64,000 nt of DNA from assembly GCA_009781005.1 (NCBI GenBank), contig WQYX01000009.1, positions 1-64,000 on the forward strand, read 5' to 3'. Positions within the stretch are counted from its first letter, which is position 1. The number at the start of each line of letters is the position of its first letter. Shown here piece after piece: positions 1 through 64,000 of the stretch. The translations under genes and the position numbers were made by a program. The notes below the pieces were generated by a model, which searched no databases, had not been told where the DNA came from, and saw nothing but the letters and a program-made list of their open reading frames with translations. This DNA is from Polyangiaceae bacterium (lineage in GTDB: Bacteria; Myxococcota_A; Polyangia; Polyangiales; Polyangiaceae).

Positions 1-163
1 CCGAATTCTCCTCTGCACAAGGCTTGCAACTTTTTCGTCTCTTCCCCCGCGCCCCCTCCTCGCTTCGACCACCAATTCCCTTCGCTTCCACCAGACGGTT
101 CATACAAGGCAGCGCAGCGAGCGGAGCGAGACGCGCGGATGGGGCATCAACTGGAGCACCAAC

Positions 164-2092
164 TCAACCTCCTATATCATGAAGGATGTCGTCCCTCTGC
201 GGTGGGGGGGCGGGTCGAGGCGGACGCGCGGGAGGGCGGGGACGCGGGCGCGGCGGCGGCGGAGGGGCCACGCTCTCGGTGGGGGAGGGCGCGGCGCTCA
301 CCGTCGAGGCGGACGCGGCTTTCGTGATGGGGGGCGAAGGAGGACGCACGCTCTCCGTGGGTGTAGGCGCGGCGCTCACAGTCGGCGCGGGCGCGGCTTT
401 TGCGACGGGCGGGGGGACGGACGACGCGGACGGCGCAGGAGGAGGTGGCTCGACGCGGGGGACGGGCAGAGGCGGCGGGGGAAGAAGGACGGGGGCGGCG
501 GAGGCGGCGGAAGGAGGCGGGGGCGATACGACGGCGGATCGCTTGAAATACGAGTTATACGTAAAGCGGACCGCCACAAAGATCAGGACGGTTCCAAGGA
601 CGGAGAGAGCGAAAGTAAGGAGGATGATCTTCCACGGGATCTCTCCAAACCCAGCAGCAAACGTCGGCCGCGATGGAGGGGGTACCGGCTGATATGCCGG
701 CAGAGACGGATAAGACGGCATGGGCCCCGGGGCCATCCGCATCGTGAAGCCTTTGCCACCCGCCGGCTGCCACGCATACGGCAGCGGCGGCTGCATCAAA
801 TCCATCCGTAGCGTATGGCCTCTTCCGCCCGTCTCCGGAGGCGGCGGATAGCGCACGGACCCGTCCCCTCGCTGGGCGATCACGATTCCGTTGTACATAA
901 ACCGATCTTCAGACTGCGACACCTGCGACGAGTCGCTGGTGTGCTCCGAATCATCCGATCCGAACCAGTTGACGGCCCCAGGGGCAGCGGCCTCCGAGGA
1001 GGTGGGTTCGTCGACCTCCGGCACGCCGGCAGCATCCGGCGCAGCGGCAGCTTTGCGCGCCGCAGAGGCCTCATGGTCCGCGACGTACTGACGCATGATA
1101 TACGAAATTCTTCCGTCCGGCGTGGTGGGTTCCTCCAATTGCGCCATCGTGACGGGATCCACGTCGTTCGTACCCCCGGCATCCGTGGTCGTCACGTGGG
1201 TCGTCGCATCAGGAGGGAGCACGCGCAAAATCGCACGGAGCTTCTTCCTGAACACGAAGGCGTCCGACAGCCGCTTGGCGGGATCTTTCTCAAGGGCAGA
1301 GTCGATGATTTCCGAAAACTCCAGCAGGAAATCGCCCTGCGAAGCAAGCGACGGCGCTTTGAGATCCAGCGTCTTACGCATTCCTTCGAGGGACGAGCCG
1401 AACTCGGCAAACGGCGTCCTGCCGGTCGTCATCTCGTAAGCCAGAACTCCGACCCCGTAAATGTCGGCCGCCGGACCAGTATCCTTTTCTCCGCGAATTT
1501 GTTCCGGTGCAGCGTAACGGGGTGTGCCCGTAAACCGCCCCAGATCCACGTCGTGAGCGCGGAGCTTGAAAATACCGAAGTCAACGAGCTTGACGACGAT
1601 CTGATCTCCAGTCCCCTGCAAAATGATGTTTTCTGGTTTCACGTCACGGTGAACCACTTGAGCCTTGTGCGCATAGTCGAGCGAATCGAGGAGCTGATCC
1701 AGAATGATGATCGCCTGCCGAGTCGTGAAGATTACCCCCCGTTTGAGGGCGCTGCGAAGTGTCTCTCCTTTGAGGTATTCCATTTGCATAAACGGAATAC
1801 CGGGCGGATCCGTCGTTTCGTCACATAGAATCACTTTGACCAGACCCGGGTGATCCAAGCGCCCGAGCGCGCGCGCCTCGTGTTCGAAGCGCTCCCTCAG
1901 TTGCGCGTGACTCGCAAGATCGAGATGAAGCAGCTTCATGACGGACAAGCTGCCAACATTGCGATTCCTGACGAGAACCACCTGGCCCGTGCCGCCCATC
2001 CCCAGTAAGGCAACGACAACATAGGATTGTTTCGCGTGCCGGATGATGTCTCCGACCTGAACGATAACCTCGTGGTGTGCCTTCTTGCCCAT
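164..2092 (-). CDS. membrane-anchored Ser/Thr protein kinase with Pro/Ala-rich tail
   Basis: Hanks-type kinase of 642 aa that should phosphorylate Ser/Thr from the cytoplasmic face. The domain spans about residues 20-290: Gly-rich loop GMGGTGQV at 31-38, Lys53 in VMKLL, HRDVKPEN at 148-155, DFG at 171-173 and APE at 195-197, so all catalytic residues are present. A low-complexity linker (300-480) follows, then one transmembrane helix near 487-509. The C-terminal tail of about 130 residues is almost all Pro/Ala/Ser with a repeated APTVSAAPTPTESV-like unit and would lie outside the inner membrane. The ATG at 2092 is chosen because the domain begins soon after it. It diverges from the lipoprotein operon at 2328. 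The low-complexity tail also creates long spurious ORFs on the other strand. Kinase call is firm; substrate unknown. Confidence 0.93.
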   Translation of the reverse strand: MGKKAHHEVIVQVGDIIRHAKQSYVVVALLGMGGTGQVVLVRNRNVGSLSVMKLLHLDLASHAQLRERFEHEARALGRLDHPGLVKVILCDETTDPPGIPFMQMEYLKGETLRSALKRGVIFTTRQAIIILDQLLDSLDYAHKAQVVHRDVKPENIILQGTGDQIVVKLVDFGIFKLRAHDVDLGRFTGTPRYAAPEQIRGEKDTGPAADIYGVGVLAYEMTTGRTPFAEFGSSLEGMRKTLDLKAPSLASQGDFLLEFSEIIDSALEKDPAKRLSDAFVFRKKLRAILRVLPPDATTHVTTTDAGGTNDVDPVTMAQLEEPTTPDGRISYIMRQYVADHEASAARKAAAAPDAAGVPEVDEPTSSEAAAPGAVNWFGSDDSEHTSDSSQVSQSEDRFMYNGIVIAQRGDGSVRYPPPPETGGRGHTLRMDLMQPPLPYAWQPAGGKGFTMRMAPGPMPSYPSLPAYQPVPPPSRPTFAAGFGEIPWKIILLTFALSVLGTVLIFVAVRFTYNSYFKRSAVVSPPPPSAASAAPVLLPPPPLPVPRVEPPPPAPSASSVPPPVAKAAPAPTVSAAPTPTESVRPPSPPITKAASASTVSAAPSPTESVAPPPPPRPRPRPPARPPRPAPPPQRDDILHDIGG

Positions 2093-2327
2093 TCGAGATG
2101 CCTCACTTACGCAACTTCACGGCGCCAATTCGTGATTTCGTCTCGTCGCAAACATCTGAGAGGAAACCGAAGCGGCCAAAATGTCAAGAAAAGAATCGTG
2201 CGTCTTTGGAACGCACTCCCCGGAATCGTGCCGTGCGGCGCGCAATAGCGCGCAATCCTTATCGAAAGCCGGCTCTCGTAGCTTCTGATCTCGTAGCCCG
2301 TGACCGGCTCGACTAGCCTTTTTTCTC

Positions 2328-4565
2328 ATGCGTCGGTCTTTGACCCTGCGTGGCCTGCTCGTTTTTGTTTTTGCGCTGCCGTTCGCAACTGCCGCGTGTG
2401 GTTCCGGGCGCGGTGCAGGCACGGAAGTCCATCACGCCGAGCGCGCGCAGATCCCGACCGCCACCACCGCCAACGTGAATGACGATGCGTTTGCCGGTGC
2501 CGTGCGCGATCTGTTGAAGAGCGAACCGAGGGAGCGCAGCGCGCGCCTCTCGGGCGTCGTCGCGCGCCAGATGACGCGCGTCGCAACGCGCTACAAAGAG
2601 CGAGACCGGGATCGCGCCACGGCTTCGCTCTCGGGTGCCATGTTCCTCGTGCGCACCGGGGAGCTCACGAGCGAGATGTTCGGACCGAACGGCTACGCAG
2701 CCTTGCGCGCCGCCAGTGAGGAGTTCGCGCGCAGAGGTGACAGCGGCCGCGCACGCGCAACCTACGAGTTGCTGAGTCGTATCGCTTCACCGGAGGAGAA
2801 GGCCGACATCAAGGGCCATCTCGACGCCATCGTTGCGTGGACGCGCGACACGGGCGGCGAGGGCCCGATGCAAACGGCGGGCACGCTCGAAGCAGCAGCA
2901 GTGACGCGCCACTTGCTCGAGCCAAGCAGCGACGCGCGCAACGACGCGGTTGCGAAGACCACGAGCTTCATCAACGCCGCCACCGCCTTGCGCGCCGCGC
3001 GACAGGGGCCGCAGGGCGGCATACAACAGATCACGCGTGAAGAAGGCATGGAGGCCGTGCGCGCGCTCGAGACCGGCACGACCGTGCTCGCCGCCATCTT
3101 TCTTCGCGACGCCGATCCGCGCGGCGCCATCAAGGCAATCGACAGCGCGAATGCGCACGAGATCACGCGCCCCGAGCTCATTGCATCGCTCGAAGCGGTC
3201 GCCAACAAACCGGACTCGAGCAAGTGGCTAGATCTCGCTCGCATGTTCCAGCCGCCGCAAGACAGGACGAGGGGCGACGACGAGGATCTAGGTAGAGACG
3301 CAGATCTGTTCCGCGTTGCATCCTTCGTGGCAGCATCGGAGGCCTATCGCCTCGACACGACTTCCCCCGAGCCCGCGGCCTTCGTCGCTGCCATGCTCGT
3401 CGAGATGGGGATGAGCGACGCAGCCCCGGCGGTCCTCGCAGATGCCGTCAGAGCGCAGAGAGATCCGCGCATCGTCGACGTCTCTCTCACCATCACGATG
3501 CAGGCCATGGGACGCGGGGTCGATGCGGAGGATTTCGCCGGTGCGCGAAGAACCTTCGTCGCAGCGCAGCCGATCCTCTCGGTGGCCGATTCCGTGAAGA
3601 ACGCGGAGCCGAGCCCCGCAAAAATCTACGCCATGATGGGCGAAATCGAGATCCGCGAGGCACGGCTGCCCGAGGCTCGCAAGCTCCTCGCCGCCGCGGC
3701 CGCGCGCGAGAAAAACGGCGCGGTGCTCCTCTCGCTCGCACGTCTCGACGGACACGACGGGCAAGTGAAGGCCGCCCAAGAAAAATTGCATGATGCACTC
3801 ACTGCCAGCGACGTGAACAAAGACGTCGCCCTTCGCGGCGAGATCTTGCTCCTGCAAAGCGACATCGCGCGCGAGCTGGGGGACGCGAACGCCGCGCGTA
3901 AGTTTCTCGCCGACGCCCTGAAGAACCTCGCCGCAGCACGCAGCGCAACTAGAGGCGACGAGCGCGCGCGCGTGGAGCGATTGATTGCGCGCGCGCTCGA
4001 CCGCTTCGGTGCAGGAGCAAGCGCGCTCAAAGCACTCGAGCGAGCTCTCGAAGCCGCCCCCCGCGACAAGCTTCAGTCAGCAGCAACCATCGGTCAGATC
4101 GTCGGCCGCGCGTTCGTCAAAGGCGATCTCGCGGGCGCGCGCGAAGGGCTCGCGCGAGCCGCGGTCGCAGAGCTCGCCCGCGAGGACATCATCTACTACG
4201 CGCTCTGGGTGCGCTTGCTCGAGCGGCAGATGCACGTCAAAAATGATGGTGCGGCCGATCGGCTGCTCGCGCAGGCCGCCGACGATCCGCGATGGATCGG
4301 CAAGATCGCCGCGTACGGCGCGGGCAAGCTCTCGGCGGCCGCGCTCGTGGCGGCCGCGCAAACGCCCGCACAGAAAACCGAGTCGCTCTTTTATTCGGCC
4401 ATGGAGCGGAGGATCGCCGGCGATACGAAAGGAGCGGATGCAGCGCTCAGGCAAGTGGTCGAATCGCCCGGCCTCGATCTCATGGAGGTCGCACTCGCGC
4501 GGGAGATCCTGAGCGGACCGCGCGCCGAGATCGGCGGACCCGTTCCCGAGGTCGGCCTGCCCTGA
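2328..4565 (+). CDS. large alpha-helical (TPR-like) lipoprotein
   Basis: Protein of 745 aa with an N-terminal lipoprotein signal: basic start, hydrophobic stretch, then a lipobox ending TAAC near residue 24. The rest is rich in Ala, Arg and Glu, with repeated helical pairs such as ARATYELLSRIASPEEKA and EARKLLAAAAAREK, the pattern of tetratricopeptide solenoids that hold protein partners. I see no enzymatic motif. It is followed 18 bp later by a DUF58 gene and then a VWA membrane protein, so the three probably form an operon. DUF58/VWA proteins of the Bat type commonly sit with TPR proteins, which fits an envelope scaffold role. TPR assignment is from residue pattern only. Confidence 0.82.
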   Translation: MRRSLTLRGLLVFVFALPFATAACGSGRGAGTEVHHAERAQIPTATTANVNDDAFAGAVRDLLKSEPRERSARLSGVVARQMTRVATRYKERDRDRATASLSGAMFLVRTGELTSEMFGPNGYAALRAASEEFARRGDSGRARATYELLSRIASPEEKADIKGHLDAIVAWTRDTGGEGPMQTAGTLEAAAVTRHLLEPSSDARNDAVAKTTSFINAATALRAARQGPQGGIQQITREEGMEAVRALETGTTVLAAIFLRDADPRGAIKAIDSANAHEITRPELIASLEAVANKPDSSKWLDLARMFQPPQDRTRGDDEDLGRDADLFRVASFVAASEAYRLDTTSPEPAAFVAAMLVEMGMSDAAPAVLADAVRAQRDPRIVDVSLTITMQAMGRGVDAEDFAGARRTFVAAQPILSVADSVKNAEPSPAKIYAMMGEIEIREARLPEARKLLAAAAAREKNGAVLLSLARLDGHDGQVKAAQEKLHDALTASDVNKDVALRGEILLLQSDIARELGDANAARKFLADALKNLAAARSATRGDERARVERLIARALDRFGAGASALKALERALEAAPRDKLQSAATIGQIVGRAFVKGDLAGAREGLARAAVAELAREDIIYYALWVRLLERQMHVKNDGAADRLLAQAADDPRWIGKIAAYGAGKLSAAALVAAAQTPAQKTESLFYSAMERRIAGDTKGADAALRQVVESPGLDLMEVALAREILSGPRAEIGGPVPEVGLP

Positions 4566-4583
4566 GGCGGCCGCGATCGATCC

Positions 4584-5501
4584 ATGGAGATCGAAGCTGG
4601 CCGTACCGCCGTGAGCGGGCTGCGTAGCAAAATCGATTGGGGAAGCCTCGGGCCCTTGCGCATCCGCGCGCGCGCCGTTGCCGAAGGCGTCTATGCCGGC
4701 GCGCATCGCAGCGCACGCAAAGGTGCCGGCGTCGAGTTCGGCGGCCACCGCGCCTACGTGCAGGGTGACGATTTGCGCTGGCTCGACATGCGATCGTTTC
4801 TCCGCCACGAACATCTGCTCGTGCGAGAGTTCGAAACGGAAACCGATCGCGCGCTCCGTCTCGTGGTCGATGCAACCGCGTCAATGGGTTATCGCGGACC
4901 GAAAGCACCCGGTGCAAAGCTCGCGTGGGCATCGCTCGTTGCCGCGGCGCTCGCGCGCGTCGCCGTGCGAAGCGGAGATCCGATCGGACTCGGATTCGTC
5001 GGAGGCTCGGCACGCGCGCAACCCGTGCGCGTGCGCGGCGGGCGCGAAGCATTCGAGCGCGTGGTCGACGCGCTCGAAGGGCAATCGGCAGAAGGCGGCG
5101 CGAACGCCGCCGTCCTCGATCGCGTGCTCGGATCGCTGTCGCGATCGGCGCGCCGCGGATCGATCGTCGTCGTTCTGAGTGACTTGCTCGATCTGCCGGC
5201 GGAAGCACCCGATCGACTGAGCGCGATCGCAACGCGCGGGCGCGTCGTCGTCGTCGTGCAGACTCTCGATCCGGACGAGATCACGTTTCCCTTCCACGAG
5301 TCGGTGCGCCTCAAGGCGCTCGAAGGCGGCGCCGTGGTCGAGACCGACGCCAGCGCGCGCGACGGCTACCTCGCACGCTTGCGCGCCATGCAGGACGAGT
5401 GGCGCCGCACGCTCCTCTCGCGCGGCGCGAACTTTCTACCCATGACGACGGATTGCGATCCCGTCCTTGCCGTGCGTTCGATCATCGAGGCCGTGCGGTG
5501 A
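4584..5501 (+). CDS. DUF58 domain-containing protein (Bat/MoxR-associated type)
   Basis: Protein of 305 aa with the DUF58 signature near residues 50-95: YVQGDDLRWLDMRSFLR followed by REFETETDRALRLVVDATASM. The family is linked to a VWA-like fold and usually lies beside MoxR AAA ATPases and VWA (BatA-like) membrane proteins thought to assemble or assist envelope or metalloenzyme complexes. It lies 18 bp after the TPR-like lipoprotein, and its TGA overlaps the GTG of the next gene (GTGA), indicating translational coupling. No MoxR ATPase gene is visible in this window, so the set is incomplete or the ATPase is elsewhere. Confidence 0.9.
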   Translation: MEIEAGRTAVSGLRSKIDWGSLGPLRIRARAVAEGVYAGAHRSARKGAGVEFGGHRAYVQGDDLRWLDMRSFLRHEHLLVREFETETDRALRLVVDATASMGYRGPKAPGAKLAWASLVAAALARVAVRSGDPIGLGFVGGSARAQPVRVRGGREAFERVVDALEGQSAEGGANAAVLDRVLGSLSRSARRGSIVVVLSDLLDLPAEAPDRLSAIATRGRVVVVVQTLDPDEITFPFHESVRLKALEGGAVVETDASARDGYLARLRAMQDEWRRTLLSRGANFLPMTTDCDPVLAVRSIIEAVR

Positions 5502-7447
5502 CCTTCCTCACGTACTTCGCCCTCGGCGTTGCGCTTTTCGTCGTCGCTCCGTATCTGGCGCATCGCCTCCGCCGACGGCACGCGGAGGAGCGACCCTTTG
5601 CACCCGCGCACCTCGTACCGAGCGCCAGGCCAAGGGCACGGCGCCGTGCGAAGCTCGAAGACAGAACGCTCTTTCTGATTCGCGCAGCGTCGATCATCGC
5701 TCTCGCGCTGCTCGGAGCCTCTCCTCTCGTGCGCTGCACGCGGCTCGCCATGAGCCGATCGGGAACGTCGGTCGCGATCGCGTTCGTGCTCGACGACTCG
5801 ATGAGCATGCGCGCAACCGATCCCGTCACGTCGCGCACGAAGTTCCGGCGCGCTCGCGAGGGCGCGCGCGAGATCCTCGCGTCCCTGCGCGAGGGCGACG
5901 CGGCCGCGATCGTGCTCGCCGGCGCTCCTGCGCGCGTGGCGCTCGGGGCCACCACGGACATCAGCTCCGCGCGCGCGGCACTCGAGGCGATGCACGAAAC
6001 CGACCGCGCAACCGATCTCGACGGTGCCCTGGCGATCGCGAAAACGCTCGTGGCCGATCTGCCTCAGATCGATCGGCGCATCATCGTCCTCAGCGATCTC
6101 ACCGACGGCAAACCAGACGCGCCTCCGCTCGGCGAAGCGAGCGACGTGGCGGTCTGGATGGCGATGCCGGAGCTGCGCGAGCCCGCGGCCGCCGGCGACT
6201 GCGGCCTGCTCTCGGCCGATCGCTCCGGAGCCAGCATCCGCGTGCGCTTCGCGTGCACGGAGGCGAGCGTCGCAAAGGATCGCGAGATCGAGATCAAAGA
6301 CGGCGACAAGGTGATCGCGAGCGCGAAGCTCCCCGAGACGACCGTCGGTGAAGCCGTCGCGATCGTGCCCGGCAACGACGCGCGCGAGTTCGTTGCTGCG
6401 CTCACGGGTACGGACGCCATCGCCTCCGACGATCTCGCTCCGGTCCTTGCCGAAACGGGACCCGCTGCCATCGCGGTCGTCGGCAATCGAACGGACCAGG
6501 CCGTGGCAACCGGCGGGGTGCCCGCCGTCGAACAAGCGCTCGCCGCGCTCCATCTCGACATGACCGTGCGCCCCATTCCCCAAGCGCCGGATCGGAAGGA
6601 AGACACGGCGGCGTTCGCCGCGATCATCGTCGACGATCCTCCCGGTTTCACGCCCGAAGAGCGCCACGTGCTTGCCGCGTTCGTCGAGCGCGGAGGCATG
6701 CTCTTGCTCGCGCTCGGACCGCACGCGGCCGCCGCGCCGCTCGGCGCGAATTTCGAGCCGCTCCTGTCGCGCGCAGTGGAGTGGTCCTCGGCTTCTACGA
6801 AAGGCGCGGTTGCCACGGCCTCGCCGATCTTCGGCGAGGCCGCTGCGAGCCTCGAAGATCTCGCGCCAGCCGGCCGCGCGAAGCTCGCCGACGAGGACGC
6901 GTCTGCTTACGAGACCGTGCTCGCATGGAGCGACGGCTCGCCGCTCGTCGCGCGCCGGATGCGCGGACGCGGCGAGGTGTGGATGACGACGTTGCCGTTC
7001 TCCTTGGACACGAGCGACTTTGCGTTGAGGCCCGGGTTTCTCGCGCTGCTCGACGCGTTCGTTTCGGACGCGCGAACGCACTCGGCAAAGCGAAGATCGG
7101 ACGTGGCGGTGCCGTGGACGTTCCCGGGCGCGCGCCAGCTCGAAGCGATAGGTCCCGTTGGTCCCGTGACGCCGCGCAACGAGGGAGGCTTACGTATCGT
7201 GCCGGAGCTCGCGGGCGCTTACGCGCTGACCGTCGACGGCGCAAAGGAGCTTCGCGTTGCCGCACCGATTGCCCGCGAGATCGATTTCCGGCCGCGCGCC
7301 GTGACCAGCAAAGCAACTTCCTCATCGCTCGGCGGCGGCGTGGCGGTGGTCGACGTCTCGTGGATCGTCGCTCTCGTGCTGCTCGCTTTGCTCGCCTCGG
7401 AGATCGTCTTGCGCGCGCTGACCCGCCCCCGCGGTCAAGTTGCGTAA
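5498..7447 (+). CDS. BatA-like VWA-domain membrane protein
   Basis: Start taken as GTG at 5498, overlapping the DUF58 stop, because the reading frame upstream of it is only the shadow of that gene. The 649-aa product opens with a membrane segment (FLTYFALGVALFVVAPYLAH), has a second near residue 60, then a von Willebrand A domain with MIDAS-like DDSMS (in FVLDDSMSM). A second globular region contains IIVDDPPGFTPEERHVLAAF, resembling the glutamine-amidotransferase-like fold of larger BatA relatives. A last membrane helix (WIVALVLLALLASEIVL) is near the C-terminus. N-terminal BatA domain plus VWA is the standard layout. Third gene of the 2328-7447 operon; its TAA overlaps the next ATG (TAATG). 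Confidence 0.88.
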   Translation: MTFLTYFALGVALFVVAPYLAHRLRRRHAEERPFAPAHLVPSARPRARRRAKLEDRTLFLIRAASIIALALLGASPLVRCTRLAMSRSGTSVAIAFVLDDSMSMRATDPVTSRTKFRRAREGAREILASLREGDAAAIVLAGAPARVALGATTDISSARAALEAMHETDRATDLDGALAIAKTLVADLPQIDRRIIVLSDLTDGKPDAPPLGEASDVAVWMAMPELREPAAAGDCGLLSADRSGASIRVRFACTEASVAKDREIEIKDGDKVIASAKLPETTVGEAVAIVPGNDAREFVAALTGTDAIASDDLAPVLAETGPAAIAVVGNRTDQAVATGGVPAVEQALAALHLDMTVRPIPQAPDRKEDTAAFAAIIVDDPPGFTPEERHVLAAFVERGGMLLLALGPHAAAAPLGANFEPLLSRAVEWSSASTKGAVATASPIFGEAAASLEDLAPAGRAKLADEDASAYETVLAWSDGSPLVARRMRGRGEVWMTTLPFSLDTSDFALRPGFLALLDAFVSDARTHSAKRRSDVAVPWTFPGARQLEAIGPVGPVTPRNEGGLRIVPELAGAYALTVDGAKELRVAAPIAREIDFRPRAVTSKATSSSLGGGVAVVDVSWIVALVLLALLASEIVLRALTRPRGQVA

Positions 7448-7722
7448 TGCCTCGATGTACGCGGGCGACAAAAGTCGTACCGTGTGCTTCACCGAAGTCG
7501 AAACAGCCCGAGGCAAGCTTATGGGATTCCAGTTTCAAGACACCTTTCATCAGCTTACGTGGACCTCAGGGGCTGCCATGCAAGCTGCAGGACATCGGCG
7601 TGTGTCAGGGATACTGCGACCCAGTGCCAGAGGAGGAGGATGGGGAGAGCGAGGATTCAGGGGAGAGTGAGGATTTAGAGGACGACGCGGATTCGAGTGA
7701 ATCGCCGGATTCAAGCCCGTAA
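7447..7722 (+). CDS. small Cys-containing protein with acidic tail, function unknown
   Basis: Possible 91-aa protein whose ATG overlaps the TAA of the VWA gene (TAATG), which would allow termination-reinitiation. It has six Cys residues, including a cluster CKLQDIGVCQGYC near residues 45-57, and ends in an acidic Ser/Asp/Glu tail (GESEDSGESEDLEDD). No signal peptide and no family recognised. It may instead be the tail of a decayed gene, since nothing but the coupling supports the start. Confidence 0.35.
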   Translation: MPRCTRATKVVPCASPKSKQPEASLWDSSFKTPFISLRGPQGLPCKLQDIGVCQGYCDPVPEEEDGESEDSGESEDLEDDADSSESPDSSP

Positions 7723-7813
7723 GCGTCTTTTGCAAATCCACGATGACTCGTGCGACGCCAATCGGGCATAGGTGCGAACGTTCGACACGATCGAAGATGA
7801 AAGAGGACGACAC

Positions 7814-8074
7814 ATGAACGAAGAACGAAAACGACTTCCGACTTGGAAGGCCATTATCGTTGGGGTTCTGGCGGTCATCTTTGGACTCTCTGTATGGGTG
7901 TTTTTCGCTTCCATTTACGACTTTCTCGAGGGTCCGCGCACGGATGTAGGCGCCATCATGGCTGGCATTGACATGGTTGTTGCTGTGGTAGCGGGCGTCG
8001 TCGGCATGAGTGCTGCGGCCTTCATGTATGCGATTGTTCACCGTAAGGATTATAGCGGCACTCACTTGCGTTGA
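7814..8074 (+). CDS. small membrane protein, two predicted helices
   Basis: The ATG at 7814 is preferred over one 14 codons upstream because AGAGGACG lies 5-10 bp before it. The 86-aa product has a basic cytoplasmic start (MNEERKRLPTWK) and two membrane helices (AIIVGVLAVIFGLSVWVFF and VVAVVAGVVGMSAAAFMYAIV) joined by a short loop with one acidic patch. No family recognised. The stop codon lies inside the left arm of a long inverted repeat at 8070-8134, a probable terminator. Confidence 0.6.
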   Translation: MNEERKRLPTWKAIIVGVLAVIFGLSVWVFFASIYDFLEGPRTDVGAIMAGIDMVVAVVAGVVGMSAAAFMYAIVHRKDYSGTHLR

Positions 8075-8134
8075 GCCCGAAATCCCGTGGCTCACGCTCC
8101 GCTTCTTTCGAGAGCCACGGCTTTCGGGCTCAAC
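8070..8134 (+). terminator. long imperfect inverted repeat overlapping a stop codon
   Basis: Left arm 8070-8093 begins GTTGAGCCCGAAA and ends CGTGGCTC; right arm 8112-8134 is its complement apart from two positions. The loop of about 18 nt is pyrimidine-rich. The TGA of the small membrane protein lies within the arm. There is no T-run, so it may be a structured 3' end or a REP-like element rather than a classical intrinsic terminator. Confidence 0.5.
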
Positions 8135-8451
8135 CAAGCGTGACGTGTGTGCATCGCCATGGGACTTTTCATTCAGCGCAACTGAGTTGCGCTGTAAGTT
8201 ACTCATATACGCAGAAAACGATTTTCAGGGTGCCCAGCCAGAATGATTAATAAGAGAGATTCCCACCATGGGACCACGGTGACGTTGCCACCGCCGCCGG
8301 CTGGCGCATGTTGCTGCCCGGCTTGGGACGAAGTTTTTTGGTGAACGGCGTTGCATAGGCCGGACGGATTCGCGGTGTCCAGATCGAAACCGTAGTCAAC
8401 AGATCACATCAACGGGTGCGGGCTGAGCTGTCCGCGGCGCTTGCAGTCGGC
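8135..8451. other. non-coding stretch before uvrB
   Basis: About 320 bp without a convincing ORF, tRNA or repeat copy. Short open frames exist on both strands but none has a recognisable product or ribosome binding site. It presumably holds the uvrB promoter. Confidence 0.4.
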
Positions 8452-8468
8452 CATGACTTTAGGTCATG
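8452..8468. promoter_or_regulatory. perfect 6-bp palindrome just upstream of uvrB (candidate operator)
   Basis: CATGAC, five bases, GTCATG, ending 13 bp before the uvrB ATG. A symmetric site here is a sensible place for a repressor, and uvrB is an SOS gene in many bacteria, but the motif is not a LexA box I recognise. Chance occurrence is possible. Confidence 0.25.
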
Positions 8469-8481
8469 ATTTTTCTCTTCC

Positions 8482-10689
8482 ATGGCCTCATTCTCTCGAA
8501 CTGTGCAGACAACGGATAGCGAACGGCTGGCAAAGGGCGCGACGAAGTCGCCAGCGAGCCCATTCAAATTGTCGTCGCACTATGAGCCGAAGGGAGACCA
8601 GCCGCAGGCGATCGAAAAGCTCCTCTTGGGGCTCGCTCAGGGCGATCAGCACCAAGTGTTGCTCGGTATTACCGGCTCCGGCAAGACCTTCACTGTTGCA
8701 AACGTCATTGCAAAGGTTGGCCGGCCAACACTTATCATTGCGCCAAACAAGACACTTGCCGCGCAGCTTTACGGCGAGATGAAAGAGCTTTTTCCGGAAA
8801 ACGCAGTCGAATACTTCGTAAGCTATTATGACTATTATCAGCCTGAAGCGTACGTTCCGACGAGCGACACGTATATCGACAAAGACGCGATTGTCAACGA
8901 CCAGATCGATCGCATGCGCCATGCGGCAACGCGCGCGCTTCTCTCACGCCACGACGTCATCATCGTCGCTTCCGTAAGTTGTATTTACGGCATCGGCAGC
9001 GCCGAGAGCTATCAAGGCCTGCTCATCGATCTCTCGGTCAACGAGGAATTCCGGCGCGACAATCTCCTTCGCATGCTGGTGGACATTCAATATGAGCGCA
9101 ACGATATCGATTTTCATCGCGGCACATTTCGTGTGCGCGGTGACATCGTCGAAGTCTTTCCGGCGTACGAATCCGATACTGCCGTACGCATCGAATTTTT
9201 CGGCGATACGATCGAGGCGATCAAGGAAGTCGATCCCATCCGCGGCAGGGTCAAAGATTCCCTCGATCGCTACGCGATCTTCCCAGGCTCGCACTACGTC
9301 ACGCCGCAGGAGCAGATGCGCCGAGCCATCGTCGAAATCCGCGATGAGCTCCGCGACAGACTCGATTTCTTCGACAAGGAAGGCCGTTTTCTCGAAAAGC
9401 AGAGGCTCGAACAGCGAACGCTCTACGACATCGAGATGATGGAACAGATGGGGTTTTGCAACGGTATCGAGAATTATTCGCGGCACTTGTCGGGTCGAAA
9501 AGCGGAGGAGCCGCCACCTACCCTCGTCGATTATTTCCCAAAAGACTTCCTTCTCATTCTGGACGAGTCGCACCAGACCGTGCCACAAATTGGTGCCATG
9601 TTCCGCGGCGACCGCGCGCGCAAAGAAACGCTCGTGGAATATGGCTTTCGATTGCCGAGCGCGCTCGACAACAGACCGCTCAAATTCGAAGAATTCGAAC
9701 AGCACATTCATCGCTGTATCCATGTCTCGGCGACGCCGGGCGACTACGAGCTTGGGAGAGCCCAAGGCGCATTCGTCGAGCAGGTCATTCGTCCCACGGG
9801 CCTCATGGATCCCGTCGTCGAGGTACGCCCCGTCGCAGGACAGGTCGATGATTTGCTCGTTGAGATCCGCGATCGTGCGTCGAAAAATGAACGCGTACTC
9901 TGCACGACACTCACCAAGCGCATGGCGGAGGATTTGACGGATTATTATCGCGAGCTCGGCGTCCGCATTCGCTATCTGCATTCGGACATCGACACGCTCG
10001 AGCGCATCGATATCCTGCGCGATCTGCGTCTTGGCGAGTTCGACGTGCTCGTTGGCATCAACCTGCTCCGCGAGGGATTGGATCTTCCGGAGGTATCGCT
10101 CGTTGCCATTTTCGACGCAGACAAAGAGGGGTTTCTCAGAAGCCCACGTTCGCTCATTCAAACCATTGGACGCGCCGCACGCAACGTCAGCGGCCGCGTC
10201 ATCATGTACGCCGATAGCATCACGCCCGCGATGAAAAACGCGATAGACGAAACGAATCGCCGCCGCGTCATTCAAGAGAAGTACAACACCGAACACGGCA
10301 TCATTCCGGCAACGGTCATCCGAGCCGTGATGAACATCAATCCCGCATCAGGTACCATGGATTACTTCGAAATCCCCAAGGTGCCGAAAGCGGGCGGCAA
10401 GGGGGGCAAGGGCGACCGCGCCCCAATCAACGTCTCCGAGCAGATCCCTTCCATGCGCGCGGAGATGTTCACCGCCGCCGAGAATCTCGAGTTCGAGCGC
10501 GCCGCGAAGCTGCGTGACGAAATCAAGCGCCTCGAGGCACTCGCCGGCGATAGCAGTAGCGTTGACGCGGGGGATATCGGTTACGATCCGTACGCCGCTG
10601 CACCGAAGAGAAAGTCGGCAAAGACATCGCGCACTTCAAGAGCCTCTCCCACCAAAAAGACAGGCGCTCGCGGTCGCTGGAAGCGGTAA
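8482..10689 (+). CDS. uvrB: excinuclease ABC subunit B
   Basis: UvrB, the damage-verifying helicase-like subunit of nucleotide excision repair, loaded by UvrA and recruiting UvrC. Of 735 aa, the first 30 or so are an extra N-terminal leader relative to common UvrB (about 670 aa). Motifs in order: Walker [14 protein letters not shown] near residue 60, the beta-hairpin region [25 protein letters not shown]-like LDESHQT, motif [18 protein letters not shown] and [11 protein letters not shown]-terminal UVR domain ([23 protein letters not shown]) is followed by a Lys/Arg-rich tail. The 3' end from 10446 is repeated at 10951. Translation start is uncertain by about 30 codons. Confidence 0.97.
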
Positions 10690-10950
10690 ATCGATACCGT
10701 AGGGATGCGACTGATTAGCTGCAATGCATGCCCCACCATTCTTTATCAGGAATTGTGCTCTCGAGAGGAGTACATTTCTTGCAATGATGCTGCGGTCACG
10801 GGCTCCCCCGCCCGCGCGCAGGAAGGCGCGCCCTGAGATCCGCCGCAGGCGGCCGGGCAGCGCCGAAGACAGAGGCGCGCCTGACGAGCACGAGGCCAAG
10901 GGGAGCACGCGCGGCGAGCAACGCGAGACCGCGCGGTGGGGTCCACTCTA
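10690..10950. repeat. repeat-derived spacer between the two uvrB 3' ends
   Basis: 261 bp. Positions about 10831-10885 carry the module CTGAGATCCGCCGCAGGCGG...CGCCGAAG that also occurs at 27669-27710, 41204-41250 and 55211-55255. Positions 10904-10949 (AGCACGCGCGGCGAGCAACG onward to GTCCACTCT) match 36938-36981 at roughly 85 percent. The spacer is therefore built from pieces of dispersed elements. Confidence 0.6.
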
Positions 10951-11194
10951 CCCTTCCATGCGCGCGGAGATGTTCACCGCCGCCGAGAATCTCGAGTTCG
11001 AGCGCGCCGCGAAGCTGCGTGACGAAATCAAGCGCCTCGAGGCACTCGCCGGCGACAGCAGTAGCGTTGACGCAGGGGATATCGGTTACGATCCGTACAC
11101 CGCTGCACCGAAGAGGAAATCGGCAAAGACATCGCGCACTTCAAGAGCCTCTCCCACTAAAAAGACAGGCGCACGCGGTCGCTGGAAGCGATGA
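10951..11194 (+). pseudogene. duplicated 3' end of uvrB (UVR domain and basic tail)
   Basis: Copy of 10446-10689 shifted by 505 bp. I count about nine substitutions in 244 bp, all but one silent (an Ala to Thr in YDPYTAAP), and the copy still ends in a stop codon (CGATGA instead of CGGTAA). The frame is open upstream to an ATG at 10724, giving a possible 156-aa protein with an N-terminus from the repeat spacer; an internal ATG at 10958 would give a bare UVR-domain protein of about 78 aa. It ends directly against the stop codon of the convergent gene. Called a partial duplicate; the silent bias leaves open that it is expressed. Confidence 0.8.
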
Positions 11195-11992
11195 TTATAA
11201 AATGGAATGATGGGCGCCGTGAAACCTCGCGCGGGTCGAGGTATCGTCGTGATGTCCATAATCGAATGACCAGGTGAGTCCGAGACGGATTTCGCCGGCG
11301 TTTGCGTCTGCGATGCGCGCACCGCGCAAGCCTATATCGAACGAAAATGACTCGCTTGCCCGCCAAATGGCTCCAACGAGGAGCGATACGGTCTGGGCGT
11401 CATTGAAGTCTTTGTCGAAGAAGAACTCGGTAACGGGGCGCACGCGCCATTCATAAGGGCCTTCGAGAATCACCCCACTATAGAGATCCACGTGGTGCTC
11501 GCGCGTGAGCTCGAACCATTCGTTATAATGAATGGTGCCCCATGACCATCGATACGACGTGATGACGTCGAGCGACGCACCGAAGCCGCGGCCGCCGTTC
11601 ATTTCCGGGAGCAGAACTCCGCCCTCGGCGGCAATGCTAAGGCCGGTTTTGCCTTGAAGTATGCCATGGCGAAACACGTGCTTGAGCAGCACGTCATCGC
11701 CCAGAATCCGATCTCGCGCCGCGTTCGGTTCTGGTGGATCGACGGTAACGTAATTGTTCGCGTCGATGACGAGCTCCGTACCCTCGAACAAACCGAAATT
11801 CAAGACGAGCGCAGGAACGATGAGGAAGTTGTGATGGTCCTCGCGGTAGTAGTGAACGGGTCCGAGTTCGAGCTCGAAGACACGCGGTTCAGCAACGTCC
11901 GCGTCGGTGCCGTCGAACGGACGATAAGCACCCGCACGGCTTGCAAGAAGCAAAAGTATCGCAATCGTTAATGCCGCAAGAGGACGCTGCAA
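11195..11992 (-). CDS. predicted outer-membrane beta-barrel protein
   Basis: Protein of 265 aa with a cleavable signal peptide (AALTIAILLLLASRAGAY). The mature part alternates polar and hydrophobic residues with many aromatic ends of strands (HYYREDHHNFLIVPALVLNFGLF, GASLDVITSYRWSWGTIHYNEW, SFDIGLRGARI), typical of transporter-like porins. It lies 30 bp downstream of the UbiA pseudogene on the same strand and was probably co-transcribed with it. Its last codons meet the breakpoint of the uvrB tail duplication, so the final few residues (HGAHHSIL) may not be original. Confidence 0.72.
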   Translation of the reverse strand: MQRPLAALTIAILLLLASRAGAYRPFDGTDADVAEPRVFELELGPVHYYREDHHNFLIVPALVLNFGLFEGTELVIDANNYVTVDPPEPNAARDRILGDDVLLKHVFRHGILQGKTGLSIAAEGGVLLPEMNGGRGFGASLDVITSYRWSWGTIHYNEWFELTREHHVDLYSGVILEGPYEWRVRPVTEFFFDKDFNDAQTVSLLVGAIWRASESFSFDIGLRGARIADANAGEIRLGLTWSFDYGHHDDTSTRARFHGAHHSIL

Positions 11993-12021
11993 TAGAAGCA
12001 GACGCTAACATGCCTGCGCGA

Positions 12022-12520
12022 TCATGTGGTCGCAATGCGCGCCACTGCATAGATCCCGAAGGCGATGCCTACGGAGATCTGCAGGATCGAGATACGTTGA
12101 TAAATCCGTTTTGGATCGGAAGAAGCGCACACCCATGCAGCACCCACAATCATGGGCAAGCCCGCACCTGCAAGAAGGAACGCGTCCGCAGATCGTCCGC
12201 CAAAGTGCGCCGACAGCGCGGCAGAGAGCGAGCCCACCATCGACAGAATAGCGGCCGCGGTGGCTGCACCCTTCTTGCCAAGCGCTATGGCCGCAATCCT
12301 GTCACCGCGCGCCAAGTCTTCCTTGGTCTGAAAGAGCCAACCAACCCATCCACGGATTCGCTTTCCAGCGCGGCCACGGATGCGAGTACGTGATTCCGAG
12401 CAACGCGTAAATGGCGCACACTGCGAAGAAGGGAATGCCAATCCACGCAGCAAGTGCAAGTCCAATAGACTGCAATATCAAACTACCCGGCAATAGCCAC
12501 GGGCCTGCCGGTGGAGGATT
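12022..12520 (-). pseudogene. UbiA-family prenyltransferase, truncated and frameshifted
   Basis: The C-terminal half of a UbiA-type membrane prenyltransferase is readable in two frames. Frame one gives SLILQSIGLALAAWIGIPFF and YSHPWPRWKANPWMGWL (the conserved Y-S-x-P-x-R-x-K loop). After a frameshift near 12340-12370 the second frame continues FQTKEDLARGDRIAAIALG and further membrane segments to the stop. The N-terminal half with the Asp-rich NDxxDxxxD motif is missing. The 5' break falls near 12505-12520, where the divergent SRPBCC fragment begins, so one deletion could explain both truncations. A sequencing error could explain the frameshift but not the missing half. Confidence 0.8.
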
Positions 12521-12894
12521 TGAAACAGGTCGATGGTTGGCCGCAATTTCTATCCGACATTGCACGCATGAACGTCCTTGGTTGTCGTGGCGATCATTGG
12601 AACATCGAACTCGAAACCAAAACGCTCGATCACGGTATGTTGCCTTACCAAGTGGAACTCTCACCGAATCGCAAAGTGAAATTTTGGACGAAGAACTCCG
12701 GAGTCACAGTCGAAGTCCTCGCGAACGTGCTCGGCGGGCCGACACCCGGACAGGCAGACATCATCTACAGCATGTACCTCGACGTGACGGGGATCCCTGC
12801 CCTGCTCATCTCCGAGAAATCGCTGCGCGAAAAACAAGAGCACATGGTCGCGGTCACGCTGGGTGATTTCGATCGCGCGGCACAGCGACACTGA
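12511..12894 (+). pseudogene. SRPBCC (START-like) protein, 5'-truncated
   Basis: 127 aa from a GTG at 12511. The sequence (VDGWPQFLSDIARMNVL, VEVLANVLGGPTPGQADIIY, ISEKSLREKQEHMVAV) resembles the small-molecule-binding SRPBCC/polyketide-cyclase fold. The usual opening strand ending in PxxxVW is absent, about 20 residues short. There is no ribosome binding site, and the frame runs upstream into inverted UbiA sequence. Probably non-functional, though translation from the GTG cannot be excluded. Its partner genes downstream (type III PKS, methyltransferase) suggest a role in handling the polyketide. Confidence 0.6.
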
Positions 12895-12948
12895 ATCCAT
12901 CCGCGGCGGTTGGGGCACCTCTACGCGCGGCACAGCGACACCGACATT
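12876..12948. repeat. 17-18 bp direct repeat
   Basis: CGCGCGGCACAGCGACAC occurs at about 12876-12893, at the end of the SRPBCC fragment, and again at about 12931-12948. A small tandem duplication or slippage scar in an already rearranged stretch. Confidence 0.6.
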
Positions 12949-13058
12949 CGCGGATACCTTAACGCCACTCGCGTGGCGATCCTGCGCGCTCCCCGAATAT
13001 GCATATGCGTCGTTGCTGCAGGCAAGAGCTATCGGCGTACGGCTTGCACGTTCGCGCG

Positions 13059-13104
13059 CCCCGCAGGCCCCAACGATGAGATCGCGTCAACCTGAAAGCG
13101 GTCT
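13059..13104. repeat. partial copy of the ACCGCTTTC element family
   Basis: Contains GCAGGCCCCAACGATGAG and ATCGCGTCAACCTGAAAGCG, matching the right half of the full copies at 25968-26090 and, reversed, 63716-63840. It ends two bases before the chosen PKS start, so it forms the immediate leader of that operon. Confidence 0.7.
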
Positions 13105-13105
13105 G

Positions 13106-14257
13106 GTGCGCGTCGCGCACTTCAAGATCGTTCGACCGCTACACGAAGTTTCACAGGAGAAAAGCCTCGATTGGCTTGCGGCTGCGCACGCAGCATCCGC
13201 CCGTCGGAGCGCTCGAGATCCCGAATCGTTCGACGCAGACACGTTTCGCGTGCACATGCGAAGGCTCCTCGGACGGGTCGGATGTGCGTCGTCGAAGATC
13301 GGCACGCGCGGTTACGACCTGCCCGATTTCGCGCACCAGCACTTCGGCGAGATGGAGATCTACAACGTGCTCTGCGCAAACGATGGGGCCGGAGCGCGCA
13401 CGCGATCTCTCGCGTACGCGCGTATTGCCGAGAACGTATTCGAAAAGACGTATGCGCCCGACGCGATGGGTCCGCAGGATCTCATCCACGTGACGTGTAC
13501 CGGTTATGCGTCTCCAAGCGCAGCACAAAAGCTGGTTGCGCGGCGCGGCTGGCACACGCGGGTGACGCATGCATACCACATGGGTTGCTATGCATCGGTG
13601 CCCGCCATCCGCATGGCAAGCGCGCTCGTGCGAGGGCAAAACCAGAGCGCGTGCGCCGATATCGTCCACACCGAAGTATGCTCGCTGCACGTGCATCCGG
13701 CCGATCACTCGATCGGCCAACTCGTCGTGCAGAGTCTCTTTGCCGACGGACATATTCGCTACTCCGTTGCCTCGAGCGCCGACGAGAGCGCCGGGCTCGA
13801 CGTGCTCGCAACGCGCGAAGAGATCCTGCCTGCAAGCGAAGATGCGATGTCGTGGATGGCCTCCGACACCGGCATGGATATGACACTTGCCGCAGAAGTC
13901 CCCTCACACATCGCACGATCCGTGCGTGACTTCACGCGGCGCCTCTGCGCCGAGGCCAGCATCGACTTCGACGAAGCATCGAAGTGCGCCATCTTCGCGG
14001 TACACCCGGGCGGACCGAAGATCCTCGACGTCGTGCAAATCGCTCTCGAGCTCTCCGACGCACAGATCGCGGCAAGCCGCGACGTCCTCTTTCGATATGG
14101 AAACATGTCGTCGGCAACGCTCCCTCATATCTGGGCGACGCTCGCGGACGATCGCTTCGTACCCACTGGAACGATGATCGTGAGCCTGGCTTTTGGGCCG
14201 GGCCTCACCATGTGCGGCGCCGTCATGGTGAAAGCGGGGAAAGAGGACAAGACATGA
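13106..14257 (+). CDS. type III polyketide synthase (chalcone synthase-like)
   Basis: Homodimeric enzyme that condenses malonyl-CoA units onto an acyl starter and cyclises the product (pyrones, resorcinols or naphthalenes in bacteria). From the GTG at 13106 the protein is 383 aa, the normal family length. The open frame extends upstream to 12863 but that part is repeat sequence, so the early start is rejected. Catalytic triad: Cys161 in YHMGCYAS, His300 in VHPGGPK, Asn333 in YGNMSSATLP. Its stop overlaps the next gene (ATGA). With the UbiG-like methyltransferase, and formerly a UbiA prenyltransferase, the likely product is a methylated, once prenylated, aromatic polyketide; this is inference. 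Confidence 0.92.
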   Translation: MRVAHFKIVRPLHEVSQEKSLDWLAAAHAASARRSARDPESFDADTFRVHMRRLLGRVGCASSKIGTRGYDLPDFAHQHFGEMEIYNVLCANDGAGARTRSLAYARIAENVFEKTYAPDAMGPQDLIHVTCTGYASPSAAQKLVARRGWHTRVTHAYHMGCYASVPAIRMASALVRGQNQSACADIVHTEVCSLHVHPADHSIGQLVVQSLFADGHIRYSVASSADESAGLDVLATREEILPASEDAMSWMASDTGMDMTLAAEVPSHIARSVRDFTRRLCAEASIDFDEASKCAIFAVHPGGPKILDVVQIALELSDAQIAASRDVLFRYGNMSSATLPHIWATLADDRFVPTGTMIVSLAFGPGLTMCGAVMVKAGKEDKT

Positions 14258-14787
14258 TCCTTCCAACATGGCTATTGCTCATGCCGCTCGCCGTGCAGGC
14301 GCTGCTCATGGCATTCGATGAGTTCTACTTCCACCACAAGCGCGGTCTCGGCAAATGGGAGCAGATCGGTCATCCCCTCGACACACTCACGGTCATTGCA
14401 TGTCTCGGGTGGACACTCATCGCCGAGCCGGAGCCAAAGGCAATCCTCGTCTATCTCGTACTTGCCGCAGCCTCGTGCATCTTCATCACGAAAGACGAAT
14501 TCGTTCACGCGCGGACGTGCAGCGGAGGCGAGCAGTGGCTTCACGCGGTGCTCTTCGTGGGTCACCCGCTCTGCCTCGCGAGCATCGGTCTCGCATGGCC
14601 GGCGCTGCATCTCGGCAGCATGGGCCTGCCATCCTACCTCGCGGACACGTCGCACGATCGGCTGCCGCTTGCATCCGTCCTCCTCGGGCAATTCGCCGTC
14701 ACAGTCGGGTTTTGCTTTTATCAGGCTCTCTATTGGAATCTCCTATGGCCACGACGAGTGCCACGACGACGCCGGCTCCCCTCATAA
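14254..14787 (+). CDS. integral membrane protein of the PKS operon
   Basis: 177 aa from the ATG overlapping the PKS stop (ATGA). About four to five membrane helices (WLLLMPLAVQALLMAF, LTVIACLGWTLIA, AILVYLVLAAASCIFI, LHAVLFVGHPLCLASIGLAW, VLLGQFAVTVGFCFYQALYW), with conserved-looking FDEFYFHHKRGL and TKDEFVHARTCSGGEQWLH segments containing His and Glu that could bind metal. I do not recognise the family. Coupling to the PKS and a 43-bp overlap with the methyltransferase gene tie it to the same pathway, perhaps as a membrane-bound tailoring enzyme. Confidence 0.8.
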   Translation: MILPTWLLLMPLAVQALLMAFDEFYFHHKRGLGKWEQIGHPLDTLTVIACLGWTLIAEPEPKAILVYLVLAAASCIFITKDEFVHARTCSGGEQWLHAVLFVGHPLCLASIGLAWPALHLGSMGLPSYLADTSHDRLPLASVLLGQFAVTVGFCFYQALYWNLLWPRRVPRRRRLPS

Positions 14788-15512
14788 ACAATGATATTTA
14801 CGAGTCGCTTGGCGAACGTTGGTATACGGCAAAGGACGATCCGGTTGCGCTGCTGCGCGCGGAATCAGCGCATCGCATCCCCTGGGTGACAAAGAAGATC
14901 GAAGAGGTCTTCGGCCCCACGCCCGCGCACGTGCTCGACGTCGGCTGCGGCGCGGGTTTCCTGTCGAACGCTCTCGCCCAGCGCAACCATCACGTCATCG
15001 GCGTCGATGCATCGGCAGGCAGCCTTGCCGTGGCTCGCCGCCACGACAGCACGAAGACCGTACGCTACGAGCTCGCCGACGCGCACGCGTTGCCGTTCGC
15101 CAAGGACACCTTCGATGTTGCATGCGCGATGGACTTCCTCGAGCACGTGGAAGAGCCCGCGCGCGTCATCGTCGAGATCGCACGCGTTCTGAGGCCGGGT
15201 GGCCTCTTCTTCTTTCACACCTTCAACCGGACACGGCTTGCATGGCTCATTGCCATCAAGGGCGTGGAATGGTTCGTGAGAAACACCCCCCGTGATTTGC
15301 ACGTGCTCCGGCTTTTTCTCAATCCAAAATCGGTAAGCGCGATGTGCGAAGCAAACGGAATGGTCATCAAAGAATTGCGCGGCTGCCGCCCAGTCGTATC
15401 CAAATCTTTCTTGCGAATGCTCATGACGGGCGTCGTGCCAAGCGATTTCGCATTCACGTTTACGCCCTCCACGCGCATCGCCTACATGGGAATGGCAGAA
15501 CGCGTTTGCTAA
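14745..15512 (+). CDS. UbiG-like SAM-dependent O-methyltransferase
   Basis: Class I SAM methyltransferase of 255 aa starting at the ATG at 14745, inside the end of the previous gene. Motif I is VLDVGCGAGFLSNALA, motif II ELADAHALPFAKDTFDVACAMDFLEHV, then the UbiG-specific HTFNRTRLAWLIAIKGVEW. UbiG methylates phenolic hydroxyls during ubiquinone biosynthesis. Beside a type III PKS it more likely methylates the resorcinol or quinone product, but a ubiquinone or menaquinone role cannot be ruled out from sequence. Confidence 0.88.
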   Translation: MATTSATTTPAPLINNDIYESLGERWYTAKDDPVALLRAESAHRIPWVTKKIEEVFGPTPAHVLDVGCGAGFLSNALAQRNHHVIGVDASAGSLAVARRHDSTKTVRYELADAHALPFAKDTFDVACAMDFLEHVEEPARVIVEIARVLRPGGLFFFHTFNRTRLAWLIAIKGVEWFVRNTPRDLHVLRLFLNPKSVSAMCEANGMVIKELRGCRPVVSKSFLRMLMTGVVPSDFAFTFTPSTRIAYMGMAERVC

Positions 15513-15734
15513 CCTGCTGCGCGCCGCACGTACAGGCGATCGCGGTCCTCGCCATAGGTTTCGCCGCATCACACATGACGAGCTTCTGCCATCGGAGGGT
15601 AGAAATCGGGTGCAGCCGTTGTTGCGAGCGATGCGCCGTCTGCGTCGCAACGCCGATCGTCGTCGCGTCATCGGACACGTCGCATTCCACTTCAATGTCG
15701 ACCGCTTGACGGTCCCAAACACTCGGAATAACTC

Positions 15735-16808
15735 GTGCCGCCCCCTATGCGCGCGCTCTTTTTTGGGCTTTTCGTTGCCCTCGTCGCCTGCCAGAAGCCG
15801 AAGGAAATGCCGGATGCTTCGGCTGCCAAGCAAACGGCGCCGGTCAAAGTGGAGACGGTGGCCGTGGTCGAACGGCCCATGCCGGAATACCTCACGCTCA
15901 CCGGAACGCTCCGCGCAAGCCAGGAATCGGAGGTTGCTGCTGACGCCAAAGGCAAAGTCACCGCAACGTATGTCGAGCGCGGGCAGAGGGTGAAACAGGG
16001 CGACACGCTCGCCCTGCTCGACGCGCGTTCGGCCACCCTGACTGCGAGGGCGGCAAACGCGCAGACGGAGCTCGCGCGCGCGCAGCTCGATCAGGCGAAA
16101 AAAGAGTGCGACCGCGTACAGGCACTCTACAAATCGGGGGCCATTTCGCAGGCCGAATACGACCGTACCACCTCGCAATGCGCCACCACGCAGTGGTCCG
16201 CGGCGGCGGCCCAGGCGCAGCAGCAGAGCGCGCAAAAGATCGTGGCCGACGCCGTGATTCGCGCACCGTTCTCAGGCATCGTGGGCGAGCGCTTCGTCAA
16301 CGTGGGTCAGTACGTGGAGTCGAACACGAAGATCGCCTCCCTCTACGATCCCGATCCGCTGCGCCTCGAGCTCACCGTCCCAGAGGCCAACGTCGGCGCC
16401 ATCAAAGCGGACATGCCGGTCACGTTCACCGTCGCGTCCTTCGGTGAGGATCATCCGTTCTCCGGCGCCATCAAATTCATCAGCCCCAACGTCCGACCTG
16501 CAACGCGCGATCTCGTCGTCGAAGCCTTGTGCCCGAACGGAGACGGCAAGCTTCGTCCCGGCATGTTCGCCGTCGCGAATCTCGTCATCGGTGAACGCAG
16601 CGTGCCGGTCATCCCCTCGAGCGCTCTCCTCAAGGCAGACACGGGCGCGCGCGTCTTCGTCGTTTTGGACAAACGCATTCAGGAGCGCATCGTTCAACTC
16701 GGGGGCGAGAAGGACGGCTTCGTTGGAATCGTCGCCGGCGTAAACGCGGGCGAGAACGTCGTCGACAAACCCGGGCCCGACGTGCGAGACGGCGCCCAGG
16801 CTTCGTAG
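15735..16808 (+). CDS. RND efflux periplasmic adaptor (HlyD/MFP family lipoprotein)
   Basis: Membrane fusion protein linking the inner-membrane pump to an outer-membrane channel. The GTG at 15735 has CGGAATA upstream; the ATG at 15747 (MRALFF) is an equally good alternative. The lipobox VALVAC puts a lipid anchor at Cys19. A lipoyl half-motif (ASQESEVAADAKGKV) is followed by a coiled-coil hairpin rich in Ala/Gln/Lys (RAANAQTELARAQLDQA), the second lipoyl half (VIRAPFSGIVGERFVNVGQYV) and beta-barrel domains. It lies 9 bp before the RND pump gene. No outer-membrane TolC gene is adjacent. Confidence 0.93.
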   Translation: MPPPMRALFFGLFVALVACQKPKEMPDASAAKQTAPVKVETVAVVERPMPEYLTLTGTLRASQESEVAADAKGKVTATYVERGQRVKQGDTLALLDARSATLTARAANAQTELARAQLDQAKKECDRVQALYKSGAISQAEYDRTTSQCATTQWSAAAAQAQQQSAQKIVADAVIRAPFSGIVGERFVNVGQYVESNTKIASLYDPDPLRLELTVPEANVGAIKADMPVTFTVASFGEDHPFSGAIKFISPNVRPATRDLVVEALCPNGDGKLRPGMFAVANLVIGERSVPVIPSSALLKADTGARVFVVLDKRIQERIVQLGGEKDGFVGIVAGVNAGENVVDKPGPDVRDGAQAS

Positions 16809-16817
16809 GAGAGCGCG

Positions 16818-19800
16818 ATGCAGTGGCTTGCAGAGATCTGCGTCAAGCGACCCATCTTCGCGACGGTTCTCATCCTCCTCATCGCGGTCATCGGCCTCGC
16901 CGGCTACACGAAGCTCGGTGTCGACAGATTCCCGAACGTCGACCTGCCCATCGTCGTCGTCACGACGACCTTGCCGGGCGCCGCGCCGGAGGACATCGAG
17001 ACGGAGATCAGCGACAAGATCGAAGAGTCCGTCAACACGGTGAGCGGCATCGACGAGCTCACGTCGATTTCGAGCGAAGGCGTCTCCCAAGTCGTCATCC
17101 GTTTCATCCTCGAGAAGGACACGGACGTAGCCACTCAAGAAGTGCGCGATCGCCTTCAGCTCGCCATCCCGGACTTACCGAAGGGCATCGACTTGCCCAC
17201 GGTCCAGAAGCTGGATCCGGATGCATCGCCGATCCTCTCGCTCGCACTCAAGTGGCCGGGGCATGCCGTCCAAGAAGTCACGGAGCTCGCCGACAAGCGC
17301 GTTCGCCGCGCGCTCGAGACGGTCAACGGCGTCGGTCAAGTCAGCATCGTCGGCGGTCAGCTCCGCCAGGTGAACGTGTGGCTCGATCCGGTGCGCATGC
17401 GCGGAGCCAACGTGACCGCGCTCGACGTCGAACGCGCGATCGCAACGCAGAATCTGACCGTTCCCGGAGGCCGCGTGGACACGGGGCCCGAACAGCTCAC
17501 GCTTCGCATTCACGGCCGCGTGGAGCGCGCCGAAGAGATCGGCAGACTCGTCGTCCGGCAGGAGGCGGGGCACTCCACGCTCGTCAACGACGTTGCGCGC
17601 GTGGAGGACGGCGCCGAAGAGCGCGAGACCGCCGCGATCCTCAATGGCGAGTCGACGATCGTGATGCCGATCCGCAAGCAGTCCGGATCGAACACCATCG
17701 AGGTCGTCGACGAGATCCGCGCACGCCTCGGAGCGGTGCAAAGTAGTTTGCCGAAGGGCGCCACCCTGGACATCGTTCGCGACGATTCGAACGTCATTCG
17801 TACCAGTGTGGACGGCGTCAAAGAGCACCTCGCGGTCGGCGCTCTGCTCGCCGCCATCGTCGTCTTCTTCTTCCTCGGGAGCCCGCGCAGCACGATCATC
17901 GCGGCGCTCGCCATCCCCACCAGCATCATCGGCACGTTCGCGTGCATGTGGTTCATGGGCTTCACCCTGAACATCATCACGCTCCTCGCGCTCGCCCTCG
18001 CGGTCGGCATCGTCATCGACGACGCCATCGTCGTGCTCGAAAATATTTTCCGCTTCGTCGATGAGAAGAAGGTCGAGCCGAAGCGCGCTGCGGTCCTCGC
18101 CACCAAGGAGATCGGCCTCGCCGTCCTCGCAACCACGTTCTCGCTCGTCGCCGTCTTCTTGCCCGTCGCATTCCTCGGCGGCATTCCCGGCCGCTTCCTC
18201 CGCAGCTTCGGCGTGACGATGGCATTCTCGATCCTCGTCTCGCTCCTCGTGAGCTTCTCGCTCACGCCCATGCTCTCGTCGAGGTGGCTCAAGATGAAAG
18301 ATCCGGGCGCGCAAAAGCCGCTCGGGGAGCGCATCGTCGACGCGTTTTATCGGCCCGTCGAACGCGTCTACATGGCCATGCTCCGCTTCGTCCTGAAGCG
18401 TCGCTGGGTGGTCTTCGTCGCGATCGCGCTCTCGCTCGGTTCGTGTTTCCCGCTCGCTGGTGCCGCAAAGAAAGGATTTTTGCCCGTCAACGACGAAGCT
18501 CAATTCGAAGTCGTCGTGCGCGCGCCAGAAGGAACGAGCCTCGCGCAAACCGAGCTCATTACGAACCGCGTCGCCGCACAGCTTCGAACGTGGCCCGAGG
18601 TGCAACTTACGCTCGTGACCATCGGCGATGACGCGGCCAAAACACAAAACGTCGGCCGCATCTTCACGCGCTTGAGCGATCCAAAACTCCGCGAGCAGAC
18701 GCAGAACGAGATCATGAACCGCGTGCGCACGGAGATCTTCGCGCACGAGTCCAAGGATCTGCGCCTCAGCGTGCAGGAGGTCGCCATGTTCGGGGGTAGC
18801 GGATTTGCCACCGCGAAGATCCAGTACACGCTGCGCGGTCCGGAGCTCCGCAAGCTCGAACGATATACGAGCCACATCCTCGCGAAGATCCGTGCGGTGC
18901 CGGGTGCTGTCGACGTCGACTCGTCGCTCATCTCCGGCAAACCCGAGCTCGGTGTGTACATCGATCGCCCGCGCGCCGCCGACCTCGGCGTGTCCGTGGC
19001 CGACACGGCGGCGGCGCTCCGCGTTCTGGTCGACGGGGAGAAAGTTTCGACGTACGAGGAGAAGGGCGAAGAGTACGACGTTCGCGTGCGCGCCGAGCCG
19101 CAGTACCGCGCCGACACGGCGGGCCTCGAGATGCTCACGCTGCCTTCCACGCGCCTCGGGCTCGTTCCGCTGCGCAGCGTCGTCGACATCAAGCGCGGCG
19201 AAGGACCGGCAACGATCAACCACCTCAATCGTCAGCGCGTCGTCACGTTCCTCAGCAACGTGAAGCCGGGGTACAGCGAGAGCGCCGTCGTGGACGCGAT
19301 CGCGAACATCATCAAAGAAGAGAACCTCCCGCCCGACTACATCGCCGAGGCCACGGGTCAGACGCGCGAGATGAGTCGCATGTTCGTGAGCTTTGCCGCG
19401 GCCATCGGTCTGTCGTTCGTCTTCATGTACCTCGTGCTCGCCGCACAATTCGAGTCGTGGATGCACCCGATCACGATCCTTCTCTCGCTTCCGCTCACGC
19501 TTCCCTTCGCGGTCTTGTCGGTCGTGCTCTTCAGGCAGTCGCTCGATCTGTTCTCCGGTCTCGGCATTCTGGTTCTCTTCGGCGTCGTGAAGAAGAACGC
19601 CATCTTGCAGATCGATCACACGAATCACTTGCGCGCCGAGGGCTTGCCGCGCGCCGAGGCCATCCTTGAAGCCAACAGGGATCGACTTCGCCCCATCCTC
19701 ATGACGACGCTCGCGTTCGTCGCCGGCATGATGCCGCTGCTCCTTTCGAAGGGCATCGGCGCGAGCAACAACCAGGCAACGGCGGGCGTGGTCGTCGGCG

Positions 19801-19907
19801 GTCAAACCTTCTCGCTCTTGCTCACGCTGCTCGCAACGCCGGTGTTCTATTCGCTCTTCGACGACGCATCGCAGTTCGTCGGCCGCCTCTTGAAGCGCAA
19901 TAAGTAG
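16818..19907 (+). CDS. RND family efflux transporter permease (AcrB/MexB-like)
   Basis: Proton-driven trimeric pump of 1029 aa, the usual RND length. It starts at ATG 16818 with AGGAGAG 8 bp upstream. The N-terminus (WLAEICVKRPIFATVLILLIAVIGL) and periplasmic porter loops are typical. Transmembrane segments include AVGALLAAIVVFFFLG, IITLLALALAVGIVIDDAIVVLENIFR (with the proton-relay DD of TM4), and GLGILVLFGVVKKNAILQIDH in the second half. Forms a two-gene operon with the adaptor at 15735. It belongs to the HAE1/multidrug group by its motifs; substrate unknown. Confidence 0.96.
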   Translation: MQWLAEICVKRPIFATVLILLIAVIGLAGYTKLGVDRFPNVDLPIVVVTTTLPGAAPEDIETEISDKIEESVNTVSGIDELTSISSEGVSQVVIRFILEKDTDVATQEVRDRLQLAIPDLPKGIDLPTVQKLDPDASPILSLALKWPGHAVQEVTELADKRVRRALETVNGVGQVSIVGGQLRQVNVWLDPVRMRGANVTALDVERAIATQNLTVPGGRVDTGPEQLTLRIHGRVERAEEIGRLVVRQEAGHSTLVNDVARVEDGAEERETAAILNGESTIVMPIRKQSGSNTIEVVDEIRARLGAVQSSLPKGATLDIVRDDSNVIRTSVDGVKEHLAVGALLAAIVVFFFLGSPRSTIIAALAIPTSIIGTFACMWFMGFTLNIITLLALALAVGIVIDDAIVVLENIFRFVDEKKVEPKRAAVLATKEIGLAVLATTFSLVAVFLPVAFLGGIPGRFLRSFGVTMAFSILVSLLVSFSLTPMLSSRWLKMKDPGAQKPLGERIVDAFYRPVERVYMAMLRFVLKRRWVVFVAIALSLGSCFPLAGAAKKGFLPVNDEAQFEVVVRAPEGTSLAQTELITNRVAAQLRTWPEVQLTLVTIGDDAAKTQNVGRIFTRLSDPKLREQTQNEIMNRVRTEIFAHESKDLRLSVQEVAMFGGSGFATAKIQYTLRGPELRKLERYTSHILAKIRAVPGAVDVDSSLISGKPELGVYIDRPRAADLGVSVADTAAALRVLVDGEKVSTYEEKGEEYDVRVRAEPQYRADTAGLEMLTLPSTRLGLVPLRSVVDIKRGEGPATINHLNRQRVVTFLSNVKPGYSESAVVDAIANIIKEENLPPDYIAEATGQTREMSRMFVSFAAAIGLSFVFMYLVLAAQFESWMHPITILLSLPLTLPFAVLSVVLFRQSLDLFSGLGILVLFGVVKKNAILQIDHTNHLRAEGLPRAEAILEANRDRLRPILMTTLAFVAGMMPLLLSKGIGASNNQATAGVVVGGQTFSLLLTLLATPVFYSLFDDASQFVGRLLKRNK

Positions 19908-19968
19908 CCCCATCCGCCATGGCTAACAGCGATGTTGCTGTTTCACCTTGCGCACACGTGCAGATGGC

Positions 19969-20661
19969 TCAACTCCAGGAGCTATGGACCTGAAGTCGGT
20001 TTCGCACGCTCCGCACCCCCGAAACGTCCTCGAGCACGTCTTCGGCGAGGTAGCGGGTGCGCAGATCGAAAACGAAGCCATCCAAGATGGCTTCGCCGCC
20101 CATGACGAACACCTCGATGCCTCGATCATCGATTTCAGGATCGCGCGCAAGTCGCTCGCAGATCTCTTCGCGGATGTGCTGATCGGAGAGCGCCATGTTG
20201 CGTTTTCTTAGGTCGCGGCGGTCGAGCGCGAAGCAATCGTGTGCGGCCTTTCGCAGCGTTCGCCCGGCGCGAAAGAGTGTCGTGAGAGCATTCTTGACGA
20301 CGATGCTGGGGCGCTCGGCAAATACCGTTGCGAGACGCGACACGCTCCATCGCGGCGACCATGACCGCGCATGGTTGCCGCCGCGATGTTCAACGCGTTC
20401 GTGGCGAAAGCTCGAAGCATGACGAAAGCCTGCAGGCTCTTGGTGACCGTTGCCCTCTCGTGACGTTGCCCGCGGCGCTCGATCGTCGCTGCGCACGGGC
20501 GAGGTGTGTTGCCACGGCGCGTGGCCTCCGTTCCCTCCGCGGTGCCAAGTTGGCCACTGCTCATTCGGTCCGATCCACGAGTCATCCGCGAGGTAGTCGT
20601 AGTCGCGGTAACGAGCCCCATCGTCGAGATGTCGGTATTGCCTACGTTCGTAGTGCCGCAT
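19969..20661 (-). CDS. BON-domain protein A
   Basis: 230 aa from the ATG at 20661 (a longer frame from 20739 would collide with the divergent gene). The N-terminal 150 residues are rich in Arg, His, Tyr and Gly and look disordered. The C-terminal 75 residues form a BON domain: SDQHIREEICERLARDPEIDD, EVFVMGGEAILDGFV, RYLAEDVLEDVSGVRSVRN. BON domains bind phospholipid or surface structures in envelope stress proteins such as OsmY. No signal peptide is evident. It diverges from a second BON gene only about 80 bp away, so the two may share control. Confidence 0.75.
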   Translation of the reverse strand: MRHYERRQYRHLDDGARYRDYDYLADDSWIGPNEQWPTWHRGGNGGHAPWQHTSPVRSDDRAPRATSREGNGHQEPAGFRHASSFRHERVEHRGGNHARSWSPRWSVSRLATVFAERPSIVVKNALTTLFRAGRTLRKAAHDCFALDRRDLRKRNMALSDQHIREEICERLARDPEIDDRGIEVFVMGGEAILDGFVFDLRTRYLAEDVLEDVSGVRSVRNRLQVHSSWS

Positions 20662-20742
20662 GCGCTCCCGAATGCAACGCGCATTCCCCGTTGAGGCAGC
20701 GGGCTCCAACCGCGCGGCCCACCCGTTGCACCGGTGCAAGCG

Positions 20743-21450
20743 ATGAATCGAAGTTCGAATGGCCTTCGCAATTCAATCAACGGCATTAGCAACCCGCGCA
20801 ACAGCACCTCGGACGTGAACCGGGAGAGCAACGGTCGACCCTACGATCCGTCTTTCCGAGCGCGCTGGGAGCAAGCGAGTCTGCAAGCGGCGGAAGCGCG
20901 GGCACGCTGGGAGCAGTACGAGCGCGAGTGGGCAGCGGAGCACGGCTACAACGACGCGAGACGTTACCGAGGTCCGTTTGGACTCTGGCGCGGACGCGAC
21001 GAGAACCATGATTTTTGGGGACGCCCGCGCTCGTTCGGGCGCCGCACGCTCGGAGAGCGCATCAGCGAGATCTTCGGCGCGTCCTCTTCGCGCGTCGAGC
21101 AGGTCGAGCAGAAGGATGAGCGCTGGGAGAGAGAGCGCGCAAGATCCCATCAACTGCAGGGCCAAGCGCAGGCGCGAATCTGGAATCGAATGAAAGACGC
21201 CTTCGTCGGTCGCGGACCGAAGAACTACGTTCGTTCGGACGACCGCATCCGCGAAGAGGTGTGCGAACGGCTCACGTACCACCCTTACGTCGATGCGTAC
21301 GACGTCGAGGTCACGGTTCGCAACGGCGAGGTGACCTTGAGTGGGACGATCGACGATCGGCGATCCAAACGCCTCGCCGAAGACGTTGCAGGTGACGTCG
21401 TCGGCGTGCGCGACGTGCACAACGAGCTACACCTCAACCCGCCCGAGTAA
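20743..21450 (+). CDS. BON-domain protein B
   Basis: About 235 aa with the same plan as its divergent neighbour: an Arg/Asn/Glu-rich low-complexity first half (RARWEQASLQAAEARARWEQYERE) and a C-terminal BON domain (SDDRIREEVCERLTYHP, VEVTVRNGEVTLSGTIDDRRSKRLAEDVAGDVVGVRDVHNEL). The shared layout and closely similar BON domains point to duplication followed by inversion. A GTG 9 bp upstream (20734) is an alternative start. Function unknown; envelope association is inferred from the domain only. Confidence 0.82.
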   Translation: MNRSSNGLRNSINGISNPRNSTSDVNRESNGRPYDPSFRARWEQASLQAAEARARWEQYEREWAAEHGYNDARRYRGPFGLWRGRDENHDFWGRPRSFGRRTLGERISEIFGASSSRVEQVEQKDERWERERARSHQLQGQAQARIWNRMKDAFVGRGPKNYVRSDDRIREEVCERLTYHPYVDAYDVEVTVRNGEVTLSGTIDDRRSKRLAEDVAGDVVGVRDVHNELHLNPPE

Positions 21451-21571
21451 TTGTCACGCGCTTTTCGCCAGATCGAGCACCTTGTCATCGAGCGCAGTGG
21501 CAGCGTAGACGAGTAGTTGCCAGTAGTTCCATCGGCACTCGCAACTACGTTCCACTACGTTTCAAGCCGAC

Positions 21572-22678
21572 ATGCACCTCGATGCTCTCCTGCCCATCCT
21601 CGACTCCCTTGCACCCCTGCGCTTCGCTGAAAGCTGGGACAACGTTGGCCTGCTCGTCGGTGATCCGGCGCGGGCGATCTCGCGCATCCTCGTCACCGTC
21701 GACTACACGCACGCGGTTGCCGAAGAGGCACGCGCGTTCGGCGCCGAGCTCGTCGTCGCCTACCATCCGCCGATGTTTGCGGCCGTCAAGCGCGTGCCGC
21801 ACGGCGCGCTCTGGGCCGACGCCGTTCGCCGCGACGTGGGGCTCTACAGCATGCACACGGCGCTCGACGTGGCTCAAGGCGGAACGAACGACGTGCTCGC
21901 GGACGCGTGCGGGATCGACAAGGTGTCGCGTGAGGCGCTCCGCCCTTTCGCCGAAAAAGATGCATTCTACAAGCTCGTGACGTTCGTGCCGGAGTCCGAC
22001 GTCGAGCGCGTGAGCCGTGCGCTCTTCGAAGCGGGCGCGGGACGCATCGGCGGCTATACGCAGTGCAGCTTTCGAGCGCCGGGAACGGGCACGTTTTTCG
22101 GTGAAGAAGGAACGAATCCCGCGGTAGGCGTTCGCGGCAAGCTCGAGACCGCGAGCGAAATCCGTCTCGAGACCATCGTGCCGGTGAGTCACGTCACGCA
22201 CGTCGTAAAAGCTCTGCGCGCCTCGCACTCGTACGAAGAGCCCGCGTTCGACTTGGTTCGCCTCGCGCCCGTGCCCGAGGACGTCGGGCTCGGTCGCATC
22301 GGGAATGTTGCATTATGCACAGGAACGGAGCTCATCGCACGCGTAAAGAAGACGCTCGGGATCTCGCACGTGCTCGCCGCAGGCCGGCGCGACGAGCGCG
22401 ACGAGAAAGGGATCTCGCGCGTAGCCGTCGCCGCGGGAGCGGGCGGAGAGCTCCTCTCGGACGCGCTCCGCGCGCAGGCCGATGCGTTCGTGACGGGCGA
22501 GCTTCGTCATCACGACGCGCTCGAAGCGGCACGACACGGGATGCTCGTGGTCAGTGCGCTGCACTCCAACAGCGAGCGCGCGGCGGTGTTCCTGTTCGCG
22601 GAGCGGCTCGGTGCGCGCGTCCCCGACATCGAAGTTCGCGCGAGCACTTCCGACGCCGACCCCTTCACGATCATCTAA
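21572..22678 (+). CDS. NIF3-family dinuclear metal-binding protein
   Basis: Nif3/YbgI-like protein of 368 aa (the long form with a central insert). Family metal ligands are visible: AYHPPMF near residue 70, MHTALDVAQGGTND near 100, and LRHHDALEAA with NSER toward the C-terminus. The central PII-like insert begins around YKLVTFVPESDVERV. Members form toroidal hexamers with two metal ions per subunit; some are annotated GTP cyclohydrolase I type 2, but the physiological role is not settled. Its stop overlaps the convergent gene by 8 bp. Confidence 0.92.
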   Translation: MHLDALLPILDSLAPLRFAESWDNVGLLVGDPARAISRILVTVDYTHAVAEEARAFGAELVVAYHPPMFAAVKRVPHGALWADAVRRDVGLYSMHTALDVAQGGTNDVLADACGIDKVSREALRPFAEKDAFYKLVTFVPESDVERVSRALFEAGAGRIGGYTQCSFRAPGTGTFFGEEGTNPAVGVRGKLETASEIRLETIVPVSHVTHVVKALRASHSYEEPAFDLVRLAPVPEDVGLGRIGNVALCTGTELIARVKKTLGISHVLAAGRRDERDEKGISRVAVAAGAGGELLSDALRAQADAFVTGELRHHDALEAARHGMLVVSALHSNSERAAVFLFAERLGARVPDIEVRASTSDADPFTII

Positions 22679-23510
22679 TTTTGCTAATCCCATTGGTCCA
22701 GATGCGAAGGTGCTTGGGCGAGACGTTCCCAAAGGGCGGCACCCGCGCATCGGCATATCCGCGCTCCTTCACGTCGACCAGATACTGCTCGCGCGACAGA
22801 AGCGTTCCTCGACACACCGGAACTTCTTCGTCCGCGCGGCCCGCGTGAAAGCGAGCTCCGAGCTCGTCCATGATCCATGCAGGCACCATGTGCCTCTTGC
22901 GGGGGTAGACGAACGAGAAGAAGACGAGATGTCCGTAGAGGACGCGCCAGTTGTCGCCGAAGCGCGCCACGAGGCGCTTCCAGTCGATGGTGTTGCCGCG
23001 CGCCGCGATGAGATGGTGAATGTCGGCGCCGTCGAAGCGATCGCGTTCCATCACGAACGACTTCGTCCAAATCACTTCTTCGATCGGGCAGAGGCGAGTG
23101 TCGACGTCGAAGAGTCGAATCTTCGGAGCGGTCTTGAACCAGCGATCGTCGACGGGGCAGAGGCCGTTGGCCGAGTTGAAGATGACGTCGACGAAGTGTT
23201 CGTCCCAATACGCTTTCGCTAGCCAGTGCGGGAACGTATAGGCCGTTGCGTAGCCGGCGCGCCCGAGTGCGGAGAGCGCGCGCGGTAGATCGCGTTTGCG
23301 CACGAACACATCGAGGTCCTTCGTTCCGCGCGTGAGACCGGCGTAGTATTTGAGTGCGAACGCACCGCCCACGACGAAAGGCACGCGAGCCGAGGTCAGG
23401 ACGCGCAACGTCGCGGCATAAATGTTCCCCGCGACGACCCGGACCATTTTCCGGGTGCTGACGGGCGCGTGCTTCAACGATGATCGCCTAGATGTTTGGG
23501 GCGTCGGCAT
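22671..23510 (-). CDS. nucleotidyltransferase-superfamily protein
   Basis: 279 aa from ATG 23510 (alternative ATG 23447). The N-terminal core VPFVVGGAFALKYYAGLTRGTKDLDVF has the nucleotidyltransferase GG...(T)xDLD pattern that binds nucleotide and metal, and a third acidic strand HFVDVIFNSA follows. The C-terminal half is helical and aromatic-rich with no recognised domain. Similar stand-alone proteins are usually annotated as putative nucleotidyltransferases of unknown substrate; relation to toxin MenA/AbiEii-type enzymes is possible, but no cognate antitoxin gene is next to it. Divergent from the metallophosphoesterase gene. Confidence 0.75.
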   Translation of the reverse strand: MPTPQTSRRSSLKHAPVSTRKMVRVVAGNIYAATLRVLTSARVPFVVGGAFALKYYAGLTRGTKDLDVFVRKRDLPRALSALGRAGYATAYTFPHWLAKAYWDEHFVDVIFNSANGLCPVDDRWFKTAPKIRLFDVDTRLCPIEEVIWTKSFVMERDRFDGADIHHLIAARGNTIDWKRLVARFGDNWRVLYGHLVFFSFVYPRKRHMVPAWIMDELGARFHAGRADEEVPVCRGTLLSREQYLVDVKERGYADARVPPFGNVSPKHLRIWTNGISKIR

Positions 23511-23612
23511 CTCGCTCACACGACCGGTCGCGGTGTGAATCGCGACTGTGATCTTGCGAAGGTCGCGCCACCTCAAGGTATGCAGTATGCAACCGACCCG
23601 CTTTGGTTGAGC

Positions 23613-24383
23613 ATGCCGAAGACGAAGCAAGACCAAGCGAGAGGTCATGTAACGAGTGCAGCGAAGCCGATGCGCGTCGCGGCCGTCGGAGATCTGCATG
23701 TCGCAAAAGACTGCACCGGTCAGCTTCGCCCGATCTTCGCTCGGCTCGAAGGGCGCGCGGACGTTCTGCTTTTGTGTGGGGATCTGACCGATTACGGCTT
23801 GCCTGAGGAAGCCCACATCCTCAGAAAGGAACTCTCCGTCGTGAAGGTGCCCGTGCTCGCGGTGCTCGGCAACCACGACTACGAATCGGGACATGCCGAC
23901 AAGGTCGTCGAGATTTTGCGAGAGGGCGGCATCGTGGTGCTCGAGGGTGACAGCTACCAGATCGGTAACGTTGGATTTGCGGGCGCAAAGGGCTTCGCAG
24001 GTGGTTTCGGACGCGGCACGCTCGGTTCGTGGGGTGAGCCCGCCATCAAAAGCTTCGTGAAAGAAGCGCTCGATGAAGCACGCAAGCTCGAAGCCGCGCT
24101 CGCGCGCTTGCGCACGGATCAACGCGTTGCCCTGCTCCACTACGCGCCCATCCGCGCGACTGCAGAGGGCGAGCCGCCGGAGATCTTCCCGTTCCTCGGG
24201 TGCAGTCGCCTCGAGGAACCGCTGGAACTTTATCCAGTCACGTGCGCCTTTCACGGGCACGCGCACCGCGGCTCGCTTGCAGGCACGACGCACATTGGAA
24301 CGCCCGTCTACAACGTGGCCATGCCTCTCCTGCGAAGGCAGCTAAACTCCGATCTTCCTGTTCGCATCGTCGAACTGTCATGA
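23613..24383 (+). CDS. calcineurin-like metallophosphoesterase
   Basis: About 256 aa from ATG 23613. All family metal-binding blocks are present in order: VGDLHVAKD, LCGDLTDYG, LGNHDYESG, LHYAPI and CAFHGHAHRG. These bind two divalent metals and hydrolyse phosphoesters. The central segment NVGFAGAKGFAGGFGRG is typical of the cytosolic subgroup. It overlaps the next gene (ATGA), so a phosphoesterase-deacetylase operon is likely. Start choice is uncertain; an ATG at 23580 is in frame. Confidence 0.85.
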   Translation: MPKTKQDQARGHVTSAAKPMRVAAVGDLHVAKDCTGQLRPIFARLEGRADVLLLCGDLTDYGLPEEAHILRKELSVVKVPVLAVLGNHDYESGHADKVVEILREGGIVVLEGDSYQIGNVGFAGAKGFAGGFGRGTLGSWGEPAIKSFVKEALDEARKLEAALARLRTDQRVALLHYAPIRATAEGEPPEIFPFLGCSRLEEPLELYPVTCAFHGHAHRGSLAGTTHIGTPVYNVAMPLLRRQLNSDLPVRIVELS

Positions 24384-25954
24384 TGGCGCGAGTGCACCTC
24401 GATGTAACGGCTGTCGCCAGCCTCGTCGCACTCACGCTCGTCGCCTGCACCAGCGACGAACCGTCTTCGATGACGTTGCCCGACGCATCCCCCGCATCGA
24501 GTGCAGCACCCTTGGCGTCCGCTGAAACGACGTCGTCCGTGCATTCGCGCGCGCGCCTCGACGGCCGCGACTTCCCGGACAAGGTCCTCGCATTGAGTTG
24601 GGACGACGGCCCCGACGCTTCGACCTTCGAGCTCGCTGCCTATCTTGCGGAGCACAGGATCTCCGCCACGTTCTTCGTCGTAGGCTCGTGGATTCGTGGC
24701 CTGTCCGATGATCCCGGTTCGGGCAAAGGCGTCTATCAAACGGGTTACGAGTGGGTTCCGATCCTCGGCGATCTCGTCGCGCTCGGTCACCGCATCGGCA
24801 ACCACACGCTCAATCACGTCGTGTTGCGCGAACGAGTCGGAGAAGAAATCGCCGACCACGAGCTGCGCGACAACCAGCGCGTGCTCGATGCATACATCAC
24901 GAACGAGCTCCGTCTCTTCCGCGCACCCGGCGGAGGATGGGGCAGCTTCGCAGAAAACGTCGTTGATGGTGATGCGTATCTCTCCGGCCTCGTTGGCCCG
25001 GTGTTCTGGGACATCGATCGAAAAGACTGGGACGAATCGCTCGACTGCACCGGCTCGCGCGCGTCCACCGAATGCGAGCACCACGGACCTTCCGGTGCAC
25101 TTCGCATGAAGCCGAGCGCGGTGGCCGCGCGCTACCTCGAGGCCATCCAGCGAACGGGGCACGGCATCGTCCTTCTGCATGATCGCGTGGGCGACGTCGG
25201 CTCGAGGTACGCGCTCACGATCGCGCACGCGTTGATCCCCGAGCTCGAGGCTCGCGGATACGTCTTCTCCGCGCCAGTGCTGCACTTCTCACCGCTCACG
25301 CGGAGGCTTGCAGTAGACGATGGGGGCTGCACATCATTCTCACTTGCCGACATCGACGGAGATGGGCGCGCGGACGTCTGCGGACGAACGTCCAACGCAA
25401 CCTTCTGCGCCGTCTCGGTGCGCGCGCCAACCTCGCCCGCCGATCGTCTCGCCCGCACGATATTTCAGAAGGTGTGGGAGGCGCCCGATTCATCAGGGCC
25501 ACCAGGCAACCTTTTGGTTGCAGACGTGCTCGACAAGAACTTGGTTGACGTCGATGGCGACGGAAGGGTCGATCTCTGCGCCGTCCTCACGACGGGTGGG
25601 ATTGCATGCGCAACGTCAGATGGAAAAAGCTTTGGCCGTCTTCGCCCGTGGTCTTTGTCAGGGGACTTCGCAAAGGCAACAACGGAATTGTCCTCTGTGC
25701 GTTTTGCTGATCTCAATGGCGATGGACGGGCGGACGTCTGCGCCGTCACGACCAACGGCTTTTCTTGTGCGCTGTCCACGGGTCGCTCCTTCGCGAGAGC
25801 AACGCCGTGGCTTTCGCGCGACGAGCTCATTGCGCAGGGCTGGCAGCTCCCCGAACGCGCGGCAACTCTGCAGATTGGCGACATCAACGGTGATGGCCGT
25901 GCTGACGTGTGCGGGAGCGGCGCAGGAGGAATCGTCTGCGGAATGGCTCCGTAA
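24380..25954 (+). CDS. lipoprotein polysaccharide deacetylase with FG-GAP/VCBS-like repeats
   Basis: 524 aa beginning at ATG 24380, overlapping the previous stop. A signal peptide ends in lipobox LVAC. The NodB-type deacetylase domain covers about residues 60-300: LSWDDGPDAS (metal-binding Asp pair), GNHTLNHVVL (H-x3-H), RAPGGGW and VLLHDRV. After it come four copies of a Ca-binding-like repeat with core D-x-[D/N]-G-D-G-R-[A/V]-D-[V/L]-C (DIDGDGRADVC, DVDGDGRVDLC, DLNGDGRADVC, DINGDGRADVC), as in FG-GAP/VCBS propellers. Probably an extracytoplasmic enzyme acting on N-acetylated glycan, with the repeats for binding or stability. Confidence 0.9.
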   Translation: MMARVHLDVTAVASLVALTLVACTSDEPSSMTLPDASPASSAAPLASAETTSSVHSRARLDGRDFPDKVLALSWDDGPDASTFELAAYLAEHRISATFFVVGSWIRGLSDDPGSGKGVYQTGYEWVPILGDLVALGHRIGNHTLNHVVLRERVGEEIADHELRDNQRVLDAYITNELRLFRAPGGGWGSFAENVVDGDAYLSGLVGPVFWDIDRKDWDESLDCTGSRASTECEHHGPSGALRMKPSAVAARYLEAIQRTGHGIVLLHDRVGDVGSRYALTIAHALIPELEARGYVFSAPVLHFSPLTRRLAVDDGGCTSFSLADIDGDGRADVCGRTSNATFCAVSVRAPTSPADRLARTIFQKVWEAPDSSGPPGNLLVADVLDKNLVDVDGDGRVDLCAVLTTGGIACATSDGKSFGRLRPWSLSGDFAKATTELSSVRFADLNGDGRADVCAVTTNGFSCALSTGRSFARATPWLSRDELIAQGWQLPERAATLQIGDINGDGRADVCGSGAGGIVCGMAP

Positions 25955-25967
25955 CAACGAGCAACGA

Positions 25968-26090
25968 GCCCGCTTTCAAGTTGACGCGAGGTCGAGGCGG
26001 GGCCGAGGAGCGGACCGGAACAGCCTCGTATGGCTTTGAGGACCGCACCGCAGGCCCCAACGATGAGATCGCGTCAAATCGAAAGTGGGC
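25968..26090. repeat. full copy of the ACCGCTTTC element family
   Basis: About 123 bp with terminal inverted repeats: left CCCGCTTTCAAGTTGACGCG, right the near-complement ending CGTCAAATCGAAAGTGGG. The core includes GGTCGAGGCGGGGCCGAG and GCAGGCCCCAACGATGAG, shared with 63716-63840 (opposite orientation) and 13059-13104. Lies about 13 bp after the deacetylase stop. No coding capacity. Confidence 0.8.
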
Positions 26091-26221
26091 AAGGCGTGAA
26101 GATTCTTGCGCGCACCGCCTCGCTGTAAAGGCAACTACGCGCCCTGCCCTGCTTGCACTAGCGACGCGACACGCATAGGGTCCCCCGACCGCACAGGTAT
26201 TTTATCCTGAGCCGATCCCTT

Positions 26222-26226
26222 GGAGG
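26222..26226 (+). promoter_or_regulatory. ribosome binding site fixing the GTG start of the cyclopropane synthase
   Basis: GGAGG ends 7 bp before the GTG at 26234, the strongest Shine-Dalgarno sequence seen in this part of the window; it decides in favour of this non-ATG start. Confidence 0.75.
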
Positions 26227-26233
26227 ACGCATC

Positions 26234-27460
26234 GTGACCGTACACGCGCTTCAGACCCAGCAACCATCGAATCACGATGATTCCGATCAAGCTCCAATCA
26301 GTGGACAAGAGCGCATCGGTATCGAGAAATATCTTCGCTTTCACGATCGCAAACTCGCCGAGAAATTTTCGCGCGGCAAAGTCCCGATGACGACGCTCTA
26401 CGAAGCGTACTTCGACGGGCAAGTCGACATCCTTGGAGACATCTACGACTTTCTCGACGACCGTGATCGCTTCATTTGCTACGAGCTCACCGCCGAGCAC
26501 GTGAAGTTCCTTTTCAAGAACTTCATTCCCGAAGTCACGATTCACTCAAAAGACCAAGACCGCCGCATCGTTCGCGCACATTACGATCGCGGCAATGATT
26601 TCTTCGGCGCGTTCCTCGGCGACCGCATGGTCTACACGGCTGGCTATTTCAAAGACGGGCCAGCCAAATCCACGCTCGAGGAAGCGCAGGACGAGAAGAT
26701 GCATCGTTGCTGCCGCAAGCTCGATCTCAAGCCTGGCGAGAAACTCGTCGACATCGGTTGCGGCTGGGGCACCCTCGTTCGTCACGCGGCCTTGCATTAC
26801 GGCGCGGACGCAACGGGAATCACCATCAGCAAAAATCAAACGGACTTCGGCAACGCACGCATCGAGAAAGCGGGCGTTGCGGACCGAGCGCGCTTGCTCT
26901 GTCTCGACTACCGCGACACGCCGAAGCGCGCGTTCGACAAGATCGTCAGCCTCGAGATGGTCGAGCACGTCGGCGTAAAGAACCTGCAGAACTACTTCTC
27001 GCAGATGTTCGATCTCTTGAAAGACAATGGCCGCTTCGTGCTCCAGTGGACGGGGCTACGCCGCGCCGGTTTCGACGGCGTCCCGCCGATTGGCTTGCGT
27101 GCCGAGGACATGATCTGGGGCCTCTTCATGTCCAAGTACATCTTCCCCGGCGCCGACGCCTCGCTGCCACTCAGCGACATGATGCGGTACGCAGAGAAGG
27201 CTGGTTTCGAGATTCACGCCGTCGAGAACGTCAGCATCCACTACGCGTGGACCATCGAAGCGTGGCACAAGAACTGGATCGCAAACAAGAAGCAGGTCCT
27301 CGAGACGTACGGCGAGCGCTGGTTCCGCATCTGGCACTTGTTTCTCGCGTGGTCGGGTCGCATTGCGAAGCAAGGCAACGCGGCGTGCTTTCAAGTCACG
27401 TTCAACAAGAACCGCAACGACTTCGACCGCGCGCAATACGTCGGCTCGGACAAAATTTAA
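26234..27460 (+). CDS. cyclopropane-fatty-acyl-phospholipid synthase family protein
   Basis: SAM-dependent enzyme of 408 aa that adds a methylene bridge (or methyl branch) to unsaturated acyl chains of membrane phospholipids. Visible: the substrate region HYDRGNDFFGAFLGDRMVYT, SAM-binding VDIGCGWGTLVRHAALHYGA, then VSLEMVEHVGVKN and SIHYAWTIEAWHKNW typical of the family. Length is close to E. coli Cfa (382 aa). Single gene; two hairpins and a 191-bp element follow. Family members also methylate other lipids, so the exact product is not certain. Confidence 0.9.
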   Translation: MTVHALQTQQPSNHDDSDQAPISGQERIGIEKYLRFHDRKLAEKFSRGKVPMTTLYEAYFDGQVDILGDIYDFLDDRDRFICYELTAEHVKFLFKNFIPEVTIHSKDQDRRIVRAHYDRGNDFFGAFLGDRMVYTAGYFKDGPAKSTLEEAQDEKMHRCCRKLDLKPGEKLVDIGCGWGTLVRHAALHYGADATGITISKNQTDFGNARIEKAGVADRARLLCLDYRDTPKRAFDKIVSLEMVEHVGVKNLQNYFSQMFDLLKDNGRFVLQWTGLRRAGFDGVPPIGLRAEDMIWGLFMSKYIFPGADASLPLSDMMRYAEKAGFEIHAVENVSIHYAWTIEAWHKNWIANKKQVLETYGERWFRIWHLFLAWSGRIAKQGNAACFQVTFNKNRNDFDRAQYVGSDKI

Positions 27461-27474
27461 GGTGCGTGTGCGCG

Positions 27475-27547
27475 AGGGGCAGGCACGGAAGCCTACCCCT
27501 CCAACCGACAACGCATTCGTAGGGGCGGCCCCCTGTGGCCGCCCTTT
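27475..27547 (+). terminator. two consecutive hairpins after the cyclopropane synthase gene
   Basis: Hairpin one pairs AGGGGCAGGC (27475-27484) with GCCTACCCCT (27491-27500). Hairpin two pairs GGGCGGCC (27523-27530) with GGCCGCCC (27537-27544) and is followed by TTTCT, a fair intrinsic terminator. The pair also resembles REP-type intergenic hairpins common in GC-rich genomes. Confidence 0.6.
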
Positions 27548-27623
27548 CTAATGTTGTACTCCTTTCGGTAGTACAATCGCATGTAAGCTACACTAACCCA
27601 GATCATTCACGACGACTCCACTC

Positions 27624-27814
27624 AGAGCGTGTAGGGCAGCCTGCTGCGCGAATCGATTCGGCTTCGCCGGCGCCTTCGGCACTGTCGGCCCGCCTGCGGC
27701 GGGACCTCAGGTGGGCGCTGCGGTGCCTGCGCACGTACGACAAGTACGCTTGCGCGGGCTCCTCGCGCTCCGCCCTAGCCTCGATTCACTCGCGACGGCT
27801 ATCGAACACGCTCT
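27624..27814 (+). repeat. 191-bp AGAGCGTGT element, copy A (long form)
   Basis: Ends AGAGCGTGTAGGGCAGCC and GGCTATCGAACACGCTCT are partial inverted repeats. Core shared with copies B-D: TGCGGTGCCTGCGCACGTAC and GCGGGCTCCTCGCGCTCCGC. The long form adds about 46 bp containing GGCGCCTTCGGC and CCCGCCTGCGGCGGGACCTC. The rest of the 27460-27960 gap holds the hairpins above and a loose inverted repeat around 27826-27905 (CGTCGCCGTCAACGAC ... GTTGTCGGCGACGGCGACG). No gene is seen in the gap. Confidence 0.88.
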
Positions 27815-27962
27815 CAGACGTGCCGAGTTCGTCGCCGTCAACGACCGCGACTACGCTCACGTTTCGTTGACGTTGACCTGATCGTTGTCGGCGACGGCGA
27901 CGTGAACGAAGGGGAGCGCCAAACCCGCCGACGCGGAGCGAATTCAGGGACATGCCCTAAAG

Positions 27963-28148
27963 CTAAAGCCACTCCGGGGGGGCTTGCGGTCCGGGGACGA
28001 TCCCGGCGATGTCCGGATCCTCGCCAGGTTGGCCTTCTGGGCGGTCTGCCTTGTCGCGTTTGCGCTCCTCGCGCTTCGCGTTTTTTTCGCGCTGCCGCTC
28101 CTGCCTCTGTCGCTCCTTTTGCCGCTTGTTCACGCTCGGGTTCGACAT
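27963..28148 (-). CDS. small basic conserved-type protein, 61 aa
   Basis: From ATG 28148 (with AAGGGTG upstream) the product is SVNKRQKERQRQERQREKNAKREERK-like: a highly charged helix of Lys/Arg/Glu/Gln repeats, then a short acidic and Pro-rich tail (PGEDPDIAGIVPGPQAPP). I recall small proteins of this pattern as conserved hypotheticals in Myxococcota and neighbours, but cannot check. No known function; the charged single helix suggests nucleic-acid or ribosome contact. The open frame extends upstream to 28289 without similar character, so the internal ATG is chosen. Confidence 0.65.
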   Translation of the reverse strand: MSNPSVNKRQKERQRQERQREKNAKREERKRDKADRPEGQPGEDPDIAGIVPGPQAPPEWL

Positions 28149-28263
28149 CAAAATCACCCTTTCTGCGAGCCCGCGCTCGCGTGCCCCTTGAGACTTGTTC
28201 CCGCGGATCGCGTCGAGACCGCCACGCGGTAGGCGCTCAGCGAGGCGATTTCCATCAACGTGT

Positions 28264-28644
28264 TCACGGGCGATACGTCGCTGTTGCAACGTACTTCAGC
28301 ACGCGCTCGCAGGAGGCATTACCAACTTGTCCATAACAAGTGTCTTCGCCTTCGAAGCGCGGCGACCGCGCACGAAGAGCGCTCATGACCGGGCTCGTCA
28401 AGTCATGCCCGCCGTCATGGCAGGATGGATTGCTGCAAGGCACCTCGAACAGCGCGGGAGCCGTTGCAACGACGACTCTGCGGATGTGAGAGACCTCCGC
28501 AGACGCCACACCCGATCTTCGCTCCTCGAGCTCGAGTTTGAGTGTCTCGAGCGGAGGCACTTCAGTATGCAGACGAGGCGCTTCGTCCTCGCGTCGCCGT
28601 CGTTCCGCAAAGCGGTTCGCGGCGTCTCTATTGCGACGGTTCAT
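28264..28644 (-). CDS. small protein with Cys/His cluster, 126 aa
   Basis: From ATG 28644 (GGGGATG upstream). An Arg-rich N-terminus (NRRNRDAANRFAERRRRE) is followed by a compact domain with VPCSNPSCHDGGHDLT, then FEGEDTCYGQVGNASCERVLKYVATATY. The spaced Cys and His residues (CxxxxC-H-xxx-H and C-x8-C) suggest a structural metal site. Domain pattern looks conserved rather than random, and no family name is known to me. It is upstream of and on the same strand as the 61-aa gene, with about 115 bp between them. Confidence 0.65.
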   Translation of the reverse strand: MNRRNRDAANRFAERRRREDEAPRLHTEVPPLETLKLELEERRSGVASAEVSHIRRVVVATAPALFEVPCSNPSCHDGGHDLTSPVMSALRARSPRFEGEDTCYGQVGNASCERVLKYVATATYRP

Positions 28645-29092
28645 CAACGCGACAACATCCCCTTCGAAGGATTCCTTCGGAAATAACAAAAACCGACCGG
28701 CTCTCGGTTGCGACGGTTTGCCCACCGCCGCGCAAGGCGGTGAAAAAAGCACGAACTACGACACGCCGTCGTATTCGAAGCAGGCTTCGCAGAATTCCCG
28801 CGTTTCGAACATTGCACTTGCGCCGCTCAACTGCGATGCGCCGCATTCCCAAGCTCGATGCGGCAGCGCGAATGGTGACCGAAACGTTCTCGAGTGAGAC
28901 GCACCCTAGCGCAAGGCAGCGCGTTTGCAAACCTCGCGCCGCGTTAACGACGTGCGCGCATCCCCGGCACGCACTCGCCGCAGCCAAGAAGCTTGTACTC
29001 TCATTTGGAGCACAACGCGCAACGAAGGCGGGCGACGCAGATCTGAAGGCCGGTTGACGAGAGGAGAGTGTTGCAACAAAAGGGCGGGCAGC
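28645..29092. other. 448-bp region upstream of argS
   Basis: No convincing gene. A 7-bp stem (CACCGCC/GGCGGTG, 28723-28742) is followed by an A-run, which is the wrong orientation for a terminator of the leftward gene. A palindrome GTTTGCAAAC lies at 28921-28930. Promoters for argS and the leftward small genes are presumably here. Confidence 0.35.
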
Positions 29093-30829
29093 ATGGCAGA
29101 CCCGATGACAGCGCTCCGTCCTCACTTCGCAGAAGCCGTTCGCAAGTCCTTCGGTGATGCGTACGCGGAGACGGATCCCGCGTTGCGTCGCTCGGATCGT
29201 GCCGACATCCAGGCCGACGTCGCTCTTGGCCTTGCGAAGAAGCTCGGGAAAAAGCCGCGCGAGATCGCGGAGGCCATCGTAGAGAACCTTTCCATCTCAA
29301 CGATCTGCGATCGCGTCGAAGTCGCGGGTCCTGGCTTCGTGAACCTCACGCTGTCGAATGACTGGCTCGCCACCGAGCTCTCGAACGCTGCAAAGGATGC
29401 GCGCCTCGGCATCCCCGCGGCCGTGAAAGCCGAGACCGTGGTGGTCGACTACTCCGCGCCGAACGTGGCGAAGGAGATGCACGTAGGGCACATCCGAAGC
29501 ACCGTCATCGGCGACGCGCTCGTGCGCGTGCTCGAATTTTTGGGGCACGACGTCGTCCGGCAAAACCACCTCGGAGATTGGGGAACGCCTTTCGGCATGC
29601 TCATCGAGCATCTGGTCGATCTAGACGCGAAGAGCGCCAACGCCGTCTCGGTGCGCGATCTCGATGTATTTTACAAGGAAGCACGGAGAAAGTTCGAAAG
29701 CGACGCGGCGTTTGCGGATCGCGCGCGAAAGCGCGTCGTGCTCCTTCAGAGCGGTGACGAGGCCACGCTCGATCTCTGGCGCACGCTCGTCAACGCATCG
29801 AAGCAGTACTTCGGTGAGGTCTACACGAAGCTCGGCGTCACGCTCCGGGATGAAGACTTCGCGGGCGAAAGCATGTACAATGCAATGCTTCCGGGTGTCG
29901 TCACGGAGCTCGAACAGAAAGGCCTCGTTCGCGAGAGCAAAGGCGCACTCTGCGCGTTTCCAGCGGGCTTCAAGACCAAAGAGGGCGAGCCGCTTCCGCT
30001 CATCGTTCGAAAGACGGACGGGGGTTTCGGCTATGCCGCGACCGATCTCGCGGCCATTCGCGAGCGTATCCAGGCGCGCAAAGCAACGCGCATTCTCTAC
30101 GTCATTGGCGCCCCCCAGCAGCAGCACCTTGCCATGGTTTTTGCCGTGGCGAATGCAGCCGGGTGGCTCCTGCCGCCCACACGTGCGGAGCACGTGGCGT
30201 TCGGATCCATCCTCGGCGCGGACAAGAAGATGTTCAAGACGCGCACGGGAGACACGGTGAAACTCATCGAGCTGCTCGACGAAGCCGTCCTTCGCGCGTC
30301 CGCGCTCGTCAATGAGAAGAACCCCGAGCTCGACGAAACGACACGAAACGGCGTGGCGCGCCAGGTGGGTATAGGCGCCATCAAGTACGCGGACTTGTCG
30401 AGTGATCGCATCAAGGATTACGTCTTTGATTGGTCGCGGATGCTCGCGTTCGAAGGCAATACCGCACCTTATTTGCAGTATGCACACGCCCGCATTTGCT
30501 CGATCTTCCGAAAAGCCGGAGTCGATGCCGAGAGCATGCATCATGCACGCATTGTCCTTCGCGAGCCGGCCGAGCATGTCCTCGGGCTCGAGATCCTCGG
30601 GCTCGGCATGAGCGCCCAGCAAGTGGCTGACACGCTTCAGCCACATCGGCTTTGCACTTACCTTTACGGCCTCGCAACAGCCTTCACGACGTTCTATGAG
30701 CAATGCCCCGTGCTCAAGGCAGATGATGACGATACGAAGTCGTCGCGCCTCGCGCTCGCCGCACTTACGGAGCGAACGCTCGGCCTGGGGCTTTCACTTC
30801 TCGGGATCGAAGCCCCCGAACGCATGTAG
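29093..30829 (+). CDS. argS: arginine--tRNA ligase
   Basis: Class I aminoacyl-tRNA synthetase of 578 aa, close to E. coli ArgS (577). The ATG at 29093 begins MADPMTALRPHF, matching the Add-1 domain; the frame upstream has unrelated composition. The HIGH box is visible in APNVAKEMHVGHIRSTVIGD, and the KMSK loop is degenerate (KKMFKTRTGD), as is usual for many ArgRS. The C-terminal DALR anticodon-binding domain contains QYAHARICSIFRKAG and ends LLGIEAPERM. Transcribed ahead of pmbA. Confidence 0.97.
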   Translation: MADPMTALRPHFAEAVRKSFGDAYAETDPALRRSDRADIQADVALGLAKKLGKKPREIAEAIVENLSISTICDRVEVAGPGFVNLTLSNDWLATELSNAAKDARLGIPAAVKAETVVVDYSAPNVAKEMHVGHIRSTVIGDALVRVLEFLGHDVVRQNHLGDWGTPFGMLIEHLVDLDAKSANAVSVRDLDVFYKEARRKFESDAAFADRARKRVVLLQSGDEATLDLWRTLVNASKQYFGEVYTKLGVTLRDEDFAGESMYNAMLPGVVTELEQKGLVRESKGALCAFPAGFKTKEGEPLPLIVRKTDGGFGYAATDLAAIRERIQARKATRILYVIGAPQQQHLAMVFAVANAAGWLLPPTRAEHVAFGSILGADKKMFKTRTGDTVKLIELLDEAVLRASALVNEKNPELDETTRNGVARQVGIGAIKYADLSSDRIKDYVFDWSRMLAFEGNTAPYLQYAHARICSIFRKAGVDAESMHHARIVLREPAEHVLGLEILGLGMSAQQVADTLQPHRLCTYLYGLATAFTTFYEQCPVLKADDDDTKSSRLALAALTERTLGLGLSLLGIEAPERM

Positions 30830-30833
30830 CCGT

Positions 30834-30850
30834 GTATTTTTTTAAAATAC
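30834..30850 (+). terminator. AT-rich hairpin between argS and pmbA
   Basis: GTATTTT, TTT loop, AAAATAC (30834-30850): a 7-bp stem of A/T in a GC-rich region, only 5 bp after the argS stop. Could be a weak terminator or the -10 region of a pmbA promoter. Confidence 0.4.
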
Positions 30851-30873
30851 GCAAACGAAAATAGGAATCTTCC

Positions 30874-32259
30874 ATGACGTTACACGCCGATCCAGAATTG
30901 ACGGAGCTCCTCGAGATTGGAGAGCGAATCGTCACCATGGCCAAGCAGGGTGGTATCACGGTGGCCGAGTGCGTGCTTCGCTCAGGAAGGGAGCTGTCCA
31001 CGCGGGTGCGTCTGGACAAACCCGAGCTCGTCGAAGAAGCCGCGCATCGCTCGGCAGGGCTGCGTGTCATGAAAGGCAAACGCGTCGCCACGACGTCCAC
31101 GAGCGATCTCACGGAGGCAGGCATCCACCGCTTCGTGAGCGACGCCATCGAGCTCGCCGATCTCGCTCAAGAAGATCCGTTCGCGGGCCCGGCGAATGAG
31201 ACGCTCTTGACGGATCCGAGCAAAGCGCCAGATCTCGATCTCTTCGATCCGCAGGGCGGCAACGTCGATGCCGTGCAAGCGATCGCCATGACGAAGGCTG
31301 GCGAGCGCGCCGCGCGCGACTTCGATCCTCGCATCACGAACAGCGACGGCGCCACGTTCGGCCGCACGGCAGGCGGGGCGGCACTCGTTCTGTCGAGCGG
31401 TTTTCGCGGCGCATTCAAGGGCTCATACCAATCGCTCAGCGTCGTCCCCATCGCCGATGACGCAGAAGGCAAGAAGCGTCGCGGATCGTACTGGACCGCG
31501 AAGCGCTTCATGGATGATCTCGAAGATCCAAAGAGCGTCGGCGAAGAAGCCGCGCGACGCACGTTGCGAAAGCTCGGCGCGCACTCCGTTGCAACGTGCG
31601 AAGTCCCCGTTGTCTTCGATCCCGATGCCGCGCGATCCATTCTCGGGATGCTTGCAGGATGCATCATGGGTGGCGCCATCTGGCGCAAGTCGAGCTACCT
31701 CGTTGGGCGCGAAGGCACGCCCGTCGCGAGCTCGCTCGTCAATATCAAAGATGATCCGCTCTTGCCGCGCGCACCGGGTTCACGCCCGTATGACGGCGAG
31801 GGACTCGCAAGCCGCAAGAACATCGTTGTCGACAAGGGCATCCTGCGCACGTATCTCTGCGACAGCTACTCGGCGCGAAAGCTCGGGCGCGAAAGCACCG
31901 GCAGCGCGTCACGCGGAGGATCTGCCGGCGTGTCGTGCAGCACGACGAATTTCATCCTCGAACCCGGTACGGATTCGAATGAAGCCATTGTGAAAGGCAC
32001 GAAGAATGGCCTTTACGTCACCGAGATGATGGGATTCGGCTTCAATGCCGTGACGGGGGATTTCTCGCGCGGCGCGAGTGGTTTCTGGATTGAAAACGGA
32101 CAATTGGCATTCCCCGTGAGCGAAGTCACGATTTCACTCAATCTTGACGAACTCTGGAAACGCGTTGACGCGGTGGGTTCCGACTTGGATTTCCGCACTG
32201 CGACGGCGTCGCCCACCATCCGCGTCGGAAAGATGACGGTCGCAGGTGCGGGGACCTGA
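30874..32259 (+). CDS. pmbA: TldE/PmbA-type metalloprotease subunit
   Basis: 461 aa, normal for TldD/PmbA proteins, which form a TldD-TldE complex degrading unfolded peptides and maturing modified peptides (microcins, CcdA). The N-terminal region ECVLRSGRELSTRVRLDKPE and C-terminal blocks GEGLASRKNIVVDKGILRTYL, GFGFNAVTGDFSRGASGFWIENG are characteristic. It lacks the HExxxH metal site, which identifies it as the TldE (PmbA) partner; no tldD is in the window. The final TGA overlaps by one base the 145-bp element that follows. Confidence 0.9.
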   Translation: MTLHADPELTELLEIGERIVTMAKQGGITVAECVLRSGRELSTRVRLDKPELVEEAAHRSAGLRVMKGKRVATTSTSDLTEAGIHRFVSDAIELADLAQEDPFAGPANETLLTDPSKAPDLDLFDPQGGNVDAVQAIAMTKAGERAARDFDPRITNSDGATFGRTAGGAALVLSSGFRGAFKGSYQSLSVVPIADDAEGKKRRGSYWTAKRFMDDLEDPKSVGEEAARRTLRKLGAHSVATCEVPVVFDPDAARSILGMLAGCIMGGAIWRKSSYLVGREGTPVASSLVNIKDDPLLPRAPGSRPYDGEGLASRKNIVVDKGILRTYLCDSYSARKLGRESTGSASRGGSAGVSCSTTNFILEPGTDSNEAIVKGTKNGLYVTEMMGFGFNAVTGDFSRGASGFWIENGQLAFPVSEVTISLNLDELWKRVDAVGSDLDFRTATASPTIRVGKMTVAGAGT

Positions 32260-32403
32260 GAGCGTGTTTACCAGCCTGCTGCGCGAATCGATACGTCGGT
32301 TGGGCGCTGCGGTGCCTGCGCACGTACGAAGAGTACGCTTACGCGGGCTCCTCGCGCTCCGCCCTAGCCTCGATTCGCTCGCAACGGCTGGTAAACACGC
32401 TCT
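32259..32403 (+). repeat. 145-bp AGAGCGTGT element, copy B (short form)
   Basis: Perfect 18-bp terminal inverted repeats, AGAGCGTGTTTACCAGCC and GGCTGGTAAACACGCTCT. Core blocks TGCGGTGCCTGCGCACGTAC and GCGGGCTCCTCGCGCTCCGC are shared with the other copies. Its first base is the last base of the pmbA stop codon (TGA|GAGCG). Confidence 0.92.
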
Positions 32404-32425
32404 GATGGCGCGCCGCCCATGGCCA

Positions 32426-33388
32426 TTACAACTTGGAAGCGACGAAAATGTCGAGGAGCCCGCCCTGCTTTCTATCGAAATACAGCCTGCACCCATCGTC
32501 CGAGAGCCAGCCAGGGGCGTCTGAAATTTCGTTGTCAGTGTCCGAACTCGTGCTGATGAGCACGGGAACGTTGTTGAATGGATTGCCGGGCGATGCTCGC
32601 TCCGTCCTATAGATGTGCATGATCGATGTGCGGTCCGATGCGAAATACATGGTGAGCCCGTCTCGACTGAGAACGGGGCCATCATTGGAATACGCATTCG
32701 GATCGGATGGCATTAACTCCTGAACGAGCTCCGGCTCGGGAAAACCGTTGCCCGAATTCAACGAGTGGAAGATTTGGGTCTTTCCAATATTGCTAGCATT
32801 CGTACTCGAGAAAAAGAGCTCGCTTCCATCGCTCGTCATCGAAGGCCGGTGGCTATCCCCCAACCAGTCAGGGAGGAGCAGGGTGGGAGCCCCGAAGACG
32901 CCTTGATTCCGCTGCGTGCGATAGATTTTGTCGGAACTGTCGGAGCGATCGGACACGAACAATATTTCGTTGCCTGATGCAGAGAGCCATGGGTCGACGT
33001 CGTCCCAAGTCCCCGAGAGCTCCGCGATGCGTTGCGGTGTTTCGAAATCGGCATTGATCGAAGCGCGTGTCGCAATGTAGAGACTGGAAAAACTGTCAGC
33101 AATCCGCGCAAAGACAATGGTTTTCTCATCGGACATGAGTGTAGGCGCGAACTCATTGTCCGGCGTGTTGACGCCGCCGACTTCCACCACGTTGACGAAC
33201 GGCATCGACGCCGTGCACGTCGTGCCGGCATCCGCGCCTAGAGACGCATCGCCATTGTCCGGAGCCGCCGAAATAAGCGGCGTGTCCTGGCCAACACACG
33301 CAGACAGAATCCAGCCTGCGATGCTCGCCGCGAAAGCCGTGGCACATGCTTGCGTGATGCGCCTTCGTGTTCGTTGGTTCATGGACAT
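32426..33388 (-). CDS. PD40 (WD40-like) beta-propeller lipoprotein, paralogue 1
   Basis: About 320 aa starting at ATG 33388, with a signal peptide and lipobox (AGWILSACVG). Repeated motifs of the TolB-like PD40 propeller: SDEKTIVFARI, SGNEILFVSDRS, DGSELFFSSTNA, DGLTMYFASDRTS, DDGCRLYFDR, each a blade of form D/SxxxIxFxSxR. Such proteins bind partners at the cell surface or periplasm. It lies 40 bp downstream of its close relative on the same strand. No catalytic motif. Confidence 0.88.
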   Translation of the reverse strand: MSMNQRTRRRITQACATAFAASIAGWILSACVGQDTPLISAAPDNGDASLGADAGTTCTASMPFVNVVEVGGVNTPDNEFAPTLMSDEKTIVFARIADSFSSLYIATRASINADFETPQRIAELSGTWDDVDPWLSASGNEILFVSDRSDSSDKIYRTQRNQGVFGAPTLLLPDWLGDSHRPSMTSDGSELFFSSTNASNIGKTQIFHSLNSGNGFPEPELVQELMPSDPNAYSNDGPVLSRDGLTMYFASDRTSIMHIYRTERASPGNPFNNVPVLISTSSDTDNEISDAPGWLSDDGCRLYFDRKQGGLLDIFVASKL

Positions 33389-33427
33389 ACTCTTCGCCGT
33401 TGTTCGATATGAAAACTCAGACATGGA

Positions 33428-34363
33428 CTATTTGGACGCGACGAAGATATCGTCGCTCCCATTCCGATTGCTCTCGAAATACAACCTACAACCGTCGTCC
33501 GAAAGCCAGCCTGGCAATTCCCAGCTCCCATTGTAAACTCCTAAGTTCGTGTCGACGAGCACGGCGCTGTTGAACGGATCGCTGGGAGATGCTCGCTCTG
33601 CCCTATAGATGTGCATGATCGATGTGCGGTCCGATGCGAAATACATGGTGAGCCCGTCTCGACTGAGAACGGGACCGTCATTGGAGTATGCATTCGGATC
33701 GGAAATGAGCCCAGGAACGAGTACCGGCGGGGAAAATCCGTAAGTCGAATTCAAGGAGTGGTAGATTTGGGCCATTCCGGCATTGCTAGCGTTCGTGCTC
33801 GAGAAAAAGAGCTCACTTCCGTCGCTCGTCATAAAAGGACGTTCGCTATTCGCTGGCCAGTCAGGGAGGAACAGCGTGGGAGTCCCGAAGACGCCATTGT
33901 CACGGTGCGTATGGTAGGTGTCATAGGGACCGCCGACGCTGCCGCGATCGGATGAAAACAACAATTCGTCGCCGGATGCAGAGAGCCACGGATCATAGTC
34001 GTCCCAATTGCCAGAGAGATCTGTGAGGACAGTGGGGTTGCCAAAGGCGACGTCGGTCGACGCCGACGCGCGAGTCGCGGTGTAGAGGTGCCAGAGATCC
34101 CCATCCAATCGCGTAAAAACAATGGTTTTCTCGTCGGACGTAAGCGAAGGCACGGCCTCGTTATCCGATGTGTTGACACCCGCGACTTCAACCACGTTCG
34201 TAAACGGTGCCGATGGGTCGCACGTTCGGCCATCCGTGTCCGGAGACGCATTGTCCGGAATTAGCGGCGTATCCTGACCAACGCACGCAGACAGAATCCA
34301 GCCCGCGACGCCCATGGCGACGATGACGGCAGCATATCCTCGTGAGCTCCTGATTCTCTTCAT
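33428..34363 (-). CDS. PD40 (WD40-like) beta-propeller lipoprotein, paralogue 2
   Basis: About 311 aa from ATG 34363, preceded by AAGGTTGG. Same signal (AGWILSACVGQDTPLI) and same propeller blades as its downstream neighbour, so the two are tandem duplicates with roughly half to two thirds identical residues. One stretch, encoded at 33602-33673, is identical at the DNA level to 32605-32676 over about 70 bp (encoding SRDGLTMYFASDRTSIMHIYR), although flanking sequence has diverged. Probably a two-gene operon read leftward. Confidence 0.88.
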   Translation of the reverse strand: MKRIRSSRGYAAVIVAMGVAGWILSACVGQDTPLIPDNASPDTDGRTCDPSAPFTNVVEVAGVNTSDNEAVPSLTSDEKTIVFTRLDGDLWHLYTATRASASTDVAFGNPTVLTDLSGNWDDYDPWLSASGDELLFSSDRGSVGGPYDTYHTHRDNGVFGTPTLFLPDWPANSERPFMTSDGSELFFSSTNASNAGMAQIYHSLNSTYGFSPPVLVPGLISDPNAYSNDGPVLSRDGLTMYFASDRTSIMHIYRAERASPSDPFNSAVLVDTNLGVYNGSWELPGWLSDDGCRLYFESNRNGSDDIFVASK

Positions 34364-34456
34364 GACCAACCTTGCCCTACGCATGATAGAGATATTGCTC
34401 CATATGTGAAGTCAATGCACTTGCATTGGACATCCCGCTCGGCGAAGGTCGCACGC

Positions 34457-34783
34457 GTGACACCCGATGATCTCAAGGCACTTCGCAAGGAGCTTGCGTG
34501 CACGGCCAAGGAGCTCGCGCAGGCACTCGGCATCGAACAGGCGACAGTCCTTGCTTGGGAGAAGGGCGAGCTTTTTCCAACCAAGCCTGCGATCGACAAG
34601 ATGGAGCAGCTTCGCGCGCGCGGCCCGGCGGCCATTCCAAAGAAGTCGAAGGGCGAAGGCCCCATGAGAGTGCTCGCGGATCCGGCGCTCTGGGCCATCG
34701 TGCGCAAGCTCCTTGCAAACAAAAAGTTGCGCGACGAAGTCACCAAGCTCGCCGCGGCCTACCCGGATCCCGCAGACGAATAG
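34457..34783 (+). CDS. XRE-type helix-turn-helix protein, 108 aa
   Basis: From the GTG at 34457 (GAAGG upstream) the protein begins TPDDLKALRKELACTAKELAQALGIEQATVLAWEKGE, a single Cro/C1-type HTH domain of the LexA-unrelated XRE class. The C-terminal 50 residues (KGEGPMRVLADPALWAIVRKLLANKKLRDEV) are helical and lack a known ligand or peptidase domain. It should bind DNA as a dimer. Its stop is separated from the convergent scpB stop by only 21 bp, made of a solo element end. Target unknown. Confidence 0.8.
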   Translation: MTPDDLKALRKELACTAKELAQALGIEQATVLAWEKGELFPTKPAIDKMEQLRARGPAAIPKKSKGEGPMRVLADPALWAIVRKLLANKKLRDEVTKLAAAYPDPADE

Positions 34784-34804
34784 ACCGCCGCTTTCGATTT
34801 GCAG
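34784..34804. repeat. solo end of the ACCGCTTTC element between two stops
   Basis: The whole 21-bp gap between the convergent HTH and scpB genes is ACCGCCGCTTTCGATTTGCA plus one base, a match to the element terminus. Confidence 0.6.
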
Positions 34805-35842
34805 TCATTCGCGGTCGTCGTCGGACGGCGTGTCGTCCTCGAGTTCTTCGAGCGCTTCGCGGCCGAGCCGATCGAGCTCGTTCTCATCGATCGACTCGAT
34901 GGGCTCCTCGATGCGCTCGACATCCGGCGGAGATGCAACCGATTCGTTGCGCGGCGCAGAAGCCCCCTCGCCTTCCCCTTCTTCTTGGCTCGCGTCGGCT
35001 TCGTCCTCGACAAGGAGCGCACCCTCGTTCGGCGGCTCGCCGAGTTCATCCTCGTACGATTGACGCGATTCGTCCGTGAGCTCCGTGAATTCGCGCAACG
35101 TTGGCAGGTCCTTCAGGGATTTGAGACCGAAGAACTCGAGGAACGTGTTCGTGGTGCCGTAAATCATGGGGCGCCCCGGCTCGTCGCGTTTGCCGAGGAT
35201 GCGCACGAGATCGCGCTCCAAGAGCACCTTGAGCACGGGTCCGCTGTCGACGCCGCGCACGTCGTCGATCTCCGGGCGCGTGATGGGCTGCCGGTAAGCG
35301 ATGATGGCGAGCGTTTCGACTTGTGCACGCGAGAGGCGCACGGGCTTGTCTGCCGTGAGATCGCGGATGAAAGATGCATACTGCACGTTCGTGCGAAACA
35401 CGAGGCCGCCGGCAACCTCATCGAGGTGGATGCCGCGCGTGGAGTAGTCTTGCCGGAGCTCGCCGACGATCTCGCGCACGCGGCTCACCGGCGCAGACGC
35501 GAGCTTGGCGAGATCCTTCGGCGTGATGGGCGCATCGCTCGCGAAAATCAGCGCCTCGAGCAGGCCTCGCAAGTGCGCGCGCTGCGAGATGGATTCGCTT
35601 TCGGCGAGAGCGGGCTCCTCATCTTCCTTGTCTTCCGCCGCGGACTCAGTGCTGTCATCGACCTCGGCGACAACGGGGGCCGGCGAGGGTTCCGCCGTCT
35701 CCTCGTCACTCTCTTGCGGCGGATCGGGCGAGGCTGAGTCCTCGTGCTCGGAGGACGCCTCCGTGCGCGCGTCGAGATTCGAAACGAGATCGTCGAACGA
35801 CGCGGGCTTCGTGTTCGCCTTGGCTTTCTTGCGCTTCGTCAC
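34805..35842 (-). CDS. scpB: SMC-Scp complex subunit ScpB
   Basis: Winged-helix kite protein of the condensin complex that organises and segregates the chromosome with SMC and ScpA. The conserved core is at about residues 90-255 (LRGLLEALIFASDAPI, RVREIVGELRQDY, LSRAQVETLAIIAYRQPITRPEIDDVRGVDSGPVL, MIYGTTNTFLEFFGLKSLKDLP). It is flanked by about 85 acidic N-terminal and 90 acidic C-terminal residues, making 345 aa instead of the usual 180-200. Starts with GTG overlapping the scpA stop (GTGA). Acidic extensions are likely disordered. Confidence 0.95.
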   Translation of the reverse strand: MTKRKKAKANTKPASFDDLVSNLDARTEASSEHEDSASPDPPQESDEETAEPSPAPVVAEVDDSTESAAEDKEDEEPALAESESISQRAHLRGLLEALIFASDAPITPKDLAKLASAPVSRVREIVGELRQDYSTRGIHLDEVAGGLVFRTNVQYASFIRDLTADKPVRLSRAQVETLAIIAYRQPITRPEIDDVRGVDSGPVLKVLLERDLVRILGKRDEPGRPMIYGTTNTFLEFFGLKSLKDLPTLREFTELTDESRQSYEDELGEPPNEGALLVEDEADASQEEGEGEGASAPRNESVASPPDVERIEEPIESIDENELDRLGREALEELEDDTPSDDDRE

Positions 35843-36660
35843 GTGCCGTCCTCGGGCGGAGTCTCCGCCGGCGCGTCCGCCACTTCGTCGATGATCCCCT
35901 GTGCGGAGAACTCGACTTCGATCGGCGAATCGGCGTCCGCTTGAAAGAGCTTCGTCATGCGGAGTCTCGTCATCTCGAGCAGCGCGAGAAACGTGATGAC
36001 GAGATCGAACCGCGTCATGAGTCCTTCGAAGAGCTCCTCGAACCGCAGACGGCGCCCGACGCGGAGCAAATCCACGAGCTCGTTGATGCGATCGGTGAGC
36101 GTGATGCGCTCGTGCACGACGTCGTGTGAGAGCTTGACTTTGCTTCGCGAGAGGATTTCCTGAAACGCCTCGACGAGCGAGAAAAGAGGCACTTGCGCGA
36201 GCGGCGGCAGCCCCGTAGACACAGCCTCCTCGAGTTTCATGCCGCGCAAGAAGATGTCGCGACCGGAGACTCCGCGCGCGGCGAGCTCGCTCGCTGCCTG
36301 CTTGTACTTCTGATACTCGAGGAGGCGGCGGATAAGGGCTTCGCGCGGATCCTCCTCTTCCTCCTCGGCGAGCGCGTCGTCTTGCTGGCCCGGCGGCGGC
36401 GCAGGCAAAAGCACCTTCGACTTGATGTGCGCGAGCGTGGCCGCCATGACGAGGTACTCGCTCGCGATGTCGAGATCCAAAAGCTGCATGACGGCGAGGT
36501 ATTCGAGATACTTCTCCGTGATAAAACCGATAGGAATGTCGACGATGTCGAGTTCGTGCTTCTGGCAGAGGTGCAAAAGCAGATCGAGGGGTCCCTCGAA
36601 CATCGGCAAGCAGACGGAATATCCGCCTGCGCGTGCTGCACTCGGCTCGAGGTTCGACAC
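35839..36660 (-). CDS. scpA: segregation and condensation protein A
   Basis: Kleisin of the bacterial condensin, bridging the SMC heads and binding ScpB. 273 aa, starting with GTG 36660. N-terminal kleisin motif FEGPLDLLLHLCQKHELDIVDIPI, then DIASEYLVMAATLAHIKSKVLLP, acidic linker, and C-terminal winged helix VTFLALLEMTRLRMTKLFQ. Coupled to scpB through GTGA. No smc gene is in the window, which is usual since smc often maps elsewhere. Confidence 0.95.
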   Translation of the reverse strand: MSNLEPSAARAGGYSVCLPMFEGPLDLLLHLCQKHELDIVDIPIGFITEKYLEYLAVMQLLDLDIASEYLVMAATLAHIKSKVLLPAPPPGQQDDALAEEEEEDPREALIRRLLEYQKYKQAASELAARGVSGRDIFLRGMKLEEAVSTGLPPLAQVPLFSLVEAFQEILSRSKVKLSHDVVHERITLTDRINELVDLLRVGRRLRFEELFEGLMTRFDLVITFLALLEMTRLRMTKLFQADADSPIEVEFSAQGIIDEVADAPAETPPEDGT

Positions 36661-37001
36661 GTCCGGGCTCGCTTAGAGGAAGCGCGGCGCGGCTTCAAGA
36701 GTTAAGGGGCCCCATCCGCGCCATCTCGCTTCGCTCGCTTGCGCCGCCTTCCCCTTGTCACGTGCTCGTCGGCCGGCTTCGCCGTCCTCCTGCGCGCGGA
36801 GCGGGGAAGGCTCTGAATGGATGGATCGTGGCAAGATTGTCCTCCAGTAGACCAGACAATTGCATGCAGATTGCACTCGCTACATATTCTGCGACAATGC
36901 GACGATTGTGGGCTCTTCTGCCCGCGCTGGATGGCGCAGCACGTGCGGCGAGCAACACGAGCAGCGCGGAGGGGTCCACTTAATGGGCTACGATACAGCT
37001 C
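36661..37001. other. intergenic region between scpA and a kinase gene, with repeat-like blocks
   Basis: Divergent 341-bp gap. Positions 36938-36981 match 10904-10949 in the uvrB spacer (GCGGCGAGCAAC, GGGGTCCACT). A Cys-His coding look-alike is absent. AT-richer stretches (36857-36895, CATATTCTGCGACAATG) could hold promoters. No tRNA or small gene identified. Confidence 0.4.
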
Positions 37002-38636
37002 GTGGACAAGGCACTCTTGGACGAGGGCGATCCGTATCTGGGTCAAGAGCTCGAAGGGGGCATCGAGATCCGCGAGCTCGTTGGACAAGGCTCGATGAGC
37101 CGGGTTTATCGCGCTTTGCAGAAAGGCGTCGATCGCTTCGTGGCGGTGAAAATTCTCCATCGCGAGCTCGGTGCCAACGGCGCGTTCGTCTCGCGCTTCA
37201 TGCGCGAGAGTCAAATCGCTTCTCGCCTCTCGCATCCAAACATCGTGCAGATCTTGCTCACCGGGCAGCTCCCGAATCATGCACTTTACACGGTTATGGA
37301 GTACCTCGATGGCGTATCTCTAAAGCAAGCGCTTGCGGCGGCGGGCGGAAGCATGCCTTTGCCGCGCGCATTGCACATCGTCTTGCAGCTCTGCGAAGCA
37401 GTCGGGGAAGCGCACGCGCAGGGCATCGTTCATCGCGATCTGAAACCCGAAAACGTCATGCTCGTGCGCCGGTTCGGGGACGAGGACGTCGTCAAGGTCC
37501 TCGACTTCGGTGTTGCCCGCGTCAACTGGGCCGAAGAGGCGGCGACCAACGACGCCGGACTCATCTTCGGCGCGGCACGCTACATCTCGCCCGAGGGCGC
37601 GCAAGGCGGCGACGCGATGCCGGCGAGCGACGTCTACTCCATCGCCACGTTGCTCTATCGAATGCTCGCGGGCCGGACGCCCTTCGAAGGAGATCAAGCA
37701 CTTCGCGTGCTCGTACAGCAGGTTCACGACGCGCCTCCGAAGCTCACGTCGTTCGCGCGCACGGCCCACGTACCGAATGCAATCTCGAACGTGATCATGG
37801 CAAACCTCGCCAAGGATCCTCGCGATCGCGCCTCCGACGCTCGCGCGTTCGCTCAGAGGATTCGTGACGCGGCCATGATGCCGGCACGTGATGCACCGTC
37901 TCGTCGCCCCCCCACATCACGCACATCGCGCACCGTACTGCTCACCGCACTCGTGCTCGGCACGAGCCTCGTGCCGCTCGTTTTGTGGAAGACGAACCGG
38001 CTCCGCGGGAGCGGCGTCGAGGAGCGCATCGTTGTGCAGGCGACAGATGCAATCTACAAGAATCGTCTCGCAGAATCTCCGGACGACGACGCCGAGAACA
38101 TCGGAAACGAGGAGGCCGCAGCTTCGAGCGCGTCGCCTCTCGCGGAGACGAAAGCAGGCAAAGCGGCTGGTTCCGCGGTCTCGTCATCTTCGACGTACAA
38201 GGTCTCGCTCGGGGTGAGCGTCGAACAGCCGCAGCTCGGGCAGACCGTGGAATTGTCCGCTCGCGTCGCGCCCGCGAAAGGCAACTTCGCGGTTGCTTCG
38301 TTCCTCGTCACCGGCCCGGGGATCCCGAACGGCGTGACCGTGCCCGCGACGAGGACGAAGCCAGGGGTGTTCAAAGCGAGCTACGCGTTCGCCGAACGCG
38401 GCACGTTCGAGATTGTGTTCAACGCGCAGGTAGACCATAAGCCGTTGCAAGGTGCACGTATCCTCGTGGCGGGCGACGCTTCCCCCTCCGCTCCACTTGC
38501 GTCTCCGTTGACGGATCCGCTCACCACAACGCCCCCCGCAGAATCGACGGCCCCGCCGGAACCTGTAGCCCCACCGACGAGCCCAGCGGAACCGACGAGC
38601 CCAGCGGAACCGAGTGCGAGCGTGAAATGGATGTAA
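37002..38636 (+). CDS. Ser/Thr protein kinase with single membrane helix and sensor-like tail
   Basis: 544 aa from GTG 37002. Kinase domain residues 20-285: loop GQGSMSRV at 28-35, Lys50 in VAVKIL, HRDLKPEN at 144-151, DFG at 158-160. The APE motif is SPEG (186-189), a mild departure. Transmembrane helix TVLLTALVLGTSLVPLVLW at 301-319. The outer part (about 390-490) looks like an immunoglobulin-type beta domain (VSLGVSVEQPQLGQTVELSARVAP, FEIVFNAQVDHKPL), and the C-terminus is Pro/Ala/Thr-rich. It overlaps or abuts the next gene, which encodes a secreted beta-rich protein, so the two may act together. Confidence 0.94.
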   Translation: MDKALLDEGDPYLGQELEGGIEIRELVGQGSMSRVYRALQKGVDRFVAVKILHRELGANGAFVSRFMRESQIASRLSHPNIVQILLTGQLPNHALYTVMEYLDGVSLKQALAAAGGSMPLPRALHIVLQLCEAVGEAHAQGIVHRDLKPENVMLVRRFGDEDVVKVLDFGVARVNWAEEAATNDAGLIFGAARYISPEGAQGGDAMPASDVYSIATLLYRMLAGRTPFEGDQALRVLVQQVHDAPPKLTSFARTAHVPNAISNVIMANLAKDPRDRASDARAFAQRIRDAAMMPARDAPSRRPPTSRTSRTVLLTALVLGTSLVPLVLWKTNRLRGSGVEERIVVQATDAIYKNRLAESPDDDAENIGNEEAAASSASPLAETKAGKAAGSAVSSSSTYKVSLGVSVEQPQLGQTVELSARVAPAKGNFAVASFLVTGPGIPNGVTVPATRTKPGVFKASYAFAERGTFEIVFNAQVDHKPLQGARILVAGDASPSAPLASPLTDPLTTTPPAESTAPPEPVAPPTSPAEPTSPAEPSASVKWM

Positions 38637-38641
38637 TCCAC

Positions 38642-39469
38642 ATGCGAGCCTTGCTCGCGGGCGCAGCCCTCTCGTTGACCTCGATCTCCGCGCACGCCGA
38701 GCTGCCTCCACCCGAGCCAACACCAGAGATCCCCCCCGGCGCGTCGCCGGACGAGAAGGTCCAAGCCCGCATGGTCGCCATCGCGCGCGCGGGCGAGGCT
38801 CCGAACGCCGCCGCCGCCGCGCTCGCTCGCATCATCGATCGTCCCCATACGATCGCCGAGCTCCAAGCAGGCTTCATCGCGCTTCCCACAGCACCCATTT
38901 CGGCGGGGCAACGCGGCGGCGACACGCCCATCGTCGGAAGGATTGGTCACGGAGACGCCACACTAGAAGTAGGACTTCATATCCTTTATCGCTGGAATCG
39001 GTATTTCGCAGTCGGCGCCGGCGCGCTCTTTGCGCCAAGCCCCACGTCTGACACGGAATACGGTGGTCTTTCAGGGCTCAAGCGCACCCACTCACGGAGC
39101 TACCTCCTCATGGGGACGGAAGCACGCTTCATCCCCATTCATTACAAATACGTCGAAGCCTGGGTTGGTGCGACCGTCGGCGGCGTCGTCATCGCCGATC
39201 GCTTTACCGACGAATCGGAACCCGAGGTGCCAACCATCGTCGCCACGCGCCAGTTCACGGTGCGCTCCGAGGGCCTCGCTCTCGGCGGACAGGTTGGCGG
39301 AAGTTACTATTTGAGTGAGAATTGGATTTTTGGAATGAACTTGCGGGGCTCGACTTGGTTTCTCCCCACATCGCCGCGTTGCTCGATCCTTGGCGATTGC
39401 GCAACAGTGACCGGCGCCGTCGCTGCCATCGAATTCGGTATCACGATGGCCTACCGTCTCGCGTTATAG
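38642..39469 (+). CDS. secreted beta-rich (outer-membrane barrel-like) protein
   Basis: 275 aa from ATG 38642, 5 bp after the kinase stop (an ATG at 38627 lies inside the kinase gene). Signal peptide LLAGAALSLTSISAHA. A Pro/Glu-rich linker precedes strands such as ATLEVGLHILYRWNRYFAVGAGALF, SYLLMGTEARFIPIHYKYVEAWVGATVGG and AAIEFGITMAYRLAL. A final hydrophobic residue at the C-terminus fits an outer-membrane barrel. No family assigned. Operon with the kinase. Confidence 0.75.
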   Translation: MRALLAGAALSLTSISAHAELPPPEPTPEIPPGASPDEKVQARMVAIARAGEAPNAAAAALARIIDRPHTIAELQAGFIALPTAPISAGQRGGDTPIVGRIGHGDATLEVGLHILYRWNRYFAVGAGALFAPSPTSDTEYGGLSGLKRTHSRSYLLMGTEARFIPIHYKYVEAWVGATVGGVVIADRFTDESEPEVPTIVATRQFTVRSEGLALGGQVGGSYYLSENWIFGMNLRGSTWFLPTSPRCSILGDCATVTGAVAAIEFGITMAYRLAL

Positions 39470-39485
39470 TTTCCAAATGGAAACT
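39468..39485. terminator. bidirectional hairpin between convergent genes
   Basis: AGTTTCC (39468-39474), loop AAAT, GGAAACT (39479-39485); the outer TATA bases (39465-39468 and 39487-39490) extend the pairing. Both convergent stops (TAG 39467-39469; TAG on the minus strand 39486-39488) fall in or beside it. Confidence 0.6.
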
Positions 39486-40178
39486 CTATAATCTAATTGC
39501 CATAAAAGAGGCGATCCGGTCGAGCACCAGGGCGACGACGGCGAGCAGACCGAGCGCGCGGACGGGCGCGAAAAGGGCGTGAACTTGCGCGGGACTCGCG
39601 GCGCGCGCGATGAGCGCGAAGGCGACTTCGAGCACGATCGCAGCGATGAGAACAGGCCCTCCAATGGCAACCGCGAGGCCAATGCCGGACGCAAGATCAT
39701 GCGCCACGGCAGCCGCGGGGTGCGCGGACGGCGGGGCGGTCGTGAGGGCTTCGGCCGCGCGCGATGCTCCGCCGTTGGCGAGAAAGACGACGCTGGCAAA
39801 AAGCGAGAGCAGCACGCCGAAGCTCGATGCTCGTTCTTCAACGACGGCGAGGCCCGGCCCGACGGGCGAGCCACGAAGTACGTCGACGAGCCCGCCCGCC
39901 ATGGTCGCGACCCAAAGCGGAATTGCGGCAGCGAGAGCGACGGGCAAGCCCAAGATGATCTGTTCGAGCGCCGAGAGCACCCACGGCAGCGAGCGTTCGG
40001 CGTTCACGACGGGCAAAAGGGATGGATAGATCGCGGCGGCAAGCGCGAGACCGAGGATTGCACGCGCCGGCATCGGCAACGCCTTGAGACCGAACGCGGG
40101 CACGAGCACGACGGTCGGCATGGCGCGCGCCCACGCGAGACCGATCGCAGCGAGATCATCCGTTGGCGGGAGATCCAT
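39486..40178 (-). CDS. SctT/FliR-family export apparatus protein
   Basis: 230 aa from ATG 40178, with about six hydrophobic helices. The pattern matches FliR/SctT: AWARAMPTVVLVPAFGLKALPMPARAILGLALAAAIYP near the start, then LEQIILGLPVALAAAIPLWVATMAGGLVD, and a final LIARAASPAQVHALFAPVRALGLLAVVALVLDRI. FliR/SctT forms the core export gate of flagellar and type III secretion systems. Slightly short for the family (about 260). No other export-gate genes lie next to it. An ACCGCTTTC solo end lies 10 bp upstream. Confidence 0.8.
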   Translation of the reverse strand: MDLPPTDDLAAIGLAWARAMPTVVLVPAFGLKALPMPARAILGLALAAAIYPSLLPVVNAERSLPWVLSALEQIILGLPVALAAAIPLWVATMAGGLVDVLRGSPVGPGLAVVEERASSFGVLLSLFASVVFLANGGASRAAEALTTAPPSAHPAAAVAHDLASGIGLAVAIGGPVLIAAIVLEVAFALIARAASPAQVHALFAPVRALGLLAVVALVLDRIASFMAIRL

Positions 40179-40187
40179 CACGCCATG

Positions 40188-40210
40188 CTCTATACCGCTT
40201 TCGAGTTGAC
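40188..40210. repeat. solo end of the ACCGCTTTC element
   Basis: TATACCGCTTTCGAGTTGAC between the divergent SctT-like and MaoC genes, matching the terminal repeat of the full copies. Confidence 0.6.
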
Positions 40211-40244
40211 GGTCATTTGCTTCCATGATCATGTCAATCGAATC

Positions 40245-41096
40245 ATGGCGCTCGATCTCTCGCTCGTCGGCAAGGCGAGCAACCCTTCGTCGTTTTCGTA
40301 CACGTGGAAAGATGTCGTTCTTTACGCGCTTGGCATTGGCGCGAAGAAAGACGAACTCGATTACCTTTATGAGGGACGCGGTCCAAAGGTGATTCCAAGT
40401 TTTGCGGTCGTCCCGGCGTTCCAGCCAATGTTCGAGATCGTTACGAAAACAGGCGGCGATCTTGCGATGATCGTGCACGGGGCCCAGCGTGTTCGCTTGC
40501 GCGGGCAAATCCCTGCTGAAGGCACGCTCACAACCACGGCGAAGATCCGCGGTATTTACGACTATCGAAAATTCGCAATTGTCGTCGTGGATACCGAAAC
40601 GAAGGATCGCGCTGGCAAGGTGCTATTCGACACGACTTCGCAGATCATCTTTCGCGGGGAAGGCAGCTTCGGCGGCGAGCTTCCACCGAAAGAAGAAAAA
40701 GTTGCCGAGATCCCGAAAGGGAAGCCGGCCGACTTCCGCATCGAAGAAGCAACCTCACCGGAGCAGGCGCTGCTCTACCGGTTGTCGGGCGATCTCAACC
40801 CGCTTCATGCCGATCCCGAATTTTCTGCGCGCGTCGGCTTCACACAAGGTCCCATTCTCCACGGCCTATGCACGTACGGCTACATGGTCCGCCACGTTGC
40901 GAAAGGAGCGTGTGGGGGTGACGCAACGAAAATGACTGGCTTCGAGGGTCATTTCCGGAAGCCCGTATGGCCAGGCGACACGCTCGTGACGGAAGGCTGG
41001 AAAGTTACGGCAGGGAAAATTGCACTTCAAGTGAGCGTAAAGGAGCGCAGCGAAACCGTGCTCGCAGGCGCGTGGGTCACTAGGGACACGCCTTAG
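40245..41096 (+). CDS. MaoC-family (2E)-enoyl-CoA hydratase
   Basis: 283 aa from ATG 40245, chosen because the upstream frame is the antisense shadow of the SctT-like gene. Double hotdog protein like the hydratase-2 part of eukaryotic MFE-2: N-terminal half YTWKDVVLYALGIGAKKDELDYLYEG, C-terminal half with the catalytic hydratase motif YRLSGDLNPLHADPEFSARVGF and GPILHGLCTYGYM. Hydrates trans-2-enoyl-CoA in beta-oxidation or PHA precursor supply. The stop TAG lies 2 bp before element copy C. Confidence 0.92.
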   Translation: MALDLSLVGKASNPSSFSYTWKDVVLYALGIGAKKDELDYLYEGRGPKVIPSFAVVPAFQPMFEIVTKTGGDLAMIVHGAQRVRLRGQIPAEGTLTTTAKIRGIYDYRKFAIVVVDTETKDRAGKVLFDTTSQIIFRGEGSFGGELPPKEEKVAEIPKGKPADFRIEEATSPEQALLYRLSGDLNPLHADPEFSARVGFTQGPILHGLCTYGYMVRHVAKGACGGDATKMTGFEGHFRKPVWPGDTLVTEGWKVTAGKIALQVSVKERSETVLAGAWVTRDTP

Positions 41097-41098
41097 TT

Positions 41099-41289
41099 AG
41101 AGCGTGTAGGGCAGCCGTCGCGAGCGAATCGAGGCTAGGGCGGAGCGCGAGGAGCCCGCGTAAGCGTACTTGTCGTACGTGCGCAGGCACCGCAGCGCCC
41201 ACCTGAGGTCCCGCCACAGGCGGGCCGACTGCGCCAAAGGCGCCATCGAAGCCGCATCGATTCGCGCAGCAGGCTGTCGAACACGCTCT
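41099..41289 (-). repeat. 191-bp AGAGCGTGT element, copy C (long form, reverse orientation)
   Basis: Opposite orientation to copy A. Ends AGAGCGTGTAGGGCAGCC and AGGCTGTCGAACACGCTCT. Contains the long-form module CCTGAGGTCCCGCCACAGGC. It fills the whole space between two converging genes: 2 bp after the MaoC stop at one side, and overlapping the TAA of the 41289-41618 gene by one base at the other. Confidence 0.9.
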
Positions 41290-41618
41290 TAGAAGAGAGC
41301 CCTTAACTCGACCTTATCCTTCTTTTTCTGCTCGAGCAGATAGTTGACGGCGCGCAGGATGCGCTGCTTGGTCGGACCGCTCAACGCGCCACCGGTGAGT
41401 GCAGCGTTGAGCGCACGCTGCGTGACGGGACGGCCCGAACGCGGTTTGGTAAATTCTTTCTTCTCGCCACCCTCCACGCTCTTCATCTGACGGCGAGCGA
41501 GTTTCAGGTCGCGATCCGTGCGCTGGAGGGTCTCGAGCTTGTGCGAGACCGCGAGGAGGCGGTTGCCGTTGAGTTGGTGGTCGGTGAGGAACGCGGAAAA
41601 CTTGGTCGGGTCGGCCAT
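41289..41618 (-). CDS. small basic protein, 109 aa, function unknown
   Basis: Highly charged helical protein (KFSAFLTDHQLNGNRLLAVSHKLETLQ, RDLKLARRQMKSVEGGEKKEF, RAVNYLLEQKKKDKVELRAL). No signal peptide or known domain. The region TQRALNAALTGGALSGPTKQRILRAVN resembles a small DNA-binding helix pair. Conserved look and normal codon use support it as real. Its TAA shares a base with element copy C. Confidence 0.65.
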   Translation of the reverse strand: MADPTKFSAFLTDHQLNGNRLLAVSHKLETLQRTDRDLKLARRQMKSVEGGEKKEFTKPRSGRPVTQRALNAALTGGALSGPTKQRILRAVNYLLEQKKKDKVELRALF

Positions 41619-41679
41619 GATTGAAGAGCAGCGCTCATAGTCTGCGTTTACGCCGGCGTCACCCTGAACATCTGAGAGG

Positions 41680-41704
41680 TAGTTACCAGCCTGCTGCGCG
41701 AATC
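41680..41704 (+). repeat. solo left-end fragment of the AGAGCGTGT element
   Basis: AGTTACCAGCCTGCTGCGCG then AATC matches positions 10-34 of copy B. The stop codon of the convergent lipoprotein gene (41703-41705) lies in its inner edge. Confidence 0.75.
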
Positions 41705-42188
41705 ATCCACCCCCGTCTCGGCAGGGTCGGATATCCAAAACCCACTTGCCCGAGGGACAAGTGGCAACGGCAGTGTTGACGCTCGCGTCGGGAGCCGAGC
41801 AATCCGTACTGCCGTAGGTGCACGTCATCGAATCAGGCCAGCACGGCGGACAATCTGAATCGGATTCAGGGGGAACCAAAGGGCAGTTCAACGGAGGAGG
41901 AGCGTTGTGCGCGAAACGCCAGTAGCCACGCGTGCACTGTGCAACGAGCACAGGACAGAGTCCGAAGCTGCACGAACTGCCCTCTGGCAGCGCGCACGCG
42001 TCACCGTCGGCAGGCGGCGCATCAGGACACTCCGCGCGATCGATCGACCCCGCTTCACTCCCCGCATCGATCGCCGGGGGCGCAGTCTCATGGCCGTCGC
42101 AGTTCGACGCCATGGATACGAGCGCTGCGAGCACCAGGCCAAGGGGCGACAGCATCGCACCCCATCGCCCGTATCGACATGGCTTCAT
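41703..42188 (-). CDS. Cys-rich lipoprotein
   Basis: 161 aa from ATG 42188 (alternative 42200). Hydrophobic leader LSPLGLVLAALVSMASNC gives a lipobox at Cys. The mature part opens with a low-complexity Ala/Pro/Asp spacer (AIDAGSEAGSI) typical of myxobacterial surface lipoproteins, then carries about ten Cys, including a CSFGLCPVLVAQC cluster, with PPCWPDSMTCTYGSTDC further on. Disulfide-rich extracellular module; no catalytic motif. Its 3' end merges with an element fragment. Confidence 0.7.
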   Translation of the reverse strand: MKPCRYGRWGAMLSPLGLVLAALVSMASNCDGHETAPPAIDAGSEAGSIDRAECPDAPPADGDACALPEGSSCSFGLCPVLVAQCTRGYWRFAHNAPPPLNCPLVPPESDSDCPPCWPDSMTCTYGSTDCSAPDASVNTAVATCPSGKWVLDIRPCRDGGG

Positions 42189-42240
42189 CGCACAAATCAT
42201 AGCTGTTTTTCGCCACTATCCGAGCGCGCCTAAAACACAC

Positions 42241-43782
42241 TCACAGCCCGACGACGTCTCTGTGCCGCCGAACGACGTACCGCAGCTCGAGCGACGCGCG
42301 GCCGCGCGCAGGCAAATCAACGGTCCATTTAACGAACCCATCGGCGTCGGGTTTCGCCTTTGGCGTCGTCTTCTTCTCGTCGAAGTCGATTTCGACTTTT
42401 TCGATCTCGGAGACCGGCACGCGCTCGGTGATCTCGATGCTGCGCGCCGTCGTGTCGAGGTTCGAGAGGTGGACGCGGACGCGGTGAGATCTGCCGATCC
42501 ACGTCGACGAGAGTAGACCGGGCTCCTCATCGACGGTCTCGATCTCGCGTCGTACGCGCACGTGCGGATCGGGGCCGAAGCCGAGCTCGAATTTCTCGCC
42601 GGCGGCGATGAGCGGGAGCTTGGTGCGACCGACGAAGCCACTCTCGCGAACGAGATCGACCGGACCCGCGAGGAGCGGCGCGCTGCCTGCGTTCGTCTGA
42701 ACGGCGCGAACGAGCGCTGCCTCGGCGAGCTCGGGGTACGCGACGAGCGACGACGAAGATTTCGTCTCCATCGCGAGCGCGGGCACTCGGTACGGACGGC
42801 CATCGCTCGGGATCGTCGCACGGCTTTTCGCCGCGAGAACGCGTACGTCACCGCCATCGTCGATGCCCGGTACGCGCGCCTGTGGTGCGCCGCCGAGACC
42901 CGTGTGCTGGATCGCTTCGTTGCGCTGCTCGACGCGCACGACGTCGCTGCGACGTTGGACGACGAGCTCGTCGTCGAAGAGCGTGGGCGGCTTTTGGCCG
43001 AGCGACGGGCGCTCGGTCGAGAGCTTGAGCGCGACGTTCGGCCAATCTTCGCCGGTGTTTTGCCAGACGCATCCGTCGGTCGTGACCGAGAGCGTGCCGC
43101 CACGAAGCGTTGCGGTGTGCGCGGGGCGCCAGCACGCGCCGGGGACGATGTACTCGACGACGAGATCCGTCTTTGTCGCGGACTTCGCGTCGAGCGTGAT
43201 CTCGATCGACGCGACGACGCGCGTCTCTTGGTGACCCGCGTACACGAGGCGCGCCTTGAGACGCTCGATCGTTCGCTCGAGATCGCGTTGCGCACGTATC
43301 GCGGCGTGCGCCTCTGCGTACGCGTCCGATTCGCGCTGCTCGAACGCGGTGGTCGCGCGCTTCGCTTCGGCGACGTCCATGAGCGTCCCGCGCGCGGCGT
43401 CCTCCGCGAGCTCCTTGGCGACGCATTTCTGCGCCTCTTGGAGCAAGACGATTGCGGCTTGGAGGCGCTTCACATTCGACGCGCCGACCTCGCACTCGCG
43501 ACGCTTCTCTGCAAGCTCGGAGACGAGCGCTGCGTGTGCTCGCGCGGGCTCCGTCGCGACCGTGCGCCGAACGACGCGTGCTTCGCCGACCGCGACGCCG
43601 CTGCTGCTGCTGCGCGCGCAAACGCGAAGCGTCTTGTCGACGATCACCGGCGACACGTCTTCGATACGCACACGCGTGATCCCCGCGGGCAAATCGATCG
43701 ACGCGCAGCGCTGCACGCTCGCGCGATCCTCGGTCACGGTGACCGCTTCGATGGGCGCCACAACGACGCGCGGCGTGCTCAT
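42241..43782 (-). CDS. mucoidy-inhibitor MuiA-family protein (DUF4139)
   Basis: 513 aa from ATG 43782, overlapping the stop of the decayed copy upstream (ATGA). N-terminal DUF4140-type domain (AVTVTEDRASVQRCASIDLPAGITRVRIEDV), a coiled coil (residues about 80-175), and a DUF4139 beta domain (VVEYIVPGACWRPAHTATL, WPNVALKLSTERP, SIEITERVPVSEIEKVEIDFD, GFVKWTVDLPARGRASLELRYVVRR). Family function is poorly known. No clear signal peptide. Confidence 0.88.
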   Translation of the reverse strand: MSTPRVVVAPIEAVTVTEDRASVQRCASIDLPAGITRVRIEDVSPVIVDKTLRVCARSSSSGVAVGEARVVRRTVATEPARAHAALVSELAEKRRECEVGASNVKRLQAAIVLLQEAQKCVAKELAEDAARGTLMDVAEAKRATTAFEQRESDAYAEAHAAIRAQRDLERTIERLKARLVYAGHQETRVVASIEITLDAKSATKTDLVVEYIVPGACWRPAHTATLRGGTLSVTTDGCVWQNTGEDWPNVALKLSTERPSLGQKPPTLFDDELVVQRRSDVVRVEQRNEAIQHTGLGGAPQARVPGIDDGGDVRVLAAKSRATIPSDGRPYRVPALAMETKSSSSLVAYPELAEAALVRAVQTNAGSAPLLAGPVDLVRESGFVGRTKLPLIAAGEKFELGFGPDPHVRVRREIETVDEEPGLLSSTWIGRSHRVRVHLSNLDTTARSIEITERVPVSEIEKVEIDFDEKKTTPKAKPDADGFVKWTVDLPARGRASLELRYVVRRHRDVVGL

Positions 43783-44779
43783 GACTCCCTCCGATTGCCG
43801 CCAACGAGCTCCTGCTTCGCGGCGATCTTGATCGTGTAACGCGCCGAGAGCGTGCGCGCTGCGCCCGGCTCGAGCGACACCTTCCACGCGTAACCGCCGC
43901 GCAACGACTGTTCTTGATCCCAGCTCTCCCATGCGGGATCCACGGCGCTGACGTCGATCTTCACCTCGGTGTCGTCCTTGCGCGCAACCGGGATGCGCTC
44001 GCGCACCTCGACGTTGACGGCGCGCGGAAGCAAGTTGCGGAGCTCGACGTCGAGTTTGTGAACGAGCGCGAGCGATCCGCCGAGCAGGCCTGCGGTCTCT
44101 TCTTGGAACGTCGACGTGCGCGCGATCTTGATCGCGGGCTCGACGCCGAGGCCGATCTCGACGCGTCCGCGAGGCGGTGTCTCGGGCATGCGGCTCGTCG
44201 TGCGATACGTCGACGTTGCGTCGACGCCCGCGTCGTAGACGTCGAGCGGTCCGGAAAGGAGCGCGGCGTCGATCGGGCTCTCGATCTCGAGCAATTGATA
44301 AACCTGCTGCGCCTCACGCGGGACAGCGACGTAACGCAGCTTCGTCGGCGCGTCCCAGTCGGCGATAGGCACCGAGTGGAATGTGCCGTCCGCGGCGACG
44401 TCGCACGGCAAATCCGCCGCGTACACGTAGTCGTACGAGTCTGTGGAGTGTGCGAGCTCATAGCCCGGCGCAAGCGTGCTCGCGTCGATCGCGGCTTGCT
44501 CGATGGCATGCGAAGGCGCGCGTACGAGAGCGACTCGGCGGCGAGCCCCCAATCGGCGACCAAAGGCTTCGGTGTTTGCGCCTCGCCTTGGTCCTCGAGC
44601 AAATCGACCGAAGGCTTGCCGCTTGAAGCCGCGCGATCTCGGCGCGACAGCGATCCGCCTCATCGCGCGCGCGGAAGCCCGCAGAAGCGCACTTCGCTCG
44701 TTTCGTCCGCCACCTCGAGCACACGCTCCACGCGCGCGCCCCTTCGAAACACCGTCACACGCCCGATACGCGACGACAT
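43779..44779 (-). pseudogene. second MuiA/DUF4139 copy, internally deleted and frameshifted
   Basis: A short N-terminal piece from ATG 44779 (GRVTVFRRGARVERVLEVAD, VRFCGLPRA) stops at TGA 44660-44662. Next, in other frames, come DEADRCRAEIARLQAA and LVADWGLAAESLSYARLR. The C-terminal half is intact in a third frame from about 44540 (APGYELAHSTDSYDYVYAADLP, YVAVPREAQQVYQLLEIESP, VRERIPVARKDDTEVKIDV, LEPGAARTLSARYTIKIAAK). About 200 residues of the usual protein are missing. The stop is fused to the intact downstream copy (ATGA). Read errors could explain a frameshift but not the missing length. Confidence 0.75.
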
Positions 44780-44837
44780 CACGCCGCCATGGTATGCGTC
44801 GACGCTTCTCACGTCACTGACTCAAAAGGAGTCCGCC

Positions 44838-46022
44838 ATGGCGCTCGCCCCTGTCTACATCGTTTCGGCCACCCGTACTGCGATTGGCAGCTACCTCGGA
44901 TCGCTGTCGTCGATCACGGCGCCACAGCTCGGCGCTGCCGTGATCAAGTCCGCTCTCGAGCGCGCGAGAGTTTCTCCTGACGACGTCGGCGAGGTGTTCA
45001 TGGGCAACGTCTTGTCGGCAGGCATCGGCCAGGCGCCCGCACGCCAAGCCATGCGCTTCGCGGGATTGCCCGACGCCGTTGCTGCAACGACCGTGAACAA
45101 GGTGTGCGGCTCCGGGATGCAGTCCTTGATCTTCGGCGCGAAGACGATCGCTCTCGGCGACGAAGACATCGTCGTGGCAGGCGGCATGGAGTCGATGTCG
45201 AACGTTCCTTACTATGCAATGCAGGCGCGCCAGGGTTACCGCATGGGCAACGCCACGCTCGTCGACGGGATGATCCACGACGGTCTCTGGGATCCGTACG
45301 CAAACGTCCACATGGGAACGTGCGGCGACAAGTGTGCCAAGGAATACAAGGTCACGCGGGAAGAGCAGGACGAATTCGCGAAAGAGAGCTTTCGCAAAGC
45401 GCTCTCCGCACAAAAAGATGGCCTCTTCGACAGAGAGATCACGCCTGTCGCCGTCCCGCAGCGCAAGGGTGATCCGATTATGGTGAAGCTCGACGAAGGT
45501 CCGTCAAAGGGCGATCCATCGAAGATTGGCGGCCTCAAACCGGCGTTCGCGAAAGACGGCACGATCACCGCGGCCAATGCCTCGTCGATCAACGACGGCG
45601 CAAGCGCGCTCGTCCTTGCGAGCGAGGCAGCGGTGAAGAAGCACCATCTGTCACCGCTCGCGCGCATCCTTGGCTACGGCGGCGCAGCGCAGGCGCCCGA
45701 ATGGTTCACCACGGCACCCGTGAAAGCGATCGACACGACGCTCGCCAAGCTCGGTCTCAAGGTGGACGACATCGATCTCGTCGAGATCAACGAAGCCTTT
45801 GCCGTCGTCGCCATGGTGAGCGCGCGGCTTTCGAAGATCGATCTCGCGAAGGTGAACGTTCGCGGCGGTGCCGTGGCGCTCGGTCACCCGATCGGCGCGA
45901 GCGGCGCGCGCATCGTGACAACCATGCTCCACGCACTCGAGGACATGAACAAGAAGCGCGGTCTCGCGGCGATCTGCATTGGCGGTGGCGAGGCGCTCGC
46001 CATGGTCGTCGAGCGCGTCTGA
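44838..46022 (+). CDS. acetyl-CoA C-acetyltransferase (thiolase)
   Basis: 394 aa with AAGGAG just upstream of ATG 44838. Biosynthetic-type thiolase that condenses or cleaves acetoacetyl-CoA. Active-site Cys in NKVCGSGMQS near residue 90, and C-terminal catalytic signatures NEAFAVVAMVSA, GGAVALGHPIGASGARI and CIGGGEALAMV, with His and second Cys present. First gene of a run of five on this strand, followed 4 bp later by an MBL hydrolase. Confidence 0.95.
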   Translation: MALAPVYIVSATRTAIGSYLGSLSSITAPQLGAAVIKSALERARVSPDDVGEVFMGNVLSAGIGQAPARQAMRFAGLPDAVAATTVNKVCGSGMQSLIFGAKTIALGDEDIVVAGGMESMSNVPYYAMQARQGYRMGNATLVDGMIHDGLWDPYANVHMGTCGDKCAKEYKVTREEQDEFAKESFRKALSAQKDGLFDREITPVAVPQRKGDPIMVKLDEGPSKGDPSKIGGLKPAFAKDGTITAANASSINDGASALVLASEAAVKKHHLSPLARILGYGGAAQAPEWFTTAPVKAIDTTLAKLGLKVDDIDLVEINEAFAVVAMVSARLSKIDLAKVNVRGGAVALGHPIGASGARIVTTMLHALEDMNKKRGLAAICIGGGEALAMVVERV

Positions 46023-46025
46023 GAC

Positions 46026-46895
46026 ATGCTGCATGATCGTTCGCGGGAGCTGTCGTCCACGCTCAGCATGTTCGCGACGAGAACGCCAACGCTCCCGCCC
46101 GCAACGCACACGAACAGCTTCGCGGTCGGCGGCCGCGAGATCTTGCTCATCGAGCCCGCAACACCTTACGCGGACGAGCAGCGTGCGTTCCTCGAGTGGG
46201 CGCGCACACTCTGTTTGCAAGGGCGGAAGCTCGTTGCGATCGTGGCAACGCACCACCATCCCGATCACGTCGGCGGACTCGACGCGATCGCGCGCGAGCT
46301 CGGTGCAGGCGTTTGGGTCCACGAAAAAACCGAGGATCTCCTCGACGCAACCGCGAGGTTGCACGTGACGCGAAGGCTTCGCGACGGCGACGAGATCATC
46401 CTCGACGGGGCACGCCCCGAGGCGTGGCGAGTGCTCTTCACACCGGGTCACGCGCCAGGGCACGTGTGCTTGTACGAGCCCGAGGCGCGCACGCTCATCG
46501 TGGGCGACATGGCTGCAAGCACCGGCACCATCGTCGTCGCGCCCGACGAAGGCGACATGCAAGAGTACATCGCCTCGCTCGAGCGGCTCGCGTCGCTCGA
46601 TGCAACCATTGCGTTGCCTGCACATGGTGAGCCGATCCGCGAGCCGGCCATGCTCTTTCGCAAGTACGTCGCGCATCGAAAAATGCGAGAGAAGAAGATC
46701 TACGACGCCGTGGCTGCGTCGGGATCGAACGGTGGCACGCTCGCCGAGATCGTCACGGTGGCGTATGCCGACACGCCCGAGGACCTCTGGCCCTTTGCGA
46801 AGCTCAGTCTCGAAGCACATCTCGTGAAGCTCGTACGCGAAGGCCGCGTTGCACGGCTCGCGCGTCCGGTGTCTGATCGCTTCCGACTGGTGTAG
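46026..46895 (+). CDS. metallo-beta-lactamase-fold hydrolase
   Basis: 289 aa starting 4 bp after the thiolase stop. Zinc site THHHPDHVGG, later HAPGHVCLY, GDMAAS and PAHGEPI, the full MBL set. A C-terminal winged-helix-like tail (HRKMREKKIYDAVAA, TLAEIVTVAYADTP, LEAHLVKLVREGRV) gives the layout of LACTB2/glyoxalase II relatives (hydrolases acting on thioester or nucleic-acid substrates). The thiolase neighbour suggests CoA-thioester or acyl substrate, but this is inference. Confidence 0.92.
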   Translation: MLHDRSRELSSTLSMFATRTPTLPPATHTNSFAVGGREILLIEPATPYADEQRAFLEWARTLCLQGRKLVAIVATHHHPDHVGGLDAIARELGAGVWVHEKTEDLLDATARLHVTRRLRDGDEIILDGARPEAWRVLFTPGHAPGHVCLYEPEARTLIVGDMAASTGTIVVAPDEGDMQEYIASLERLASLDATIALPAHGEPIREPAMLFRKYVAHRKMREKKIYDAVAASGSNGGTLAEIVTVAYADTPEDLWPFAKLSLEAHLVKLVREGRVARLARPVSDRFRLV

Positions 46896-46931
46896 TGTTT
46901 TGCGGCTGTGTGGGAGCGGACATTCCTCGGT

Positions 46932-47114
46932 ATGAGCGTGATCGTCGGTCTCGGCCTCGACGCTGCCGTCGCCGCGCTGCCTGAGGAGCGAAGGGGCACA
47001 GCGGCCAAGCTCATCGCGTACCTGTCGGATCCGCGCAAACAAGTCCGCGCGCGAGCCATGGCGCTCGTCATGCAGGAGCTCGCAGAGTCCATCTCGGAGA
47101 TCACCATCCGATGA
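46932..47114 (+). CDS. small helical protein ahead of the SctL/FliH-like gene
   Basis: 60 aa (SVIVGLGLDAAVAALPEERRG, AKLIAYLSDPRKQVRARAMALVMQELAES). An ATG at 46932 is chosen; the frame extends to 46908. It overlaps the next gene start by 4 bp (ATGA), a strong hint of coupling. Similar in size to small chaperone-like or stalk proteins, but no family recognised. Confidence 0.55.
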   Translation: MSVIVGLGLDAAVAALPEERRGTAAKLIAYLSDPRKQVRARAMALVMQELAESISEITIR

Positions 47115-47776
47115 GCATCGAACGCGCGCGGATCATCAAGGGCACCCGAGACCCGTCGCCCGCCGTGGATGTGGATCCACCGGTTCTCTTCGCTCGGCGC
47201 ATTCCGAAGGCATTGGCCGACGCACACGAAGAAGCTTCGAGGATCGTGGCGAAGGCAAACGAGAGGGCATCCGAGATCATCGGAGAGGCGCGCGCGTCGG
47301 TCGCGCACATTGCAGCCGAAGCATCGATGGAGGCACGCGAGCAAGAGATCGCAAAGCTCGCCGCCGAGCTCCTCGTCGTTCGCGCGGCCGAAGAAGTGCG
47401 ACGCGAGCAAGAGATGGATCGAACGATCGAGATGGCGGTTCTTCTCGCCGAGCGAATCATCGGCGAAGCGTTGCGCATCGATCCAGGGCGCATCGCGTTC
47501 GTTGCCGCCGAAGCGCTTCGCGAGACGCGCGGGGCCCGCCAGCTCCGCATCGAGGCAAACCCGGACGACGTCGCAGCGCTCCATGCGGCGCTCGAAATCC
47601 TGGGGGCTGAGGTCGCGAACGTCGTGCAAAATCGCGAACTATGTCGCGGCTCGCTCGTCGTGCACACCGAACTTGGGCGCGTCGACGCGCGCGTCAGGCC
47701 ACAGCTTGCGCGTCTCGCGGACGCGCTGCGTGAGGCCTTGCGTTCTCCGGCGTCGGCGCGGAGCAGACCAGGATGA
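47111..47776 (+). CDS. SctL/FliH-family stator protein
   Basis: 221 aa. An N-terminal long coiled coil (ADAHEEASRIVAKANERASEIIG, AREQEIAKLAAELLVVRAA) is followed by the FliH/SctL/V-ATPase-E-like C-terminal domain: AVLLAERIIGEALRIDPGRI, LRIEANPDDVAALHAALEIL, ELCRGSLVVHTELGRVDARV. In flagella and type III secretion this protein binds and regulates the FliI/SctN ATPase. No ATPase or ring genes are next to it; it is overlapped on both sides by the small ORF and the M50 gene. Confidence 0.82.
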   Translation: MSIERARIIKGTRDPSPAVDVDPPVLFARRIPKALADAHEEASRIVAKANERASEIIGEARASVAHIAAEASMEAREQEIAKLAAELLVVRAAEEVRREQEMDRTIEMAVLLAERIIGEALRIDPGRIAFVAAEALRETRGARQLRIEANPDDVAALHAALEILGAEVANVVQNRELCRGSLVVHTELGRVDARVRPQLARLADALREALRSPASARSRPG

Positions 47777-48909
47777 CCGAAAAAGCAGCGAAGGCTAAGC
47801 CGGCTTGGGTCACGAACCTCCTCCTGTTCCTCGCAACCGTTGCGAGCGTGCTGCTCACGGGCGTCGCCAACACGGGCAGCGACACGTCGTTCGGTGCACT
47901 CTTTTCGCGCGACTCGATCGCGCACGGCGCGGAGTTCGCCGGAACACTTCTGAGTATTCTCGTTGCACACGAACTCGGTCACTACATCGCTGCGCGCATT
48001 CACAAGGTGAAAGCATCGCTTCCGTACTTCATCCCGCTGCCACTCTTGAGTCCCTTTGGGACCATGGGCGCGGTCATTCGTATGCGCGGCACCATTCCAA
48101 CTCGCCACGCGCTGCTCGACATCGGTGCATCGGGCCCCCTCGCCGGGCTACTCTTCGCGATCCCGCTGTACGTGTGGGGCGTTGCTCACTCGTCGCTCGT
48201 GACCGTAGGCGATGACACCATCTGGTTCGGAGAGTCGATTCTCATGAAAGTGATTCATCGGCTCGTGGGGCCCCCCATTCCTGAGGGAATGGATATCCAG
48301 CTTTCACCGGCCGGATTCGGTGCTTGGGGCGGCCTCTTCGTGACCATGATCAACTTATTACCGGTTGGACAACTCGACGGCGGCCACGTTGCCTACGCTC
48401 TTTTCGGTCCAAAACAGGATCGTTATGCGCGCTTCGTGCATCGCTCCATGCTCGCGTTCTTCTTCGTCATCGTCTTCGGCCACCTCGCGCGCGACCTAGT
48501 TTCCGGCGCGGGCGCCTACCATCTTGGCCGGCACGTTGCGAACAGCATGTTCTGGCTCGTCTGGTTCCAGGTGCTTGCCATCCTTGGAACGCTCTCACGT
48601 GATCCACAGCGCCCGCGCACGTCACAGCACACCATGTCAATCCGCACCCGACTCATCTCCACGATTGGTCTGCTCGTCATCGCGAACCTCGCGCGCGACC
48701 ACCACAACCCCATCTACCTCATTGCCTTCTTTGGAGGCCTGGCACTGCTCCTTGCCATGGAGATCAAGGGGGGAACCTTACGACACCACGATTTGCTAGA
48801 GCACCCGGAAACTGCGAGCACCCCGCTCGATTCGGGTCGGAAGGCCATCGCCATCGTGACATTACTAATGTTCGTGCTGCTCTTCATGCCAGAGCCTTTC
48901 ACAATGTAA
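47773..48909 (+). CDS. site-2 protease (M50) family membrane metallopeptidase
   Basis: 378 aa starting at ATG 47773 overlapping the SctL-like stop. Zinc site HELGHYIAARI near residue 58 and the second motif NLLPVGQLDGGHV near 195, within several membrane helices (LLLFLATVASVLLTGV, ALLDIGASGPLAGLLFAIPLY, FFFVIVFGHLARDLV). Such proteases cleave within membranes, releasing regulators such as anti-sigma factors. No PDZ domain is visible. Last gene of the operon, followed by a strong hairpin. Confidence 0.92.
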   Translation: MTEKAAKAKPAWVTNLLLFLATVASVLLTGVANTGSDTSFGALFSRDSIAHGAEFAGTLLSILVAHELGHYIAARIHKVKASLPYFIPLPLLSPFGTMGAVIRMRGTIPTRHALLDIGASGPLAGLLFAIPLYVWGVAHSSLVTVGDDTIWFGESILMKVIHRLVGPPIPEGMDIQLSPAGFGAWGGLFVTMINLLPVGQLDGGHVAYALFGPKQDRYARFVHRSMLAFFFVIVFGHLARDLVSGAGAYHLGRHVANSMFWLVWFQVLAILGTLSRDPQRPRTSQHTMSIRTRLISTIGLLVIANLARDHHNPIYLIAFFGGLALLLAMEIKGGTLRHHDLLEHPETASTPLDSGRKAIAIVTLLMFVLLFMPEPFTM

Positions 48910-48910
48910 C

Positions 48911-48938
48911 AGCCATGCAACCAAAAGGTTGCATGGCT
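48911..48938 (+). terminator. perfect 12-bp hairpin after the M50 gene
   Basis: AGCCATGCAACC, loop AAAA, GGTTGCATGGCT, starting 2 bp after the stop codon. No T-run follows, but stem length and position make it a likely transcript end. Confidence 0.7.
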
Positions 48939-48955
48939 GGTGGGTCCCTCAAACT

Positions 48956-49100
48956 AGAACGCGTTTGATAACCGTCGCGAGCGGCGCGAGGCCAAGGCGG
49001 GCCCGAGGAGCCCGCGTAAGCGTACGTTGTGGTACGTGCGCAGGCACCGCAGGGTCCAACGAAGGCATCGCGCCGCGCAGCAGGTTAGCAAACGCGTTCT
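48956..49100 (-). repeat. 145-bp AGAACGCGTT element, copy D (short form, reverse orientation)
   Basis: Ends AGAACGCGTTTGATAACC and GGTTAGCAAACGCGTTCT pair over 17 of 18 bases, yet differ at six or more positions from copy B, so paired changes have occurred. Core GTACGTGCGCAGGCACCGCA and GAGGAGCCCGCGTAAGCG matches copies A-C. It overlaps the purS stop codon (TAG, 49099-49101) by two bases. Confidence 0.9.
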
Positions 49101-49335
49101 AAACGACTTCGTAGTCCTCGATGACCGGATTCGCGAGCATCTCGTCAGCCATCTTCGCGAGGTGTTCTTTGATGTCGGCGCCCGCAACGCGCTCGTCGAC
49201 ATCAATCTCGATAAGCTTGCCAACACGTACGGAGCGAACTCCGTTGAAACCGAGCTTGTCCAAAGCGCGGCGTACGGCATCCCCCTGAGGATCGAGAACT
49301 TCGGATTTCAACCGGACGAGCACCGTGACTTTCAT
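49099..49335 (-). CDS. purS: phosphoribosylformylglycinamidine synthase subunit PurS
   Basis: 78 aa, the normal size. PurS is the small structural subunit that joins PurQ and PurL in FGAM synthesis (fourth step of purine synthesis). Core KVTVLVRLKSEVLDPQGDAV, RRALDKLGFNGVRSVRVGKL and ANPVIEDYEVV match. Follows purC by 9 bp on the same strand, with AAGGTCG before its ATG. purQ and purL are not visible in the window. Its TAG is partly made by element copy D. Confidence 0.95.
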   Translation of the reverse strand: MKVTVLVRLKSEVLDPQGDAVRRALDKLGFNGVRSVRVGKLIEIDVDERVAGADIKEHLAKMADEMLANPVIEDYEVV

Positions 49336-49344
49336 GATCGACCT

Positions 49345-50307
49345 TCAGATTCGGAGGTTCTGTGCGATGCGGGTAAGTGGCGGACGGGGATCCGGCTCAA
49401 ACGTTTCGCCGGTGATTCGTTCGAACGCTTCGATGTATCGCTTGGCGGCGCCAACGCGAATATCAGGCGGCAAAGGGGGTGGTGCACCGTCACCGCGATA
49501 GCCGAGCGTCGTGTAGTAACGTCGCACGAAATCCTTATCGAGCGGCTCCGGATCGAGCCCTGCCCGAAAGCGCTCGTCGTACGTGTTGGCCATCCAGAAG
49601 CGCGACGAGTCTGGCGTGTGGATCTCGTCGATGACGACGATCTCGCCTGACTCCGTGGTGCCAAGTTCGTACTTCGTATCGACGAGAATGAGTCCGCGCT
49701 CGGCACAGATTTTCTGTCCAGCCTCGAAAAGCGCCATGACCATGTCCGCGGCGCGATCGAAGTCTTTCGCAGGGATATCGCCCTTGGCGAGGATCTCTTC
49801 GCGAGATGCACTCACGTCATGTTCGCCGAGTGGCGCCTTGGTGGCGGGCGTGAGGAGCGGACGCGAAAGCTTCTGATTTTTCTTGAGGCCATCCGGCAGC
49901 GCATGACCGCAGAAGCGACGCGCGCCAGCCTCATAATGCGTCCACATGCTGGTTGACGTGGAGCCGGTGATATACGCGCGCACAACCATCTCGACCGGGA
50001 GGGGCTTGCACAGAATGCACTCGAGCACGTTCGGATCCGGCATGCGGATGTAGTGGCTCTTGGCTACATTCTTCGTCTTTTCGAACCACCACGCCGCAAG
50101 CTGATTGAGCACCTGCCCTTTGAACGGAATGGTTCCGAGGATGCGATCGAAGGCACTGATTCGATCCGTCACGATGATGAAGCGCCGATCCCCTCGGCTG
50201 TAGTTGTCGCGGACCTTGCCTTCGTACCGCGCGCCCAGATCCTCGAAGTGCGTGGCTTCGAGGGTCCGATCGAGATGAGCCCTGAGTACTTCGTCGTCGA
50301 TCTTCAT
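49345..50307 (-). CDS. purC: phosphoribosylaminoimidazole-succinocarboxamide synthase
   Basis: SAICAR synthase of 320 aa from ATG 50307, the longer type also found in yeast (about 300) rather than the 235-aa E. coli form. Motifs YEGKVRDNYS, RGDRRFIIVTDRISAFDRILGTIPFKG, VVRAYITGSTSTSMWTHYEAG, LILVDTKYELG and DEIHTPDSSRFW. Converts CAIR and aspartate to SAICAR. First gene of a purC-purS unit. Confidence 0.96.
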   Translation of the reverse strand: MKIDDEVLRAHLDRTLEATHFEDLGARYEGKVRDNYSRGDRRFIIVTDRISAFDRILGTIPFKGQVLNQLAAWWFEKTKNVAKSHYIRMPDPNVLECILCKPLPVEMVVRAYITGSTSTSMWTHYEAGARRFCGHALPDGLKKNQKLSRPLLTPATKAPLGEHDVSASREEILAKGDIPAKDFDRAADMVMALFEAGQKICAERGLILVDTKYELGTTESGEIVVIDEIHTPDSSRFWMANTYDERFRAGLDPEPLDKDFVRRYYTTLGYRGDGAPPPLPPDIRVGAAKRYIEAFERITGETFEPDPRPPLTRIAQNLRI

Positions 50308-50317
50308 CACACACGTC

Positions 50318-50866
50318 TCATTTGGAGAGGCGCACGTCTACGCGCCGATCTTTACGCCACCCCTCTTCGTCTTTGCCCGTGGCATCGAGCGCGCCACGAG
50401 ATGTCTCACGCATCTTGGCGCTGTCGACACCGAGGCTTGCCAAATACGAGTGCACTTGGCGCGCGCGCTTGGCCCCCAGGGTCATGTTGTATTCGGTCTC
50501 ACCGCGCGGATCGGCACGACCGACGAGATCGACCGCGCGGCCCTTGAGCGGACCCGTGGTCAGGCACTTCGCTACGCCCTCGAGCACATTCTTCTCGTTT
50601 GGTGTGAGTTCGTCCGAATCGAAATTGAACTTCGGCGCCTCTTGAACGACGTTCTCGAATTTGAGGTTGCACGCCGCGACGATTTCGTTGTCGACATTGA
50701 TGGCCGTCTTGTTGTCGCTTGCCGACGCCGAAGCCTGCGCATGCACCGTCTCCGTGGTTGCCGCGTTCGCGGCCGTATGCGGCGGAGGCTGCTCTTCTTT
50801 GTTGCCGCACGCGACGCCAGCAACGGCGAAGAGGACGACGGGCACGGCAAGTGTGAACTTTTTCAT
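50318..50866 (-). CDS. OmpA-family peptidoglycan-associated lipoprotein
   Basis: About 182 aa from ATG 50866. Lipobox AVAGVAC near residue 21, an Ala/Thr-rich linker with Cys67-like residue in VAACNLKF, then an OmpA C-terminal domain (FNFDSDELTPNEKNVLEGVAKCL, VDLVGRADPRGETEYNMTLGAKRARQVHSYLASLGVD, DRRVDVRLSK) that binds diaminopimelate in peptidoglycan. The position of Asp and Arg ligands (GRADPRGE, KRARQV) is standard. Pal-like, but not beside tol genes. Confidence 0.9.
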   Translation of the reverse strand: MKKFTLAVPVVLFAVAGVACGNKEEQPPPHTAANAATTETVHAQASASASDNKTAINVDNEIVAACNLKFENVVQEAPKFNFDSDELTPNEKNVLEGVAKCLTTGPLKGRAVDLVGRADPRGETEYNMTLGAKRARQVHSYLASLGVDSAKMRETSRGALDATGKDEEGWRKDRRVDVRLSK

Positions 50867-50988
50867 TGTCATGGGTCTCCCTGCGGACGGACGCAGAACT
50901 CGTGGGGTCGCCTAAATAATCCCTCTTTCGTGCGCGTCAATGATTGTTCCTTGCGCACAAGGCGCGCGCCGATCGAGATTCGTGAACG

Positions 50989-51831
50989 ATGCCTCCTGCG
51001 CGCATCATCTTCTGGGCTGCAACGCTCGGCGGCATCGTCGTCTCTGCGCGCGCGATCCTCATCGGGCCGCCTCCGCTCGTCATCGCAGTTGGTTACGTCC
51101 TTGCGTACTTCGCGATCCTCCTCTCGGGGGTGTTCGTTCTGCGCCTCCGCATGTTCTCGGATGCGATCGTGCAGGGCAACGCCGGCGCGCGAGGTGTGGT
51201 CCTCACGTTCGACGACGGTCCCGATCCGGTGCACACGCGCGAAGTGCTCGCGGTGCTCGCAGAGCACGGCGCAAAGGCAACCTTCTTCGTCATTGGAAGG
51301 AAAGCCGAGGAGCACCCGGACGTCGTTCGCGAGATTGTCGCGGACGGGCATGCCGTCGGCATTCACGGCTGGGCGCACGATCGCCTTTTGTCGCTGCGAA
51401 GCAGCAGGCGCGTGCAAAAAGATCTGCGTCGCGCCATGCAGGCGATTGAAACCATCACGGGAGAGAGGCCTCTACTCTTTCGCCCTCCCATCGGTCACAC
51501 GAACCTGACGATCGCGCGTGAGGCCGACAAGCTCGATCTCGAAACTGTCGGATGGTCGGCCTCTGCACGCGACGGATTGCGGACGACCAAGCCCAAAGAC
51601 GTCCTCCGGCGCATCACGCCGAACCTGAAGGACGGTGCGATCCTTCTCTTGCACGACGCGCCCGAGCGCGGCACACGCAGACCTTCCGGCGTTGCGGCAC
51701 TGCCGGAAATTCTCGCGCGAATTCGTGACCGCAACCTTAAGGTTGCCCACCTCCCCGACTGGCTCGATCTCGATCAGGATGACGACGCAGCTACCGGGAG
51801 TTCGACGACGAAGCGCGCACCTCCTTCGTAA
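50989..51831 (+). CDS. membrane-anchored polysaccharide deacetylase (NodB family)
   Basis: 280 aa. Two N-terminal membrane helices (IIFWAATLGGIVVSARAILI, VIAVGYVLAYFAILLSGVFVL), then a NodB domain: VLTFDDGPDPVHTREVLAVL, FFVIGRKAEEHPDVVREIV, IHGWAHDRL, FRPPIGHTN, ILLLHDAPERG. Removes N-acetyl groups from chitin-like or peptidoglycan glycans. The second metal His is in H-x3-H form (HGWAHD). Its last 58 bp overlap the end of the convergent histidine-kinase gene. Confidence 0.9.
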   Translation: MPPARIIFWAATLGGIVVSARAILIGPPPLVIAVGYVLAYFAILLSGVFVLRLRMFSDAIVQGNAGARGVVLTFDDGPDPVHTREVLAVLAEHGAKATFFVIGRKAEEHPDVVREIVADGHAVGIHGWAHDRLLSLRSSRRVQKDLRRAMQAIETITGERPLLFRPPIGHTNLTIAREADKLDLETVGWSASARDGLRTTKPKDVLRRITPNLKDGAILLLHDAPERGTRRPSGVAALPEILARIRDRNLKVAHLPDWLDLDQDDDAATGSSTTKRAPPS

Positions 51832-52946
51832 CTCGGATCAAGATCGATGATTCCAGCGGCGCCTTCGACGATGCTGCGGCACACGGCGAGGCCGAGCCCG
51901 CTGCCCGCTCCTGCGCCCTTCGTCGTCATGAAGGGTTCGAAGATACGCGCGCGCAGATCCGGGGCAACGCCCGGTCCGTCATCTTCGACTTCAACGCGGA
52001 CGCGCCTCTCCGTGCCCTCGCCTTCGACCTTCGCGACGATTCGCACCGTGCGCGATTTGCCTGCGGCGTTCGAAGCAAGCGCCGAACCGGCGTTGAGCAA
52101 GAGGTTCAAGATGACCTGCGTGAGATGCTGCGGTGAGATGGCAACGAAGAGATCCTCTTCGACATCGACGTTTTCTTCGATATCTCGCCACTCTTTCTGC
52201 GTTCGAACGAGGACGAGCGCATCGCGCACGACTTCGGCGACGGAGGCGCGTGCGGGGCGCCCCAATGGAGCGCCCTGTTCGGGGCGTGCGTAGTCGAGCA
52301 AGTCACGCACGACGACGTGAATGCGCTCGGTCTCTTTGCGCATACGCCGCAAAAAATCTGCGCGTTCATCGGCATCCATCGATGCATCTTCGAGCAGATC
52401 GTGCATGCCCATGATGGCGGCGATGGGATTGCCGATCTCGTGCGCAACGCCGGCAGCGAGTCTGCCGACACTCGCGAGTCGCTCGCTACCCGCAAGCTGT
52501 TCGCGTGTCTCGCCAAGCCTTCGCGTCGTGGCCTTAAGTTCTGCGACCTTTGCGCGCATGGCCTGTTCGTCGGCACGTAAACGCATAGCCATGGCTCGCA
52601 CGCTCGCACCAAGCTCGCCGATCTCGCGTGCCGCCGATGTTGGCAGCTCGAAGGTGCGCGCTCCGGTGGCAACGCGATCCGCAGCACGCGCGAGCTCCTC
52701 GATGGGGCGCACCATCGCGCGCGTCAGTGCGATGTACGCGAAGACGAGCAACGCGAGAGCGAAAATACCCATGTAGAGTGCAATCGCGCGAACGACGGTG
52801 AGCATGCTGCCATCGTCGACGTGAGGTTGGAGACCTCGCGTGATCTGCGCGATCGCGAAGAAGAGCGGCACGTACGCGACGAGAATGATGCCCGCGAGAG
52901 CGAGCAAGATCTGCACGCGAAGCCCGGGTCCCGTGTGAGGTCGCAC
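51774..52946 (-). CDS. sensor histidine kinase
   Basis: 390 aa from GTG 52946. Two membrane helices (ILLALAGIILVAYVPLFFAIA, AIALYMGIFALALLVFAYIAL) around a short outer loop, HAMP linker (RAMVRPIEELARAADRVA), DHp domain with H-box GVAHEIGNPIAAIMG, and HATPase with NLLLNAGSAL, DDGPGVAPDLRARIFEPF and GSGLGLAVC. No response regulator is adjacent. It follows feoB by 20 bp, so it is probably transcribed with the iron transport genes. Confidence 0.93.
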   Translation of the reverse strand: MRPHTGPGLRVQILLALAGIILVAYVPLFFAIAQITRGLQPHVDDGSMLTVVRAIALYMGIFALALLVFAYIALTRAMVRPIEELARAADRVATGARTFELPTSAAREIGELGASVRAMAMRLRADEQAMRAKVAELKATTRRLGETREQLAGSERLASVGRLAAGVAHEIGNPIAAIMGMHDLLEDASMDADERADFLRRMRKETERIHVVVRDLLDYARPEQGAPLGRPARASVAEVVRDALVLVRTQKEWRDIEENVDVEEDLFVAISPQHLTQVILNLLLNAGSALASNAAGKSRTVRIVAKVEGEGTERRVRVEVEDDGPGVAPDLRARIFEPFMTTKGAGAGSGLGLAVCRSIVEGAAGIIDLDPSYEGGARFVVELPVAASSS

Positions 52947-52954
52947 GACACCCG

Positions 52955-52975
52955 CTTATACCGCTTTCAACCTAC
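52955..52975. repeat. solo end of the ACCGCTTTC element at the feoB 3' end
   Basis: CTTATACCGCTTTCAACC; the feoB TGA (52967-52969 on the minus strand) is the TGA inside TTGAAAGCGG of this end. Confidence 0.6.
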
Positions 52976-54892
52976 CCCGAAGATGCCCGCGACTTGGTAC
53001 ACCACGACGGCCGCGACGTATCCGAGCGTGTAGGTGTACGCGAGAACGAAAGCTGGCCATCGCCACGTCGACGTTTCTCTACGGATGGCGGCCACCGTGC
53101 TGACGCATTGGCACGCAAGGACGAAGAAGGCGAGGATCGCGAGGCCCGTTCGCACACCGTAAAGCGGGCTGCCGTCCGGCTTCTTCGCTTCGCGCAATCG
53201 CTCCGTGAGCGGAGCGGAATCATCGGGCGCATTCTCGACGCCGAAGATGACGCCCATCGTACCGACCATGACTTCGCGCGCGCCGAACGCGCCGATGAGA
53301 CCAACGTTGATGCGCCAGTCGAAGCCAGCGGGCTTGGTCACGGGTTCGACGGCGCGGCCGATGGTGGCGGCAACGCTCGATTCGATCCGGTGCTCGGCAG
53401 GAGTGCTGCCAGGCATGGGCACCGCGAGCAAGACCCAGAGCACGGTCGAGACTGCGACGATGGTCGTGCCAACGTCGCGCAAGAAACGCTTGGCCGCCTG
53501 GCCAGCCTTGCGCAAGACGACGTAGGCCTGGGGCACACGGTAAGCCGGCATCTCGAGCACGAGCGGCAAGCCTCTGCCTTTCGTGACGGTGCGCCGGAGG
53601 ATCCATGAGGCGCAGAGCCCCGCGACGATACTTGCAACATACAAGCTTACGAACAGTGCCGCTCGAAAGAACGGCGAGCGATCCCAGAAGAACGCGGCGA
53701 GCACCAAGCCGTACGTTGGCAGGCGCGCCGAGCAGGTCATCAGCGGAATGACGAGGATCGTCGTCAGTCGCTCGCGCGGATCGCGCACGATGCGCGTGGC
53801 CGAAATGGCAGGGACCGCGCAGGCATGGCCCATGAGAAGCGGCAGGAAGCTGCGGCCACTCAGACCGAGCACGCGCAGCAGCCGATCCATCAAGAACGCG
53901 CCGCGGGCGAGATAGCCGCTCGACTCGAGGAGCTCGAGGGCGATCGTGAGGATCACGATCTGGGGCATGAACGCGAGGACGGTGCCGGCGCCACCGAGGA
54001 TGCCGTCGGTCACGAGCGACGTGAAGAGATTTCGGCCAAGGATTTTCGGCAGACCCGCGCGCGCGAAGCCGAGCAACCGATCCATCAGAACGGAGGCCGG
54101 ATCGGCAATGAGGAACACGGCGGCAAAGACGAGCGCCATGATTCCAATGAAAAAAAAGGGCCCGATGATCGGGTGGAGCAGCACGCCGTCGATGTGCTCG
54201 GTGATATGGCGGCGCGCGAGCTCGCGGCGACTGCCCACATCGCGCACGACATTCTTCGCGACGGACGCTGGATCGAAATACTTGGCGGCGCGCGCGTCGG
54301 CGCCTGCGCGCAGACACTCGTCCACTGCCGCGAGAACGGCACGCGCGGTTGCGTCCCTTTCGTGTGAATCAACGAGGACTGCGGGGACTCCAACGGCGTC
54401 CGCGAGCGCGTGCGGATCGAGCTTGCGACCTTCTGCCGCGAGCACGTCTGCGTGCGTGAGGGCGAGCACGATCGGGAACTTCGTTCTTGCGAGCTCGCGC
54501 GTGAGACGAAGTCCGAGTGCGAGGCGCGTGGGATCGACGACCTGCACGATCACCAGACGATCTCCCTTGGATTTCGCCGTGTTGAGGAACGTGCGCGCAA
54601 CGCCTTCGTCGGTGGCGGCATCGACGGTTGCCTCGATCGAATAGAGGCCGGGCAGATCAGCGAGGGTGGCTCTTACACCCGACGGAAGGACGACCTGTCC
54701 TTCGAGGATGTCGACGGTGATCCCGGGATAATTGCCGACGCGAGCATTCTCGCCGGTGAGCGCGTTGTACACCGAAGACTTACCCGAGTTCGGACGCCCG
54801 ACGAGCGCGATGAGGAGATGCCCTTCGCGCGCATTTCGAGAAGCAGGGGCGTGGCTCGTGTCATTCGTCCCGTCGTGACACGTCGCGCTCAC
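52967..54892 (-). CDS. feoB: ferrous iron transport protein B
   Basis: 641 aa from GTG 54892, which overlaps the feoA stop (GTGA); the frame continues a few codons upstream. N-terminal GTPase: G1 GRPNSGKSS, G3 DLPGLYS, but G4 reads LTHAD where NxxD is expected. Gate motifs and membrane helices follow (GHACAVPAISATR, MTCSARLPTYGLVLAAF), and a second FeoB C-terminal block (GAFGAREVMVGTMGVIFG). Imports Fe2+ across the inner membrane. Stop codon provided by a solo element end. Confidence 0.95.
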   Translation of the reverse strand: MSATCHDGTNDTSHAPASRNAREGHLLIALVGRPNSGKSSVYNALTGENARVGNYPGITVDILEGQVVLPSGVRATLADLPGLYSIEATVDAATDEGVARTFLNTAKSKGDRLVIVQVVDPTRLALGLRLTRELARTKFPIVLALTHADVLAAEGRKLDPHALADAVGVPAVLVDSHERDATARAVLAAVDECLRAGADARAAKYFDPASVAKNVVRDVGSRRELARRHITEHIDGVLLHPIIGPFFFIGIMALVFAAVFLIADPASVLMDRLLGFARAGLPKILGRNLFTSLVTDGILGGAGTVLAFMPQIVILTIALELLESSGYLARGAFLMDRLLRVLGLSGRSFLPLLMGHACAVPAISATRIVRDPRERLTTILVIPLMTCSARLPTYGLVLAAFFWDRSPFFRAALFVSLYVASIVAGLCASWILRRTVTKGRGLPLVLEMPAYRVPQAYVVLRKAGQAAKRFLRDVGTTIVAVSTVLWVLLAVPMPGSTPAEHRIESSVAATIGRAVEPVTKPAGFDWRINVGLIGAFGAREVMVGTMGVIFGVENAPDDSAPLTERLREAKKPDGSPLYGVRTGLAILAFFVLACQCVSTVAAIRRETSTWRWPAFVLAYTYTLGYVAAVVVYQVAGIFGVG

Positions 54893-55152
54893 GGCACCAC
54901 CGGTGCAGGCACGCACGCGATCGACGACGCGAGCTCGCGCGCAATCGCGAACTCACCGCCGGACGCCGTGCGAACATGCAGCGGTCCGCCAAGTGCCGCC
55001 CTCCGGAGCACGACGAGCTCTTCGCCTTCGTGCAGCCCCACCGCACCGAGCCACGCTGTCGCATCCGCTTCGAGACCGACGAACGACGCAATCCGGAACT
55101 GCATCCCGAGAGCAGCATTCGCGAGGGAGGACAGCGTCACTAAGAAGATCAT
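54889..55152 (-). CDS. feoA: FeoA-family protein
   Basis: 87 aa SH3-like protein that modulates FeoB. Core RIASFVGLEADATAWLGAVGLHEGEELVVLRRA, then GGPLHVRTASGGEFAIARELASSI. The ATG at 55152 is used; GTG 55140 or ATG 55104 are possible alternatives. Coupled to feoB by GTGA. Confidence 0.88.
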   Translation of the reverse strand: MIFLVTLSSLANAALGMQFRIASFVGLEADATAWLGAVGLHEGEELVVLRRAALGGPLHVRTASGGEFAIARELASSIACVPAPVVP

Positions 55153-55210
55153 TGACCAACGAAGATGAAAGTCAATGTCGAAAATGGTCGCGATGGAAAG
55201 TGCAGCGCAG

Positions 55211-55292
55211 GCCCCCCTGAGGTCCCGCCGTAGGCGGCCGGGCAGCGCCGAAGGCGCCGTCGATGCTGAGATTCGCGTCAAATTGAAAGCGG
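55211..55292. repeat. composite of the shared GC module and an ACCGCTTTC end
   Basis: CCTGAGGTCCCGCCGTAGGC ... CGCCGAAGGCGCC is the internal module of element copies A and C, followed by GCGTCAAATTGAAAGCGG, the end of the other family. The HAD gene stop (TGA, 55278-55280) lies in this end. Confidence 0.75.
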
Positions 55293-56174
55293 AAAGGCGC
55301 GGGAGATGGCTTCGGCGATGCCCCCACCTGTCGTGCTCGTGTGCTCGAGCACGTCCGTGGCAGCCTTCTTCACCTCCTCGGGTGCGTGACCCATCGCGAA
55401 AGAGCGCCCACCCGCCGACAACATGGGCAGATCGTTGAGCCAGTCGCCGACGCACACCGTTTCGGAGACGTGTACGCCGTAATGCTCTGCGATCCACGCG
55501 AGCGCCGTGGCTTTCGACCCGCCCGCAGCGCGCGCGACCATGCCCCACTGCGTGCTCTCACGTCGGAACGGAAACGTTGCAACCTGCATTGATTCGGTTG
55601 CGTCGCGATGGATGTCATCGACGATGCGGCTGATGTCGGCTTCGGCGCCGAGCGCGACCACCGCAGTCATTCCAAGCTCCGAGGTCCACAGAGCGTGCTC
55701 GGTGATGCGGCGCGCGCAGCGAAGATCGGTCGACCACGTGCGCACGAACGGCAAGTAATCTGCGCCGCGCGCGTCGTGAACAATGGCGTCCTCGGCGAAA
55801 AGGAATGCAACCAAATCGTTGCGCTCGAGGCATGCACGCAATCTCCTCGCCGCTCGGCCGCGAATGCCTTGATGAAACAGGGTCTCGTTGCCCTGCACGT
55901 TGACGATGTGGCTGCCGTCGGCGCAGCCCACCGGTCCCACGATCCCAAGCAACTTGGCGGTTGCATGCGTGCCAGAGTAGAGGCGCCCCGTCACGATCGT
56001 GACGGGGACACCGCACGCCTTGAGTTTCTTGATGGCGAGGACGTCTTCTTCGTGTGCGTCGCCATTGTGATCGAGCAGCGTGCCGTCGAGATCGATCGCC
56101 AGGAGCTTGTATGGAATCGCGCTCGCCTTGCGGCTTCGTTCACGCCGACGTTCAGCGCGTGCTGACACGTTCAT
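55278..56174 (-). CDS. HAD-superfamily (Cof-type) phosphatase
   Basis: 298 aa from ATG 56174. Motif I LLAIDLDGTLLDHNGD (nucleophile and acid Asp), motif II VTIVTGR, motif III Lys in GGSKATALAWI, motif IV CVGDWLNDLPML. Large C2 cap between, as in Cof/YbiV sugar-phosphate phosphatases. Arg-rich N-terminus (ARAERRRERSRK). Last residues FPLSI and the TGA are read from a repeat terminus (CCGCTTTCAATTTGACGCG), so the native C-terminus may have been replaced. Confidence 0.9.
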   Translation of the reverse strand: MNVSARAERRRERSRKASAIPYKLLAIDLDGTLLDHNGDAHEEDVLAIKKLKACGVPVTIVTGRLYSGTHATAKLLGIVGPVGCADGSHIVNVQGNETLFHQGIRGRAARRLRACLERNDLVAFLFAEDAIVHDARGADYLPFVRTWSTDLRCARRITEHALWTSELGMTAVVALGAEADISRIVDDIHRDATESMQVATFPFRRESTQWGMVARAAGGSKATALAWIAEHYGVHVSETVCVGDWLNDLPMLSAGGRSFAMGHAPEEVKKAATDVLEHTSTTGGGIAEAISRAFPLSI

Positions 56175-56211
56175 TGCCGTACGCCGTCCAGACTGCGATC
56201 GTACGGGACGG

Positions 56212-56472
56212 TCACGAAGCTTCTGGGTAGACGGAAACCTTCTTCTTGTCGTTCGTCTTCCACTCGTACGCAACGACGCCGTCGACGAGCGCAAAGAGCG
56301 TAAAATCGCTCCCTCTGCCAACGTTCGTTCCCGCCGCGATGGTCTCGCCAACTTGACGGACGAGGATGTTGCCCGCGCGAACGGCCTCACCGCCATAAAC
56401 CTTCACTCCGCGACGCTGCGAATTCGAATCGCGACCGTTGCGAGTGCTACCTGCGCCTTTTTTGTGAGCCAT
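56212..56472 (-). CDS. rpmA: 50S ribosomal protein L27
   Basis: 86 aa, standard length. N-terminal [30 protein letters not shown], then [28 protein letters not shown]. Located 24 bp after rplU on the same strand, the usual pairing. Confidence 0.98.
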
Positions 56473-56496
56473 GTGAAACTCTCTTCGTCCGTGCGA

Positions 56497-56808
56497 TCAG
56501 CCGGTGATGCCCGTGATTTCAAGGGCGGTGAAGGGTTGCCGATGTCCGGATTTGCGGCGGTAATTCTTTCGGCGGCGAAACTTGAAGACGATGATTTTGC
56601 TGGCGCGGTCTTGAGCGACGATCTTCGCCTCGACCTTGGCTCCGGAAACCGTGGGCGTACCAACCTTAATGTCTTCGCCGCCGCCCACAAGGAGGACCTC
56701 GTTCAGAGTGACAGCGTCGCCCACGTTGCCTTCGAGCTTTTCGACGCGAAGCTTGTCGCCCTGCGCCACTCGGTACTGTTTTCCGCCTGTTCTGATGACC
56801 GCGTACAT
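56497..56808 (-). CDS. rplU: 50S ribosomal protein L21
   Basis: 103 aa. MYAVIRTGGKQYRVAQGDKL start, EVLLVGGGEDIKVGTPTV, and C-terminal KIIVFKFRRRKNYRRKSGHRQPFTALEI that contacts 23S rRNA. rplU-rpmA operon. An obgE gene, often third, is not present here. Confidence 0.98.
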   Translation of the reverse strand: MYAVIRTGGKQYRVAQGDKLRVEKLEGNVGDAVTLNEVLLVGGGEDIKVGTPTVSGAKVEAKIVAQDRASKIIVFKFRRRKNYRRKSGHRQPFTALEITGITG

Positions 56809-56904
56809 TGAAGAGCCCTCTTGGTGTGCCGCGCGAATCAGCCAAAAGAACGGATCGCAACGGCGGGGTTGGGACGCGGCAGTATATTCAGGAGCCCCAT
56901 TCGG

Positions 56905-59900
56905 TCAATAGCGGTGTTGGAAGAGCACATCGAGGATCGACGTCCCCTTGTCGCCGCGGGTGATGACGGTCGACCATTTCGGCAGAAACTGCCAGTCGAC
57001 AAAAAGGTACGTCGTGTCCTGTTCGCGCGCCGAAAACCCCTGCGCGTAACCGAACTGTACCTTGAGATCACGCCGCAAACGATAACCGACTTTCGAGCGC
57101 GCGCGGTTTGCGCTCGTCGAGTCTTGCTCGAAGTCGACGTTCTCGTCGAGCTCGCCGAGGGCCTGATTTAGACCCGCCGACGCGACGCTTGCACCCACTG
57201 CCGTCGCCTGGACGCCGGACGCATCGGAATCGAGTCGGCCAAATAGTAAGAGAGAGAGTATTTCGTTTTTTGAATACGCGGGGTCGCTCCGCAAAACGAG
57301 TTTGCCTGTCTTGATGGGACCGGCGAACTCCACCCAAACGCGCGTGCGATCCGGCGCGTCCCAATACGCTGCAGCGACGACCTGCGGGTTGTCGGGCGCG
57401 TCGCCTGGCGCAAACGTCACCGTGCCGTGATCGACAATGAACCTTCGACCCTGCACGTCGATGGTGCCGTTCGATTTCAGGTTGAAAGAACCCGTGATGG
57501 CCATCTCTTTGGCTATCTCAACGAGTGTCTTGCCTTGCAAGTAGACGCGGACGCCGCGACCTTGAATGAGAACGTCGCTCCCGAGCACGACGGTGAAGCG
57601 CATGGTTTTTTGATCGGCCGCCGCATTTGCATCCGCTGCGCTGCTGCGCCCCGTGGCAACGGGGACGAGCGCGCCGCTCGGAGCACGCACACCAATGGCA
57701 ATGGTCTTATCCGGATCGAGCGATTGCAACGTCTGGGTGGGTCTGTCGGGCACCGTGATCTCGGCGCGAGGGATGGTGGTCGTGACGAGCAACTCTCTGC
57801 CATCGCCCGACATCGTCATCGACGAGCGAACCTCGCCCGTAGCCGCCGCGTACGTTACGCCGTCGGAGCTGAGCGGAATGCCTCCCTTTTGCGGGATGGT
57901 GATGACGGCTTCGGCACCCTGGAATTGGATGCCGTTCATGCGACCGGTCAAAGACGCGCGGAACTCTCCCGAGCCGATCTTGCCGCTCATGTCCTCGATA
58001 CGGAAGACGCCGCTCTTGTCGAAGTCGGCCTTCGCTCGGATGTTCGTCAGCTCTTCGCCCATCGCGTTGACGTAGAAGCGCCCGCCTTCAATCGCGAGCC
58101 CGCCCTCGAAAACCTGCGTGTTCGCATCGATGGACGCGCTGCCCCGACCGTCGACGCGTCCGTCGATCTCGGGAACGAATTTGCGCACGAGCGGGCGAAG
58201 GATGCCGAGCTTCATGGCGCGCACGTCGTAGTCGACGCGCGTTGCGAGCGCGCGATTCCAACTTAGATCGAGCCCCTTCCATCCGAGCGCTCGAGAAAGG
58301 ATCTGCGCCGTGGAAAAGCCACCGTCGTCTTGATCGATCCGCGCGGACGAAAAGAGCATGCCGTCTTGCGCGCGGACCTGCACACCGCCGGACTTGACGC
58401 GCACGTTGCCGACGGTGAGACCATCGACCTTGGCGTCGGCTTCGAGCGACGCGTTTTCGTTCAGTTGACGAAGCTTCAGGCGACCGGTGAGCGCGCCGCG
58501 CAAACCGATGGGACTCGGGACGAGCGCGAGCTCGATGTTTCGCACGTCGAGCTCCGCGGAGGCGCGCCATGGCAGGTCCTGATCTTGGTCGTCGGTGACT
58601 CCGCGGATGACGTCACGTGCTTGAACACGGGCAATCACGAGCCCACGAAGGTGACCGCTCTCGCGCGTCGTCGCAGCGCTGCGCGGGCGCGGATCCGACG
58701 CAACGTCGCTCTTGGGTCGCTCATGTTCGTCGGCGCTGAGCGAGACGACGACACGTTCTCCATCCCAGCGCGCATCGATCGCTCCATCGACCGGCTCATA
58801 ACGCGGCTGATTCTTTGCGATCACCTCCTCGCGCACGTCGTTGAAGCGGACGGTTGCGGTGACGTTTGGCCGACCAAGCCTGCCGGTAAGCTCGGTGCGC
58901 CCCGCGAAGGTGCCGTGCATGTCGGCCGCGCCAGACCATAACGGGATGTCGTGGAGTGCGCGCTCGGGAACATCGACGATGGCCGAGGCCACGAGTTTGC
59001 CGAAGTCGCGACGGGTAAACGCTCTCTTGCCCATCGCGATGGCTGCAAGCGGCACGCGCACTTTTGCTCCCGCGCTCGCGACCGTGCCGTGACCATCCCA
59101 GACGAGCCCCGAGACTTCGGCGTCGTCGGTGCGCGCATCATATGCAAAATGCACAGATCCATCGATGTCGTGGAGATGGATCGACTTCTTCTGCGCGTCG
59201 CTTAATGCGAGATCGAGGCCCGCGGTGCGCACAGTCGCGCGAACAGCGGGCAGCGCCTTTTCATCGCCGCGTTCGACGTAACCCGCGAGATCGACGATGC
59301 CGCTCGCCTGCTCCAGCGTACGGCCTCCGAAGACGACCGCCCCTCCGAACAGGGCTGCACCCTGAGCAAGATCGATCCTGCCACGAACATCGGCCGTGCC
59401 GGTGGCGCGCGCGAAGCTCTCGCCGGTAAACCCTGCCGGCAAATCGATCTGTGCATCTTGCACCTTTAGCCAGCCCACGGGACCCGCGGCAACGCGCGCA
59501 TTTGCGCGGACATGACGATCTTCGAACGCGGCGTGGATCTCACCGCCAACGTCCTGACCAGCCGTGATCGACAGGTCGGCATGACCCTCGGTACGCGCTC
59601 CACGCATGCGCACATCGACGTCGAGCGACGTGCGCGTTCCCTTTGGCAGACCTCGAAGCTGCGCGATGCCGGTCAGGGCCGCAACGCGCTCCAGGTCGAC
59701 GTTCTCACCCTTCGCGACAAGACTTTTCATACCGCCGGACATACGCGCGTCGATCTCGACGGGCTCACCGAGACCGGTCATGCGGGCGCCTCGTACTTCG
59801 ACGTGATCTCGATCGACGCCGATGGCCGATGCTTCGAGCGTCACGCCGCCACGGACACCGCGTTTGCGGACGCGAACCTCGACGTTCGACAGCCGCGTCG

Positions 59901-61590
59901 ACGGCACGAGAGTGACCGTTGCCTTGGCGTCGACGGAGGAAAAGTCGAGCGGATCCTTGTCTTGTACCTTGAGATGCACGCCGCCCACGCGAGCGGTGAC
60001 GCCGAGGACGGGCGCGGCGAGCGAGCCCGTGATGGTTGCGCTGGCGCGAACGTCGTCGAGCGACGCCGCGTCGACGGCAATGCCCGCGCCTTGCGCGACG
60101 GCTTGGGCGTTCACGGTGGCCTTCGTGAGATCGATCTTGCCGGTGGCGCGAACCGAGGCACTTCCCCGTGGGAGTCCTTGCACGCGCGCGACGGCGCGCA
60201 GATCGGCGGCGCGCGCCGTGACGTCGAAGTTCGCCGTTCGCGCCGAAAGATCGGCGGAGACATTGCCAACGGCGTCGAGCCCAGGCTCCGTTGCGCGGAG
60301 CTTGACCGAAGCTTTCTTTGCGTCGAACGATCCGTCGGCCGTGAGCTTGGGTAGCGGCGTCCCGGCAGCGGTGGAGGGTTTCGATGCAACCGTGAAGTTG
60401 CCCTTTGGCCCACCGTCGTCCATCGAACCTTCGACGTGAATCGCACCCGAGACGTCGGTGCTCGTCGATCCGAATGCGCTCGCGTCGACGTGCTCGACGT
60501 CGACGTCGGCACGGAACGTCTTGACGGCGCCAACATCGAACGTGCCTTTCACCGTTGCAGCGCCTGCTCCGACCTCGGCGCGCGCGTCGACGGCGAGCGA
60601 CGGCAGTGTGCCTTTGACCTTTGCCGAAAGTGCGACGGGCTGCGCGAGCGCAGCCGCCGCAGGAAAGGCACGCGAGATGACGTCGGCCGTCGTCTTCGTG
60701 ATGTCTACCGAGCCTTCGACCCGATCACCGTCGATCGATGCATGCACGGAGAGCGGAATGCCATCGACGCTGCCCTCGAACACGCCGTGCACGTAGATGG
60801 ATCCCTCAGCGAGCGGCACGGTTGCTGCTCCGAGCAAAGCGCCTTCGAGCGCGGCACCGCCGCGCGCGCCGCTCGCCGGCGGCAGCTTCACGGAGGTGTG
60901 GGCTCGATCGATGTCGACATGGAACACGTTCGACGCGAGGTCCGCGCGCGCGCGGAGATCGACCACGGTTGCATCGATCGGTTCACCCGCCATGCTTCCG
61001 TGCGCCCATACGTGCCCCATGCGCACGTTGCCAATGCGCAAGTGCAGCGCGTCGTCGGCCTTCGTGGCCGGAGGAGGTTCTGGCGTCGGGGTTCGGCTGG
61101 CAAACGCGCGCACGAGGCCGAGCGCGCCGCTCGCATCCTCTTCGAGCACGATCTCGGCGTCGTCGACACCGACCGCGTCGAGCGAAACGTTGAGGGGACC
61201 AGGATGCGCAAGCGAACCAACAAGACGCGCGAGATCGACGCGCACATCGACGCCGCGTGCGAGAACGGCGCGCTTGCCATCCGGATCCGTGATCTCGATG
61301 TGAGCCGCGCGAAGGTGTGCCTTGCGCGCAAGCGTGAGCTCCTCGACGTCGACGGAGATCCTGCCAGCGAAGATCCCTCGTGTTGCTTCACCCCCTGCCC
61401 ACGCAGCGAGTCTCCGCACTGCCTTCGTGTTCGAGTGGATGACGATGCCGCCGGCCGCTGCCGTGACGAACACGACGGCAAGCCCAAATGCCTGCGCCGA
61501 TCGCGCCATCGCCCGAGTCGCTCGCCATGCACCTCGCGGCTCGACGGGGGCGGGCTTCCGAATTCCGATCTGTCGATCGCCGTCGCTCAA
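56905..61590 (-). CDS. tamB: translocation/assembly module TamB
   Basis: Very large (about 1561 aa) beta-taco protein of the AsmA/TamB (DUF490) family, bridging the inner and outer membranes for outer-membrane protein insertion or lipid transport. TTG at 61590 overlaps the tamA stop (TTGA). Signal anchor AFGLAVVFVTAAAGGIVIHS, then long repeated beta strands. The family C-terminal signature is QVVAAAYWDAPDRTRVWVEFAGP, LVLRSDPAYSKNEILSLLLFGR and the end AREQDTTYLFVDWQFLPKWS. Many long ORFs appear on the opposite strand because of codon bias. Confidence 0.93.
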   Translation of the reverse strand: MSDGDRQIGIRKPAPVEPRGAWRATRAMARSAQAFGLAVVFVTAAAGGIVIHSNTKAVRRLAAWAGGEATRGIFAGRISVDVEELTLARKAHLRAAHIEITDPDGKRAVLARGVDVRVDLARLVGSLAHPGPLNVSLDAVGVDDAEIVLEEDASGALGLVRAFASRTPTPEPPPATKADDALHLRIGNVRMGHVWAHGSMAGEPIDATVVDLRARADLASNVFHVDIDRAHTSVKLPPASGARGGAALEGALLGAATVPLAEGSIYVHGVFEGSVDGIPLSVHASIDGDRVEGSVDITKTTADVISRAFPAAAALAQPVALSAKVKGTLPSLAVDARAEVGAGAATVKGTFDVGAVKTFRADVDVEHVDASAFGSTSTDVSGAIHVEGSMDDGGPKGNFTVASKPSTAAGTPLPKLTADGSFDAKKASVKLRATEPGLDAVGNVSADLSARTANFDVTARAADLRAVARVQGLPRGSASVRATGKIDLTKATVNAQAVAQGAGIAVDAASLDDVRASATITGSLAAPVLGVTARVGGVHLKVQDKDPLDFSSVDAKATVTLVPSTRLSNVEVRVRKRGVRGGVTLEASAIGVDRDHVEVRGARMTGLGEPVEIDARMSGGMKSLVAKGENVDLERVAALTGIAQLRGLPKGTRTSLDVDVRMRGARTEGHADLSITAGQDVGGEIHAAFEDRHVRANARVAAGPVGWLKVQDAQIDLPAGFTGESFARATGTADVRGRIDLAQGAALFGGAVVFGGRTLEQASGIVDLAGYVERGDEKALPAVRATVRTAGLDLALSDAQKKSIHLHDIDGSVHFAYDARTDDAEVSGLVWDGHGTVASAGAKVRVPLAAIAMGKRAFTRRDFGKLVASAIVDVPERALHDIPLWSGAADMHGTFAGRTELTGRLGRPNVTATVRFNDVREEVIAKNQPRYEPVDGAIDARWDGERVVVSLSADEHERPKSDVASDPRPRSAATTRESGHLRGLVIARVQARDVIRGVTDDQDQDLPWRASAELDVRNIELALVPSPIGLRGALTGRLKLRQLNENASLEADAKVDGLTVGNVRVKSGGVQVRAQDGMLFSSARIDQDDGGFSTAQILSRALGWKGLDLSWNRALATRVDYDVRAMKLGILRPLVRKFVPEIDGRVDGRGSASIDANTQVFEGGLAIEGGRFYVNAMGEELTNIRAKADFDKSGVFRIEDMSGKIGSGEFRASLTGRMNGIQFQGAEAVITIPQKGGIPLSSDGVTYAAATGEVRSSMTMSGDGRELLVTTTIPRAEITVPDRPTQTLQSLDPDKTIAIGVRAPSGALVPVATGRSSAADANAAADQKTMRFTVVLGSDVLIQGRGVRVYLQGKTLVEIAKEMAITGSFNLKSNGTIDVQGRRFIVDHGTVTFAPGDAPDNPQVVAAAYWDAPDRTRVWVEFAGPIKTGKLVLRSDPAYSKNEILSLLLFGRLDSDASGVQATAVGASVASAGLNQALGELDENVDFEQDSTSANRARSKVGYRLRRDLKVQFGYAQGFSAREQDTTYLFVDWQFLPKWSTVITRGDKGTSILDVLFQHRY

Positions 61591-63698
61591 AACGCCTCTC
61601 CGATACCGAACGAGAACGCGATCGGAATCGCGTCGAAGAACCAGGAGGGTTGCTGCTCGTCGGTCGCACTCGCCGGATACTGCAGGCCCGGGAGGCGGTA
61701 ACCGATATCGAGTCGAATAGGTCCCACCGGAGTGTCGTAGCGCCCGCCGGTCCCGCACGATAGATGTGGGCGATTGAGGCGGATACTAGTCTTGAATGGT
61801 GAAACGTCGGCAGCATCGCAGAAGATCGCCATGGAGAAGGGACCCGATACAATGAAACGCAGCTCAGCGCTGGCCTCCCAAAGCGACAAACCTCCAGTTG
61901 GTAAAAGGCATTGCGATTGCGGCTCATTCGGATTGCAGTTCGACGCGCTATTCGATTGTCCGGCCGGGCTCAGATAAGGCACGTTCGCAAACGGGCCGAT
62001 ACCGCGGAGCGGATAGCCGCGGTTCGAGACGGGACCGCCAGCGTAAAATCCTCGGAAATAGAGGAGCTGATAATCCCGGTTCAGGTCCCCCTCATTGGGC
62101 TTGGTTCCAGTCGTCAAGTTTTGCTGCGCTGCCGCGCCGTAGTTGTGCGGAAAGAGAAAACCGAACGCGCTGCGCCCTGCGAGAACGACACGCCGCGAAA
62201 GCGGGTAATATGCACGTATCTCGGGCGACAGGCGCACGTCCGTTGCGTCACCTTGCATGGGTCCGCCCGCGAACTGCGTCCCCAAGCCGAGGAAGATGCC
62301 GCGGCGCGTGTGAATGGGGTCGTCGCGAAAATCGAGCGTCGTGAGGATCTCGAAGTACGAGATGAGCAGCGCGGGAACGTTGTCCGTGTGCCCGATGTAA
62401 TCGAACGGGAAGTCCGCCTGAATGCCGTAGCGCGGATTGACGAAGAGACGATTGAAAAACGTGCGCTCTACACCGAGCGATCCGCGCGCTTCGTGATAAC
62501 CGACAACGGCTGGAGAGTTGTTGTTCGGCAAGAGCACCGGGAAGATGCCGTACTCGGCACTTACCACGCCGGTGGTGCGCCCCTCGATGAATGCCGGCTG
62601 CCGAATCGAGCTCGTGATGCGCTGCTCGTAGAGGATCTTCCGCGTGTTCTCGGAGGACGTGAGCAGCGTTGGATAAAGATCGAATCCAGGTTTGAAGCGG
62701 ATGTCGAATTTGCGCAGGCCACCGAGGAAGTTCGCGCTCTGCCAGCCAATGACTCCATGTACGTCCGTGCGCACGTTGTCGAGCTCCGAACCAAAACCGG
62801 CGACGATCGTCTTGAGCTTCGAAGGTTCGGTGCGGACCGTGAGCGGCACCACCTGCGTCGTACCCATCTGCGAGAGATCGGAGGCGACTTCGACGGACGC
62901 GAACACGCCGAGATCGAGAAGCGCCTGCCGCGCATCGTCGATCTCTTCGCTCGAATAGAGATCGCCTTCTTTGAGCTTGAAGACATTGCGAATCCTGTCT
63001 TCCGGCAACTCACCGAGGCCTTCGAAGCGCACCGAGCCTAGATGCGCAATGGGCCCCGCGTCGATATCGAACGTGACGCGCGCCGCGTGCGAAGCAAGAT
63101 CGACTTCTGCACTTCGCGTGACCTTTGCGATCGCGTGACCGGCGCCGGTCATCGTGGAAAGGACTTGCGTCTCCGCACTGGCGAACGACGTCTCGTCGAG
63201 GGGCTCGCCCTCGTGCAAAAGTCGATTGATCCTGCGTAGAATCCTCCTTTTGACCATCTCATCGATAATGCCATTTGCGTTGATGGTGACCGTGTCGACC
63301 AAAATGGGAGGACCTTTGTCGACTTCAATCTCGACTTCCACCTTGTTGCCTCGCGGCACCACGCGCGCAACTCGAGCCTTCGCATCGTAGTAGCCACGAG
63401 CGCGCAGATACCGCTCGATGCGCGACAGGTCGCGGCGCAGCGCGTAGCGATCGAAGTATTCGTAGTCGTAGACAACCCCGTAAAACAAACCGAGAAAGCG
63501 CGACGATTCGCGCGTGGTAATGCGCGTACGGAGATCGTCCTCTTCGTCGAGCGCGCGGTCGTTCGTATCGGAGATCTCGACCTTCGAGATCGCGCTCTTG
63601 CCAGCGGGAATGCTGTAACATCCGCACGAGAAAGCAGCAGCAAAGATCAGAAACAAAAGCAGCAGCGAAGATGACTTATCGCCGCCGCAACGGAACAT
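61587..63698 (-). CDS. TamA/Omp85-family outer-membrane protein
   Basis: 703 aa. N-terminal signal with lipobox-like AAFSCGC, three POTRA-type repeats (about 40-330: AISKVEISDTNDRALDEE, YYDAKARVARVVPRGNKVEVEIEVDKGPPI, IAHLGSVRFEGLGELPEDRI), then a C-terminal barrel of the bacterial surface antigen family (RGFYAGGPVSNRGYPLRGIGP, ASAELRFIVSGPFSMAIFCDAADVS, TPVGPIRLDIGYRLPG). Partner of TamB encoded next to it. End IAFSFGIGEAF has a terminal aromatic, as barrels do. Confidence 0.93.
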   Translation of the reverse strand: MFRCGGDKSSSLLLLFLIFAAAFSCGCYSIPAGKSAISKVEISDTNDRALDEEDDLRTRITTRESSRFLGLFYGVVYDYEYFDRYALRRDLSRIERYLRARGYYDAKARVARVVPRGNKVEVEIEVDKGPPILVDTVTINANGIIDEMVKRRILRRINRLLHEGEPLDETSFASAETQVLSTMTGAGHAIAKVTRSAEVDLASHAARVTFDIDAGPIAHLGSVRFEGLGELPEDRIRNVFKLKEGDLYSSEEIDDARQALLDLGVFASVEVASDLSQMGTTQVVPLTVRTEPSKLKTIVAGFGSELDNVRTDVHGVIGWQSANFLGGLRKFDIRFKPGFDLYPTLLTSSENTRKILYEQRITSSIRQPAFIEGRTTGVVSAEYGIFPVLLPNNNSPAVVGYHEARGSLGVERTFFNRLFVNPRYGIQADFPFDYIGHTDNVPALLISYFEILTTLDFRDDPIHTRRGIFLGLGTQFAGGPMQGDATDVRLSPEIRAYYPLSRRVVLAGRSAFGFLFPHNYGAAAQQNLTTGTKPNEGDLNRDYQLLYFRGFYAGGPVSNRGYPLRGIGPFANVPYLSPAGQSNSASNCNPNEPQSQCLLPTGGLSLWEASAELRFIVSGPFSMAIFCDAADVSPFKTSIRLNRPHLSCGTGGRYDTPVGPIRLDIGYRLPGLQYPASATDEQQPSWFFDAIPIAFSFGIGEAF

Positions 63699-63715
63699 CG
63701 AAGTGCAACATAGCC

Positions 63716-63840
63716 TAAACCGCTTTCGATTTGCCGCGATCTCATCGTTGGGGCCTGCGCTGCGGTCCTCAAAGCCAAGAGGCTATTCTGGTCCGCTGCT
63801 CGGCCCCGCCTCGACCTCGCGGCAACTTGAAAGCGGTCTA
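63716..63840. repeat. full copy of the ACCGCTTTC element family, opposite orientation
   Basis: 125 bp, with terminal repeats TAAACCGCTTTCGATTTGCC and GGCAACTTGAAAGCGGTCTA pairing at 17 of 20 positions. The core holds GATCTCATCGTTGGGGCCTG and CTCGGCCCCGCCTCGACC, complementing the copy at 25968. It lies between tamA and a lipoprotein gene. Confidence 0.85.
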
Positions 63841-63846
63841 ATTCAA

Positions 63847-64000
63847 ATGCACAGCCTCAACGTCATCGCACTTGCTCTGCTTGTGACTCTGCCTGCAACA
63901 GTGAGTTGCGGAGGGAGCCCCCTCGCGCGTCCTCCGCGTGTTCAGGTCAAGAGCGAAGACTACGTCGCCGTGCCGTTCCCACCTCGACCGCCGCTCGTCG
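63847..64000 (+). CDS. lipoprotein, 5' end only (cut by the window edge)
   Basis: ATG 63847 opens HSLNVIALALLVTLPATVSC, a lipoprotein signal with Cys at 21, then Pro/Arg-rich text (PRVQVKSEDYVAVPFPPRPP). Continues past the end of the window; function cannot be told. Confidence 0.6.
   Translation, partial: MHSLNVIALALLVTLPATVSCGGSPLARPPRVQVKSEDYVAVPFPPRPPLV

What the first reader, a model, noticed from the sequence alone, without database searches (positions are those of the whole stretch)
46932..47776. SctL/FliH-like gene embedded in a thiolase-MBL-M50 operon
A stator-type protein overlaps a 60-aa ORF upstream (ATGA) and a site-2 protease gene downstream (ATGA), with a thiolase and MBL hydrolase before them. 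FliH-like genes normally sit beside the ATPase gene. The link of an export stator with intramembrane proteolysis is unusual.
Basis: partly seen in the sequence, partly recalled or inferred. Interest (0 to 1): 0.6.

Follow-up and report, generated by a model that had tools for sequence, protein, structure and literature searches.

The report
Stator of a scattered secretion machine
This gene is the stator part (SctL) of a type III protein-secretion machine whose nine core genes, normally found side by side, have each moved to a separate place in the chromosomes of one order of mostly predatory soil bacteria; this one has stayed joined to a membrane-protease gene in every genome searched that has both.

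Summary
Window 47111-47776 is a genuine SctL/FliH stator in a tight five-gene run: thiolase, MBL hydrolase, ORF X, SctL, M50 protease. X is 68 aa from GTG 46908, not 60 aa; it is conserved, under purifying selection and confidently predicted as four helices. In 58 Polyangiales genomes, SctL and its M50 neighbour are adjacent in all 36 that encode both; thiolase and MBL are shared only within the window's family. The missing ATPase neighbour has a larger cause: SctL belongs to a non-flagellar T3SS whose nine core genes (R,S,T,U,V,N,J,Q,L) occur once each in the window's genome, at separate loci. Two single-contig genomes (12.2 and 10.3 Mb) rule out an assembly artefact. SctT lies in this window too, 7 kb away. 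Dispersed SctVs form a clade apart from flagellar FlhA and the clustered Myxococcus T3SSs. SctL tracks the T3SS; M50 does not, persisting without SctL where the system is absent. So the machine is coherent, but a dedicated stator-protease function is unproven. Verdict: new variant of a known kind, a fully dispersed Myxo-type NF-T3SS. I found no description of it in the papers searched.

The parts
47111..47776 (+). SctL/FliH stator gene (221 aa), the finding
   Evidence: Pfam FliH 1.9e-12 over cut-off; SctL profile hits FliH 5b0o 1.4e-11; 28% identical end to end to the SctL beside SctN in a Myxococcus T3SS cluster
46908..47114 (+).
   Evidence: conserved N-terminus and frame; purifying selection; AlphaFold pLDDT 93, four helices
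47773..48909 (+). M50 site-2-type intramembrane metalloprotease (378 aa); overlaps sctL by 4 nt (ATGA)
   Evidence: Pfam Peptidase_M50 2.6e-21; HExxH H66/E67/H70 and N194/P197/D202 invariant in 29 orthologues
39486..40232 (-). SctT export-gate gene of the same dispersed T3SS; start codon uncertain (ATG at 40232 or 40178)
   Evidence: PF01311 hit 39498-40151; NCBIfam SctT 83 bits against flagellar FliR 45 bits
46026..46895 (+). MBL-fold hydrolase with winged-helix tail; operon context only
   Evidence: Pfam Lactamase_B 7e-25 and BLACT_WH 3.2e-13; upstream of SctL only in the window's family
44838..46022 (+). acetyl-CoA acetyltransferase (thiolase); operon context only
   Evidence: NCBIfam TIGR01930 441 bits over its cut-off; conserved only within the window's family

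Best explanation
The gene is sctL, the peripheral-stalk stator of a non-flagellar type III secretion apparatus inherited vertically in Polyangiales, whose core genes have been dispersed over the chromosome. Shown: SctL identity; nine core components each encoded once in the window's genome at separate loci; non-flagellar type of SctV and SctT; one SctV clade; X-SctL-M50 conservation; M50 catalytic residues conserved. Inferred: SctL dimers bridge the SctN ATPase (contig C81) to the SctQ ring and the export gate, as in other T3SSs; the apparatus is an inner-membrane exporter of the Myxo, needle-less type, perhaps used in prey contact; sctL is expressed from a housekeeping-like operon, and the overlap with M50 reflects translational coupling and co-expression rather than a dedicated T3SS protease. 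X sits where fliG/sctK sits in other systems and is probably a sorting-platform adaptor for SctL.
For: SctL. Components in G000: V, N, R, U, T, J, Q, S, all on different contigs except T and L (both in this window). Single-contig G030: R 1.07, T 1.22, S 1.75, U 4.24, V 4.50, J 4.76, N 8.14, L 10.92, Q 11.10 Mb. Single-contig G047: U 1.96, J 5.48, S-T 5.75, V 5.80, L 6.25, R 7.98, Q 9.10, N 9.79 Mb. NF type: SctV model 674 bits against FlhA 557; SctT 83 against FliR 45; SctJ hits score like short YscJ-type proteins, about 34-95 bits, against over 200 for the flagellar FliFs of relatives. Tree: dispersed SctVs group together, the window's family 100% SH-aLRT. Co-occurrence of SctL with NF-type SctJ: 40 both, 6 SctJ only, 1 SctL only, 11 neither, Fisher p 6e-7. 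M50 kept without SctL where the T3SS is absent.
Against: No experiment shows that the dispersed parts assemble. The needle, secretin, SctD and effectors were not searched for. The Fisher test ignores phylogeny. The clade joining all dispersed SctVs has only 90-94% SH-aLRT and includes long branches. The identity of X is not established.
Confidence: 0.78

Rival explanations
1. Dedicated stator-protease module: M50 acts on the T3SS, for example by cleaving a membrane-bound regulator or clearing unassembled export-gate subunits, and this fixes the gene pair.
For: 36 of 36 co-adjacency, mostly overlapping, across several families whose flanking genes differ; M50 active-site residues invariant.
Against: The orthologous M50 persists in at least seven searched Polyangiales genomes with no NF-T3SS and no SctL, and in Polyangium and Sorangium records without SctL, so it has a T3SS-independent role; Myxococcus encodes SctL beside SctN, not M50.
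Confidence: 0.15
2. Decaying T3SS: the dispersed genes are remnants of a system falling apart, and SctL has been reused elsewhere, for example as an accessory stalk protein of another ATPase.
For: Loss of clustering; several lineages have lost the system; SctV of the window's family lacks about 40-50 residues; X is shortened in the window's family.
Against: All nine core parts are retained, single-copy and open in the window's genome; SctL is under purifying selection; SctL co-occurs with the rest of the system; the loci have conserved neighbours.
Confidence: 0.1
3. Chance adjacency of a flagellar FliH with unrelated genes.
For: Thiolase and MBL are not conserved neighbours outside the family.
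Against: Adjacency is conserved in 36 of 36 genomes; the window's genome has no second SctV, SctR or SctT and so no flagellar export set.
Confidence: 0.02

Closest known systems
Myxo NF-T3SS, short and long loci of Cystobacterineae (Abby and Rocha 2012, PMC3459982), including the Myxococcus xanthus needleless T3SS* cluster mxan_2434-2464 (PMC12075869)
   Same: Same phylum, same core export parts, NF-type SctV, SctT and SctJ, FliO-like gene beside SctR; SctL of the Myxococcus cluster is the closest match (5e-39 with the SctL profile; 28% identity)
   Different: Those genes are clustered with SctL beside SctN; here every core gene is at its own locus and SctL is beside M50; SctV forms a separate clade
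Scattered Chlamydiales NF-T3SS (described in PMC3459982)
   Same: T3SS genes split over several loci and vertically inherited
   Different: Chlamydial genes form multi-gene blocks in at least four loci and include a secretin; here there is nearly one core gene per locus
Flagellar FliH
   Same: Same Pfam family and C-terminal ATPase-binding region
   Different: No flagellar SctV-class gene in this genome; the flagellar FliH found in some relatives is a separate gene beside FliI
Site-2 proteases (family M50)
   Same: HExxH and N-P-LDGG motifs
   Different: No PDB homologue by profile at E 0.01; no known M50 operon with a T3SS stator found in the papers searched

Membership tests
SctL/FliH stator | sequence family match over curated cut-off | tested here: met
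   Pfam FliH 47.7 bits, cut-off 24.1. NCBIfam equivalog cut-offs for FliH and SctL are not reached, so it is divergent
SctL/FliH stator | coiled-coil stalk plus C-terminal ATPase-binding domain, homologous to ATPase b/E subunits | tested here: met
   profile hits FliH C-terminal domain 5b0o 1.4e-11, F-ATPase b 1.2e-5, V-ATPase E 2.7e-5; no model of SctL was made
SctL/FliH stator | binds SctN/FliI ATPase | not testable with these tools
   SctN is encoded elsewhere in the genome (C81)
non-flagellar T3SS | core genes R,S,T,U,V,N,J,Q,L present | tested here: met
   all nine in G000, once each
non-flagellar T3SS | SctV, SctT and SctJ of NF type rather than flagellar | tested here: met
   HrcV model over FlhA, SctT model over FliR; 256-aa SctJ with lipoprotein-like N-terminus
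non-flagellar T3SS | genes clustered in one or a few loci | tested here: not met
   nine loci; closest pair in single-contig G030 is about 150 kb apart
needleless T3SS* (Myxococcus) | no secretin, needle or translocon | not tested
needleless T3SS* (Myxococcus) | SctV orthologous to either Myxococcus locus | tested here: inconclusive
   separate clade; order among NF clades weakly supported
M50 site-2 protease | HExxH and NxxPxxxLDGG active-site motifs | tested here: met
   invariant in 29 orthologues
SctK/FliG (for ORF X) | sequence or fold match | tested here: inconclusive
   no family hit for X; FliG chains only at background level in the fold searches; a weak FliG_C hit, E 0.0014, below cut-off, only in the gene at that position in Myxococcus, which shows no similarity to X

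The most novel reading that the evidence does not exclude
A complete, functioning T3SS maintained over an entire bacterial order with nearly every core gene at its own locus, in which the stator is translationally coupled to an intramembrane protease that helps build or regulate the export gate.
Probability: 0.15. Interest if true: 0.85.

Novelty: new variant of a known kind. Interest (0 to 1): 0.6.

Why it matters
Type III systems are normally found by looking for gene clusters, so a dispersed one can be missed: a 2024 survey reported at least half of the Myxococcus T3SS homologues only in Myxococcaceae bins (PMC11821767), and the Myxo NF-T3SS was described from Cystobacterineae alone (PMC3459982). 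Here most searched Polyangiales encode one. This would extend the needle-less T3SS, already tied to prey lysis in Myxococcus, to a second large lineage, and raises a testable question: how does a machine with fixed stoichiometry assemble when its genes are expressed from about nine unrelated loci?

Tried and rejected
Chance adjacency: rejected (36 of 36). Flagellar FliH: rejected, no flagellar export set in this genome. M50 as a T3SS-only protease: unlikely, since it is kept without the T3SS. Thiolase and MBL as part of the system: rejected, family-limited. Identity of X: Pfam and NCBIfam gave nothing usable; Foldseek and VIA-align on the short model (pLDDT 93) and a long homologue model (pLDDT 79) gave no significant match; hhalign of short against long X is weak (E 0.009, probability 4.5%), though the first four helices fall in the same order and place; long X against Myxococcus X gave nothing. 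phmmer of SctL alone against the PDB gave only noise; the profile was needed. Literature searches for a Polyangiales T3SS or a stator-protease operon found none.

Full report
What is there. A single transcript is inferred from the spacing, not shown. X starts at GTG 46908 and is 68 aa: the extra eight residues (MWERTFLG) are conserved as MWxRxFVA in relatives. The 221-aa product at 47111-47776 is a FliH/SctL protein by Pfam and by a profile of 31 orthologues that hits solved FliH and the b/E stalk subunits of rotary ATPases.

Is the order conserved? The search covered 58 genomes of the same genus, family and order. After setting aside flagellar FliH paralogues, 41 carry this SctL (one, G040, found only by the profile). 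An orthologous M50 lies directly downstream in 36 of them. In the other five the contig ends (G012) or no orthologous M50 was found in the genome (G013, G036, G041, G043). So wherever both genes were found they are adjacent, 36 of 36 (my count). SctL and M50 overlap in at least 23 of the 32 loci measured, 18 of them by exactly ATGA. Thiolase and MBL accompany the pair in much of the window's own family but not in the other families, and PurS/PurC follow only in part of it. The pair is thus conserved against a changing background. By name, relatives include Polyangiaceae and Labilithrix-type MAGs.

Why there is no ATPase neighbour. Profile searches for each core T3SS component found exactly one copy of each in the window's genome, at separate places: SctV C22, SctN C81, SctR C89, SctU C61, SctT C9, inside this window at 39498-40151, SctJ C98, SctQ C8, SctS C19. 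Two relatives assembled as single contigs show the same: in G030 (12.2 Mb) no two of the nine genes lie closer than about 150 kb; in G047 (10.3 Mb) only SctS and SctT are adjacent and the next closest pair is about 51 kb apart. Outside the window's family SctS and SctT are usually still neighbours, so that family has gone one step further. The nearness of SctT and SctL in this window is not shared by G009, G030, G031 or G047 and looks accidental.

What kind of T3SS. SctV and SctT score better with the non-flagellar than with the flagellar NCBIfam models, and SctJ is of the short, lipoprotein-like type. Some relatives also carry a flagellar set with a long FliF; this genome does not. In a SctV tree the dispersed copies group together, apart from flagellar FlhA and from the two clustered systems of Myxococcus dinghuensis and kin (the window's family has 100% support, the deeper joins 90-94%). 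In M. dinghuensis the closest SctL sits in the canonical place beside SctN. The dispersed genes have conserved neighbours of their own: DnaJ by SctN (also in G047 and G036), a FliO-like gene by SctR, and within the family ddl and a PP2C-like gene by SctV, Obg by SctU, an ABC (Mla-like) ATPase by SctJ (the neighbour names are my reading of the sequences). These arrangements are therefore old and stable, not recent debris.

Does SctL belong to it? Across the 58 genomes, SctL and the NF-type SctJ go together: 40 both, 6 SctJ only, 1 SctL only, 11 neither (Fisher p 6e-7; not corrected for phylogeny). The single SctL-only genome is a 970-contig assembly with other parts of the system. M50 behaves differently: seven genomes with no NF-T3SS (G014, G015, G024, G029, G034, G039, G048) keep a close M50 orthologue but have no SctL beside it, as do Polyangium and Sorangium records.

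ORF X. It precedes SctL in most loci where that flank could be read, as about 64-86 aa in the window's family and about 125-240 aa in others. It is under purifying selection. The short form is predicted at pLDDT 93 as four helices, and the long form begins with four helices in matching places, though the profile match between the two is weak. No known fold or family stands out. Its position is that of fliG or sctK in other systems; that is a lead, not a test. In Myxococcus the gene at that position has a sub-threshold FliG_C hit, but it shows no similarity to X.

How it most likely works. SctL should bridge the SctN ATPase to the SctQ ring and the export gate, as established for FliH/SctL; X is a likely partner at the same platform. 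The system probably resembles the needle-less T3SS* of Myxococcus, which acts in prey lysis (PMC12075869), but secretin, needle and effectors were not tested here. The coupling with M50 most likely reflects co-expression from a housekeeping-like operon.

Known or new. The Myxo NF-T3SS has been described as clustered loci in Cystobacterineae, and Chlamydiales split theirs into a few blocks (PMC3459982). A 2024 survey credited at least half of the Myxococcus T3SS homologues only to Myxococcaceae bins (PMC11821767). FliO in Myxococcota NF-T3SSs has been noted (PMC12403147). I found no report of a one-gene-per-locus T3SS or of a stator-M50 operon; the library is open-access only, and the 2022 Cell Reports paper on T3SS* was not readable here. 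I rate it a new variant of a known kind.

Noticed in passing
window 39486-40232 (-): SctT, a second gene of the same dispersed T3SS, lies 7 kb from SctL; the nearness is not shared by G009, G030, G031 or G047.
   Followed up: yes
window 48957-49099, and 15499-15514: About 143-bp element with terminal inverted repeats AACGCGTTTGNTAACC between the M50 and PurS genes; a third repeat end lies at 15.5 kb (3 matches, 0 expected). A similar end seems to occur on contig C81 (L132). Looks like a small mobile repeat.
   Followed up: partly
window 48912-48939: Perfect 12-bp stem with a 4-nt loop (AGCCATGCAACC AAAA GGTTGCATGGCT) right after the M50 stop codon, with no T-run.
   Followed up: no
L171 5006-5377 (contig C89 of the window's genome): FliO-like gene directly upstream of SctR, conserved in relatives including G036.
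   Followed up: partly
L131 3455-3490 (SctV), also G047: SctV of the window's family and of G047 lacks about 40-50 residues at the start of the cytoplasmic domain (profile positions about 400-455 missing).
   Followed up: no
L262 (record BNCN01000017.1): A genome labelled Comamonas sp. KCTC 72670 carries two SctVs that group with Myxococcus and Citreicoccus; the record is probably a mislabelled myxobacterium.
   Followed up: no
L236/L319 (MAG labelled Polyangium aurulentum): Thiolase-MBL-M50 run with X and SctL absent; the M50 is divergent (39% identity). This genome has only a flagellar-type SctV.
   Followed up: partly
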